From Alistipes sp. (GTDB taxonomy: Bacteria > Bacteroidota > Bacteroidia > Bacteroidales > Rikenellaceae), in the NCBI GenBank assembly GCA_017629985.1, contig JAGBWD010000027.1, positions 1 to 43,559 of the forward strand: DNA of 43,559 nt, written 5' to 3'. Position numbers and translations under genes: made by a program. Under the pieces are notes generated by a model that saw nothing but the letters and a program-made list of their open reading frames with translations, had not been told where the DNA came from and did not search any database. Below are positions 1-43,559 of the stretch, piece after piece (position 1 is the first letter of the stretch; each line of letters opens with the position of its first letter).

Positions 1-289
1 ACTTGCCAAGGGTAACTTTGGTTCAAGGGGAAACGTATGGACAGTTGCGAAAAATACTGTCGAGAAGGGTTTGCAGTTTGCCTATGCACACCGTCGTGAG
101 AAGAAGAGAAATTATCGTTCATTGTGGATTGTTCGTATCAATGCTGCAGTTCGTATGTACGGTATGACTTATTCAGAGTTTATTGGTAAGATGAATGTTA
201 AGGGTATCGCTTTGAACCGTAAGGTTTTGGCTGACCTTGCACTCAACGAGCCAAAGGCATTTGAGGCAATCGTTAATGCAGTTAAATAG
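1..289 (+). CDS. rplT: 50S ribosomal protein L20, C-terminal part (5' end outside window)
   Basis: The reading frame is open from base 2 and encodes about 95 residues that match the bacterial L20 family. Visible hallmarks are [20 protein letters not shown], the basic stretch [12 protein letters not shown], and the INAAVR motif that contacts 23S rRNA. L20 is an early 50S assembly protein that binds 23S rRNA; the usual length is about 115-120 residues, so roughly the first 20 are missing. A strong terminator follows 24 nt downstream, so this is the last gene of its operon. In most bacteria that operon is infC-rpmI-rplT; this is family knowledge, since the upstream genes are not in the window. 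The identification is secure; only the start is unknown. Confidence 0.97.
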
Positions 290-312
290 TAATCTCTAAC
301 TATATAGAGTGG

Positions 313-345
313 GAGCCTGATACTTCGGTGTCAGGCTCTTTTTTT
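313..345 (+). terminator. Rho-independent terminator of the rplT operon
   Basis: An 11-bp stem (313-323 with 328-338) is closed by a C(TTCG)G tetraloop and followed by seven T residues. It contains one G-T wobble. This is a textbook intrinsic terminator. Confidence 0.95.
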
Positions 346-380
346 GTGTGTAATAGATTTTTAATAGCTTTGATATAATG

Positions 381-405
381 TTGAAACAATCTAGCTCTAT
401 CTTTG
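381..405 (+). promoter_or_regulatory. Putative promoter of mgsA
   Basis: A TATCTTTG box (398-405) fits the Bacteroidetes -7 consensus TAnnTTTG and has a TTG at 381-383 upstream. The spacing (14 nt) is shorter than the usual 19-21, so the -33 assignment is weak while the -7 is good. It gives a leader of about 50 nt before the ATG at 462. Confidence 0.5.
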
Positions 406-461
406 CGGTGTATTAAGAGTAAAAGAGATTATTAGTAAGAGGAATTAAACAAGATGAAATT

Positions 462-935
462 ATGGAAAAGAGATTAACTGTTGCACTTGTTGCTCACGAT
501 GCTATGAAGCACGACCTTGCGGAGTGGGTAGCTTGGAATTGGGAGAAGTTGTTGTCACACCGTTTGGTATGTACAGGTACCACAGGTCGTATTGTTGCCG
601 AGACCCTCATGGCCCGCCGTGGTAAGGATGCTGCAAATGCTCGCTTCGATATCACTATGCTTAAGTCTGGCCCGTTGGGTGGTGATCAGCAGCTAGGAGC
701 TATGATTGCTAACAACGAAATAGATATGTTAATCTTCTTTTGGGATCCTATGTCTGCGCAGCCACACGATGTAGATGTTAAGGCTCTACTGCGCCTTGCC
801 ACGCTCTACAATGTCCCCACGGCTATAAATCGCTCTTCGGCAGACTTTATGATATCCTCCGACCTTATGACACATGCCGACTATAAGCCTGTTGTTCGTG
901 ATTATACATCCTATATCGAGCGTAGCGTTAAGTAG
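462..935 (+). CDS. mgsA: Methylglyoxal synthase
   Basis: This enzyme converts dihydroxyacetone phosphate to methylglyoxal and phosphate, a cytosolic bypass of lower glycolysis used when sugar phosphates accumulate. The 157-residue product shows the family hallmarks in order: VALVAHDAMKHDL near the N-terminus, the phosphate-binding CTGTTGRIV (38-46), SGPLGGDQQLGAMIA (69-83) and FFWDPMSAQPHDVDVKALLR (92-111), which carries catalytic Asp and His residues. The length is that of typical bacterial MgsA. An ATG eight bases upstream (454) is in another frame and stops after seven codons, so the start at 462 is clear. It is transcribed alone, between the rplT terminator and its own terminator at 980. 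Confidence 0.96.
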   Translation: MEKRLTVALVAHDAMKHDLAEWVAWNWEKLLSHRLVCTGTTGRIVAETLMARRGKDAANARFDITMLKSGPLGGDQQLGAMIANNEIDMLIFFWDPMSAQPHDVDVKALLRLATLYNVPTAINRSSADFMISSDLMTHADYKPVVRDYTSYIERSVK

Positions 936-979
936 TCGCATAGAGGATATAAGACATTTGTCGCAAAACTTCAAATATT

Positions 980-1020
980 CAGAGGTCTATTCAGCATTGT
1001 ATAGGCCTCTGTTTCTCTTT
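980..1020 (+). terminator. Intrinsic terminator of mgsA
   Basis: An 11-bp stem (980-990 with 1001-1011, one G-T wobble) with a 10-nt loop is followed by a T-rich tail. It lies 44 nt after the mgsA stop. Confidence 0.8.
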
Positions 1021-1054
1021 TGTTGCTCTGTTATATATGAATTTTATTTTGTAA

Positions 1055-1086
1055 TTTGATAAATTCATAAATGTTTGCTAACTTTG
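1055..1086 (+). promoter_or_regulatory. Promoter of the FISUMP lipoprotein gene
   Basis: TTTG at 1055-1058 and TAACTTTG at 1079-1086 are separated by 20 nt, an excellent match to the Bacteroidetes -33/-7 pair. The transcript would have a leader of about 85 nt before the ATG at 1176. Confidence 0.7.
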
Positions 1087-1175
1087 TGGAATATAGCATT
1101 ATGAGAGTATTTTCCCCTACACTATCTATGCTCCGATTTTTTGAATATCTGTAGTATTACTTATATACATAGACG

Positions 1176-4100
1176 ATGAATAGACTTCTATTACTTGCAG
1201 CCATAGCTATAACTATGCTATCGTGCAATGATATTGAGATTACGATAATAAAATCTGAGAATCACAAAGAGGTTGATATTTCACAATTTGTAGATCTCTC
1301 CGAGGCAGGAACTGCAAATTGCTACCTTGTAAAATCTGCTGGTAAATATAAGTTTAAGGCCGTTAAGGGTAACTCTGACGAGGTGTTGAGCCTAGCCACT
1401 ACTGCTGATGTTTTGTGGGAGAGTTTTGGTACAGAACAGATGCCAAAGGTTGGTGATATCATTAGTTCTGTAACCTATAAGGATGATTATGTTTGCTTCA
1501 CCACATCCGATACCTTTAGGGATGGTAATGCCTCCATTGCTGTTCGTGATTCTAAAGGTAACATCCTTTGGTCATGGCATATATGGTGTTCCAAGGAGGG
1601 ATGGATAGATCAGGTCTACCCAAATGGTGCTGGTACAATGATGGATCGCAACCTTGGTGCTACCTCTGCTACTCCTGGTAGTGTGGGAGCTTTGGGTTTG
1701 TTATATCAGTGGGGTAGAAAGGATCCATTTACAGGGTCTTGCAATATATCATCCTCTGACCAAGCACAAGCTACAGGTTTATGGAATAGTGTTAGTTGTG
1801 CAGGGTCAATAGACTATGCAATATCAAACCCCACTACATATCTCTATTTGACTTATGATTGGTGTGGTGATTCGACATCTGAAACCATTGATGGAATATA
1901 TAGATGGAAAAATGGTCAGAAGACGATATATGACCCCTGTCCTGTAGGATATCGTGTGCCTGATGGTGGTGAGGATGACTTTTGGAATAGAGCTTTCCCT
2001 GGGTCTACTATTAGTGACGTTGCTCAATGGTATAGCACGTATAGAGGTGTAACCATACCTCTTAGCGGGAGTACTAATTCAGCATGGTATCCATCAGCAG
2101 GTTATCGTGATTATAATTACGGAAAAGTAGTACAATGTGGTAGTATGGGGGTCTTTTGGACAGCAAGTGCCTATAAAGAATCAAACGACTCCTTGTCCTA
2201 TAGCATAATATTTGCCGATACCATCTATGGTTCTGTTCGCTTCCGCTACCGCTGTGATGGATGCTCTGTGCGTTGTATCCGCGAGGGTACTACAACCGAT
2301 GATGAGCAGCAAGGTGATTTATCACAGTATACAGATTTATCGGATGAGGGTACAGCAAACTGTTACCCCGTAGAAGTTGTTGGTAACTATAAATTTAAAG
2401 CCGTTAAGGGTAACTCTGCAGAGGCATTAAGCCTAGCCTCTACTGCCGATGTTTTGTGGGAGACTTTTGGTACCAAGGAGGTGCCAAATGTTGGAGATAT
2501 CATTCATTCTGTAGGCTATAAAGATGGCTATGTCTACTTCTCAACATCCGATTTGTTTAGGGATGGTAATGCCTCTATTGCAGTTCGTGATTCTGAAGGC
2601 ACTATCCTTTGGTCATGGCATATATGGTGTTGCAAAGGAGGATGGATAGATCAGGTCTATGAAAATGGTGCTGGTGTAGTGATGGATCGTAACCTTGGTG
2701 CTACCTCTGCTACTCCGGGCTATGTCGAGGCGTATGGTTTGTTGTATCAGTGGGGTAGAAAGGATCCCTTCCTAGGTCCCAACTCTATATCGAGCGACAA
2801 GCCTGCATCATCAACACGAACCTGGCCAACAGCCTATAATTCAAACGACATAGAATATACAAATAAAAATCCTATGACCTTTGCGCGAGGTTGGCGTGGC
2901 GGCAATGTTTCAGATAATGGCTGGCATACATCGGAGTCGGAGAAGGGTTTGTATGACCCCTGTCCCGTTGGCTACCGTGTTCCAGATGGAGGTGAATATG
3001 GTTTGTGGAATATGTCATACATAGGTTCAGAATTGGATGCTGAAGATCGTGGAGTATATTGGTATGTAATCAACGCTAGAGCTTGGTATCCTACTTTTGG
3101 CTATCTCTCCTACGATAGAGGCGGAATTAATGCCAGCGGCTCCTTTGGCTATAATTGGTCTGCATCTGCTGATCCAAGTAGCACAGACAAAGCCTACTGC
3201 TTCCATTACCAAAATGGAATCTTCCCATTAAATGCAAATTACGACCAAATTTTCCCTGTAGAGAGTTCTCATCGCGGTCAGGGAAACGCTGTGCGTTGTA
3301 TCCGCGAGGGTAGTTCAACAGCTATTGTTCCACCCGATGATGAGCAGCAAGTTGATTTATCACAGTATACAGATTTATCGGATGAGGGTACAGCAAACTG
3401 TTACCCCGTAGAAGTTGTTGGTAACTATAAATTTAAAGCCGTTAAGGGTAACTCTAGCGAAGCATTAAGCCTAGCCACTACTGCTGATGTTTTGTGGGAG
3501 ACTTTTGGTACCAAGGAGATGCCAAATGTTGGAGATATCATTCATTCTGTAGGCTATAAAGATGGCTATGTCTACTTCTCAACATCCGATTTGTTTAGGG
3601 ATGGTAATGCCTATATTGCAGTTCGTGATTCTGAAGGCACTATCCTTTGGTCATGGCATATATGGTGTTGCAAAGGAGGATGGATAGATCAGGTCTACCT
3701 AAATGGTGCTGGTACAATGATGGATCGCAACCTTGGTGCTACCTCTGCTACTCCTGGCACTGTGGGTGCTTTGGGATTGTTGTATCAGTGGGGTAGAAAG
3801 GATCCATTCCTAGGTTCTTGTGCAATAAAAGGTTCAAGTTCTGAAATAGCAACATCAACAGGAACCTGGCCAACAGCCGAGAATTCAAATGACATAGACT
3901 ATGTAAATAAAAATCCTATGACCTTTGCGCGAGGTTGGCGTGGCGGTAATGTTTCAGATAATGGCTGGCACACATCGGAGTCGGAGAAGGGCTTATATGA
4001 CCCCTGCCCCGTTGGCTACCGTGTTCCAGATGGTGGTGATGATGGTTTGTGGAATAGAGCATTCACAGGTTCGGAATTGGTTGCTGCAAATTCTGGAGTA

Positions 4101-5423
4101 TATTGGTATATCACCGATGGAAATAAAGCTTGGTATCCTACTATTAGCTATCGTGTCCACGATAATGGGGTATTTTGCTCTAACGGTATCCATGGCTATA
4201 ATTGGTCTGCATCTACTTATCCAAGTGTCACAGACCATGCTTACTGTTTACGTTATCAAAATAATATATCTGCTCACCAAATTTTCCCTGTAGAGAGTTC
4301 TCATCTCGGTCAGGGAAACGCTGTGCGTTGTATCCGTGAGGGTAGTACAACAGCTATTGTTCCACCCGATGATGATGAAGGTGGTGATGAAGGTGGTGAT
4401 GAGCAGCTGATTGATTTATCACAGTATACAGATTTGTCGAAGGATGGTACAGCAAACTGTTACCCCATAAAAGCTGTTGGCAACTACAAATTTAAAGCAG
4501 TCAAGGGTAACTATGGCGACCCATTGAGCCTAGCCTCTACTGCCGATGTTTTATGGGAGACTTTTGGTACGAATGAAATGCCAAGTGTTGGAGATATCAT
4601 TCATTCTGTAGGCTATCAGTATGGCTATGTCTACTTCTCAACATCCGCTGTGTTTAGGGATGGTAATGCCTCTATTGCCGTTTGTGATTCTGAAGGCACC
4701 ATCCTTTGGTCATGGCATATATGGTGTTCCAAGGAGGGATGGATAGATCAGGTGTACCCAAATGGTGCTGGTACAATGATGGATCGTAACCTTGGTGCTA
4801 CCTCTGCTACTCCTGGCAGTGTAGGTGCTTTGGGCTTGTTGTATCAGTGGGGTAGAAAGGATCCATTTACAGGCTCTTACACGATATCATCCTCTGACCA
4901 AGCACAAGCTACAGGCTTATGGAATAGTGTTAGTAGCGCACAGTCAATAGACTATGCAATATCAAACCCCACTACATATATCTATTATACTCATGATTGG
5001 TGTAGTGATTCGAAATCTGAAACCACTGATGGAATATATAGATGGAAAAATGGTCAGAAGACGATATATGACCCCTGTCCTGTAGGATATCGTGTGCCTG
5101 ATGGTGGTGAGGATGACTTTTGGAATATAGCTTTCCCTGGGTCTACTATTAGTGACGTTGCTCAATGGGATAGCACCTACAGAGGTGTAACCATACCTCT
5201 TAACGGGAATACTAATTCAGCATGGTATCCATCAGCAGGTTATCGTGATTATGATTACGGAAAAGTAGTAAAATCTGGTAGTAATGGTATCTTTTGGACA
5301 GCAAGTGCCTATAAAGAATCAACTAACTCCTATAGCAAAGAATTTATGCAATTTTACGATATCGTCTATGGTTATAGCCGCTACCGCTGTGATGGATGCT
5401 CTGTACGTTGTGTAAAAGAGTAG
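1176..5423 (+). CDS. Giant lipoprotein with four tandem FISUMP modules
   Basis: The 1415-residue product starts with a lipoprotein signal (hydrophobic core, lipobox MLSC, Cys17), so it is probably anchored in the outer membrane. The rest is four copies of a unit of about 340-350 residues starting near residues 34, 381, 727 and 1080. Each has a leading part (DLSQYTDLSDEGTANCYP, then KFKAVKGN and WSWHIWC) and a Fibrobacter succinogenes major paralogous (FISUMP) domain with MDRNLGATSATPG, LLYQWGRKDPF, YDPCPVGYRVPDGG, a W(T/S)AS motif and a final VRC(I/V)(R/K)E. Acidic linkers rich in D, E and G separate the modules, the longest before module 4. FISUMP domains occur in surface proteins of Bacteroidetes and Fibrobacteres; binding to glycans or host ligands is a guess. 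Single-gene unit between its own promoter and a shared terminator. Confidence 0.9.
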   Translation: MNRLLLLAAIAITMLSCNDIEITIIKSENHKEVDISQFVDLSEAGTANCYLVKSAGKYKFKAVKGNSDEVLSLATTADVLWESFGTEQMPKVGDIISSVTYKDDYVCFTTSDTFRDGNASIAVRDSKGNILWSWHIWCSKEGWIDQVYPNGAGTMMDRNLGATSATPGSVGALGLLYQWGRKDPFTGSCNISSSDQAQATGLWNSVSCAGSIDYAISNPTTYLYLTYDWCGDSTSETIDGIYRWKNGQKTIYDPCPVGYRVPDGGEDDFWNRAFPGSTISDVAQWYSTYRGVTIPLSGSTNSAWYPSAGYRDYNYGKVVQCGSMGVFWTASAYKESNDSLSYSIIFADTIYGSVRFRYRCDGCSVRCIREGTTTDDEQQGDLSQYTDLSDEGTANCYPVEVVGNYKFKAVKGNSAEALSLASTADVLWETFGTKEVPNVGDIIHSVGYKDGYVYFSTSDLFRDGNASIAVRDSEGTILWSWHIWCCKGGWIDQVYENGAGVVMDRNLGATSATPGYVEAYGLLYQWGRKDPFLGPNSISSDKPASSTRTWPTAYNSNDIEYTNKNPMTFARGWRGGNVSDNGWHTSESEKGLYDPCPVGYRVPDGGEYGLWNMSYIGSELDAEDRGVYWYVINARAWYPTFGYLSYDRGGINASGSFGYNWSASADPSSTDKAYCFHYQNGIFPLNANYDQIFPVESSHRGQGNAVRCIREGSSTAIVPPDDEQQVDLSQYTDLSDEGTANCYPVEVVGNYKFKAVKGNSSEALSLATTADVLWETFGTKEMPNVGDIIHSVGYKDGYVYFSTSDLFRDGNAYIAVRDSEGTILWSWHIWCCKGGWIDQVYLNGAGTMMDRNLGATSATPGTVGALGLLYQWGRKDPFLGSCAIKGSSSEIATSTGTWPTAENSNDIDYVNKNPMTFARGWRGGNVSDNGWHTSESEKGLYDPCPVGYRVPDGGDDGLWNRAFTGSELVAANSGVYWYITDGNKAWYPTISYRVHDNGVFCSNGIHGYNWSASTYPSVTDHAYCLRYQNNISAHQIFPVESSHLGQGNAVRCIREGSTTAIVPPDDDEGGDEGGDEQLIDLSQYTDLSKDGTANCYPIKAVGNYKFKAVKGNYGDPLSLASTADVLWETFGTNEMPSVGDIIHSVGYQYGYVYFSTSAVFRDGNASIAVCDSEGTILWSWHIWCSKEGWIDQVYPNGAGTMMDRNLGATSATPGSVGALGLLYQWGRKDPFTGSYTISSSDQAQATGLWNSVSSAQSIDYAISNPTTYIYYTHDWCSDSKSETTDGIYRWKNGQKTIYDPCPVGYRVPDGGEDDFWNIAFPGSTISDVAQWDSTYRGVTIPLNGNTNSAWYPSAGYRDYDYGKVVKSGSNGIFWTASAYKESTNSYSKEFMQFYDIVYGYSRYRCDGCSVRCVKE
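1275..5420 (+). repeat. Four tandem coding repeats of about 1.04 kb (FISUMP modules)
   Basis: Module starts are near 1275, 2316, 3354 and 4413. The first 102 nt of modules 2 and 3 (2316-2417 and 3354-3455) are identical base for base. In the variable core, modules 1 and 4 resemble each other (DQAQATGLWNSVS type) and modules 2 and 3 resemble each other (NKNPMTFARGWRGG type). The units behave as recent duplications or as copies homogenised by gene conversion. Confidence 0.9.
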
Positions 5424-5442
5424 GTGCGTTTTTGTTGTAATA

Positions 5443-5481
5443 AATAAGTGGCTGTCGATGATATCTCGACAGCCACTTATT
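5443..5481. terminator. Bidirectional terminator between convergent genes
   Basis: A perfect 16-bp stem (5443-5458 with 5466-5481) has a 7-nt loop and A/T-rich flanks on both sides. It serves the FISUMP gene on the plus strand and the Rel-like gene on the minus strand. Confidence 0.88.
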
Positions 5482-5508
5482 ATTCTTGAACCTTGTATTG
5501 ATGACATT

Positions 5509-7377
5509 TTATCCGTTGATATGTGTCACCTCGTCAATGCCATCAATCTCCAAGATGCTCTTCATAACCATCTTGAGCTCGCTGACAGAGTGTACCGAGA
5601 AATCGATGGTACATATAGCAATGCTGTCGATATTTTCGGTCTTGAGAGAGGACATGGTGAGATGTAGCTTATCTGTGATACAGTCAATAAGGTCACTCAT
5701 AAGGTGAAAACGGTCGATACCCTGTATGCGAATACGTACAGGGTAGAGGAAGCGAGAGTCCTCCTCGAAGGTTGCCGATACTATGGCATCGCCATTCTCC
5801 GATGCAAGGCGTATCACCTCGGGGCAGTCGCGCTTGTGAAGACATATCTTCTCATCATCACTCTTATATCCTATAACCTCATCCTCGGGCAGTGGGTGGC
5901 AGATAGGGCAGCGGTCATACTCCAGGCGTGGAAGGTTGGCAAAGTAACCTCGCAGGTAGCGTTTTGCACGAAATGTTGATACATGATTTAGCCACTCTGG
6001 GTTGGGCTTGGCATCCTCGGAAGTGCCTATCTCCACACGGTCTCCGCGATGCAATACCGTACGTAGCGACATCAGCTTGCGGTTGATGCGTGCATAGACT
6101 GCCTTTTCGCCCACCTTGCTGTGAATCTCAAATGCAAAGTCCAGAGCTGTAGCGCCCTTTGGAAGTATAACACCCTGACCTTTGGGCGTGAATACCATGA
6201 TATCATCATTATAGAAGGTAGATGTAACACCCTCCATAAACTCCATGTTTTGGTTGCCTTGTGCCACCTCCTGCAATATGCCCTTAAACTTTTGGAGCCA
6301 GGTAGAGAGGTTTGTCTCGGAGCGCTCCGCAGCACATCCTAGGCGTGAGTTACGTACCATCTCCTCCGATGATATATGCACCTCCTCCCATTCGCTAGTC
6401 TCTCCTAGAAGCTTCACGTGGAAGCTCTGGTAGCCATTCTCCTTTGGGGTATCTATGTAGTTACATACGCTACATGGCTTCTCCTTGAGGTGGTCTGTTA
6501 GTGCCGAATATATCTTCAGCGAGAGGGACTTATCGCTTATCGTTGGGTCACTCTTATATATGATACGTATGTAGTGCTTGCCGCTGATGTGGTTGATGTC
6601 ACTATGTGTTTCGCGCATCTTACGCCAGATGCTATATGGCTGACGGTAGCGAATCTCGGTGCGCACATCATAACCCTCATCCTTGAGTATTTTATCAATA
6701 TGAGCTAGAAATCTCTCGAGGGTAGGATATTCAAGCTCCTGCTCCTCCTTAAGCTGCGCCTCGAGCTTCTCGTAGTCTCCAGGACAGCGGTAACGGAATG
6801 AGAGGTTCTCAAGTTCGGTCTTTATGTGGTATAGTCCTAGGCGGTTGGCCAGAGGTGCATAAAAGTAGTCAGTCTCACCGGCTATCTTCATCTGCTTTGC
6901 GGCGCTCATGCTATCCAACGTACGCATGTTGTGCAGGCGGTCTGTGAGCTTAATGAGCAGTGCGCGGACATCGTAGTGTACCGACTCTAGAATCTGGCGA
7001 TAGTTATCCACCTGCTTTGAGTACTCATAATTTGCCTTTTTGCGCTTTGTGACCGCATCCACAAGTTTTGCTACATCATCGCCAAAGCGCTCCTGTATCT
7101 CCTCAATAGTGTGGTCTGTATCCTCCACCACATCGTGCAGAAATGCTGCAATAACCGTATTGTCGGACATCTCTAGCTCCTTGGCGAGGATTGTTGCCAC
7201 GGCAATAGGGTGGATGATATAGGGTTCACCACTGCGGCGCTTCTGCTTTTTATGTGCCTCTGCAGCAAACTCATAACCATCAATTATACGTTGCATCTGC
7301 TCCTTGGTAGTTAGAGGCTCTAGGTAGCTAAATAGTGATTCTATGTTGGTTTTTATGAGTGCCGAGTAGTCGTTCAT
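5509..7377 (-). CDS. Long RelA/SpoT-family (p)ppGpp enzyme, hydrolase intact, synthetase apparently degenerate
   Basis: About 622 residues with the long RSH architecture: HD hydrolase, RelA/SpoT synthetase, TGS (about 392-453) and a C-terminal ACT. The hydrolase site is complete: RRSGEPYIIHP, HDVVEDT (H81, D82, E85, D86) and DRLHNMR. The synthetase half departs from the family. The usual Asp in the (Y)DxxAIRI motif is absent (GKHYIRIIY, about 266-274), GRPK reads YRQP, and the EVQIRT loop reads EVHISS, although NGYQSFH and one Glu remain. This suggests a SpoT-like protein that mainly removes (p)ppGpp; Bacteroidetes often carry two long RSH genes. The frame is open 81 nt further upstream, but the ATG at 7377 is preferred because a -7 box lies at 7416-7423. 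Confidence 0.9.
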   Translation of the reverse strand: MNDYSALIKTNIESLFSYLEPLTTKEQMQRIIDGYEFAAEAHKKQKRRSGEPYIIHPIAVATILAKELEMSDNTVIAAFLHDVVEDTDHTIEEIQERFGDDVAKLVDAVTKRKKANYEYSKQVDNYRQILESVHYDVRALLIKLTDRLHNMRTLDSMSAAKQMKIAGETDYFYAPLANRLGLYHIKTELENLSFRYRCPGDYEKLEAQLKEEQELEYPTLERFLAHIDKILKDEGYDVRTEIRYRQPYSIWRKMRETHSDINHISGKHYIRIIYKSDPTISDKSLSLKIYSALTDHLKEKPCSVCNYIDTPKENGYQSFHVKLLGETSEWEEVHISSEEMVRNSRLGCAAERSETNLSTWLQKFKGILQEVAQGNQNMEFMEGVTSTFYNDDIMVFTPKGQGVILPKGATALDFAFEIHSKVGEKAVYARINRKLMSLRTVLHRGDRVEIGTSEDAKPNPEWLNHVSTFRAKRYLRGYFANLPRLEYDRCPICHPLPEDEVIGYKSDDEKICLHKRDCPEVIRLASENGDAIVSATFEEDSRFLYPVRIRIQGIDRFHLMSDLIDCITDKLHLTMSSLKTENIDSIAICTIDFSVHSVSELKMVMKSILEIDGIDEVTHING

Positions 7378-7415
7378 AGCTTTGTTGGTGTTAGTAGAAT
7401 TATGCGATACTTTCA

Positions 7416-7423
7416 CAAATTTA
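7416..7423 (-). promoter_or_regulatory. Putative -7 box of the Rel-like gene
   Basis: The minus strand reads TAAATTTG, a match to TAnnTTTG, 39 nt before the ATG at 7377. No convincing -33 TTTG is seen at the right distance. The position argues against the longer upstream reading frame. Confidence 0.45.
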
Positions 7424-7541
7424 TGAAAAAAATCGTGTTGTTGTTCTATAAACTGCAATTTTTTGCATATAAATACTCCTTCGCAGAGAGGTGTAACAGT
7501 GTTGTAGAGAGTAGCTTTCCCTAAAATAGAGGCTTTATCTA

Positions 7542-7571
7542 TTGAAATCTAAATACAATTTAGTATCTTTG
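7542..7571 (+). promoter_or_regulatory. Promoter of the 7602-9263 lipoprotein gene
   Basis: TTG at 7542-7544 and TATCTTTG at 7564-7571 are separated by 19 nt, a very good Bacteroidetes promoter. It lies inside the longer open frame that begins at a TTG at 7542, so translation most likely starts at the ATG at 7602. Confidence 0.75.
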
Positions 7572-7601
7572 CCCATGTGTAATAATATTAAAAGGTGTAA
7601 G

Positions 7602-9263
7602 ATGAAAAATTTAAAAACTTTCCCTTATTTGTTTAGTCTGTTTGCTGCTATTGCTCTTTTAGCATTTGTGGGATGCCAAAAGGAGGAGAGCAAAACACCC
7701 GCTCCAGAGCCAGAGGTTAAGGAGTTTGTGTTTGAGAATATCGTGGTTACAAATACCAAGTTAAGCGTGGATGTAATCCCCGAGAATAAGAACATGGAGT
7801 ATGTGGTGTTCCTTGCCGAGAAGCGCCATTTCTTGGATAATGGTCTTACTACAAGCGAGGATGTAGTTGCCGATGACCTTGCCTTTGTGACATCGTTGGC
7901 CAATGGTTATAATATGTCGAAGCGCGAGTTTCTCACCAAGATTAACTGGCTCTCAAAGGGTGATAAGCTAGGTTATACGGCTATTAATCTATACCCAAGC
8001 ACTGAGTATATCGTATATTGTTACGGTATTAACCTCGACAATGATGGCTATGTGGCTACCACCAAGATAAACTACGTGCAACTCAAGACCGCTGCACCAC
8101 TGATGCAGGATGTGAAGTTTGAGGTTACGGGAGGCGCTGATGGCACCGATGTATCGCTAAACATCAACCCTAATGGTTATGATGGTTTGTACTATAGCTA
8201 TATAGTTCCCGACACCGATAACTACTTCATCCACGAGGGTATGGAGGTTACCGAGGAGTATGTCGCATACTATCGTAAGCGAGCCTACGATGAGTTTAAC
8301 GCGCTCATCAACGACCAGGGTATTGCTGCCGAGGAGTTCTGCCATCGTGGCCCTGTGACTATCGATAAGTCATTGGCGCCATACTCTAACTATCAGTTGG
8401 TTCTCTTTGCCGTATCCAACGACCAGGTTCCCATACTCTGCTCTCTACCTACGGCTTACAACTTCTCAACCACATCCTTCAGCGTTATTGACTTTACGAT
8501 AGATATCGAGGTTACAGATATCACACCATACAATGCGCAGCTATCCATTACAGCCTCAAATAATAAGGACTCCTATGCTTGTGTCTTTGTATCTCGCGAG
8601 CAGGCTCCTAATAGCGAGGATGAGTATACGCAGATGTTGCAGATTATAGAGTATCTCGATCCACCTATCCTCCAAGGCTCATATAGCGAGCAGCTAGGCC
8701 CTCTAACTCCCGACACGGAGTATACGGTGTTGGCATTTGGTGTTGAAGATAATCTTCCTACCACACATCTTGTTCGCTACGACTTCACCTCTAGCGCTGC
8801 AGCAGAGTGTAAGGTGAAGATTGAGGGTATCAATATGGTTAAGCTCTTTGATGCCGAGGAGATTGTAGCCCTTGACCGTAGCTATGCCGATGACCTCGCG
8901 GAGTGTCAGTGTGTGGCTATTGTTGAGATGCAGACCTCTGTTCCTACCGATAAGATATATATGTGGTGGTACGAGGAGTGGATGACTATTGAGTATAACG
9001 ATGAGGCATTCCTCGAGGATATGCTTCTCAATATTGAGGAGTTTGGCTACTCACCAAATCCCGAGTTTGTAACAATGTATTACTCTATGTCGGAGGATGA
9101 TAAGTTCTTGTTTGCAGGTATGGCAATGGATGAGGATGGCATTATCACTCCAATCTACTATACCGACACATTCCTATTGTCGAAGGAGCAGTGCGATCCT
9201 GCCGAGGAGTTCTTCGAGTATGTAAACGCCCGCAAGAGCAATGTCGCGATACTATGTCGCTAG
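7602..9263 (+). CDS. Surface lipoprotein with fibronectin-III-like repeats, function unknown
   Basis: The 553-residue product starts with MKNLKTFPYLFSLFAAIALL and a lipobox ending FVGC followed by QKEE, so it is a predicted lipoprotein. After a short P/E-rich linker come repeated beta-sandwich-like units. Each carries a motif of the form L-x-P-x-TEY-x-V-x-x-(Y/F)-G, seen as LYPSTEYIVYCYGI, APYSNYQLVLFAVS and LTPDTEYTVLAFGV. This is typical of FN3-like repeats in Bacteroidales cell-surface proteins. The C-terminal quarter is rich in Asp, Glu and aromatic residues and resembles nothing I recognise. It has its own promoter and a strong terminator, so it is monocistronic. No enzymatic motif is visible; binding or a scaffold role is inference only. 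Confidence 0.85.
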   Translation: MKNLKTFPYLFSLFAAIALLAFVGCQKEESKTPAPEPEVKEFVFENIVVTNTKLSVDVIPENKNMEYVVFLAEKRHFLDNGLTTSEDVVADDLAFVTSLANGYNMSKREFLTKINWLSKGDKLGYTAINLYPSTEYIVYCYGINLDNDGYVATTKINYVQLKTAAPLMQDVKFEVTGGADGTDVSLNINPNGYDGLYYSYIVPDTDNYFIHEGMEVTEEYVAYYRKRAYDEFNALINDQGIAAEEFCHRGPVTIDKSLAPYSNYQLVLFAVSNDQVPILCSLPTAYNFSTTSFSVIDFTIDIEVTDITPYNAQLSITASNNKDSYACVFVSREQAPNSEDEYTQMLQIIEYLDPPILQGSYSEQLGPLTPDTEYTVLAFGVEDNLPTTHLVRYDFTSSAAAECKVKIEGINMVKLFDAEEIVALDRSYADDLAECQCVAIVEMQTSVPTDKIYMWWYEEWMTIEYNDEAFLEDMLLNIEEFGYSPNPEFVTMYYSMSEDDKFLFAGMAMDEDGIITPIYYTDTFLLSKEQCDPAEEFFEYVNARKSNVAILCR

Positions 9264-9274
9264 GGTATACACCA

Positions 9275-9319
9275 ATAAATGAGATAGGGTCACTTCAAAA
9301 GTGACCCTATCTCATTTAT
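9275..9319. terminator. Bidirectional terminator between convergent genes
   Basis: A perfect 21-bp stem (9275-9295 with 9299-9319) has a 3-nt loop. It ends the 7602-9263 gene on the plus strand and the four-gene envelope operon on the minus strand. Confidence 0.92.
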
Positions 9320-9337
9320 CTATCGCTCAATGGTGTG

Positions 9338-10609
9338 CTAATCGCAATTCCACTCTCTTGTGCCATCCTCGTAGAATATAGGACGGTCGCTTATCGCCTT
9401 TGCTGCGAGGTAACTCTCATATAGGCAGATACCATTTGAACTCTCATCAGCGAGGTAGTAGGCTATCACCGAGGCGTGTCGCTTTGTGGTATGTATCATT
9501 GCTGTTACCCTCTCCATATACTCGCCTCGCCAACGTGGATTATTCGATGGGTTACCACCACGCTTGCGTGATTTGCCCGCGAGAGAGCTGTTTATAGGTG
9601 CTGTTAGAGCAACATATACACCATTAGCATCGCACCACTCTAGTAGCTCATCACAAACATAGCCTGCGGTAAATCGTATAGCTCTTACGCCCGAGCTGTA
9701 CGCCTCTGCAAGCTCCTTTGTAGTAGCTAGTGGTGACATCTCGTGCCATGATATATCTTCGGCTCTATTATTTACGTAAAACTTCCCATCCTTGTACTCT
9801 AGCTGTCGCAAGGCCACGTCAAGATCATAAAACTCTACATCACGCCCGGCGATGCGATTCTTTAGGCGTAGCGATATCTGCGATGGCGACTCTCTGCTCC
9901 AGAGTATGCTGTCGGGTACAGGCGCTCCAAAACGCATGGTATCCACGCCATACATTCCTAGTTCTACGTCACGATGACCCCCCGAAAGACGTAGGGTGTC
10001 GTTGAGGAATAACTCGTAGTATATGCGCGATGTCTTTGCTCCTAGAGTCTCATTCTTCATCACTGCGCTGAAGTCGATATTCACGACACCTCCCATGCCG
10101 ATATTTGTGCGCCATGCAACATCTCGAATGCGAACGCGAGGTTGTGAGATAATGTAGACAATGGGTTGTGAGGCACCGCGTGTGAAGCACTCTATATCTT
10201 TCACCTCATCGTTATTCATCAGGCGAAGCTCCACGCTGTTTTTATCCTCGCGACATAGCTTTGTGATGTTTATCTCCCTTGCCACATGGCCATTTGTTGA
10301 GTCCCCAGCGAGCTTACCATTTATATATATAGAATATGGCGCTGCGCAACCCTCGATGCGAACGAACACCTGACGCTCCAGCCATGAGAAGGGAAATGTA
10401 AACTCACCATGTAGCTTACCCTCCACATCCTGCCACTCCTTGACAATCTGCACATAGCGGTTAGGCGTAATCTTCGAATGAGCATCCGCGGCCGTAGGGT
10501 ATGGCATTAGTGGCGTGCGATAGCTCTCCACTGCGAGGTTTTGAGCGTATGTCGCGCTGCTAAAGAGTATGCCACAAATTATGGCTATATATAGTCTTAA
10601 TGATGTCAT
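9338..10609 (-). CDS. Truncated glycoside hydrolase family 2-like protein, probably non-catalytic
   Basis: 423 residues with a signal peptide (cleavage after about residue 22, ATYA-Q), hence periplasmic or secreted. The layout follows GH2: a sugar-binding jelly roll (about 45-150, with RIEGCAAPYSIYINGKLAG), an Ig-like sandwich (about 155-265), and the start of a TIM barrel (TKELAEAYSSGVRAIRFTAG and RHASVIAYYLADES). The last motif lines up with the GH2 acid/base segment (WSLGNES), so the Glu is present. The protein ends about 25 residues later, before the region that would carry the nucleophile Glu, and complete GH2 enzymes are about 600-1000 residues. It lies 17 nt after the OstA-like gene, so it is the last gene of the envelope operon. 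A carbohydrate-binding or structural role is more likely than hydrolysis. Confidence 0.72.
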   Translation of the reverse strand: MTSLRLYIAIICGILFSSATYAQNLAVESYRTPLMPYPTAADAHSKITPNRYVQIVKEWQDVEGKLHGEFTFPFSWLERQVFVRIEGCAAPYSIYINGKLAGDSTNGHVAREINITKLCREDKNSVELRLMNNDEVKDIECFTRGASQPIVYIISQPRVRIRDVAWRTNIGMGGVVNIDFSAVMKNETLGAKTSRIYYELFLNDTLRLSGGHRDVELGMYGVDTMRFGAPVPDSILWSRESPSQISLRLKNRIAGRDVEFYDLDVALRQLEYKDGKFYVNNRAEDISWHEMSPLATTKELAEAYSSGVRAIRFTAGYVCDELLEWCDANGVYVALTAPINSSLAGKSRKRGGNPSNNPRWRGEYMERVTAMIHTTKRHASVIAYYLADESSNGICLYESYLAAKAISDRPIFYEDGTREWNCD

Positions 10610-10626
10610 AATCTGCTAATCTTTGC

Positions 10627-13422
10627 TTATCGTGCATTATATGAGGTACGTGTGTTTCTCCACTCTATAACCTCTGGCGTTAGCTCATCCACACGATCCT
10701 CCCATACTCCATTCTCCACCAATCTACGGCGGTCATAATTTATACGCTCGGTGATTTTGAAGCGAGGCTTCTGCTTTGCTGCCACCTCCTCGCGGCGTGA
10801 GCTACGTATCTCTCTATCAAATACCGAGTCGCGTGCAGGGCGGCGCTCTCCATACCACTTGAAATCCTTGAGGTTACGATCCTGTGTCTCGGGAATCATA
10901 TCCATAGGGTAGATGACGTATGTAGGGTTCTGCTTATACGCAATCTTATCAATCTGGCTATCTGCGAGGTAGAAGGTTATCGAGGCACTCTCAATATACA
11001 TCAATCCAGTAACCTCGGGGTTATCCTCCTCCTGCATGTAGTAGATGGTTTGAGCATTACCGATAACATCGTTACGCGACACAACGCCATCGGTGAATGT
11101 GGCTACCATATCCTTACCTTTCACCTGGTTGTAGTACATTGTGTCAATCTCCATCGCCATTATAGGATTACCCATGAAGTGGCTCTTGGTAATACGTTGT
11201 CTCTCGGTGTGTATAGCCATAGAGTCAGAGACTATCTGGTTATCCTCGTTCCATAGCACAGGGTCTATATACAGACGAATTATGGAGTCGGTATTGAGCA
11301 ATACTAGCGAGTCACATACTAGCTGCGAGTCACTTCTATACATCTTCACCTTGCGGTAGGCCTTAATCATCTTATAGGTGCTATCCTCGGGGAATGGCTT
11401 TGCGAGGATAGAGTCACGGCGTGTGGAGTCTTGCGCAAGGGTGTCGCGTCCCAGGCTATCCATACCGAGACTATCACCCATTGCTCTCTGCTCACGCAAC
11501 GAGTCACGCTTTGTGGTGTCTGCCTCGAGGCTATCTATTGTATACTCTGGGCCTTTATATACCTTGCCACGTCTCAACGCTCGAGCCTTTGCCTTATCAA
11601 TCTTTCGTCTATATCGCTCATCGGCCTTCTGCTTTATGCGTGCTAGGCGCTCCGCCTCCTCATCTGCTAGCTTTGAGCTTCTCGCGATACGCTCTGCGAT
11701 GATTGTATCTATCTTTATACGTAGCAGTGAGTCGTTAATCTCCTTTATGGAGTCACGTTTAGCCTGCTCTATAGCCTTCAACGAGTCGCGAATGGTGCGC
11801 TTTGCACTACGTATAGAGTCACGCACACGGCGCTTCTCCAACTTTGCCCTGTAGCGTAGCTGCTTTGGGGTAAGCACCTTCACACTATCCGCAGCTAGGG
11901 TATCGATGAGTGAGTCTGTTGTCGATAATTTTACAGAGTCACGATTGTCGTTGTCGTTGTTGCTGTCACCCTGATTTGCCTCATCACCCTCTCTTTTGGC
12001 TGGTTCTCCACCCTGTGGATTAACCTCCACATTGCGATTTTGCACCTCTGGGGCTACCTCTCTAGTTGCCGTATCACGTTTAGCAGGGGCAGCTACCTCG
12101 CGGCCACTATTGCGTTTCTGGCGCTCGATGTTATCAGTGCCATTATCTCTATTTTCGCGTCTTCCTCTTTTTGTTGATGAGTTAGCATCCATATCCTTAT
12201 TTGTGGCCTCGGCCATCGCATCTGTAGCTAGGCTCTCCGCTGCCGCCGCTGCCATACCTACCTCCTCGGAACCCCTCTCTGGTGCTACCTCCTCATCGAC
12301 ATCCTCTACACCGGCCATCGTAGTACTATCTACCTGCGCACTTCTCTCCTCACGTGTAGCTCTCTCACCACCCCTTCTTGTAGTATCCTGCGTATTGGGA
12401 GCAGGTGCTGGTACAGCGATGGTGTATAGCCACAAGGTATCTGCTGTAAGGTATAGCGAGTCGGGCTGCTCGGGGTCGTAGTTAATCATCGAGGGACGGC
12501 GTGTGAATAGGGCATTGCCTGGCTCATCCCACCACTCGCCATAGTCCGAAAAGCCTAGAACCTTCTGTGTGGTGTCATCCATCTGTATATTTCTACGACC
12601 AATGATATGACCCTCGGTGCGGTAATACTCTATGGTATCGCTCCATATCTCACGCTCTGGCGATAGAACATAGGCATCGCGTGTGAGGTGGTGTAGGTCA
12701 CGGGCCTTGGTATATGTTCCAGCATTGGCATATAGATACTCGTCATTGTTGTTCCAGATGTTGGTATTTGTGAAGTATTGAGCATCCTCGGTCTGTGTGT
12801 TAAATATCACCGAGTCGCCAGTCATAAGATATGACTCATCTCGCATCTCCACCTTATCTACAGCAATAAGATTGTGAGTCTTGGTGTTGTAATATCCGCG
12901 CTTTGCCTCTAGGAGGTTTGCGCCCTTCTCCACATAACAACCATTAGAGAAGTAGCCGATGTTATCGGCAGTGTTGAAGGTGCAGTTGTATGAGTACATC
13001 ACAGCGTCGCCATCCACAACCTTTACCAGGTCAGAGTAGAGCGTTGCGGTGCTATTATCGCGGTTGTACTCTGCGCGGTCGCCATAGGCGTAGGTCTGAT
13101 TTTGATTGATAAGCACGTTGCCAAAACACTCAAAACTCTGGTTTGAGTAACGAATGGCGCTATCTGCCAAAATCACGGTGCCGTTATGGTGTGCTGCAAA
13201 GTTACCTACAAGGATAAATATTGTAGAGTCACCCTTATCCACAAGGTAGCTGTCATCGGCAGTCATATCTACCATGCGTCTCTCCCCACTCTTTTTTTGT
13301 GGGGCTGCAAAGAGTGATTCGCTATCTATAATATGACGATATGTACGTCCACTAGCTGCATAAAATAACGCACCAACGAGTAGCGTGAAGATGATAATGG
13401 GTGTTATAATCTTATGACGCAT
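10627..13422 (-). CDS. OstA/LptA-like LPS transport protein with a long charged central region
   Basis: 931 residues with an N-terminal signal or anchor (about 5-24). Residues 45-340 form repeated beta strands of the OstA/LptA jelly roll, such as ADSAIRYSNQSFECFGNVLI and YSDLVKVVDGDAVMYSYNC; this fold carries LPS across the periplasm. A second similar block (about 690-850, VCDSLVLLNTDSIIRLYIDP and GKDMVATFTDGVVSRNDVIG) follows. Between them lie a low-complexity segment (about 345-490, rich in A, E, R, N and D) and a basic, coiled-coil-like segment with many RDS triplets (about 500-670). Two nucleotides separate it from the upstream SurA-like gene, so translation is probably coupled. Bacteroidetes OstA-like proteins often have long C-terminal extensions; the insert here is unusually long. 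Confidence 0.82.
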   Translation of the reverse strand: MRHKIITPIIIFTLLVGALFYAASGRTYRHIIDSESLFAAPQKKSGERRMVDMTADDSYLVDKGDSTIFILVGNFAAHHNGTVILADSAIRYSNQSFECFGNVLINQNQTYAYGDRAEYNRDNSTATLYSDLVKVVDGDAVMYSYNCTFNTADNIGYFSNGCYVEKGANLLEAKRGYYNTKTHNLIAVDKVEMRDESYLMTGDSVIFNTQTEDAQYFTNTNIWNNNDEYLYANAGTYTKARDLHHLTRDAYVLSPEREIWSDTIEYYRTEGHIIGRRNIQMDDTTQKVLGFSDYGEWWDEPGNALFTRRPSMINYDPEQPDSLYLTADTLWLYTIAVPAPAPNTQDTTRRGGERATREERSAQVDSTTMAGVEDVDEEVAPERGSEEVGMAAAAAESLATDAMAEATNKDMDANSSTKRGRRENRDNGTDNIERQKRNSGREVAAPAKRDTATREVAPEVQNRNVEVNPQGGEPAKREGDEANQGDSNNDNDNRDSVKLSTTDSLIDTLAADSVKVLTPKQLRYRAKLEKRRVRDSIRSAKRTIRDSLKAIEQAKRDSIKEINDSLLRIKIDTIIAERIARSSKLADEEAERLARIKQKADERYRRKIDKAKARALRRGKVYKGPEYTIDSLEADTTKRDSLREQRAMGDSLGMDSLGRDTLAQDSTRRDSILAKPFPEDSTYKMIKAYRKVKMYRSDSQLVCDSLVLLNTDSIIRLYIDPVLWNEDNQIVSDSMAIHTERQRITKSHFMGNPIMAMEIDTMYYNQVKGKDMVATFTDGVVSRNDVIGNAQTIYYMQEEDNPEVTGLMYIESASITFYLADSQIDKIAYKQNPTYVIYPMDMIPETQDRNLKDFKWYGERRPARDSVFDREIRSSRREEVAAKQKPRFKITERINYDRRRLVENGVWEDRVDELTPEVIEWRNTRTSYNAR

Positions 13423-13424
13423 AG

Positions 13425-14867
13425 TTACTTAATCCAATTCTTATTCTCAAACTCATCGCTACGATATGCTGGGTCTATATAGACATACATAGACTTAATC
13501 TTATCGTCTAACCATGTGCGATATATCTTCTCCTGTTTCTGCTGTAGAGCCATCTCCTCGAGACGAATATAGTCATCGCTCAGTGATGCTACGTGTGCAG
13601 GGATAATCTCCACAAGTTTCACAATCTTACTCATCTGGTTACCCATCAAGTCTGTGGTCTGGAATGAGTTTGATATCTCACCCACCTTAAGGCGCATAAG
13701 TGCTGCGTAGTCATCGAGGGACTTACCACCCTGCGCACTGAAATCCTCCTTCAAGAAGCGTGTAGCTGTCATTCGCGCACCATCGTATACTCCCATGCGT
13801 GCCAAGATATCGCTATTAGATACTATACCTCCGTTATGCTTTGATGTGGCATCATCCGAGAACTGCAGTGCAGCGCTCTCAAAGCTTATAGAGTCACGGC
13901 GTATGAGGTTTGCTATGCTATCTAGTTGATTTGCTGGCTCCATAAGCTCATCGCGAGTAAACGTAGGACGCAGTAGGATATGGCGACAACGGTATACATC
14001 ACCCTTCTTCTCAATAAGCTCTATGATGTGGAATCCAAACTCGGTCTCTACAATCTCTGATATCTGTCCAGGCTTTAGCTTCTCCAACGCCTCGGCAAAA
14101 GGACGCACGTAGTATGATGATGGCATAGGCTCCATCTCACCACCATACATCGCAGAGCCATCTAGTGAGTACATGCGGGCAAGAACCGAGAACTTGGTCT
14201 TACCTGTAATAACACGCTCACGCATATCCAAAAGACGCTCCTTGGTACGCTGCTGTGCCTCCTTAAGCGATGTTGGGAACTTGGTGATATGGGCATATAC
14301 ATACTGCTCACCAATCACAGGAAGGCTATCCTTATCTACGCTGTTGTAGAATCGCTCCACCTCACCAGGCACCACAACCACCTTACCAACAATACTCTGC
14401 TTCATGGCCTGCGCATAAGCCTGCTCCTCGTAGCGCTGACGCAGCATCTCACGATATGTGTATATAGGCATATGCTCCTTTGCCTCAAGCTGTGCTATAC
14501 CTCCCTCCTCGGCAATAAGACTCTGCACATAGTTCTCTATGCGTGTTACAATCTCGCCATTGTTCACCTCTATAGAGTCTATGAGGGCCTGGTTATAGAG
14601 GAGCTTCTGCTCCATCAATGCCTCAAGAGATTCGTTGATGATATCTCTGTCGGAGGTATATCCCATCTGTCGGCGTTGTGCCGTTAGTGCCTCCGCATAC
14701 TCCAAAATTTCGGAGTGGAGAATTGCTGAACCTCCAACCACTGCCACAACCTTGTCGAGCATCACCTGTCGGCGCTCCTGCGCCTGAAGGGTCTCTGTGG
14801 TAAACATAAAAATCGTGGCAGCCATAGCCACAAACATAATCTTTCGTATCATAGTCTTAATCTTCAT
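13425..14867 (-). CDS. SurA-like periplasmic peptidyl-prolyl isomerase/chaperone
   Basis: 480 residues with an N-terminal signal peptide (about 1-29, ending TLQAQ). A SurA N-terminal domain follows (VMLDKVVAVVGGSAILHSEI, then ALMEQKLLYNQALID). Two parvulin-type rotamase domains come next: one around 180-285 (YGGEMEPMPSSYY, GQISEIVETEFGFHIIELIEK) and one starting RCRHILLRP (about 290-395, DDATSKHNGGIVSN). SurA escorts outer-membrane proteins through the periplasm. The frame extends to a TTG at 14873, but the ATG at 14867 (or 14852) is a better start. Using 14867 it overlaps the upstream lipoprotein gene by 11 nt, so the two are co-translated. The context with OstA supports outer-membrane biogenesis. 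Confidence 0.9.
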   Translation of the reverse strand: MKIKTMIRKIMFVAMAATIFMFTTETLQAQERRQVMLDKVVAVVGGSAILHSEILEYAEALTAQRRQMGYTSDRDIINESLEALMEQKLLYNQALIDSIEVNNGEIVTRIENYVQSLIAEEGGIAQLEAKEHMPIYTYREMLRQRYEEQAYAQAMKQSIVGKVVVVPGEVERFYNSVDKDSLPVIGEQYVYAHITKFPTSLKEAQQRTKERLLDMRERVITGKTKFSVLARMYSLDGSAMYGGEMEPMPSSYYVRPFAEALEKLKPGQISEIVETEFGFHIIELIEKKGDVYRCRHILLRPTFTRDELMEPANQLDSIANLIRRDSISFESAALQFSDDATSKHNGGIVSNSDILARMGVYDGARMTATRFLKEDFSAQGGKSLDDYAALMRLKVGEISNSFQTTDLMGNQMSKIVKLVEIIPAHVASLSDDYIRLEEMALQQKQEKIYRTWLDDKIKSMYVYIDPAYRSDEFENKNWIK

Positions 14868-15855
14868 TTTCAATATTTACATCAACCAGTGGAATATCCT
14901 CATCGATACTCTCTACAGCAGTAGAGATATCACTCGTATTACTCTTATCTTCGGGTATGAAGCCCATGCTCTCCATCAGTAGAGTATCAGCAACCGTTAC
15001 GCGACCGCTATGTATGCCTTCGCGTTTTAGCTCCATCTCATATTGCTTTACAATATCAGCGCGGCGCTCGGTGTATAGTCTTCGGCGTATATCATCCTCC
15101 ACACACTCTATAGGAGCTACCTCGCCCTTGTGTGCCACCTCGGTAATGATGAAGTAGAACGTAGCATCGTCAGATGTCATCTGCTGTACGCCACTCTTTG
15201 ACAAAAGAGAGGTGTATGTTTGTGATCGCTCTGTAGGAAGGTTACTCAAGAAGTCGGAGTAGGACACCCATGTCATAACATAATCCGATAGTAGGAGGTT
15301 ATGTTTCTCGGCTAATGCCTTAAGCTCCTCCGTGTCATGACTCTTGAGGATGCGCTTCAGCGTAGCAGTTAGAGTTGCTGTGTTTCGGAAGTTCTTGGGT
15401 GTTTTTACCACCACACCTCGCACCTTGTTGTGGTTGAGTTTAAAGGATGCGGAGTTTGCGCGGTAGTAAGCGACTAGTTGCTTCTCTGTTATCTCCACAT
15501 CTATCGATCTGTCGATGTAGTATTGGTCGAGCTGTCGCATTATTAGTGATTGGCGATAGCCCTCCACGAGGCGCTCAATCTCCTTCTCGTATGACGACAA
15601 CACCTGCTCTGCACGGTGAATCTTGAGTTTTCCCAACACCCAATTATCGACATACATGCGTGCAAAGGTGGTGCTATCCATACCATTCAAGCCAGCAGGC
15701 ATATCTCGTGCTATGTCGCTACGAAGTAGGGTGTGACCATCCACCGTAGCTACGATGTTCTGGTGGTCTACATCTGCCGATGTATCACCACTGTAGATGC
15801 ACGATACCGTCATGACCGATATGGCAAGGGCTAGTATGTAAAATAGTTTCTGCAT
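14857..15855 (-). CDS. Lipoprotein SurA-like chaperone (parvulin family), first gene of envelope operon
   Basis: 332 residues from the ATG at 15855. A signal with lipobox VSC (MQKLFYILALAISVMTVSC) predicts a lipid-anchored periplasmic protein. The body resembles a SurA/PpiD N-terminal helical region (IVATVDGHTLLRSDIARDMP, then helices rich in R, E, L and Y). A weak rotamase-like portion follows, without a clear HILL motif, so it may be a chaperone without isomerase activity. The frame is open to 15960, but a TATCTTTG box at 15866-15873 leaves only about 10 nt before the ATG at 15855, so the longer version is unlikely. It is followed by surA-like, ostA-like and GH2-like genes in one minus-strand operon. 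Confidence 0.82.
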   Translation of the reverse strand: MQKLFYILALAISVMTVSCIYSGDTSADVDHQNIVATVDGHTLLRSDIARDMPAGLNGMDSTTFARMYVDNWVLGKLKIHRAEQVLSSYEKEIERLVEGYRQSLIMRQLDQYYIDRSIDVEITEKQLVAYYRANSASFKLNHNKVRGVVVKTPKNFRNTATLTATLKRILKSHDTEELKALAEKHNLLLSDYVMTWVSYSDFLSNLPTERSQTYTSLLSKSGVQQMTSDDATFYFIITEVAHKGEVAPIECVEDDIRRRLYTERRADIVKQYEMELKREGIHSGRVTVADTLLMESMGFIPEDKSNTSDISTAVESIDEDIPLVDVNIENED

Positions 15856-15865
15856 AATCAACTTG

Positions 15866-15873
15866 CAAAGATA
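15866..15873 (-). promoter_or_regulatory. -7 box of the SurA/OstA operon, very short leader
   Basis: The minus strand reads TATCTTTG ten nucleotides before the ATG at 15855. With initiation about 6-7 nt downstream of the box, the mRNA leader would be only a few bases. No clean -33 TTTG is seen. Confidence 0.55.
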
Positions 15874-15987
15874 CATTTTTTTCCTTAAAAACGTACTATA
15901 ACACGAGATTATTGCAAAGCAATAGAGGAAAAATTGTGATTCTTGAGCGAGATGTGTCATGCCGAGTCCCGAAATATGCGAAAAGCA

Positions 15988-16034
15988 GGGGAGTTAGGAG
16001 GTTTAGACAAATGTCATAAACACCCTAACTCCCC
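15988..16034 (-). terminator. Long hairpin terminator of the nitroreductase gene
   Basis: An 11-bp GC-rich outer stem (15988-15998 with 16024-16034) encloses a second stem made of GTTTAGACA and TGTC/TAAAC segments. It lies 22 nt beyond the nitroreductase stop on the minus strand. Confidence 0.75.
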
Positions 16035-16055
16035 TAGATATTTAGAACAAAATCC

Positions 16056-16589
16056 TTACTCTATGAAGATGATTCGCTCTGGGCCCTCATACTCTGGAAG
16101 TGGCTTTGGCGTGTAGTCGGCATATCCTACACCAATCACAGACCATACGCGATAGTTTGCAGGAATCTCTGGAAATAGCTCCTTGACATAATCCTCGCTA
16201 CGCTGGCTATTAGGGTCATCCTGAAGAGTGCGGTAGTCGCCTACATGCACCCAGCATGATGCTAGACCCTCATCTACAAGGGCTAGCTGTAGATATGATG
16301 CCATGATGGTTGCATTTGTCTGCCACATTGGAGATGCCTCCTCATCACCAAGGATGATGATTGCTGCACCCGCCTCCTCGAGAAGGCTAGAGCCATAGTC
16401 GCGGAGCTTGCCAAGTTTCTGTGCGCGCTTAAGGTCGGTAACGGCCATAAGGCGTGTAGAGCGTGTGTTCTTTGACGATGGGGCGCGAAGTACTAGCTCC
16501 ATGGCACGCATAAGTTTCTCCTTTTCAACAGGTTGTCCTGTATATCGCCTTGTTGAACGGCGCTTCTTCATTACATCTTTAAATTCCAT
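16056..16589 (-). CDS. Nitroreductase family flavoprotein
   Basis: 177 residues matching the short nitroreductase fold (FMN-dependent NAD(P)H oxidoreductase). The N-terminal RRSTRRYTGQPV motif carries the Arg/Ser residues that bind FMN phosphate, APSSKNTR is the usual second FMN contact, and VIGVGYADYTPKPLPEY is the C-terminal family signature. The middle helix (NATIMASYLQLALVDEGLASCWVH) is the dimer interface typical of the family. The electron acceptor in the cell is unknown; such enzymes reduce nitroaromatics, quinones or enones. It is a single gene, divergent from the HAD phosphatase at 16681. A minus-strand TATTTTTG at 16626-16633 is a plausible -7 box. Confidence 0.92.
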   Translation of the reverse strand: MEFKDVMKKRRSTRRYTGQPVEKEKLMRAMELVLRAPSSKNTRSTRLMAVTDLKRAQKLGKLRDYGSSLLEEAGAAIIILGDEEASPMWQTNATIMASYLQLALVDEGLASCWVHVGDYRTLQDDPNSQRSEDYVKELFPEIPANYRVWSVIGVGYADYTPKPLPEYEGPERIIFIE

Positions 16590-16680
16590 ATTTAGCTGTT
16601 TTATAATATTTTTGCATTTACCTTACAAAAATAGTGATTTTTTTTGTATATTTACACCACTATTCAACAAAATTTCAATA

Positions 16681-17523
16681 ATGAAAGAGAAGATTACCGT
16701 AGCCTTGATATACGATTTCGATGGCACGCTAGCTCCTGGTAATATGCAGGAGTATGATTTTATCCCTGCAGTTGGTAAGAGTAACATGGAGTTTTGGCAC
16801 GAGGCAAATACCCTTGCCGAGGAGCAGGATGCCGATCAGGTGCTAACCTATATGGCGCGAATGCTTCAGGCTGCGCAGTCAAGGGGCCTGTCGTTGAGGC
16901 GAGAGGCTTTTCGTGAGTCGGGACGCAATGTGCAGTTTTATGCAGGTGTTAAGGAGTGGTTTAGGCGTATTAACGACTATGGCGCGGAGCGTGGTGTGAA
17001 TATCCTACACTATGTAAACTCTTCGGGCTTGAAGGAGATTATCGAAGGTACGGCTATTGCTCATGAGTTTAAGAATATCTACGCCTGCTCCTACCTCTAC
17101 AACGTAGATGGTATCGCCTATTGGCCTGCTGTGGCTGTAAACTATACCAATAAGACGCAGTTTATTTTTAAGATTAACAAGGGTGTGGAGTCGGTGTTCG
17201 ATACCAAGGATGTGAATCGTTTTATGGAGGAGTCGAAGCGCCCTGTGCCTTTCTCGCGCATGATATACTTTGGTGATGGAACAACAGATATCCCATGTAT
17301 GAAGTTGGTTAAGAATTTCGGTGGTCACTCCATTGCAGTATATAATCCCGAGGAGGAGGGACAACGCTCGGTGCTTAATGACCTAATCCGTGATAATCGC
17401 GTAAATCATGTGTGTCCTGCCGACTATTCTGAAGGCTCGGAGATAGATATAGTTGTTAAGACTATAATTGATAAGGTTGTTATGGATCAGCGTCTTGTGG
17501 AATTGGAGGTAGCACGTCAGTAA
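16681..17523 (+). CDS. HAD-superfamily phosphatase, phosphoserine-phosphatase-like
   Basis: 280 residues. HAD motif I is YDFDGTLAP with nucleophile D12 and acid/base D14, motif II is YVNSSG (about 120), and motif III/IV is MIYFGDGTTDIPCMKL (about 200). The cap between motifs I and II is helical (about 30-100). The fold resembles the SerB branch, but the substrate cannot be read from sequence. The open frame runs upstream to 16408, antisense to the nitroreductase gene; the ATG at 16681 is the sensible start because it begins with the normal strand leading to DFDGT. It lies 19 nt before rdgB on the same strand, so the two are probably co-transcribed. Confidence 0.88.
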   Translation: MKEKITVALIYDFDGTLAPGNMQEYDFIPAVGKSNMEFWHEANTLAEEQDADQVLTYMARMLQAAQSRGLSLRREAFRESGRNVQFYAGVKEWFRRINDYGAERGVNILHYVNSSGLKEIIEGTAIAHEFKNIYACSYLYNVDGIAYWPAVAVNYTNKTQFIFKINKGVESVFDTKDVNRFMEESKRPVPFSRMIYFGDGTTDIPCMKLVKNFGGHSIAVYNPEEEGQRSVLNDLIRDNRVNHVCPADYSEGSEIDIVVKTIIDKVVMDQRLVELEVARQ

Positions 17524-17542
17524 ATGGCTAAAAATTAAGGAT

Positions 17543-18124
17543 ATGAAGATAGTATTTGCTACAAATAATGCACATAAGCTCTCCGAGGTTAAGGCGGTGC
17601 TTGGCGATGGATATGAGCTTGTAACTCTTAAGGAGGTGGGGATTACGGAGGATATTCCCGAAACAGGTGATACTTTGGACGAAAATGCCTCTCTCAAGGC
17701 TCGCTATGTCTATGAGCGTACGGGTCTCGATTGTTTTGCTGATGATACAGGCTTGGAGGTTGAGGCGTTGGGTGGCGCGCCTGGTGTTCGTTCTGCTCGT
17801 TACGCCACTGATGGTCACGATTTTGCCGCAAATAATCGCAAGCTCCTTAAGGAGTTGGATGGTGTTACAAATCGTGAAGCCCGCTTCCGCACTGTTATCT
17901 CTCTTATCGTTGCTGGCGAGGAGATTCAGGTAGAGGGTGTTGTGAATGGTGTTATAGCATTATCAGAGTCGGGTAGTGAGGGCTTTGGTTATGACCCTCT
18001 CTTTATCCCAGAGGGTAAGGATGTGACCTTTGCCGAGATGAGTGCCGATGAGAAGAACTCTATCTCTCACCGAGGACGTGCCGTTGCCGAGTTGGTGAAG
18101 GTGCTACATAAGGTGTATAAGTAG
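17543..18124 (+). CDS. rdgB: Non-canonical purine NTP pyrophosphatase (RdgB/HAM1)
   Basis: This enzyme hydrolyses ITP, dITP and XTP to the monophosphates, cleaning the nucleotide pool. All family motifs are visible in 193 residues: FATNNAHKLSEV (5-16) for the triphosphate, TGDTLDENASLKARYV (40-55), FADDTGLEVEALGGAPGVRSARYA (68-91) with the metal-binding Asp pair, GYDPLFIPEG and the terminal SHRGRA. Length is standard. It probably shares a transcript with the HAD phosphatase and ends at the hairpin at 18143. Confidence 0.97.
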   Translation: MKIVFATNNAHKLSEVKAVLGDGYELVTLKEVGITEDIPETGDTLDENASLKARYVYERTGLDCFADDTGLEVEALGGAPGVRSARYATDGHDFAANNRKLLKELDGVTNREARFRTVISLIVAGEEIQVEGVVNGVIALSESGSEGFGYDPLFIPEGKDVTFAEMSADEKNSISHRGRAVAELVKVLHKVYK

Positions 18125-18142
18125 CTGGTTGCCCTAATAAGT

Positions 18143-18178
18143 AATAGGCCTGTTCAACCGAAGTTGAACGGGCCTATT
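18143..18178. terminator. Bidirectional terminator between rdgB and meaB
   Basis: A 16-bp stem (18143-18158 with 18163-18178, one G-T wobble) with a 4-nt loop sits between the convergent genes. T-rich sequence follows on the plus strand. Confidence 0.88.
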
Positions 18179-18200
18179 CTATTGTCAAAGGTTCTCGATT

Positions 18201-19307
18201 TTATTTGAAGTAGATGTCGAGAAGCTCTTTTGCTGCGATAAACGAGGATAGCTTTGCCTCTAACACTCGCTTCTCTACATCTGCCATGCGAGCCTCAATC
18301 TCTGGGTTGTTGTAGAAGCTCGACTTGAGAGTCTCGTTTATAGTCTCATACATCCAATACTTATTCTGTCTGTTGCGGTTCGCTGTGAAGTAGCCGTTCA
18401 ATTCTATATGTTGCAGATACTGCTCCACGCCCTGCCATACCTCCTCGAGTCCTGTTCCCTCGAGTGATGAGCATGTGTATACCTTGGGGCGCCACTCCGA
18501 GTCGGGTAGTGGGAAGAGCATCAAGGCTCCTTGATACTGTGCCTTTGCTAACTCGGCCTTGCGAACATTCTCTCCATCAGCCTTTGTGATGACCATCATG
18601 TCGGCCATCTCCATAATTCCTCGTTTTATGCCCTGCAACTCATCACCAGCACCAGATATCTGGAGCATCATGAACATATCAACCATAGAGTGTACTGCGG
18701 TCTCCGACTGTCCAACGCCTACGGTCTCAATGAAAATAACATCAAAACCTGCAGCCTCGCAGAGTACTATGGTCTCGCGTGTTTTGCGAGCTACGCCACC
18801 TAGCGAACCTGCCGATGGTGAGGGACGTACAAAGATATTTGGGTTGTGTGTGATGCTCTCCATTCGTGTTTTGTCACCAAGGATTGAGCCTCCACTACGC
18901 TCCGATGAAGGGTCGATTGCCAACACGGCTAACTTATGGTTGTATGAGGTAACCATGTTGCCTACTGCCTCGATGAAGCTCGACTTACCTGCTCCGGGGA
19001 CACCTGTGATACCTATACGTACCGAGCGTCCAGAGTGTGGTAGACACTTCTCGATAATCTCCTGTGCTTGGGCGTAGTGTGCAGGGTTGTTGCTCTCAAT
19101 AAGTGTGATAGCTTGTGCTAATATTGTGATGTTGCCCTCTAGGATACCCTGAACATACTCCTCGGTAGATATCTGACGGCGCTTCTTGCGCACGAAATAT
19201 GGATTGACAACAGGCTGGCTCTCCACGCCATTAGTCACGTTTAGTGCGCTGTCGTGGTGAGTATCAATGTACTCCTTCTCGTAGTGTTCTATTTTTGTAT
19301 AAGACAT
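18201..19307 (-). CDS. meaB: Methylmalonyl-CoA mutase-associated GTPase MeaB (ArgK family)
   Basis: MeaB is a G3E GTPase chaperone that loads and protects the adenosylcobalamin cofactor of methylmalonyl-CoA mutase. The 368-residue product has the Walker A motif GVPGAGKSS (about 100-108), AIDPSSERSGGSILGDKTRM, VRPSPSAGSLGGVA, IETVGVGQSE and the NKxD-equivalent ITKADG. The N-terminal 70 residues are helical and charged, as in the family. It lies 24 nt downstream of the thioredoxin-like gene and is convergent with rdgB. The mce/mmd operon, same pathway, starts 0.7 kb away in the opposite direction, while the mutase genes are not in this window. Confidence 0.95.
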   Translation of the reverse strand: MSYTKIEHYEKEYIDTHHDSALNVTNGVESQPVVNPYFVRKKRRQISTEEYVQGILEGNITILAQAITLIESNNPAHYAQAQEIIEKCLPHSGRSVRIGITGVPGAGKSSFIEAVGNMVTSYNHKLAVLAIDPSSERSGGSILGDKTRMESITHNPNIFVRPSPSAGSLGGVARKTRETIVLCEAAGFDVIFIETVGVGQSETAVHSMVDMFMMLQISGAGDELQGIKRGIMEMADMMVITKADGENVRKAELAKAQYQGALMLFPLPDSEWRPKVYTCSSLEGTGLEEVWQGVEQYLQHIELNGYFTANRNRQNKYWMYETINETLKSSFYNNPEIEARMADVEKRVLEAKLSSFIAAKELLDIYFK

Positions 19308-19331
19308 ATCTAATCTGATGTTTGTTCGTTG

Positions 19332-19784
19332 TTAGTTACAGTATGTGTTGCTGACAAGGCGGTCTGTAGGGCCAAACCACTCTATGCGTCTGTTTCTCTC
19401 CTTGTATATGACACAAAATGGCACATAACGTATGCCGAAAGATCGGAATGTTTTGTCCTCTATGTCAAATGCTATCGAGTATTGTGAGGTGCCTAGGCGA
19501 GAGGTAATCTCATCTTTGGTGTTGGGCTGCTCCTGCGTGACAAGAATAATATCCATGTCGTAAAGGAGATTTGGGTCAATCTTTCGTACCTCGTCAATGC
19601 AAGGTTTGCTGTGTGAGTTGATGAACACCAAACATACAAAATCTTTGTTAGTATCTTGAAGCCTTGTACCAAACTCCGACTCTACCTTCACATCGGGAAG
19701 TCGCTCCCCGAGACGTACACGCTGGGCATTTACGTCTAGATGTGTTAGGATGACGAGCAGAAGTATGGCGTAAAAATATCTCAT
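19332..19784 (-). CDS. Small secreted thioredoxin-fold (TlpA/AhpC-like) protein with SKPC instead of CXXC
   Basis: 150 residues from the ATG at 19784, with a signal peptide (MRYFYAILLLVILTHLDVNAQ). RLGERLPDVKVES is the usual entry strand of TlpA/AhpC-TSA proteins, VCLVFINSHSKPCIDEVRKI sits at the active-site position, and GIRYVPFCVIYKERNRRIEW carries the cis-Pro region. The first Cys of the expected CXXC is Ser (SKPC), so a normal dithiol redox reaction is not possible; a second Cys lies just after the cis-Pro. The frame is open to 19871 but lacks a signal-like start there. On the minus strand a TATCTTCG box (19813-19820) with a TTG 19 nt upstream may be the promoter. It is followed by meaB. 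Confidence 0.75.
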   Translation of the reverse strand: MRYFYAILLLVILTHLDVNAQRVRLGERLPDVKVESEFGTRLQDTNKDFVCLVFINSHSKPCIDEVRKIDPNLLYDMDIILVTQEQPNTKDEITSRLGTSQYSIAFDIEDKTFRSFGIRYVPFCVIYKERNRRIEWFGPTDRLVSNTYCN

Positions 19785-19966
19785 TGGCTCTCTACTACGT
19801 AGGTTTATTATGCGAAGATAGCTATTTTTCTCCAAATACCAAGCTGTGAGTTTGCTTTTTTGCTTTAGCAAGGCGATTTTTGCTGCAAATTTTGCGGTGG
19901 AGTAGAAAAGTTGAGATATTTGAAAAAAAAGAGTGAAAAATATTTCGTTGTTTCAAAAAGTTGGAG

Positions 19967-19974
19967 TATCTTTG
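19967..19974 (+). promoter_or_regulatory. -7 box of the mce-mmd operon
   Basis: TATCTTTG lies 78 nt before the mce ATG, with a TTG at 19948-19950 at slightly short spacing. The 19785-20052 spacer otherwise holds only A/T-rich sequence and the divergent promoter of the thioredoxin-like gene; I see no riboswitch or other gene in it. Confidence 0.55.
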
Positions 19975-20052
19975 AATGATTTTTATGCTACGAAAATTGT
20001 ACGGACAGCAATAAAAAAATATTAAACTAAACTTTATAAAAATTTAACTACT

Positions 20053-20463
20053 ATGAAAGTATCACACATTGAGCATCTTGGCATCGCTGTAAACAGCTTG
20101 GAGGAGGCAATTCCTTACTGGGAGAACGTACTAGGTTTGAAGTGTTACGCTATCGAGGAGGTAGCTGATCAGAAGGTGAAGACCGCATTCTTTATGTTGG
20201 GCCAGACCAAGATTGAGCTTTTGGAGCCTACATCTCCAGAGTCTACAATCGCAAAGTATATCGAGAACAAGGGTGTTGGTATTCACCACATGGCTCTCGC
20301 TTGCGAGAATATCGAGGAGCAGTTGGCAGATGCAGAGGCTCACGGCATCCGTCTTATCGACAAGACTCCACGTAAGGGTGCAGAGGGTCTTACTATCGCA
20401 TTCCTTCACCCAAAGTCTACACAGGGCATCTTGACAGAGCTTTGCGAGAATAAGAACAAGTAG
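20053..20463 (+). CDS. mce: Methylmalonyl-CoA epimerase
   Basis: This enzyme interconverts (R)- and (S)-methylmalonyl-CoA, linking the B12 mutase to the decarboxylase encoded downstream. The product has 136 residues of the glyoxalase/VOC fold. Predicted metal ligands are H8 (HIEHLGIAV), Q51 (LGQTKIELLEP), H78 or H79 (GVGIHHMAL) and E129 (GILTELCE), spaced as in known epimerases. It is the first gene of a five-gene operon, 41 nt before mmdA. The codon choice (GTAACA-type codons, CGT for Arg) is that of highly expressed genes, as in rplT. Confidence 0.95.
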   Translation: MKVSHIEHLGIAVNSLEEAIPYWENVLGLKCYAIEEVADQKVKTAFFMLGQTKIELLEPTSPESTIAKYIENKGVGIHHMALACENIEEQLADAEAHGIRLIDKTPRKGAEGLTIAFLHPKSTQGILTELCENKNK

Positions 20464-20504
20464 TCAATAACAGAAATTACAATTATTAAATAAACTAAAT
20501 CACT

Positions 20505-22067
20505 ATGAGCGAAATTCAGAAAGCGATTGAGAAGTTGATGGACAACCGTCAAACTGCTCGTATGGGTGGTGGCCAGAAGGCTATCGACAAGCAGCACGAG
20601 AAGGGTAAGTATACTGCTCGTGAGCGTATCGCTATGTTGTTGGACGAGGGTAGCTTCGAGGAGTTCGATATGTTCGTTACTCACCGTTGCTATGACTTCG
20701 GTATGGATGCAAAGCACACCTTTGGTGATGGCGTTGTAACAGGTTATGGTACCATCGCTGGTCGCTTGGTTTATGTATTTGCACAGGACTTCACCGTAAC
20801 AGCAGGTTCTTTGTCAATCTCTTTGGCTGACAAGATTTGCAAGGTTATGGATATGGCAGTTCGCAATGGCGCACCATGTATTGGTTTGAATGACTCTGGT
20901 GGCGCACGTATCCAGGAGGGTGTTAATGCTTTGGCCGGTTATGCAAATATCTTCCAGCGTAACGTAATGGCATCTGGTGTTATCCCACAGATCTCTGCAA
21001 TCTTTGGCCCATGTGCTGGTGGTGCTGTATACTCTCCAGCTTTGACAGACTTTATCATCATGCGCCGTGAGACATCTAACATGTTCCTTACAGGTCCAAA
21101 GGTTGTAAAGACCGTTACTGGTGAGGATGTAACACAGGAGCAGTTGGGTGGTGCTAACATGCACACTACAAAGTCTGGTGTTGCGCAGTTTGCTGTAGAT
21201 TCAGAGGAGGAGGGTCTTAAGCTTATCCGCGACCTTCTCTCATACATGCCACAGAACTATACAGCTCTTGTTCCAGATCAGCCATGTACAGACGATATCG
21301 CACGTAAGGAGGATATCCTTAACGAGATTATCCCTGATAACCCAAATAAGCCATACGATATGATGGAGGTTATCAAGGCTATCGTTGATAATGGTGAGTT
21401 CTTGGAGTCTGCAGCTGCTTATGCAAAGAATATCATCACAGGTTTTGCACGCTTCAACGGTCAGAGCGTAGGTATCATCGCTAACCAGCCAAAGTTTATG
21501 GCAGGTGTACTCGATATCAATGCTTCACGTAAGGCTGCACGTTTCGTACGTTTCTGTGATGCGTTCAACATTCCACTCGTAACTTTGGTTGATGTTCCTG
21601 GATTCTTGCCTGGTACAGCACAGGAGTATGGTGGTGTTATCACCCACGGTGCGAAGCTTCTCTTTGCTTACTGCGAGGCTACAGTGCCAAAGGTAACTGT
21701 AACATTGCGTAAGGCATACGGTGGTGCATATATCGTTATGTCATCAAAGCATATCCGCGGCGATGTGAACTACGCATGGCCAACTGCCGAGATCGCAGTT
21801 ATGGGTGCTAGTGGTGCTGTTGAGGTATTGCACGCAAAGGCATTGTCTAGCTTTGAGAATGCCGAGGATAAGGCGAAGTTTGTTGCAGAGAAGGAGCAGG
21901 AGTACCGCGATAAGTTCTCTAACCCATACAATGCAGCACGCTACGGCTACATCGATGATGTTATTGAGCCACGTAACACACGTTTCCGCATAATTCGTGC
22001 TTTGGAGTCTTTGCGCAACAAGCGTTTGGAGAATCCAGCAAAGCGTCATAACAATATTCCATTGTAA
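20505..22067 (+). CDS. mmdA: Methylmalonyl-CoA decarboxylase alpha subunit (carboxyltransferase)
   Basis: 520 residues with the two-half carboxyltransferase (crotonase-like) fold. [19 protein letters not shown] is in the N-terminal half, then GGARIQEGV and [16 protein letters not shown] form the first oxyanion hole. In the C-terminal half [38 protein letters not shown] and [10 protein letters not shown] form the acyl-CoA site. In this complex the subunit moves CO2 from methylmalonyl-CoA to biotin on MmdC. A propionyl-CoA carboxylase beta subunit is nearly identical in sequence; the OadG-, biotin- and OadB-type genes downstream, and the lack of a biotin carboxylase, favour the Na+-pumping decarboxylase. 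Confidence 0.95.
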
Positions 22068-22091
22068 TAATTAAAGAATAGGTAATAAGTT

Positions 22092-22409
22092 ATGATGATA
22101 CTTGCAACAAACTGGGGTAATGCAGGTCTTATGGCACTTGTCAGCATCTTGTTGGTATTTGTCGTATTGATTCTTCTTATCTATGTTTTGAAGCTCTTTG
22201 GAGTTATCTTTGGACAGAAGAACAAGCCTGTAGTAGTAAGCCCTGTAGATGCATCATCTGACGCTATTTCTGACGAGGAGGTGGCAGCTATTGCGGTAGC
22301 TGTCAACCTCTTCTTCAATCGTCATGATGAGGAGAGTGATATTTTGACCTTCCGCCAGAACCATGATGTCTCTGCATGGCAGGTTCGTAATATCAACAAG
22401 CAGCTATAA
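22092..22409 (+). CDS. mmdD: Sodium pump decarboxylase gamma/delta subunit (OadG family)
   Basis: 105 residues. One transmembrane helix (about 14-38, LMALVSILLVFVVLILLIYV) is followed by a hydrophilic tail, the OadG plan. The tail contains DEEVAAIAVAVNLFF, a conserved segment of these subunits in Bacteroidetes. The subunit anchors and stabilises the soluble alpha and biotin subunits on the membrane. The first two codons are both ATG (22092, 22095), so the exact start is uncertain by one residue. It lies 24 nt after mmdA and 39 nt before the biotin carrier gene. Confidence 0.88.
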   Translation: MMILATNWGNAGLMALVSILLVFVVLILLIYVLKLFGVIFGQKNKPVVVSPVDASSDAISDEEVAAIAVAVNLFFNRHDEESDILTFRQNHDVSAWQVRNINKQL

Positions 22410-22448
22410 TAAACACACAACGAAAAAAAACAAACAGAGAAAAAAGTT

Positions 22449-22877
22449 ATGCAGAAATTTAAGTTCAATATTGACGGTAAGGGTTACGAGGCCGTTGTTG
22501 AGGAGATCGAGCGCAACACAGCTCGTGTTGAGCTTAACGGCAAGAGCTATACCGTTCAGATTGAGAAGGAGGAGGCTATCGTATCTCCAAAGATTGCAGC
22601 TGTTAAGCCTACAGCTGGTGGTTCAGAGTTTGTAGAGGCTCCACAGCAGCCTGTAACAGGTAATGCTGGCTCTATCAAGTCTCCACTTCCAGGTAATGTA
22701 TCAAAGATTTTGGTTAAGGAGGGTCAGGCTGTTAAGGCTGGTGATGTTCTTATGACCTTGGAGGCTATGAAGATGGAGAACGAGATTATGGCTCCAGGCG
22801 CTGGTACCGTTAAGAAGATCTACGTTGCCGAGGGTAAGGCTGTTCAGCAGGGCGAGGCTCTTATCGACATCGCTTAA
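22449..22877 (+). CDS. mmdC: Biotin carboxyl carrier subunit of methylmalonyl-CoA decarboxylase
   Basis: 142 residues. The C-terminal biotinyl domain (about 74-142) has the canonical EAMKMENEI, with biotin on K108, and the usual hammerhead fold motifs [18 protein letters not shown] and [19 protein letters not shown]. The first 45 residues form a small beta domain ([20 protein letters not shown]) typical of Bacteroidetes versions, followed by a flexible Ala/Pro/Thr linker. Biotin carries CO2 from the alpha subunit to the membrane beta subunit. It sits 25 nt before mmdB. Confidence 0.96.
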
Positions 22878-22902
22878 TTCTAACTCTTTAACTATAAATA
22901 AG

Positions 22903-24327
22903 ATGAAGAGTGTAAAATTTTATTTCTCATTGCTTCTCGCTACGGTGATGCTCTCGGTATCTATGCCAGCTATGGCACAGGACGAGGCTGCTGCAGAGAG
23001 TGTGGTGGAGGCACAGACGGAGGTCGCTGCTATTGCAGAGGTTGCCGAGGCCGAGACCATTGCTATTGCAGATGAGAGCGCAGAGGCTGCTGTTGTAGCT
23101 GATGTGCAGGGTACGCAGGGTCGTGATAATGCTGATATCGATGCAGAGTTTAGCGTTGGTAAGGCTATCGGCGACTTTATCAATCAGTCGGGTATCAAGG
23201 GCTTTGCAGATGACTGGCGCTTTGCGGTGATGATTCTTATCTCATTCGTATTGCTCTATCTTGCTATTGTTAAGCAGTTTGAGCCACTTCTTTTGATGCC
23301 TATCGCATTTGGTATGTTGCTTACCAACCTTCCAGGTGCTGGTATGTTCCATTCGGAGTTCTTTGCCGGAGGTCATGTACATTGGGAGGACTTTGCTCTA
23401 GGTTCAGCAGGTTTGTTGGACTACCTCTATTTGGGTGTTAAGCTAGGTATCTATCCATGTTTGATTTTCGTTGGTGTAGGTGCAATGACCGACTTTGGTC
23501 CACTCATCGCTAACCCAAAGAGCTTGTTGCTTGGTGCAGCAGCGCAGATTGGTATCTTTGCTACATTCCTTGGTGCTTTAGCTTTGGGCTTCAACTACTG
23601 GGAGTCTGGTTCTATCGGTATTATTGGTGGCGCTGATGGCCCTACGGCAATCTACCTCACCTCGAAGTTAGCTCCACACTTGCTCGGCCCTATCGCTGTT
23701 GCGGCATACTCATACATGGCTCTTGTTCCAGTTATCCAGCCTCCTATCATGAAGCTTTTGACAACTGACAAGGAGCGTAAGATTGAGATGAAGCAGTTGC
23801 GTTCTGTATCAAAGCGCGAGAAGATTATCTTCCCTATCGTTATCACCGTTATCATTGCCATTTTGTTGCCATCAGCAGCGCCACTTATCGGTTGCTTGAT
23901 GTTGGGTAACTTGATGAAGGAGTGTGGTGTTACCGAGCGTTTGTCAAAGACTGTTCAGAACGAGTTGATGAACATCGTTACCATCTTCCTTGGTATCTCT
24001 GTAGGTGCTACTACCACTGCCGATTCGTTCCTTAACTGGCAGACTTTGGGTATCCTTACCCTTGGTGTTGTAGCATTCTCTTGTGGTTCTGCAGGTGGTG
24101 TTATCTTGGCAAAGATTATCAATATCTTCTCAAAGGAGAAGATCAATCCACTTATTGGTTCGGCTGGTGTATCTGCAGTTCCTATGGCTGCACGTGTATC
24201 ACAGACCGTAGGTCAGAAGTATAACCCAGGTAACTTCCTTTTGATGCACGCTATGGGTCCAAACGTAGCTGGTGTTATCGGTTCGGCTGTTGCAGCGGGT
24301 ATCCTTCTCGCCTTCCTTCCAATCTAA
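22903..24327 (+). CDS. mmdB: Sodium-pumping methylmalonyl-CoA decarboxylase beta subunit, with an extra signal-peptide-like N-terminus
   Basis: 474 residues of the OadB family, the Na+ channel subunit that decarboxylates carboxybiotin and exports Na+. Family motifs include [13 protein letters not shown], the essential Asp segment [13 protein letters not shown], and [12 protein letters not shown] near the C-terminus, with about ten membrane helices. Unusually the OadB part is preceded by a signal-peptide-like stretch (about 1-24, ending PAMAQ) and an acidic Ala/Glu/Val region (25-80), making it 40-70 residues longer than typical OadB. The open frame continues upstream inside mmdC, but the ATG at 22903 is the reasonable start. 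It is the last gene of the operon. Confidence 0.93.
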
Positions 24328-24363
24328 TCTAACACTACGAGGTGGCATCAGCCACTGCTAACA

Positions 24364-24404
24364 AATAAGATGGGGTTGTACATCGTACAGCCCCATCTTA
24401 TTTT
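24364..24404. terminator. Bidirectional terminator of the mmd operon and the LytTR/LytS operon
   Basis: An 18-bp stem (24364-24381 with 24385-24402, one G-T wobble) with a 3-nt loop and a T tract lies between convergent operons. Confidence 0.9.
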
Positions 24405-24449
24405 ATATGCCTAGCGATGAATATGTGGTCTTACGGCAGACTGCCTCAT

Positions 24450-25187
24450 CTACAGGCTATTATTGAAATGCTCAAAGAATCGCTCCTTGTAGTTCTCACC
24501 CAGTGGAATATACTCTCCGTTATCGAGGAATATACGTCCCTTGGTATAGCTAGATATACGCTTCACATTTACGATGTAGGAGCGGTGTACGCGCAAGAAT
24601 GTATCTTGTGGTAGGGTGGTCTCCATGTTCTTTAGGCGGAAGAGCGTGGTGATGGTCGAGCTGCCCTCTATATGCAGGCGTACATACTCTCCTGCACTCT
24701 CTAGGTATACTATATCTGCAATCTTTACAAGCTGTGTCTTGTAATCTGCCTTAACAGATATAAACTCCTTGTCTGCCTCCTCTGCTTCGTTATGCGCTAT
24801 GGCGCTCTCTGCAGCATGACAACGCTCTACAAGGTCTACAAGCGATATCACCTTCTGTGTCGCCTTCATAAACTCGTCATAAGCAAATGGCTTTAAGAGA
24901 TAGTCTATAGCATTGAGCTTAAAGCCCTCCAGCGCAAATTCGGGATATGCTGTAGTAAATACAATGTAGTGTGAGGAGGTTAGCGAACGTACGAAGTCTA
25001 GGCCATTCATATCAGGCATGTTGATATCTACAAACATGAGGTCTACGCTCTGCTGCTTCAACACCTGCTGTGCCTCATAGGCGTTTCGGCATGTTGCAAC
25101 AAGCTCTAGATTTTCGGTGCGTTCTATATAACTTTTTATCTGACGAAGTGCTAGAGGCTCATCGTCTATTGCGATACATCTTACCAT
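24450..25187 (-). CDS. LytTR-family response regulator
   Basis: 245 residues. The receiver domain (1-120) has AIDDEP (acidic pocket), phospho-acceptor D54 in FVDINMPDMNG, and the Lys of YLLKPF. The LytTR DNA-binding domain (about 145-245) has FISVKADYKTQLVKIADIVY, the SAGEYVRLH segment and the ending FLRVHRSYIVNVKRI. Such regulators bind short direct repeats and often control envelope or metabolic genes. It follows the sensor gene by one nucleotide, so the pair is a two-component system. The target genes are not visible here. Confidence 0.95.
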   Translation of the reverse strand: MVRCIAIDDEPLALRQIKSYIERTENLELVATCRNAYEAQQVLKQQSVDLMFVDINMPDMNGLDFVRSLTSSHYIVFTTAYPEFALEGFKLNAIDYLLKPFAYDEFMKATQKVISLVDLVERCHAAESAIAHNEAEEADKEFISVKADYKTQLVKIADIVYLESAGEYVRLHIEGSSTITTLFRLKNMETTLPQDTFLRVHRSYIVNVKRISSYTKGRIFLDNGEYIPLGENYKERFFEHFNNSL

Positions 25188-25188
25188 A

Positions 25189-26244
25189 CTATTTATTAGT
25201 TGTTATAGGTATTACTAGTTCTACGATATATACGTTGCTGTCGGAGCTATCTGTCACCAATGAGTACTCCTTGCCAAAGAGGATATCCATGCGCTTGATG
25301 ATGTTGTTTAGTCCGATACCACTTCGCACTGTTGTCTGTGGCTCTGTCTCATGGCGACTGTTAGCTACAACACACGTCAGCTCGTGGTTATCAATCGATA
25401 TTGAGATGTTTATGAACGATCTATTTTTGTAGCTAATGCCATGCTTAAATGCATTTTCGATGAGTACGATTAGTAGCAGTGGTGGTAACTTAACCTTTGC
25501 GCATGCCGTCAAGTCGGGGTATGTGAAGGTGATGTTTACCTCGTCAATATAGCGGATACGCATTAGCTTGATGTAGCTATCGAGGAATATGACCTCCTTG
25601 TCAAGCGTGGTGTAACTCTCACTAGAGTCATAGAGAATATGGCGCAACATGTGAGAAAGCTCCATAACACTCTTACGCGCCATCTCGCTATCAAACTCTA
25701 TCATCGCGTGGATGTTGTTTAGAGTATTCATCAGGAAGTGGGGGTTAATCTGATACTTCAGATACTCCATCTGTGTTGCTATGTTTTGCTTCTCAAGCTC
25801 TGCCATGCGGCGGTCTGTCTCCAGGGCTATGTAGTAGAGTTTTATCATGGAGTTTGCGCCAGCCATAAATACTCCCAACAAGATATTCCAATACCACTCT
25901 AGGTCGGTAAACGAAGCCTTGTTGCGTAGCTCATCATTAGATTGCCAGTACCTGAAGTCTAGAATCTCAATACCTCCAAATATCAATAGAAGCATTACGA
26001 GAAGGAGTCCCGAATATAGCCAATATCGGTGCTTAAGGAGGAGCTTCGGTGCCAGCAGAACATTATTTACGATGAATATAATGAAGTATGGCGCAACCTT
26101 TACCCATGAGATAATAACCTTGTTAAAGTCAATCTCATGCTCCGACATCAGCTGGGCATTCATAAACGGGATTAAGAATATAGCTACCCATACTAGCGAG
26201 TAGAGCATATTCTCGCCCAATCCCCATCTCTTGAATAATTTCAT
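25189..26244 (-). CDS. LytS-type sensor histidine kinase
   Basis: 351 residues. Four membrane helices occupy the first 145 residues. They are followed by a coiled linker (RRMAELEKQNIATQMEYLKY) and the LytS His_kinase motif QINPHFLMNTLNNI, where the His is phosphorylated. A HATPase domain follows (LLLIVLIENAFKHGI as N box, GIGLNNIIKRM as G box). There is no separate sensor domain, so the signal is sensed in or near the membrane. It is the first gene of the pair with the LytTR regulator and has a very good promoter at 26250-26281, which leaves a short leader of a few bases. Confidence 0.94.
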   Translation of the reverse strand: MKLFKRWGLGENMLYSLVWVAIFLIPFMNAQLMSEHEIDFNKVIISWVKVAPYFIIFIVNNVLLAPKLLLKHRYWLYSGLLLVMLLLIFGGIEILDFRYWQSNDELRNKASFTDLEWYWNILLGVFMAGANSMIKLYYIALETDRRMAELEKQNIATQMEYLKYQINPHFLMNTLNNIHAMIEFDSEMARKSVMELSHMLRHILYDSSESYTTLDKEVIFLDSYIKLMRIRYIDEVNITFTYPDLTACAKVKLPPLLLIVLIENAFKHGISYKNRSFINISISIDNHELTCVVANSRHETEPQTTVRSGIGLNNIIKRMDILFGKEYSLVTDSSDSNVYIVELVIPITTNK

Positions 26245-26249
26245 AGTTG

Positions 26250-26281
26250 CAAATGTAATTAAATTTGTTTAAATCCCCAAA
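26250..26281 (-). promoter_or_regulatory. Promoter of the LytS/LytTR operon
   Basis: On the minus strand TTTG (26278-26281), 20 nt and TACATTTG (26250-26257) form a near-perfect Bacteroidetes promoter. The -7 box ends five bases before the ATG at 26244, so the transcript is leaderless or nearly so. Confidence 0.75.
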
Positions 26282-26330
26282 CCTTGCACACTCTTATAAA
26301 TGGCCGTGCAAAATTTTAGAACAAAAGTGT

Positions 26331-26338
26331 TACCTTTG
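26331..26338 (+). promoter_or_regulatory. -7 box of the HAD phosphatase gene
   Basis: TACCTTTG fits the consensus and ends 21 nt before the ATG at 26360. The 26245-26359 spacer thus carries two divergent promoters. Confidence 0.6.
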
Positions 26339-26359
26339 CAAATGAAAAACTAGCTAAAT

Positions 26360-27022
26360 ATGTTAAAAGGATTACTCTTCGATATGGATGGTGTTTTGGT
26401 CAATAACCTTGATATACACCGTCAGGCATTTGCCGAATTTTTCAGACGATATAACGTGGTACGCACCTTTGATGATTTGAGCCGTGTTTTTGGTAAGGGT
26501 AATGATGATATCATGGGCGAGCTTATGCCTAAAGATATCGTGGAGCGTGTAGGTATTCGCGAATTGGGATATCAGAAGGAGGCTATCTACCGCGAGATAT
26601 ATGCTCCGATAATTACTCCACAACCGGGGTTGATAGATTTTCTCGCCGCTGCCGAGGCGTCAGGCCTGCGATGTGCTGTTGGCTCTTCGGGGTATCGTGT
26701 AAATGTAGATTTTGTGCTTGAGCGTTGCGCTATCCAACGCCACTTTAGCGCCATTGTCGCAGGCGATGAGGTTACACGCTGCAAGCCCGACCCCGAGATA
26801 TATCTTACTGCTGCCGAGAAGCTCGGCCTAAATCCCTCGGAGTGTGTAGTCTTTGAGGATGCCGAAGCAGGAATAGAGGCTGCAAAGCGTGCAGGGATAA
26901 AGGTGGTAGCTCTAGCCACAACCTTCTCGCGCGAGTTCCTTGCGAAAACCGATGCTGATGCTATTGTCGATGACTTTAGAGATGTTACTATAGATATGCT
27001 TCGCAATCTTGTTGAGGCCTAG
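26360..27022 (+). CDS. HAD-superfamily sugar-phosphatase/beta-phosphoglucomutase-like protein
   Basis: 220 residues of the class with a small helical cap. Motif I is LFDMDGVLVNN (D8 nucleophile, D10), the cap spans about 15-85, motif II is VGSSGY (about 108), the Lys of motif III is in TRCKPDPEIY, and motif IV is VVFEDAEAGIEAAKRAG, the signature of the beta-PGM/phosphatase subfamily. The substrate is probably a small phosphorylated sugar. It has its own promoter. The stop codon shares the palindrome CTAG with the convergent SDR stop, so the genes overlap by four bases. Confidence 0.92.
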   Translation: MLKGLLFDMDGVLVNNLDIHRQAFAEFFRRYNVVRTFDDLSRVFGKGNDDIMGELMPKDIVERVGIRELGYQKEAIYREIYAPIITPQPGLIDFLAAAEASGLRCAVGSSGYRVNVDFVLERCAIQRHFSAIVAGDEVTRCKPDPEIYLTAAEKLGLNPSECVVFEDAEAGIEAAKRAGIKVVALATTFSREFLAKTDADAIVDDFRDVTIDMLRNLVEA

Positions 27023-27813
27023 ACACGCTCTAAAAGCTGGCGTACAGGCTTTATTATATGTATGAGCATGTCGAGTACGCGTGCTGGGAGTATGGCGCAT
27101 ATTGCTACAACCAGCTTTGTGAAGAGTCCTGGTGTCACTCGTCTACGGCCGCGCATCATAGCTCTTACGCCACGCTTGGCTATTCTCTCGGCGCTCATCA
27201 TTACTCCTAACGCTCTAAATGTTTTGCGAAGCTTGTCGCTGAGGTTGTAGAATGGCGTATCTACCGCACCTGGGAATACAGCTGTCACGCTTACGCCGTA
27301 GCGATGTAGCTCATACCACAACGAAAAGGCAAAGCTCTTGATGTAGGCCTTGGTGGCTGCATAATGCGATATTGTGGGGTAGGGTAGCCATGCTGTAGAT
27401 GATGACATTATGAGAATACGGCCCTTGCCACGCTGCTTCATCACCTCGCCAAAGTAGCGACAGAGGAGCGTTGTTGTTGTGCAGTGTAGGTCTATTATCG
27501 TGTGCAGGCGCTCGGGGTCTGTCTTCACAAGCGTTGAGAATAGCAACATTCCAGCATTGCAGATGAGAATCTCCACCTCTCTATGTTCTGCTTGGCATAG
27601 GTCAAAAATCCTCTTTGCAGCATCTCTCTCTGCGAGGTTGGCAAAGAGTGTGATAACCTCAACGCCAAACTCCTCGTTTAGCTCCTTGGCAACATGTTGT
27701 AGCTCCACCTCTTGGTTGCTTACCGCGATGATGTTATAACCTCGCGAAGCCATCTCGCGAGCATAGCAACGGCCAATGCCTGATGATGCTCCTGTAATTA
27801 AAGCGTAGTTCAT
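27019..27813 (-). CDS. Short-chain dehydrogenase/reductase (SDR)
   Basis: 264 residues from the ATG at 27813. The cofactor motif TGASSGIG (6-13) is followed by CNAG (about 87), catalytic Ser in MSSSTAW, and YAATK (YxxxK) around residue 153, so the SDR triad is complete. The C-terminal 40 residues include a hydrophobic helix (KLVVAICAILPARVLDMLIH), which is a membrane-anchoring feature of some SDRs; this is an inference. The substrate is unknown. The frame continues upstream to 27990, but that part overlaps the ybaK gene and its promoter region. The -7 box ends only five bases before the ATG, which suggests a leaderless mRNA. Confidence 0.92.
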   Translation of the reverse strand: MNYALITGASSGIGRCYAREMASRGYNIIAVSNQEVELQHVAKELNEEFGVEVITLFANLAERDAAKRIFDLCQAEHREVEILICNAGMLLFSTLVKTDPERLHTIIDLHCTTTTLLCRYFGEVMKQRGKGRILIMSSSTAWLPYPTISHYAATKAYIKSFAFSLWYELHRYGVSVTAVFPGAVDTPFYNLSDKLRKTFRALGVMMSAERIAKRGVRAMMRGRRRVTPGLFTKLVVAICAILPARVLDMLIHIIKPVRQLLERV

Positions 27814-27814
27814 A

Positions 27815-27845
27815 TTGCAAAGGTAGAAAAAAAATTCTATCTTTA
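27815..27845. promoter_or_regulatory. Overlapping divergent promoters of the SDR and ybaK genes
   Basis: On the minus strand TACCTTTG (27818-27825) serves the SDR gene. On the plus strand TTG (27815-27817), 20 nt, then TATCTTTA (27838-27845) serves ybaK. The ybaK -33 box directly abuts the SDR -7 box, so the two promoters cannot be used at the same time without competition. Confidence 0.6.
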
Positions 27846-27879
27846 CATAAATTATAGGAGTCTCCTTAATTTGTATACT

Positions 27880-28368
27880 ATGGCAAAGAAGATTGATAAG
27901 ACCAATGCAGCACGACTGCTTGATAGGGCAAAGATTGCCTACGAGCTCATACCATATACCGTAGATGAGAATAATCTTGCAGCTACCCATGTTGCCGAGG
28001 AGCTGGGCGAGGATATAGCCTCGGTGTTTAAGACTCTCATCCTCAAGGGTGACCGCACAGGCTATTTCGTTTGTGTTATCCCTGGCGATAAGGAGGTAGA
28101 CCTCAAGTCTGCAGCTCGTGTATCGGGGAATAAGAGCTGCGACCTTATCCCTATGAAGGAGCTGCTGCCCACTACAGGATATATTCGTGGTGGCTGCTCA
28201 CCAATAGGCATGAAGAGACCATTTCCAACGTTTATCCATGCCACAGCCCTAGATTTTGACCGTATATATATCAGCGCAGGAGTTCGTGGCCTTCAGATAG
28301 CCATACATCCCCAGGCGCTTATTGACTATGTAGGAGCTACTGTGGCAGATGTGGTGTCCAATAGATAG
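27880..28368 (+). CDS. ybaK: YbaK/EbsC-type Cys-tRNA(Pro) deacylase
   Basis: 162 residues of the prolyl-tRNA editing (YbaK) fold. TLILKGDRTGYFVCVIPGD contains the conserved Lys (about 54), KEVDLKSAARVSGNK follows, then GYIRGGCSPIGMKRPFPTFI, the signature GG-SP-G loop, and ISAGVRGLQIAI at the end. YbaK clears cysteine that ProRS has wrongly attached to tRNA(Pro). The frame opens at a TTG at 27871, but the ATG at 27880 is preferred. A monocistronic gene that ends at the hairpin at 28393. Confidence 0.95.
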   Translation: MAKKIDKTNAARLLDRAKIAYELIPYTVDENNLAATHVAEELGEDIASVFKTLILKGDRTGYFVCVIPGDKEVDLKSAARVSGNKSCDLIPMKELLPTTGYIRGGCSPIGMKRPFPTFIHATALDFDRIYISAGVRGLQIAIHPQALIDYVGATVADVVSNR

Positions 28369-28392
28369 ATGCTAACAACGGCAGATAACATT

Positions 28393-28433
28393 AAAGAGTA
28401 GGGTCTGTTCACTGCGAACAGACCCTACTCTTT
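28393..28433. terminator. Bidirectional terminator between ybaK and proC
   Basis: An 18-bp stem (28393-28410 with 28416-28433) with a 5-nt loop. The right arm runs into the proC stop codon at 28432-28434. Confidence 0.88.
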
Positions 28434-29229
28434 ATATCTTTGTAGATGCTTTAAGACCCTCTATCACGCTGTTTGAGAACCCTGAAGCCTCCATGGCATT
28501 GAGACCCTTTATCGTCAGACCACCAGGTGTTGTCACGCGATCAATCTCCACCTCGGGGTGAGAGCTGTTGGCCTCAAGAATCTCCACCGCGCCCCGCAGG
28601 GTCTGCATCACTATACGTTTTGCATCATCGGCGCGGAAGCCTAGCTCTACACCACCCTCCATCGCAGCACGAATATATCGTAGCGCGTATGCTATGCCAC
28701 ACGAAGCAAGTGATGTTCCCGCAGGTATGAGGCCCTCCTCAACCATCATCGCCACACCAAGCTCATTAAAAATATCTACTATATCCTTGTCTAGACTCTC
28801 GGATGAGTGTGCCGAGGCTATGAACGTCATGCTGCTTTTTGTTGCTATGGCTGTATTTGGGATTATGAGATATGTGGCAGGTAGCTTACCATCTCCCTTG
28901 TCTAGCCATTGCGATAGCTGTGTAATGCCCAACCCACCAACCATCGAGGCTATAGCTTGGCGACTATACTCTACACAAGGCTTTATCTCCGCTATAACCT
29001 GCTCCACCTTCCAAGGCTTCACAGCGAGGATGATGAGGTCTGCTACAGCCGCAGCCTCACAATTATCCGTTGTTACGTTTATCTCGGGAAACTCCGCCTT
29101 TAGTGCATCGAGCTTCGCTGATGATGGGTTAGATACATATATGTCTGACGTGGCGATGATGCTACCACTTGCAACGCCACGTGCTACAGCACCACCCATG
29201 TTTCCAGCTCCTATTATGGCTATTTTCAT
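28432..29229 (-). CDS. proC: Pyrroline-5-carboxylate reductase
   Basis: This is the last step of proline synthesis, NAD(P)H-dependent reduction of pyrroline-5-carboxylate. The 265 residues begin with the Rossmann motif IGAGNMGGAVARG. LIILAVKPW (about 70) follows, then MVGGLGITQLSQWL and the long C-terminal helix region EVEIDRVTTPGGLTIKGLNAM, which is the ProC signature. A minus-strand TATATTTG at 29272-29279 is a plausible -7 box with a leader of about 40 nt. Proline supply and the neighbouring YbaK (proline tRNA editing) are a loose functional pair, but they sit convergently and are not in one operon. Confidence 0.95.
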   Translation of the reverse strand: MKIAIIGAGNMGGAVARGVASGSIIATSDIYVSNPSSAKLDALKAEFPEINVTTDNCEAAAVADLIILAVKPWKVEQVIAEIKPCVEYSRQAIASMVGGLGITQLSQWLDKGDGKLPATYLIIPNTAIATKSSMTFIASAHSSESLDKDIVDIFNELGVAMMVEEGLIPAGTSLASCGIAYALRYIRAAMEGGVELGFRADDAKRIVMQTLRGAVEILEANSSHPEVEIDRVTTPGGLTIKGLNAMEASGFSNSVIEGLKASTKI

Positions 29230-29339
29230 ATTTTACGTTTATTACTTGTTGATATACTCCCAAAACATCTACAAATATAATATCTTTTATCTAATTACCT
29301 ACCTATCTTTATAAAGATGTTAGATGGTTTAGAACACCA

Positions 29340-31187
29340 CTACCAGATGGTGATGCGCTGTTCGGGAGCGAGGTAGAGAGCATCGCCCTCAACCACATCG
29401 AAGAGCTCGTACCAGTCGTCTATGTGCTGAACAACGCTATTGATGCGGATATGTCCCGCAGAGTGATTATCATGCTTTGCTCGCTCGATCATATCGGCAA
29501 CAGGCAGCTTCTCGCTGTACTGTATGGCATAGTCGATGAAAAACTGTCGCTTCATCTCGTTAAGTTTCTCACCCTCGATGCCTCGATCTTTGAGTTTGTT
29601 TACCCATAGGTCGTAGGCGATGTTGAAGCCACCAAGGTCAGCGACATCCTCTGTTACGGTTTGCGCGCCATTGGCCTTCATATCTGGCAAAACCTCGTGG
29701 GTGCTGACATTCTCCGCACGGCGTGCGTTTAGCTCGGCAAACTTGGCAGCATCGTTTGCAGTCCACCAGTTGTTCATCTCGCCATACTTGTCAAAGGCAG
29801 CACCATTTTGGTCGAATCCGTGTGTTATCTCGTGACCAATCGTAACACCCCAGATAGCGTATAACTTACACTCATCCATATCGGGGGTATAGGCTGGCTC
29901 CAACATATATGAAGGCAGCACGTAGAACATATTGAACGCTGCATCGTAAAAGGCGTTAGGTGTGAAGGTGTAGAACGACTGGATGGGACTATAAAACATA
30001 TAGTAGATAGGTAGGTACTCATCAGCGTTCTTGCCTAATAACGACTCGATTATATCGATGCGGCTCTGCTTTACTTCCATTATGTCGGCAAGGAGCATCT
30101 CTCCCTTGAGTGATAGCATCTCTGTCACAGGCCATTTTTTAGGTGTGCCATAGTACTTATGCATATAGTCTAACTTCTCGATTGCAGCCTCCTTGGTTGA
30201 TGGCGATAGCCACTGATTATTCTCCAGACGTTTGCGGAATGATGCCGTAAGCTCCTCTCCGAGAGCGCTGAATATAGGCTCTGCAGCGTCAGTAGGGTAT
30301 GCTTGCGAGTAGTAGTACGATAAGAAGTAACCCAAATCATACACTAAATATTTATTGATGTAGCCCTGCACGGAGGTCACCTGGCCGCCTGTGCGATCGC
30401 GCACGTAATCATCGGAGCAGTAGCAGTAAAGATCTGCCAAAAGAGCCTCGCCAATGCTCTTCAAAAGCTCATCTTTCTCCATCGCCTCCAAGGCTGCAAT
30501 CATCTCTGCGACATCCTCATCTTCGTCATCATCAAGGAAGTACGCAGGGTCGAGGCCGATACCCTCGAGAACATAGTCGAGAGTTCTCTTACCGCTACGC
30601 GTGGTAGGCTCATATCTGTTGAGTCGCTTCGATGCTATGATGTCTCTAGGCTCGGCAGTGCTGTACACGCTGGTTACGCTGGCCATCTCGGATGTCGGAG
30701 GTATAAAGAAAAAGCCTAGCGTGTTATCCTCGCTGCATATTCCCGTGTGGAGCGAGGCAAAAGATGGAACACCCAATCTGATAGCCTTGCCAAAGGCAAT
30801 ATATGCATCCTCCTTGGTCTCCGCTTCTGCGAGCAAAGTCGTAACAATCTCCTCCGCCAGCGCTATAGACGCATCGATATTCTTTTCGATGTTGGCTCCC
30901 GCCTGCACCAATGCCTTAATCTCTGGCATAGCCTCCTGAATGGCCTGAACCCTCGCATTGTTCGCCCGAGAAATATCGTATAGATAACCTTGCCACATCT
31001 GCGAGTTTGTGCCTTCGAGTGATTTGAGCCATTCGGCGTTGGCATAAGAGAAGAAGTCATCGCCAGGCTTGCAATCGGAAGGTTTGGTTGTTTCACCCGT
31101 ATTGTTATCCTCTTTGGCGCACGATATCGCACTCACCAAGCATAACGACAGGATAAACAGCATTTTGAAAAATTTATTCAAAAGCAT
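29340..31187 (-). CDS. M13-family (neprilysin/PepO-like) metallopeptidase lipoprotein
   Basis: 615 residues. The signal with a lipobox (AISC, residue 23) is followed by the conserved N-terminal [14 protein letters not shown]. The catalytic domain has the zinc motif [19 protein letters not shown] (HExxH, about 450), the ExxxD third ligand in [16 protein letters not shown] (about 505), and an [14 protein letters not shown] segment before the end. The NAFY substrate-binding motif is present (FTPNAFYDA). The family usually has about 680 residues, so this is somewhat short, mainly at the N-terminus. It probably cleaves peptides at the cell surface or in the periplasm. A promoter lies at 31221-31250, divergent from catalase. 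Confidence 0.95.
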
Positions 31188-31220
31188 AATAATAATTTGT
31201 TAAGTGACATAATTTTATCG

Positions 31221-31250
31221 CAAAGTTATACTTTTTTTGTAAAATGCAAA
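31221..31250 (-). promoter_or_regulatory. Promoter of the M13 peptidase gene
   Basis: On the minus strand TTTG (31247-31250), 18 nt and TAACTTTG (31221-31228) match the Bacteroidetes consensus, about 34 nt before the ATG. I could not find an equally good promoter for katA in the same spacer. Confidence 0.65.
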
Positions 31251-31310
31251 ATAAGGAGCAGAATGGCACAATTTTGGGAATATAAAAGTAGATATTTACA
31301 AATTTCCGAT

Positions 31311-32813
31311 ATGAAACAGAACGATAAAAAACATCTAACGGCCGAGAATGGTCGCCCCATTGCCGACAATCAAAATACGCAGACCGCAGGGGTGCGAGGC
31401 CCCGTGACGCTTCAGGATCCGTGGCTTACGGAGAAGTTGGCACATTTCGACCGTGAGGTAATCCCCGAGAGACGTATGCACGCCAAAGGGTCGGGAGCAT
31501 ACGGCACATTCACCGTTACACACGATATCACGAAGTACACCCGAGCTTCAATATTTGCGGAGGTGGGCAAGAAGACCGAGTGCTTTGTCCGCTTCTCCAC
31601 CGTGGCGGGTGAGCGTGGTGCCGCAGATGCCGAGCGTGACATCCGTGGCTTTGCGATGAAATTCTATACCGACACGGGTAACTGGGATTTGGTGGGTAAC
31701 AACACGCCCGTCTTCTTTCTGCGCGACCCCTTGAAGTTCCCCGACCTCAACCACGCCATTAAGCGTGACCCTCGTACGGGTATGCGCTCGGCAAATAGTA
31801 ATTGGGACTTCTGGACACTTCTGCCCGAGGCTCTACATCAGGTGACTATCACGATGTCGCCACGTGGAATACCATACTCGTTTCGCCATATGCACGGCTT
31901 TGGTAGCCACACATATAGCTTTATAAATGCCGATAATAAGCGCACTTGGGTAAAGTTCCATTTGCGCACCTTGCAGGGCATTAAGAATATGACAGACGCC
32001 GAGGCGGAGGCTGTGATTGCCAAGGATAGAGAGTCGCACCAAAGAGATTTGTTTGAGGCCATAGAGCGTGGCGACTACCCTCGCTGGCTGATGCAGGTTC
32101 AATTAATGACCGAGGAGCAAGCGAAGAAGTACCATATCAACCCCTTCGACCTTACGAAGGTGTGGTACCACGGTGATTTCCCGCTGCACGATGTAGGTAT
32201 CTTGGAGCTTAACCGCAACCCCGAGAACTTCTTTGCCGAGACCGAGCAGGCGGCATTCAACCCTATGAATGTAATAGATGGCATAGGCTTTTCGCCCGAT
32301 AAGATGTTGCAGGGCAGACTCTTCTCCTATGGCGATGCGCAACGCTACCGCTTAGGCGTGAACCACCACCTGATACCCGTAAACAAGCCTCGTTGCCCCT
32401 ACCACTCCTACCATCGTGACGGCCAGATGCGAACAGACGATAATACTGGTCGCACGATAGGCTATGAGCCAAATAGCTATGGCGAGTGGCACGACCAGCC
32501 ACACCTCAAAGAGCCACCATTGGCCGTTTCGGGCGAGGTATATAATTACGATGAGAGGGAATACGATAGCGACTACTACACACAGCCGGGCAAATTGTGG
32601 CGACTAATGACGGCGGAAGACCAAAAGGCGACTTGCGAGAACACGGCCCGCGCTATGGGCGATGCGGAGGTGTTTATCAAACAGCGCCATATCCGTAACT
32701 GCCACCGTGCCGACCCCTCGTATGGCGAGGGCGTAGCAAAGGCCTTGGGACTATCGCTTTCGGAAGCCTTAATCGCCGAAGACCCAGCACATCCATCGTG
32801 GGATTGGAGGTAG
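31311..32813 (+). CDS. katA: Monofunctional heme catalase, small-subunit type
   Basis: Catalase converts hydrogen peroxide to water and oxygen. The 500-residue product has the distal His in [14 protein letters not shown] (H57), [20 protein letters not shown], the distal Asn in VGNNTPVFF, the [14 protein letters not shown] stretch, and the proximal heme Tyr in [14 protein letters not shown] (about 340). This is the small-subunit clade that binds NADPH. The C-terminus ends [10 protein letters not shown]. The open frame continues upstream to 31197, but the ATG at 31311 begins [10 protein letters not shown], as in other Bacteroidales catalases. The last nine codons, the stop region and the terminator arm are duplicated at 33443-33490. 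Confidence 0.97.
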
Positions 32814-32831
32814 TATATAAACAATGGCGAC
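32784..32831 (+). repeat. 48-bp direct repeat, copy A (3' end of katA)
   Basis: This block covers the last nine katA codons (PAHPSWDWR), the stop codon and the first arm of the terminator. It matches 33443-33490 at 47 of 48 positions; the only difference is the third base of the stop codon, TAG here and TAA in copy B. Confidence 0.9.
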
Positions 32832-32856
32832 CGCTCATATTAGAGCTGTCGCCATT
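32823..32856. terminator. Bidirectional terminator of katA and the STAS-like gene, AATGGCGAC family
   Basis: The outer 9-bp stem (32823-32831 with 32848-32856) holds a second 4-bp GCTC/GAGC stem. The same hairpin type recurs at 33482, 34412 and 37217. Confidence 0.8.
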
Positions 32857-32892
32857 GGCATTAATAAAAAGGAGTCTTTTACAACCTAAAGT

Positions 32893-33186
32893 CTAATTCT
32901 TGATAGTCAAATGTCTGCGGCGAAGTGCTGTCAGCACGCTATCGTTAGCAATAGGATTAAGCCCCTTGAATGTGGTGTGGCTGCGTAATTCTGCAAGAGA
33001 CATTTCGAGCAACAGCTTGGCGATACACTCATCGGCGAATGAATTGCTAACCACATTTACGCCCGTAAAGTCGAGCACGACACAACTATTTTGCTTGATA
33101 AGTGGAAGCAACTGCTCGCGCACACGCTTACCCAATGGGCGTGCACCCAAATTCTCGCCGTATTCTCTAAAACTAAATGTTACCAT
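32893..33186 (-). CDS. Small STAS-like (DUF4325-type) protein
   Basis: 97 residues. LKQ-type helices surround the hallmark CVVLDFTGVNVVSNSFADECIAKLL (about 35-59), which resembles STAS-like DUF4325 proteins (VLDFxGV, SSFADEL). A short variable C-terminus follows. DUF4325 proteins are poorly understood; some sit beside HATPase-type kinases or near defence loci, as known family associations. No kinase is next to this one. It is convergent with katA and has its own likely promoter with a leader of about 100 nt. The identification of the fold is probable; a biological role cannot be read. Confidence 0.72.
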   Translation of the reverse strand: MVTFSFREYGENLGARPLGKRVREQLLPLIKQNSCVVLDFTGVNVVSNSFADECIAKLLLEMSLAELRSHTTFKGLNPIANDSVLTALRRRHLTIKN

Positions 33187-33442
33187 AATTCCTCTAATTC
33201 GTTATCGGTTAGGAATGTATCATTATATTGACCTGCTACATTTGTGTTAAATGGTTCCGATCACTTGTGATTCAATCAATAACGACACAAAGATACATAA
33301 ATTATTCCGAACTATTGTGTCTATGGTCGAGAAATTTATGGGGCTCTGTTGTTTGCGGGCACCAAAGAACTTTTGAAATCTAAAATAAAGTAGCAATATA
33401 GCACATCGTTAAATACTCTCATTTACGAGAATGAGTCCATAT
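33187..33442. other. Non-coding spacer upstream of the STAS-like gene
   Basis: A/T-rich sequence with no credible gene on either strand. It holds a probable minus-strand -7 box at 33288-33295 and ends with a small inverted repeat (CTCATT at 33419-33424, AATGAG at 33430-33435) just before the catalase-tail copy. I recognise nothing else in it. Confidence 0.6.
33288..33295 (-). promoter_or_regulatory. Putative -7 box of the STAS-like gene
   Basis: The minus strand reads TATCTTTG, about 100 nt before the ATG at 33186. The -33 box is unclear. Confidence 0.45.
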
Positions 33443-33490
33443 CCAGCACATCCATCGTGGGATTGGAGGTAATATATAAACAATGGCGAC
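33443..33490 (+). repeat. 48-bp direct repeat, copy B (orphan copy of the katA 3' end)
   Basis: This block is identical to 32784-32831 except for one base and lies outside any catalase gene. It would encode PAHPSWDWR and a TAA stop, preceded by unrelated sequence. Its terminator arm continues into the hairpin at 33482-33523. The two copies are 659 bp apart, in the same orientation, and bracket the STAS-like gene. Confidence 0.9.
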
Positions 33491-33523
33491 TACTCGGTGT
33501 ATTGAGCAGTCGCCGTTGCCATT
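33482..33523 (-). terminator. Terminator of the PadR/membrane-protein operon, AATGGCGAC family
   Basis: The 5' arm (33482-33490) can pair with either GTCGCC (33509-33514) or the neighbouring near-copy GTTGCCATT (33515-33523), so two alternative hairpins are possible. The element ends at the stop codon of the 33523-33936 gene. Confidence 0.65.
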
Positions 33524-33936
33524 TATTGGAAGATCTCGTCCTTGGCGTATCCTTTTATTGTCTTGCGTTGTTCGATGAGATAGAAGATAAAATGAACGAG
33601 AAGACCTATTCCCCATGAGATTGCGGTAATGGTCATTGCTCGCAGGCTCTCAGCATTCCATCCCAAATAATGAACGCCGTATCCAATACCAATACATAAA
33701 ATATAGGTCACTAAATGGTGTCTGAAACCGATGTCGTGCACCTCATTCTCCTTGGCATCCTTCGTTCCAAAATACCAGCCGACCAGAAAAATTAAACCTC
33801 CATACACAATGGAGCAGGTAGTTGTTCCAATAACATTGTTCGCCTCGATGCATAAGTTTAGAGCATATCGGAATAACACGGTCAAAACTAATGCGCAAAT
33901 TGCAAACTGTCCCAATCTGATTGTCAATGCTTTCAT
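33523..33936 (-). CDS. Small integral membrane protein of unknown function, partner of PadR-like gene
   Basis: 137 residues with about four membrane helices: residues 8-30 (FAICALVLTVLFRYALNLC), 36-55 (IGTTTCSIVYGGLIFLVGWY), 75-93 (LVTYILCIGIGYGVHYLGW) and 98-120 (RAMTITAISWGIGLLVHFIFY). A basic/acidic tail (EQRKTIKGYAKDEIF) follows. There is no recognised domain or catalytic motif. It lies 6 nt after the PadR-like regulator gene, so they form a two-gene operon. PadR-type regulators frequently control a co-encoded membrane protein or transporter; here the function remains open. Confidence 0.8.
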   Translation of the reverse strand: MKALTIRLGQFAICALVLTVLFRYALNLCIEANNVIGTTTCSIVYGGLIFLVGWYFGTKDAKENEVHDIGFRHHLVTYILCIGIGYGVHYLGWNAESLRAMTITAISWGIGLLVHFIFYLIEQRKTIKGYAKDEIFQ

Positions 33937-33942
33937 AACTTA

Positions 33943-34305
33943 CTAATTTAAAAGGTTTATAATGGATTCTTTTGTAAATATCTTGATGTTTCGTTCAACG
34001 AAGTGCTGAAACAACTCCTTACCAAGCTCTGTCAGATAGTAGTATTTTCTATCAGGGCCCTTGCTGACACGCTTACTATCGTATGCGACTATTCCTAGGT
34101 TAAGGAACTTTCGCAAATTTCTGTACAGGCTTTGCTCTTCGCAAGACATCGAACCCTCCGACATCTTCTCAACAAACTCTTTTATCTCTTCTACGCATTT
34201 ATTGCTCTCTTTTAGAGATAGAAATACCCAGAAGGTTAGTTGCCCCTTTTTGTAGGTCTCTTCCCACGCATTTAGCAGTTCAGTTATCATTACATCGTTC
34301 TCCAT
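33943..34305 (-). CDS. PadR-like winged-helix transcriptional regulator
   Basis: 120 residues. The N-terminal helices (MENDVMITELLNAWEETYKKGQLTFWVFLSL as two segments) lead into a winged-helix with an SLYRNLRKFLNLGIV recognition helix and the wing KGPDRKYYYLTELG, which is the PadR family signature. The C-terminal helix region is short, so it is a minimal PadR-like protein. PadR proteins bind small aromatic or lipophilic molecules and repress adjacent genes. It is the first gene of an operon with the membrane protein at 33523-33936. A strong promoter lies at 34346-34376; autoregulation is likely but no inverted repeat is obvious over it. Confidence 0.8.
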   Translation of the reverse strand: MENDVMITELLNAWEETYKKGQLTFWVFLSLKESNKCVEEIKEFVEKMSEGSMSCEEQSLYRNLRKFLNLGIVAYDSKRVSKGPDRKYYYLTELGKELFQHFVERNIKIFTKESIINLLN

Positions 34306-34345
34306 ACTTGTAGTATTCTTTATGTATTAAACAACTTGTATAATG

Positions 34346-34376
34346 CAAATATACTACTACTTTTTGAATCTGCAAA
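34346..34376 (-). promoter_or_regulatory. Promoter of the PadR operon
   Basis: On the minus strand TTTG (34373-34376), 19 nt and TATATTTG (34346-34353) match the consensus very well. The leader is about 35 nt. Confidence 0.75.
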
Positions 34377-34411
34377 TAAAAAATGAGATTTTTTTTATAA
34401 TATGTAAAAAT

Positions 34412-34443
34412 AATGGCGACTACTCATTTGAGCAGTCGCCATT
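34412..34443 (-). terminator. Terminator of the plug-like protein gene, AATGGCGAC family
   Basis: A 10-bp stem (34412-34421 with 34434-34443) encloses CTC/GAG. It lies 26 nt downstream of the stop of the 34469-35149 gene, with A/T-rich sequence beyond it. Confidence 0.8.
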
Positions 34444-34468
34444 GTTATATGGTGATATTAAAGAATAA

Positions 34469-35149
34469 CTACTTCAATTCAATGAGAATTACGCCATTGG
34501 ATGTGTCGCCATACTTCTTGAACTGCTCGCCCTGCTCGCCCTTGAAGACATGCATAGTCTTCATTTCGTTGGGAGATATAGAATTTATATCACCTTTATA
34601 GATTTCGCCGTTGGGCTTCTTAATAATGCAAAGTGCATCTACAGTAGATTTACTCGGCTGGTATGTAAAATTCTCCACTTTCAGGCTGGCATCTCTAATC
34701 ACAACAATATTCTTAGCTTGATTCTTATCCATAACAACATCGTCCATATTAGCCTTGTCAACTGGAACGGTTACTGTAGGATAATCTACATACATATATT
34801 GGAGGAACGCCTCGCCAGCTGCAAGATTAATATTGTAATATCCATTGGCATCTGTTGCAACGCCTGCTTTGGTCTTTGGCACCATTACAAGCACTCCGGC
34901 CATAGGCTTTCCCTCGGTATCGACCACGCGTCCAGAAATCTCTCGGCCATTTTGGGTCGTGATGATAACCACCGACTCTACACCTTTGACAACATTCATA
35001 TTGCGAATCATATCGCTTGGCAATTCATCAACTGCTGCTTTGGTAGATACGACTCCATCGATAATGTAGAGAGTTTGCCCCTCACCAGATTGTGCAAATG
35101 CAAAGTTAGTTGCAATGCTCATTAAGAAAATAAAAAACAACTTTTTCAT
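34469..35149 (-). CDS. Small secreted protein with two TonB-plug-like segments around a carboxypeptidase-regulatory-like domain
   Basis: 226 residues from the ATG at 35149, with a signal peptide (MKKLFFIFLMSIATNFAFAQ). The N-terminal part (about 24-66) reads TLYIIDGVVS, IRNMNVVKGVESVVIITTQNG, the pattern of a SusC/TonB receptor plug. Next is a carboxypeptidase-regulatory-like beta sandwich (ISGRVVDTEGKPMAGVLVMV, GVATDANGYYNINLAAGE; about 70-140). The last 55 residues repeat a plug-like pattern (ISPNEMKTMHVFKGE, YGDTSNGVILIELK). There is no beta barrel. Similar tails occur in some Bacteroidetes M56/BlaR1-type proteins. The gene is divergent from a two-component pair, sharing the operator array at 35233-35279, so it may be its target or sensor accessory. 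Confidence 0.72.
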   Translation of the reverse strand: MKKLFFIFLMSIATNFAFAQSGEGQTLYIIDGVVSTKAAVDELPSDMIRNMNVVKGVESVVIITTQNGREISGRVVDTEGKPMAGVLVMVPKTKAGVATDANGYYNINLAAGEAFLQYMYVDYPTVTVPVDKANMDDVVMDKNQAKNIVVIRDASLKVENFTYQPSKSTVDALCIIKKPNGEIYKGDINSISPNEMKTMHVFKGEQGEQFKKYGDTSNGVILIELK

Positions 35150-35202
35150 AGTAACATTCACTTTTAATAGATTCAACAACAATGAAACCGGTTTTCGTAG
35201 TG

Positions 35203-35210
35203 CAAAGATA
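35203..35210 (-). promoter_or_regulatory. -7 box of the plug-like protein gene
   Basis: The minus strand reads TATCTTTG about 53 nt before the ATG at 35149. Its -33 position falls at the edge of the GTTAA repeat array, with no good TTTG, as is common for promoters that need an activator. Confidence 0.6.
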
Positions 35211-35232
35211 AGTACAAGAATGGCTATTGTGA

Positions 35233-35279
35233 GTTAACTGGTTGTTAATAACTGTTAACTAATGTTAATTCGTGTTATA
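35233..35279 (+). promoter_or_regulatory. Operator-like array of five GTTA(A/T) direct repeats at 10-11 bp spacing
   Basis: GTTAA units begin at 35233, 35244, 35254 and 35264, and GTTAT at 35274. Spacing is 11, 10, 10 and 10 bp, one helical turn each, so all half-sites face the same side of the DNA. Direct repeats at this spacing are the usual binding pattern of OmpR-type regulators, one of which is encoded by the operon just downstream. The array covers the -33 region of the plus-strand promoter and adjoins that of the divergent plug-like gene. Confidence 0.65.
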
Positions 35280-35295
35280 AATGAGAAATAATAAC

Positions 35296-35303
35296 TACTT
35301 TTG
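35296..35303 (+). promoter_or_regulatory. -7 box of the histidine kinase/response regulator operon
   Basis: TACTTTTG matches TAnnTTTG and ends 17 nt before the ATG at 35321. The -33 site is replaced by the last GTTA(A/T) repeats. Confidence 0.6.
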
Positions 35304-35320
35304 CCAATAATGTAATAGCT

Positions 35321-36544
35321 ATGTCAAAGAAATTCTTTCGAAACATATCAATTATCGCAGTGGCATCATTGCTATGCCTTGCCGTTGTGCAGGCTATTTG
35401 GGTGTATAGAATGTACAATGATTCCGTGGCTGACTTCCAACGCAGAGTGGAGTCTGCCACATACAAAAGTATATATAAAGCATTCCGTATGGATGCCATT
35501 CCGGGCTTGGCCAATGCAACCCACATTAAGATGAATCTCGATGATTTTAGCCTCTACTTCGAGCCAAATCTGATGGAACTTGATGCATTACAGCCATACT
35601 ATGCAGAGGTGTTATTTCACGATGCTGGCACTACGCGAGTGATGATGACTAAGGGAGAGAAGCCGAGTTTGCATAATCCGATGGTTATCGTTGTGCCGAT
35701 TGATGACGACGAGCTATATTCGCTTAGGCTCTCTATTGAGACACCGTTTAAGGCGTTTTTGGAGAGAATGCGGGGTTTGATACTTTCGTCTGTGGCTATT
35801 GTCCTGCTATTGTCGGTCGTCTTGTTATACTTGGTAAGAACTATGTTTCGACAGAAGACTCTCGAAGAGATGAGGCGAGATTTTACACACAATATAACCC
35901 ACGAGCTGAAAACACCTATTTCTGTTGCCGTAACAGCGACAGATGCGCTGCGTAATTTCTCTGCTGATGCTAATCCCGAAAGAAGGAGTCGTTACCTTGA
36001 GATTGTTGAGGCGCAACTCACTCAACTATCGACAATGGTTGAACATATCCTATCGGTATCTGTTGAGGGCAGGGAGTACAAATACAATCCTACCAATCTA
36101 CACATTCAGGATATAATCAATGGAGTAGTTCAAGGTGCCGGAATGAATGTAGGCAAGGAGTCAAAATTCCATATTGATTGTCCTTCTGATATTATCGTAT
36201 TGGCAGATGAGTTCCATATCAAAAACCTACTGGCGACAGTCATAGACAACGCTGTTAAATATGCCGAAGAGCCCGTTGTTAATGTAAGTGTTTCTGATGA
36301 GAATGGGAATGTTACGATAGACGTGGAGGACAACGGATGTGGCATAGCCAAAGAGCATCTTTTGCATATTTTCGAGAAGTTCTATCGCGTACCTACTGGT
36401 GATATACACACTGTCAGAGGTTACGGATTGGGGCTCTATTATGCAAAGCAGGTTGTACAGCTGCACAAGGGTACAATATCGATTAAGAGTAGTGTCGGCA
36501 AGGGTACGACCGTAACCATTAAACTACCGAAAAATGAACAATAG
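35321..36544 (+). CDS. Membrane sensor histidine kinase
   Basis: 407 residues. Transmembrane helices at about 9-28 and 152-173 enclose a periplasmic sensor domain of about 120 residues. The dimerisation/phospho-acceptor motif is THNITHELKTPISVAV (H194), with N box ATVIDNAVKYA, G1 DVEDNGCGIA, F box and G2 RGYGLGLYY in the ATPase domain. There is no HAMP or PAS domain in the cytoplasmic linker, which is short. It overlaps the response regulator gene by 11 nt, so the two are translated together. The sensor domain resembles nothing I know; the divergent plug-like protein is a candidate partner. Confidence 0.93.
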   Translation: MSKKFFRNISIIAVASLLCLAVVQAIWVYRMYNDSVADFQRRVESATYKSIYKAFRMDAIPGLANATHIKMNLDDFSLYFEPNLMELDALQPYYAEVLFHDAGTTRVMMTKGEKPSLHNPMVIVVPIDDDELYSLRLSIETPFKAFLERMRGLILSSVAIVLLLSVVLLYLVRTMFRQKTLEEMRRDFTHNITHELKTPISVAVTATDALRNFSADANPERRSRYLEIVEAQLTQLSTMVEHILSVSVEGREYKYNPTNLHIQDIINGVVQGAGMNVGKESKFHIDCPSDIIVLADEFHIKNLLATVIDNAVKYAEEPVVNVSVSDENGNVTIDVEDNGCGIAKEHLLHIFEKFYRVPTGDIHTVRGYGLGLYYAKQVVQLHKGTISIKSSVGKGTTVTIKLPKNEQ

Positions 36545-37214
36545 AATAAAGATACTTTTAGTAGAAGACGAAAAGATGTTGGCGGAGATACTGTCAGATA
36601 CACTATCTGATAGGAACTTCGATGTTCATCTTGCGTATGATGGAATCCACGCATTGGAGGCCATAAAAAAGGAGCCTTTCGATGTTATTGTCAGCGATGT
36701 GATGATGCCAAATCTTGATGGCTACTCTCTTGCTAAAAAGCTCAGAAACGAGGGATTTAACACTCCAATACTATTCCTTACAGCACTATCTGCAACCGAG
36801 GATGTTGTTAAGGGATTTGAAACTGGAGGTAACGACTTCTTGAAAAAACCTTTTGCTATCGATGAACTTATCGTAAGGGTTAAGGCGTTGGCTGGAAGAG
36901 CTGAGGTTAGGGATACGCAAGAGACATCTTATGTTATAGGGGAATATGAGTTTAACCCATCTTCGAAGGAGCTAACCATACGAGGTCAGCAGACAACCTT
37001 GGCAGCACGAGAGGCTGCCGTGTTAGTTAGGCTGTGCCGCAAGAGAGGGCGTGTTGTTGAGGCATCGGAACTCTTGAAGGAACTTTGGGGCGATGATAAC
37101 TATTTTAACCTCCGCAGCCTCAATGTCTATATCACACGCCTGCGCAACCATCTCAAAGCCGACCCGACCGTAGAGATAGAGAGCGTCAGAGGTGTTGGCT
37201 ATCTGTTAAAATAA
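36534..37214 (+). CDS. OmpR/PhoB-family response regulator
   Basis: 226 residues. The receiver domain has VEDEKM, phospho-acceptor D55 in VIVSDVMMPNLDG, Thr in FLTAL and Lys in FLKKPF. The winged-helix DNA-binding domain (about 130-226) has LAAREAAVLVRLCRKRGRVV, LWGDDNYFNLRSLNVYITRLR and the final SVRGVGYLLK, which is the OmpR class signature. It overlaps the kinase gene and ends at the hairpin at 37217. Its likely own operator is the GTTAA array at 35233-35279 (inference). Related pairs in Bacteroides (RprX/RprY) act in stress and metabolism; orthology is not shown. Confidence 0.95.
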   Translation: MNNRIKILLVEDEKMLAEILSDTLSDRNFDVHLAYDGIHALEAIKKEPFDVIVSDVMMPNLDGYSLAKKLRNEGFNTPILFLTALSATEDVVKGFETGGNDFLKKPFAIDELIVRVKALAGRAEVRDTQETSYVIGEYEFNPSSKELTIRGQQTTLAAREAAVLVRLCRKRGRVVEASELLKELWGDDNYFNLRSLNVYITRLRNHLKADPTVEIESVRGVGYLLK

Positions 37215-37216
37215 TC

Positions 37217-37248
37217 AATGGCGACTACTCATTTGAGCTGTCGCCATT
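37217..37248. terminator. Bidirectional terminator, AATGGCGAC family
   Basis: A 9-bp stem (37217-37225 with 37240-37248) holds an inner CTC/GAG stem. It ends the two-component operon and the convergent small membrane protein gene. Confidence 0.8.
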
Positions 37249-37268
37249 TGTGTAGATGATATTTGTAA

Positions 37269-37658
37269 TTAATATCTTTTCTCTCGAAGCTTACCTACCA
37301 AATCGGGAAGGATGTATACAGCCAAGCACCACGACACCTGACCCATAGCATACAGCAATATAAGTTTCGATGTTGCAACGGGCAATACGGTGTTATCGCC
37401 AATAAATGTATAGTACGACACTAATGGTGTGAAAGCACTTGCAATTAGCAGTATAGCCTCCGTAATGCGGAATCGCAAGGCAAGGCCAAATCGTTTCCAA
37501 CATAGGGTTATAACCAATATGTTAAGAGCCAACATTGCTGCCACAATATAGGCGGTTATGCGCAACAGCTCTGCATCGAGACCGATATTAGCGATAATCA
37601 ATGTGCATAATGCCACAGCTACAACTTGATAGATTGAGATTAGTAAGTTCTGTTTCAT
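37269..37658 (-). CDS. Small four-helix membrane protein of unknown function behind a poly-G promoter
   Basis: 129 residues with four predicted membrane helices: about 5-24 (LLISIYQVVAVALCTLIIAN), 30-50 (LLRITAYIVAAMLALNILVI), 60-80 (FRITEAILLIASAFTPLVSYY) and 93-118 (LPVATSKLILLYAMGQVSWCLAVYIL as parts), and a basic tail (GKLREKRY). No domain or catalytic motif is recognised. The neighbouring 33523 gene is of the same size but not obviously similar. The gene is convergent with the two-component operon and has a separate promoter at 37727-37759 in which an 11-bp homopolymer sits in the spacer, so expression may vary by slippage. Its role is unknown. Confidence 0.8.
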   Translation of the reverse strand: MKQNLLISIYQVVAVALCTLIIANIGLDAELLRITAYIVAAMLALNILVITLCWKRFGLALRFRITEAILLIASAFTPLVSYYTFIGDNTVLPVATSKLILLYAMGQVSWCLAVYILPDLVGKLREKRY

Positions 37659-37726
37659 AGTTGTTATAGTTAAAAAGTGTTAAATGGTCTTTATGTTGAT
37701 TTTAAGCCACTCTATTATTTTGCCTA

Positions 37727-37759
37727 CAAATTTACCCCCCCCCCCACGAATTTTCCAAA
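37727..37759 (-). promoter_or_regulatory. Predicted promoter with an 11-bp poly-G spacer tract (possible phase-variable switch)
   Basis: On the minus strand TTTG (37756-37759) is followed by 21 nt and TAAATTTG (37727-37734). Eleven of the 21 spacer bases, directly beside the -7 box, are a run of G (C on the plus strand, 37735-37745). Loss or gain of one or two G would move the spacing within or beyond the normal 19-21 nt. The leader to the ATG at 37658 is about 60 nt. Confidence 0.65.
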
Positions 37760-37794
37760 TTTTCGGGCAAGAAAGTGTCGTGGAGGGATGATAA

Positions 37795-40221
37795 TTAGTT
37801 ACTCTTTACCACGTCAGCTGGGTTTTCGGTAGCAGCCTTCAACGAGCGGAGGGTTACAAGGCCGACCGTTACGGCGAGGACAACGGCGAGGGCGGCGATA
37901 TAGAGCCACCAAGGCTGTGCGATGCGGTTGGCAAACGACTCTAACCAGCGCGAGGTGATATACCACGCCACAGGTGCAGCGACAACGAAACAGCCGAGCA
38001 CAATCCACACATAACGCAGGTTAAGCAACTTCACTATTTGGCTGGTTGTCGCTCCGTAAACTTTTCGTACAGCAATCTCCGAGCGGCGGTGCTGCGTCTC
38101 GAACATCACGATACCAAAGACTCCCATCAGGGCGATAACGATAGCCAGCACAGCGAACATGCCGACAAGAATCATTACCTTCTTAGTCTCGCGATACTGC
38201 CACTCAATCCAGACATCAAGTGTGTACAATCCTGGTGCTTCAGATGTAGGAGCAAGCTCCTTAGACAACTCCGCAATATACTTATTAAAGGCAGCGATGT
38301 CTGCTCCTGCACGCAGGCGCACATAGAAGTTATTATGCCCGTCATTTGTATTGCGACATACTAATGCGTGGTACTGGTTAGGGTTGCCGACAGAGCCAAA
38401 CTGCACATCATTTATTAAACCTACTACCTTGCTATCGTAGACCTCCTCATCAATGCCCCAACCGATATCTTCCGCTACACTTGCAAAGAGAATAGCCTCA
38501 CGACGTTCGCCAGACGAAGGGGTGAAATTCTTGCCATCAACGGCTTTAAGACCGAAGAAGTCGAGGAAATTATGGCGCACAAAGTTAACATATAGCGTAG
38601 CCTCCTTGCCCTCTTTCTCAATGCGTGTGGACTGACCTACGCCAAAGATGTTGAAATATGATGATGTGGCATCTATGACATCGGGGTGTTGCATAACTCG
38701 CTCTACGACGGTTTCGGTGTGGTTATAGAGGTCATTGCTTGCAAATTGTACGATATTCTCCTTCTTAAATCCAAGGTCGTACTGTACCATATAGCGATAT
38801 TGGAGGAAGAATACCGATGTTACGATAATAAGAATCATCGCTACCGAGAACTGCACACCCACCATCACAGAGCGCAAACGGCGACCCGTTGCCGATTGAG
38901 CAAAGCCACCCTTAACGCCCATCGAAGCATTGAAACGAGTGATGTAGAAAGCAGGATATAGCGCAGCAACAAGGGCGAGCAGAATCATTAGTCCTACCAT
39001 CATCATAATCACCGGAATATTATCTCCAAGAGCCAACGAGCAAGTTACATATTGGGTAATGAAGCTCTCTTGAATGGTTATCATTAGATAGAAGGTAAGA
39101 GCCATTGAGATAAGTACCAAGCCGATAGCCTCAAACAAGAAGTTCCAACGCAGTGTTCCCTGACTTGCACCGAACACCTTGCATATATTCACCGCACGCA
39201 TACGCACAGGCACAAGCGCAAAGAAGAAGTTTACAAAGTTTATAAAGGCGATGATGACAATTACCAGAGCGATAGCAGTGAGGATGATGGGCGCAGATAT
39301 TTTGCCACTCTCGAATGTTGCGCCAAAAGCATCGTGGAAGTTACCGTGGTAGTACATATCGTCAATGCGTACAAGGCGTGTCGCGAGGATATGCACACCA
39401 TTCTCAATCTCCTCCTTCACATAGGCCTCATCCTCGGGATCTTCGGCAATCCACTCCTCGACCATTCCCAAGAACCACTGGGCATAGCTATCCTTGAAGT
39501 TCTTGATAAAATTCTCGGGGTCGGCATCCTCACGCAGACGAACAAAGGTGCAGTAGTTCCAGTTGTTGTTCTCGGTGGTATATACGCCCTCGTCACCCTT
39601 GATAATCTTCCAACTACCGAAGAGCGTGTTCTTGGGCATATCCTCATATATCGCAACTATGGTAAGCTCGTGCGTAGGCTTGCCGTCATTAAACCAATAT
39701 CCGCCCTCGTGGTAAATATTATCGCCAATGCCCACGCCCATAAGTTCGGCTACTGACTCCGCCATTATAACGGTATTAGGCTCTTTAAGTCGTGAGAAGT
39801 CGCCTGCGATGCACTCAAAACCAGCCATATCAGGAGTATTTGGCGTAGCACTTTTTATCTCCTCGGTGTACTTGTCGTAATCCAAATCGTTACGCTTGAC
39901 CCATATACGGATAGGCAACTGAGAAGGGCTGATTGAGAAAGCCTCCTCCACCTCGGGTGTCTTGGCAATAGCATCGTAGGCCGCCATACCTGGTGAGTTG
40001 GTACTCCACTGTATATCGTTAGGGTCATTGCCGAAGTTTGGCGAAATGATGTAGGTGCGGTCAGCATCCTTTATCGCACTATTGAATGTGAGCGTGTACC
40101 ACACCTGCGATGCGATGATGTAAAATGCCACAAAGGCGAGGGTCAAGCCCACTACATTGAGTAGCGATGCGACCTTGTAACGCTTGAGCGTCATCAGGAA
40201 ATTTTTGAAAGCAATCTTCAT
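37795..40221 (-). CDS. ABC transporter permease, dual MacB/FtsX-type
   Basis: 808 residues. One N-terminal helix (about 18-42), a periplasmic MacB-type domain (about 50-300), an FtsX block of three helices (about 310-425, VPVRMRAVNICKVFGASQGT), then a further helix (about 460-480), a second periplasmic domain (500-680) and a C-terminal FtsX block (about 690-800, RRSEIAVRKVYGATTSQIV). This double layout is common in Bacteroidetes. Such proteins act by mechanotransmission or export of peptides and lipids rather than import. It is the third gene of an ATPase-permease-permease operon. The substrate is unknown. Confidence 0.9.
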   Translation of the reverse strand: MKIAFKNFLMTLKRYKVASLLNVVGLTLAFVAFYIIASQVWYTLTFNSAIKDADRTYIISPNFGNDPNDIQWSTNSPGMAAYDAIAKTPEVEEAFSISPSQLPIRIWVKRNDLDYDKYTEEIKSATPNTPDMAGFECIAGDFSRLKEPNTVIMAESVAELMGVGIGDNIYHEGGYWFNDGKPTHELTIVAIYEDMPKNTLFGSWKIIKGDEGVYTTENNNWNYCTFVRLREDADPENFIKNFKDSYAQWFLGMVEEWIAEDPEDEAYVKEEIENGVHILATRLVRIDDMYYHGNFHDAFGATFESGKISAPIILTAIALVIVIIAFINFVNFFFALVPVRMRAVNICKVFGASQGTLRWNFLFEAIGLVLISMALTFYLMITIQESFITQYVTCSLALGDNIPVIMMMVGLMILLALVAALYPAFYITRFNASMGVKGGFAQSATGRRLRSVMVGVQFSVAMILIIVTSVFFLQYRYMVQYDLGFKKENIVQFASNDLYNHTETVVERVMQHPDVIDATSSYFNIFGVGQSTRIEKEGKEATLYVNFVRHNFLDFFGLKAVDGKNFTPSSGERREAILFASVAEDIGWGIDEEVYDSKVVGLINDVQFGSVGNPNQYHALVCRNTNDGHNNFYVRLRAGADIAAFNKYIAELSKELAPTSEAPGLYTLDVWIEWQYRETKKVMILVGMFAVLAIVIALMGVFGIVMFETQHRRSEIAVRKVYGATTSQIVKLLNLRYVWIVLGCFVVAAPVAWYITSRWLESFANRIAQPWWLYIAALAVVLAVTVGLVTLRSLKAATENPADVVKSN

Positions 40222-40308
40222 ACTTTTACGATTTTATGCGGCACCTTTCTCCTCTTCTTGTCCGTCGCGAATGAGAAATAGGCTACTATGTCCCATCCAC
40301 GCCGAACT

Positions 40309-40367
40309 GCGGTCGAGAAGAAATCTGCTCGCCTAAAATCAAAAAAGGCTTTGGGCGGGCAGACCGC
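40309..40367 (-). other. Structured intercistronic element between the two permease genes
   Basis: In the 170-nt spacer 40222-40391 there is no gene and no promoter that I can see. GCGGTC (40309-40314) can pair with GACCGC (40362-40367), and inside it CTGCTCGCC (40325-40333) can pair with GGCGGGCAG (40354-40362, one wobble). The helices share one base at 40362. A motif ATTTTAGG followed by a hairpin also occurs in the other permease spacer. A role in mRNA processing or in tuning the permease ratio is a guess. Confidence 0.45.
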
Positions 40368-40391
40368 GTTGAGTTAATAATTATTCTGTTT

Positions 40392-42734
40392 TTATTCTAT
40401 TTTAATCATATCAATCGGATTGGCATTGGCTGTGCGCCAAGTTCTAATAATGAGAACCGTATAGACGATTATAAACACTACAGCTGCTCCGCAGGCAAAA
40501 ATCCACCAAGCCAACGGCTCGCACATAGTTTCGAGTAGTTCAAGGTATCTCATTCCGCCCCATACAGCGCCTGCTATGCCTGTTACTACTGCGGGAATAA
40601 CTACCCAAGAGATATTAAGACTCAATAGACGAAGCACCTGCGAGGTTGTGGCACCATTGACCTTGCGGATAGCAATCTCCTTGCGGCGGCGAGCCATCTC
40701 ATTGCCGAGGTAACCGACAAGGCCAATAAGTGAGATGAGAAGCGTGGCGAGCGAAACGATTAAGACGCTATCACGCATCTCCTCACGAAAGCGGAAACGT
40801 GCCTTTACGGTATCGGCATATGGCACAAAGTGAAATTCACTATTGATGTTGCTAAACTTCGACAATAGACCATTTAGCTGCTCGATATTCTCTGGTGTAG
40901 TATCCGTAAGGCACACGCTGATGCGTAGGGGCAGAGTGCCTCTATCGCCATATTGTAGTGCATCAACATTATAGAGTGTTATCGGCAAGACATATCCTCC
41001 AGCTTGCAAAAAGTTATTAACCACGCCAACAACCTCACGCCACTCTCCATTTTGCCAAAAATGCTCTCCTATGGCGCTCTCCAAATCCCAACCATGCTGG
41101 AATACAAACTCCTCATTTACAATAGCCTTTGTTATGTTGTCTTGCTCGTGGATATTACGACCAGCAAGCAACTCTATGCCCATAGTCTCCAAGTAGTATT
41201 GGTCAATGTATTCAAAGCGACACGAGAACAATATCTTCTGCTCGTTCTGGTCCACCACAGGGTTGCCCATATATCCCCAAATAGGGTATTGATAGGAGTG
41301 TCCCACACTCGCCACAAAGGGTAATTTGCGAATCTCGCTGCCCAAAGCATATCCTGCAGTATAATCTACGGGGTAGCCATCCTTTAGCGTAACAACATTT
41401 TTGTAGTCGTAGCCCATGTCGGCCTTATCTATATACTTCGACTGCTGTGCTGTGGTGAGCAGAAAACATACTATGCCTGTAGTACACGCCACCTGCACGA
41501 ATAGGAGGGTGCGTTTCCACCAAGTGCGGTTATCCGAGCCACGACGAAAGGCATAGCTCATGCTCACTCGTGAGTAGAGTGATGCAGGAATTAAACCTGC
41601 CACAAGGAACGAAACCAAACATACAGTAACAGCTATCCATATACGCTCCAAGGCAAAAAGGTCAGAGATATGGATGTGTAGGAACTGATATATCTCCTGG
41701 TGGAGACACGCAATGACAAAGACCGCCAAGACAATGGCTGCTACAATCATAATTAGGGTCTCGGATAGTAGCATACGGAATATATCCAATCGTGATGCAC
41801 CGTTGCAACGCAACATGGCAACCGTACGACTGCGCTGGGCGAGTGACGAGAGGGTCAAGAGTACATAGTTAAGCGTAGCAACAAGCAGTGCCAAGAGTGC
41901 CAATATTCCATAAATCGTCTGGGTCGCTTTCGTATTATTATCCACATAGTAGGCCTCCTCGATAGGGACAAGGAAGTATTCTGCTTTCCACATCTCAACA
42001 AGCTGACTCAATATCTCGTGACTATCCATAAACTCCTTTAGCGCGGTCTCGGCCTCCTCACGTGTCACGCCCTTGCGTAGCTTGATGTAGGTGGGGTAGC
42101 TGTCGTTACCTTGCCAATTTGCAGTTTGGGGATTGTAGTCAAGGTAGCTCACCGCATCAAATGCATATATGGGAGAGTTAATAGGCGTATCGCGGAATAC
42201 TCCAGCCACTACATACTCCTTGCCCTCCGTATCTCGTATCGTCTGCCCCAGAGGATCGTCCTCGCCAAATAGCTTCTCGGCAAGATGCTCCGATATCATC
42301 ATCTCGTTGTTGGCAAGCCCCTCTTTTGATAACACACGTTTAGGGTTGCCACTGACAACGCCAAAGTCCAGGACATCGAAAAAGTCCGAAGCAACAGCCA
42401 AGGTGCGCACATCGCTTATCTGACTGTCACCAACCTTAATATTTATATATTGTTGATACACGTTTGTTACAGCCTCACATTGAGGTATATTCTCCTTGAT
42501 TGTTGGCGCGACAGGCTCTAACATATACCCACTTATGCCAAACTGCGGTGTACGCTCAAAGAGCTGATATACGCGCTCCCGATTGGGGAAAAAGCGACCA
42601 TACGATAGGTTGAGGCCGACATAGGAACATATCAGTAGCGAGACGATAAGACCTAACGCAAGCGATACGAGGCGAGTTATGGAGTTGCCACGATTTTTAA
42701 GCAAGTAGCGCAGTGAATAGTTTAAATTTTTCAT
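40392..42734 (-). CDS. ABC transporter permease, dual MacB/FtsX-type (second copy)
   Basis: 780 residues from the ATG at 42734 (MKNLNYSLRYLLKNRG); the open frame to 42788 overlaps a hairpin and is not preferred. The architecture equals that of the 37795 gene: one N-terminal helix (about 20-45), periplasmic MacB-like domain, a three-helix FtsX block (about 270-400, RSRTVAMLRCNGASRLDIFR), a middle helix and a C-terminal FtsX block (MARRRKEIAIRKVNGATTSQV). The two permeases are clearly related but diverged, and probably form a heterodimer with the ATPase encoded upstream. The 163-nt spacer to the ATPase gene holds a hairpin and a 9-mer inverted repeat. Confidence 0.9.
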   Translation of the reverse strand: MKNLNYSLRYLLKNRGNSITRLVSLALGLIVSLLICSYVGLNLSYGRFFPNRERVYQLFERTPQFGISGYMLEPVAPTIKENIPQCEAVTNVYQQYINIKVGDSQISDVRTLAVASDFFDVLDFGVVSGNPKRVLSKEGLANNEMMISEHLAEKLFGEDDPLGQTIRDTEGKEYVVAGVFRDTPINSPIYAFDAVSYLDYNPQTANWQGNDSYPTYIKLRKGVTREEAETALKEFMDSHEILSQLVEMWKAEYFLVPIEEAYYVDNNTKATQTIYGILALLALLVATLNYVLLTLSSLAQRSRTVAMLRCNGASRLDIFRMLLSETLIMIVAAIVLAVFVIACLHQEIYQFLHIHISDLFALERIWIAVTVCLVSFLVAGLIPASLYSRVSMSYAFRRGSDNRTWWKRTLLFVQVACTTGIVCFLLTTAQQSKYIDKADMGYDYKNVVTLKDGYPVDYTAGYALGSEIRKLPFVASVGHSYQYPIWGYMGNPVVDQNEQKILFSCRFEYIDQYYLETMGIELLAGRNIHEQDNITKAIVNEEFVFQHGWDLESAIGEHFWQNGEWREVVGVVNNFLQAGGYVLPITLYNVDALQYGDRGTLPLRISVCLTDTTPENIEQLNGLLSKFSNINSEFHFVPYADTVKARFRFREEMRDSVLIVSLATLLISLIGLVGYLGNEMARRRKEIAIRKVNGATTSQVLRLLSLNISWVVIPAVVTGIAGAVWGGMRYLELLETMCEPLAWWIFACGAAVVFIIVYTVLIIRTWRTANANPIDMIKIE

Positions 42735-42760
42735 AGTTTTCTTCTTGTTTTTGTTAGTGA

Positions 42761-42787
42761 TGTGGGAGGCGGTCAAGCCTGCCCACA
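42761..42787 (-). other. Hairpin between the ATPase gene and the first permease gene
   Basis: TGTGGGAGGC (42761-42770) pairs with GCCTGCCCACA (42777-42787) with a single bulged base and a 6-nt loop. It lies 27 nt before the permease ATG, without a T run, so it is more likely a regulatory or processing element than a full terminator. Confidence 0.55.
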
Positions 42788-42811
42788 CCTAAAATGCTTA
42801 TGGTTTGGTTT

Positions 42812-42893
42812 TATAGTGAGTTTAGGAAATTTAGGGAGATTAGTGAAATTAGGGATTATCCTTAAACTCTCTAAACTCCTTAAATTCACTAAA
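42812..42893. repeat. Inverted repeat built from tandem 9-nt units
   Basis: On the plus strand four 9-mers TTTAGGAAA, TTTAGGGAG, ATTAGTGAA, ATTAGGGAT tile 42821-42856, preceded by a weaker one at 42812-42820. After a single base, four 9-mers ATCCTTAAA, CTCTCTAAA, CTCCTTAAA, TTCACTAAA tile 42858-42893, which are the same unit reversed. The consensus is about TTTAGKGAR, and the two arms can fold into one long hairpin with mismatches. Confidence 0.75.
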
Positions 42894-42897
42894 TTTA

Positions 42898-43559
42898 TTA
42901 TAGATGTTGTTTTACATCAGTCACAATCTTACCGTCAAACAAGCATATAGTTCTGCTTGCATACGAGGCATCGTGCTGCGAGTGGGTAACCATAATGATT
43001 GTAGTTCCCTCCTGGTGCAACTCTTTGAGGAGTGTCATCACCTCCTGGCCATTCTTTGAGTCGAGGTTACCCGTAGGCTCATCGGCAAGGATAAGCTTGG
43101 GATTCGACACGAGGGCGCGGGCGATAGCCACACGCTGCTGCTGACCACCAGAGAGCTGCTGCGGGAAGTGGCCGGCACGGTGCGAGATGTTCATACGGTC
43201 GAGCATTTTCTTTACGCGCTCCTTACGCTCCGAGGGCTTCACGCCCATATAGATAAGCGGCAACTCGACATTTTCGGCCACCGACAACTCGTCAATCAGG
43301 TTGAACGACTGGAATACGAAGCCGATGTTTCCCTTGCGGAATGCGGTGCGCTCCTTCTCTTTCAGACCGCCCACCTCTTGACCGAGCAGGCTATATGAGC
43401 CGCCTGTTGGGTTATCAAGCAATCCCAAGATGTTGAGGAGCGTTGATTTACCGCAACCCGAAGGTCCCATAATGGCAACAAATTCGCCCTCTTTAACCTC
43501 AAACGATACACCGTTAAGAGCAATGGTCTCAATCTCCTCGGTGAAAAAACTCTTCTGCA
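42898..43559 (-). CDS. ABC transporter ATP-binding protein, MacB/LolD type (5' end outside window)
   Basis: About 220 residues are visible; an in-frame ATG at 43470 is internal, because the frame stays open and homologous (EEIETIALNGVSFEVKEGEF) to the window edge. Walker A is GPSGCGKST, the signature LSGGQQQRVAIARAL, Walker B LILADEPTGNLDS and the H-loop THSQHDA. LLDNPTGGSY is the typical MacB/LolD linker. It powers the two dual-FtsX permeases encoded downstream on the same strand. Only the first few residues should be missing, since the family has about 225-230. Confidence 0.95.
   Translation of the reverse strand, partial: QKSFFTEEIETIALNGVSFEVKEGEFVAIMGPSGCGKSTLLNILGLLDNPTGGSYSLLGQEVGGLKEKERTAFRKGNIGFVFQSFNLIDELSVAENVELPLIYMGVKPSERKERVKKMLDRMNISHRAGHFPQQLSGGQQQRVAIARALVSNPKLILADEPTGNLDSKNGQEVMTLLKELHQEGTTIIMVTHSQHDASYASRTICLFDGKIVTDVKQHL

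What the first reader, a model, noticed from the sequence alone, without database searches (positions are those of the whole stretch)
37727..37759. Candidate phase-variable promoter with an 11-bp poly-G spacer
The predicted promoter of the small membrane protein gene (37269-37658) has a good TTTG and a good TAAATTTG, but 11 of the 21 spacer bases are a single run of G directly beside the -7 box. Homopolymer tracts in promoter spacers change length by slipped-strand mispairing and switch genes on and off in other bacteria (Bordetella fim, Neisseria porA and opc). Phase variation in Bacteroidales is best known from invertible promoters, so a slippage-type switch would be unusual. The tract stands out as the only long G/C homopolymer in the window, in A/T-rich surroundings.
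Basis: partly seen in the sequence, partly recalled or inferred. Interest (0 to 1): 0.85.

Follow-up and report, generated by a model that had tools for sequence, protein, structure and literature searches.

The report
Nine-guanine slippage promoter in gut Alistipes
A run of eleven G bases sits inside a gene's on-switch in a gut bacterium, and it turns out to be one copy of a shared switch design that carries a probably mutation-prone run of about nine Gs and mostly drives cell-envelope genes in many Alistipes relatives, so gene activity may be tuned as the run grows or shrinks, though nobody has yet measured that here.

Summary
The tract is real: G11 on the minus strand at 37735-37745, flush against a TAAATTTG -7 box, 21 bases from TTTG; 0 of 100 shuffles give it. 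It is not a lone oddity. Among 180 genomes of the genus (nearest named MAGs: Alistipes, Tidjanibacter), 67 hold 105 tracts of G7-G11 flush against TANNTTTG; 76 are G9, and the window's is the only G11. Of 60 readable sites 51 share AAAATTTGGAAAATTCGT-G9-TAAATTTG-like DNA, before largely unrelated envelope genes. The same site in two relatives is G9. Genus-wide, long G-runs pile up at nine (G8/G9/>=10 = 1729/4732/534); 123 genomes of other genera do not (G8/G9 1121/363). Promoter-tract length weakly follows the genome's other G-tracts and is not adjusted to keep spacing. I read it as a slippage-prone promoter class resting at nine. G11 gives spacer 21, off the 19-20 that ordinary promoters use. 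Switching is inferred: no reads, strains or expression data were available, and at one orthologous promoter 9 of 12 species have G9.

The parts
37735..37745 (-). poly-G tract, G11 on the minus strand (C11 on plus), in the promoter spacer and flush with the -7 box
   Evidence: orthologous sites carry G9
37727..37734 (-). -7 box TAAATTTG, followed by T (fits TANNTTTGY)
   Evidence: next base is C or T in 50 of 51 sites with the -33 half
37756..37759 (-). -33 box TTTG (TTAG in relative L013)
37746..37763 (-). conserved upstream half of the element, AAAATTTGGAAAATTCGT
   Evidence: like DNA in 51 of 60 unique tract-promoter sites that could be read
37269..37658 (-). downstream gene, 129-aa hydrophobic membrane protein of unknown family; its ATG lies 68 bases after the -7 box
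   Evidence: relatives
37795..40221 (-). gene upstream on the same strand, FtsX/MacB-type permease; a rival source of transcription for the downstream gene
   Evidence: Pfam FtsX 4.6e-22, MacB_PCD 1e-16

Best explanation
This is one copy of a genus-wide class of Bacteroidales-type (-33/-7) promoters whose spacer holds a slippage-prone G tract flush against the -7 box. Shown by sequence: the shared element, its repeated use before largely unrelated envelope genes, the flush position, the strong resting length of nine, and different lengths at the same site in relatives. Inferred: replication slippage adds or removes Gs, a restoring bias brings tracts back to about nine, and each base changes the -33/-7 spacing (with the usual linker G8=18, G9=19, G10=20, G11=21) and helical phase, so that a minority of cells express the gene at a different level. 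On that reading the window's G11 (spacer 21) is off the resting state and probably weaker than G9 or G10. The switching step and its biological use are not shown.
For: Flush position: of 124 genus matches with 0-8 bases allowed between tract and box, 105 have none and 19 have 1-7; the reversed pattern gives 20 (my hand count). Shared element: TTTGGAAAATT-N4-20-TANNTTTG matches 120 times in 79 of 180 genomes and its reversed-pattern columns read 0; 58 of the 120 carry a run of 6 or more G flush with the box. Downstream genes: 39 of 41 have a signal-like N-terminus against 106 of 283 background ORFs by the same rough rule; families include M16 and S41 peptidases and OMP_b-brl_3 barrels. Length variation: G7/8/9/10/11 = 3/19/76/6/1; window G11 against G9 in L013 and L025. 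Slippage-like distribution: in 400 kb of the one-contig genome G152, runs of 6/7/8/9/10 number 43/2/3/19/2 against 99.7/21.3/2.3/0.7/0.3 in a second-order Markov model; G013 gives 9/0/0/8/0; control genome G208 gives 63/8/3/0/0. Promoter-tract length follows the genome's other tracts (rho 0.26, p 0.008, n 104; per genome rho 0.29, n 66, permutation p 0.01; without G000 rho 0.23, p 0.019), and G000 has the highest share of tracts of ten or more among genomes with at least five tracts (0/3/4 for G8/G9/>=10). No compensation between linker and tract length (rho -0.07, n 55). Spacing: ordinary promoters use N19 (25) and N20 (36), N18 and N21 7 each.
Against: No within-strain data at all. At the M16 promoter 9 of 12 species with readable upstream DNA have G9, two G8 and one no tract, so the majority length hardly moves between species. 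Promoter tracts are slightly more concentrated at nine than other tracts of the same genomes (19/76/7 against 613/1175/167, p 0.013), which leaves room for a constrained length. Spacer 20, the commonest in ordinary promoters, is nearly absent among tract promoters (1 of 58), so the resting length is not simply the best spacing. Only three independent genomes show this exact promoter with a readable tract. The correlations are weak and species are not independent. In 23 of 180 genus genomes G8 outnumbers G9. The window is from a MAG, so a miscounted length cannot be excluded.
Confidence: 0.52

Rival explanations
1. Neutral consequence of a genus-wide mutational set-point: genomes of this genus drive long G-runs to nine and promoters simply tolerate one. 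Length changes happen but have no selected regulatory role.
For: The G9 peak is genome-wide, with tracts inside ORFs and between them; promoter tracts share the genome-wide mode and follow its mean weakly; no compensation of spacing.
Against: Tracts are flush with the -7 box in 105 of 124 matches, inside a conserved element and before envelope genes (39 of 41); a tolerated accident would not choose that position and those genes.
Confidence: 0.2
2. A fixed regulatory or structural element: G9 plus the A/T-rich blocks upstream form the site of a regulator or a bent, rigid promoter. Length nine is functional and constant; the window's G11 is a degenerate copy.
For: Strong conservation of the 18 bases upstream and of G9 across species; promoter tracts slightly sharper at nine than other tracts in the same genomes.
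Against: Nine is also the mode of thousands of G tracts away from such boxes; length follows the genome-wide mean weakly; sites with G7, G8, G10 and G11 exist; the tract stays nine when the linker length differs (8 of 11 sites, one of them with a doubtful 35-base linker).
Confidence: 0.2
3. The tract is irrelevant to the gene: the membrane protein gene is transcribed by read-through from the FtsX-type gene upstream, or from another start.
For: Same strand, gap of 136 bases, no terminator-like site found in 37200-38000; an E. coli-type promoter scan finds 6 sites there against 1.6 expected, one of them between the tract promoter and the gene.
Against: -33/-7 promoter and leader to the ATG conserved in three genomes, apart from TTAG in L013; the element recurs before unrelated genes; E. 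coli-type hexamers are not the grammar of this order.
Confidence: 0.06
4. Assembly or sequencing artefact of a poly-G stretch.
For: MAG assembly; homopolymer lengths can be miscounted (general knowledge).
Against: Same promoter with G9 in two other genomes, the class in 67 genomes, and the G9 excess also in a one-contig genome. Only the exact number 11 is open.
Confidence: 0.02

Closest known systems
Neisseria meningitidis porA promoter (poly-G between -35 and -10; PMC3639595, passages seen)
   Same: mononucleotide G tract in the promoter spacer; an 11G strain with 9G and 10G variants there; altered expression levels rather than simple ON/OFF; envelope protein
   Different: -35/-10 grammar there; here -33/-7, tract flush with the -7 box, a shared element before many genes, resting length nine; no expression data here
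Bordetella fim promoters with a poly-C tract (recalled)
   Same: homopolymer in the promoter region changes spacing (recalled)
   Different: activator-dependent promoters there (recalled); no activator known here
Mycoplasma lipoprotein promoters with homopolymer spacers (recalled)
   Same: several lipoprotein genes each with its own length-variable promoter (recalled)
   Different: poly-A there (recalled); poly-G here, genes of many families
Invertible promoters of Bacteroidales (PMC12632263 and PMC11868660, passages seen)
   Same: variable promoters of surface genes in the same order
   Different: no inverted repeats of 12 bases or more within 37300-38300; a length change, not an inversion

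Membership tests
Slippage-type promoter-spacer phase variation | pure mononucleotide tract between the two promoter elements | tested here: met
   G11 between TTTG and TAAATTTG
Slippage-type promoter-spacer phase variation | tract length differs between isolates or relatives at the same site | tested here: met
   G11/G9/G9 in three genomes, a small sample; at the M16 site 9 of 12 are G9
Slippage-type promoter-spacer phase variation | length heterogeneity and reversibility within a clone | not testable with these tools
   no reads and no second strain of the species
Slippage-type promoter-spacer phase variation | expression depends on tract length | not testable with these tools
   only predicted from spacing usage
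Slippage-type promoter-spacer phase variation | controlled genes are surface or envelope genes | tested here: met
   39 of 41 class targets signal-like (rough rule); the window gene is a membrane protein without known surface exposure
Bacteroidales housekeeping (sigma-ABfr) promoter | -7 box TANNTTTGY | tested here: met
   TAAATTTGT; consensus from passages of PMC7366714 and PMC12632263
Bacteroidales housekeeping (sigma-ABfr) promoter | -33 TTTG at usual spacing | tested here: met
   TTTG at spacer 21; the usual value in these genomes is 19-20, with 21 less used
Bacteroidales housekeeping (sigma-ABfr) promoter | mapped transcription start | not testable with these tools
   no RNA data
Invertible promoter | inverted repeats flanking the promoter | tested here: not met
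   0 pairs of 12 bases or more in 37300-38300

The most novel reading that the evidence does not exclude
The genus keeps its long G-runs at a set length of exactly nine by a genus-specific mutational or repair bias, and has built such runs into a standard promoter module placed before many envelope genes, making a genome-wide slippage switchboard in a Bacteroidales group for which the reviews I saw in passages describe DNA inversion.
Probability: 0.35. Interest if true: 0.86.

Novelty: new variant of a known kind. Interest (0 to 1): 0.72.

Why it matters
If true, slippage-based variation joins DNA inversion as a source of surface diversity in gut Bacteroidales, in a genus found in human and ruminant gut. 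The G9 pile-up is a sharp, countable signature that could reveal how a polymerase or repair system fixes a tract length, and the scan gives 105 candidate sites in 67 genomes, one genome per species. Because the single tract belongs to a class, the test need not be done in an uncultured species.

Tried and rejected
Invertible promoter: no inverted repeats of 12 or more in 37300-38300. RNA element: no Rfam match at gathering scores in the window. tRNA: none. Spacing compensation, which would point to a fixed promoter length: not seen. Unique oddity of this genome: rejected by the genus scan. Order-wide feature: in 393 genomes there are 100 matches besides the window's, 35 of them flush with the box, but mostly G7 and G8 (16/12/7 for G7/G8/G9), so only a mild general tendency; I did not total the reversed-pattern control, which is clearly not empty. 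Function of the 129-aa protein: no Pfam match, left open; no structure prediction was run.

Literature: searches. No title or abstract start shown in these listings, several of them capped (for example 15 of 2,634 papers), dealt with slippage switching or poly-G tracts in Alistipes or another Bacteroidales. Papers opened, as found passages only: PMC4060949, PMC11868660, PMC7366714, PMC12632263, PMC3048395, PMC3639595. The passages shown from the two reviews speak of inversion for Bacteroides, apart from one 1990 table entry on temperature-dependent phase shifts; not all places were shown. The library lacks most subscription papers.

Full report
What is there. On the minus strand the window reads TTTG-GAAAATTCGT-G11-TAAATTTG-T at 37759-37726. 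The box ends 68 bases before the ATG of a 129-aa hydrophobic protein. G11 is absent from 100 dinucleotide shuffles and is the only G/C run of seven or more in the window. The -7 box fits TANNTTTGY and the -33 box TTTG, the grammar described for Bacteroides (passages of PMC7366714 and PMC12632263). There are no flanking inverted repeats of 12 bases or more. The window belongs to a 1.76-Mb assembly, 84% complete. The nearest named relatives are MAGs called Alistipes or Tidjanibacter from ruminant gut.

The same site in relatives. Of 180 genomes of the genus, 11 hold a match to the protein, the window's own among them. The genome-contig collection gave three loci. Three independent genomes show the promoter with a readable tract: the window (G11), L013 of G094, which is identical to L024 over 600 bases on each side (G9), and L025 (G9). 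In L013 the -33 box is TTAG. The 63%-identical relative in G022 has no such tract upstream. Loci L015 and L026 hold only residues 87-129 and tell nothing.

A genus-wide promoter class. I searched 180 genomes for a C-run of seven or more within 0-8 bases of CAAANNTA (the complement of TANNTTTG). There were 124 matches in 76 genomes; the reversed pattern gave 20 (hand count). In 105 matches, in 67 genomes, the run lies flush against the box: G7 3, G8 19, G9 76, G10 6, G11 1, the last being the window. Gaps of 1-7 total 19. Of 60 unique sites with enough flank among the loci held, 51 have the -33 half like AAAATTTGGAAAATTCGT by the pattern used, and in 50 of those 51 the base after the box is C or T. 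Searching from the other side, TTTGGAAAATT-N4-20-TANNTTTG matches 120 times in 79 genomes, and the reversed-pattern columns read 0; 58 of the 120 carry a run of six or more G flush with the box.

What the class controls. I read 40 fetched loci and the window: 46 tract promoters (G6 or longer), of which 42 have an ATG frame of at least 50 codons within 320 bases and 4 do not. Leaving out the window, 39 of 41 encoded proteins have a signal-like N-terminus by a crude hydrophobicity rule, against 106 of 283 background ORFs in the same loci; grouped by shared four-letter words into 22 families, 21 do. I sent 26 of the 42 proteins, the window's included, to Pfam. 15 of the 26 match nothing. Matches are M16 and S41 peptidases, an aspartyl protease with PDZ, three OMP_b-brl_3 barrels, a TPR lipoprotein, a DUF4440 protein, and BACON and lipocalin-like matches below the curated cut-off.

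The length nine is not special to promoters. Exact G9 tracts outnumber exact G8 in 148 of 180 genus genomes, equal them in 9 and are fewer in 23; totals are 1729 G8, 4732 G9 and 534 of ten or more. In 123 genomes of other genera of the order G8 exceeds G9 in 101, equals it in 12 and is below it in 10 (1121 against 363). In 400 kb of the one-contig genome G152, runs of 6/7/8/9/10 number 43/2/3/19/2 against 99.7/21.3/2.3/0.7/0.3 in a second-order Markov model; 200 kb of G013 gives 9/0/0/8/0; 200 kb of control genome G208 gives 63/8/3/0/0. So long G-runs form a separate class with a near-hole at seven and a peak at nine. I read this as a slippage set-point: runs that become long enough are driven to nine. 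That is inference; selection for nine in many contexts is not excluded. By eye, many such tracts in the loci of G002, G007 and G008 lie shortly after stop codons.

Promoter tracts follow that rule. They have the same mode as the other tracts of the same 67 genomes, slightly sharper (19/76/7 against 613/1175/167 for G8/G9/>=10, p 0.013). Their length rises weakly with the mean length of the other tracts of the genome (rho 0.26, p 0.008, n 104; per genome rho 0.29, n 66, permutation p 0.01; without G000 rho 0.23, p 0.019). They are not adjusted when the linker between -33 and tract changes (rho -0.07, n 55; nine Gs in 8 of 11 sites with an unusual linker, one of them doubtful, and in 34 of 44 with the usual one). 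G000 has the largest share of tracts of ten or more among genomes with at least five tracts (0/3/4), so its G11 promoter fits a genome whose tracts run long.

What a length change should do. In 506 kb of this genus (43 sequences, 40 of them chosen for tract promoters), boxes without a G-run between them lie 19 (25 cases) or 20 (36 cases) bases apart, 18 or 21 in 7 cases each, with 0-2 in reversed sequence; there is also a smaller unexplained group at 10-14. With the usual linker G8, G9, G10 and G11 give 18, 19, 20 and 21. So each slipped base should move promoter strength, and the window's 21 is predicted to be weak. This is a prediction from usage, not a measurement. One fact does not fit neatly: spacer 20, the commonest in ordinary promoters, occurs in 1 of 58 tract promoters.

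Evidence that tempers the switch reading. The last genome search fetched 30 of the M16 loci. Of the 14 with 77% identity or more, 12 have readable upstream DNA: nine G9, two G8 (one with an interrupted run), one without a tract; none of the other 16 has a tract flush with a box. One of the two unreadable ones, G049, seems split over two contigs and has G6 there. The majority length is thus stable between species even where the flanks differ. A switch with a strong resting state fits; so does a fixed element. Only reads within one strain can decide.

Position relative to known systems. It works, if it works, like the porA promoter of Neisseria (PMC3639595, passages), where changes in a poly-G tract between the promoter boxes alter the level of expression. 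It differs in promoter grammar, in lying flush with the -7 box, in being a shared module before many genes, and in the set length of nine. For Bacteroidales the review passages that I saw speak of inversion, and none of the listings of my ten literature searches showed slippage switching in Alistipes.

Noticed in passing
L010:4355-4366 (G000:C33:16854-16865): A G12 tract lies in the signal-peptide part of a DUF3575 gene beside DUF3868 and Fimbrillin_C genes (Pfam); as assembled, the start codon and the body of the gene are in different frames, as in frame-type slippage switches.
   Followed up: partly
L010:4694-4703: A second G10 tract about 330 bases upstream of the DUF3575 tract, directly after TTTTGTA on the minus strand; no TANNTTTG box follows it in the printed stretch.
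   Followed up: no
L009:4293-4307: A G15 tract, the longest found in the genome, between a 327-aa ORF and a 338-aa helix-turn-helix-like ORF in an A/T-rich stretch.
   Followed up: no
L156-L195 (G002, G007, G008): By eye, many G9 tracts lie a few bases after stop codons, outside promoters; the reason is unknown.
   Followed up: partly
L118:5911, 8093, 12965 (minus strand): Three neighbouring genes 2-5 kb apart each have their own G9 promoter (a 182-aa secreted protein, a TPR lipoprotein, an S41 peptidase); L116 and L117 have pairs of such promoters, the second without an ORF found.
   Followed up: no
L187:1979, L195:2007, L176:2046: G9 near the N-terminus of ~700-aa reading frames that look like SusC/TonB-type receptors by eye, possible in-gene slippage sites; no family search was made.
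   Followed up: no
G491 (family f25): One genome of another family has four G7-G8 tracts flush with TANNTTTG, a possible independent case.
   Followed up: no
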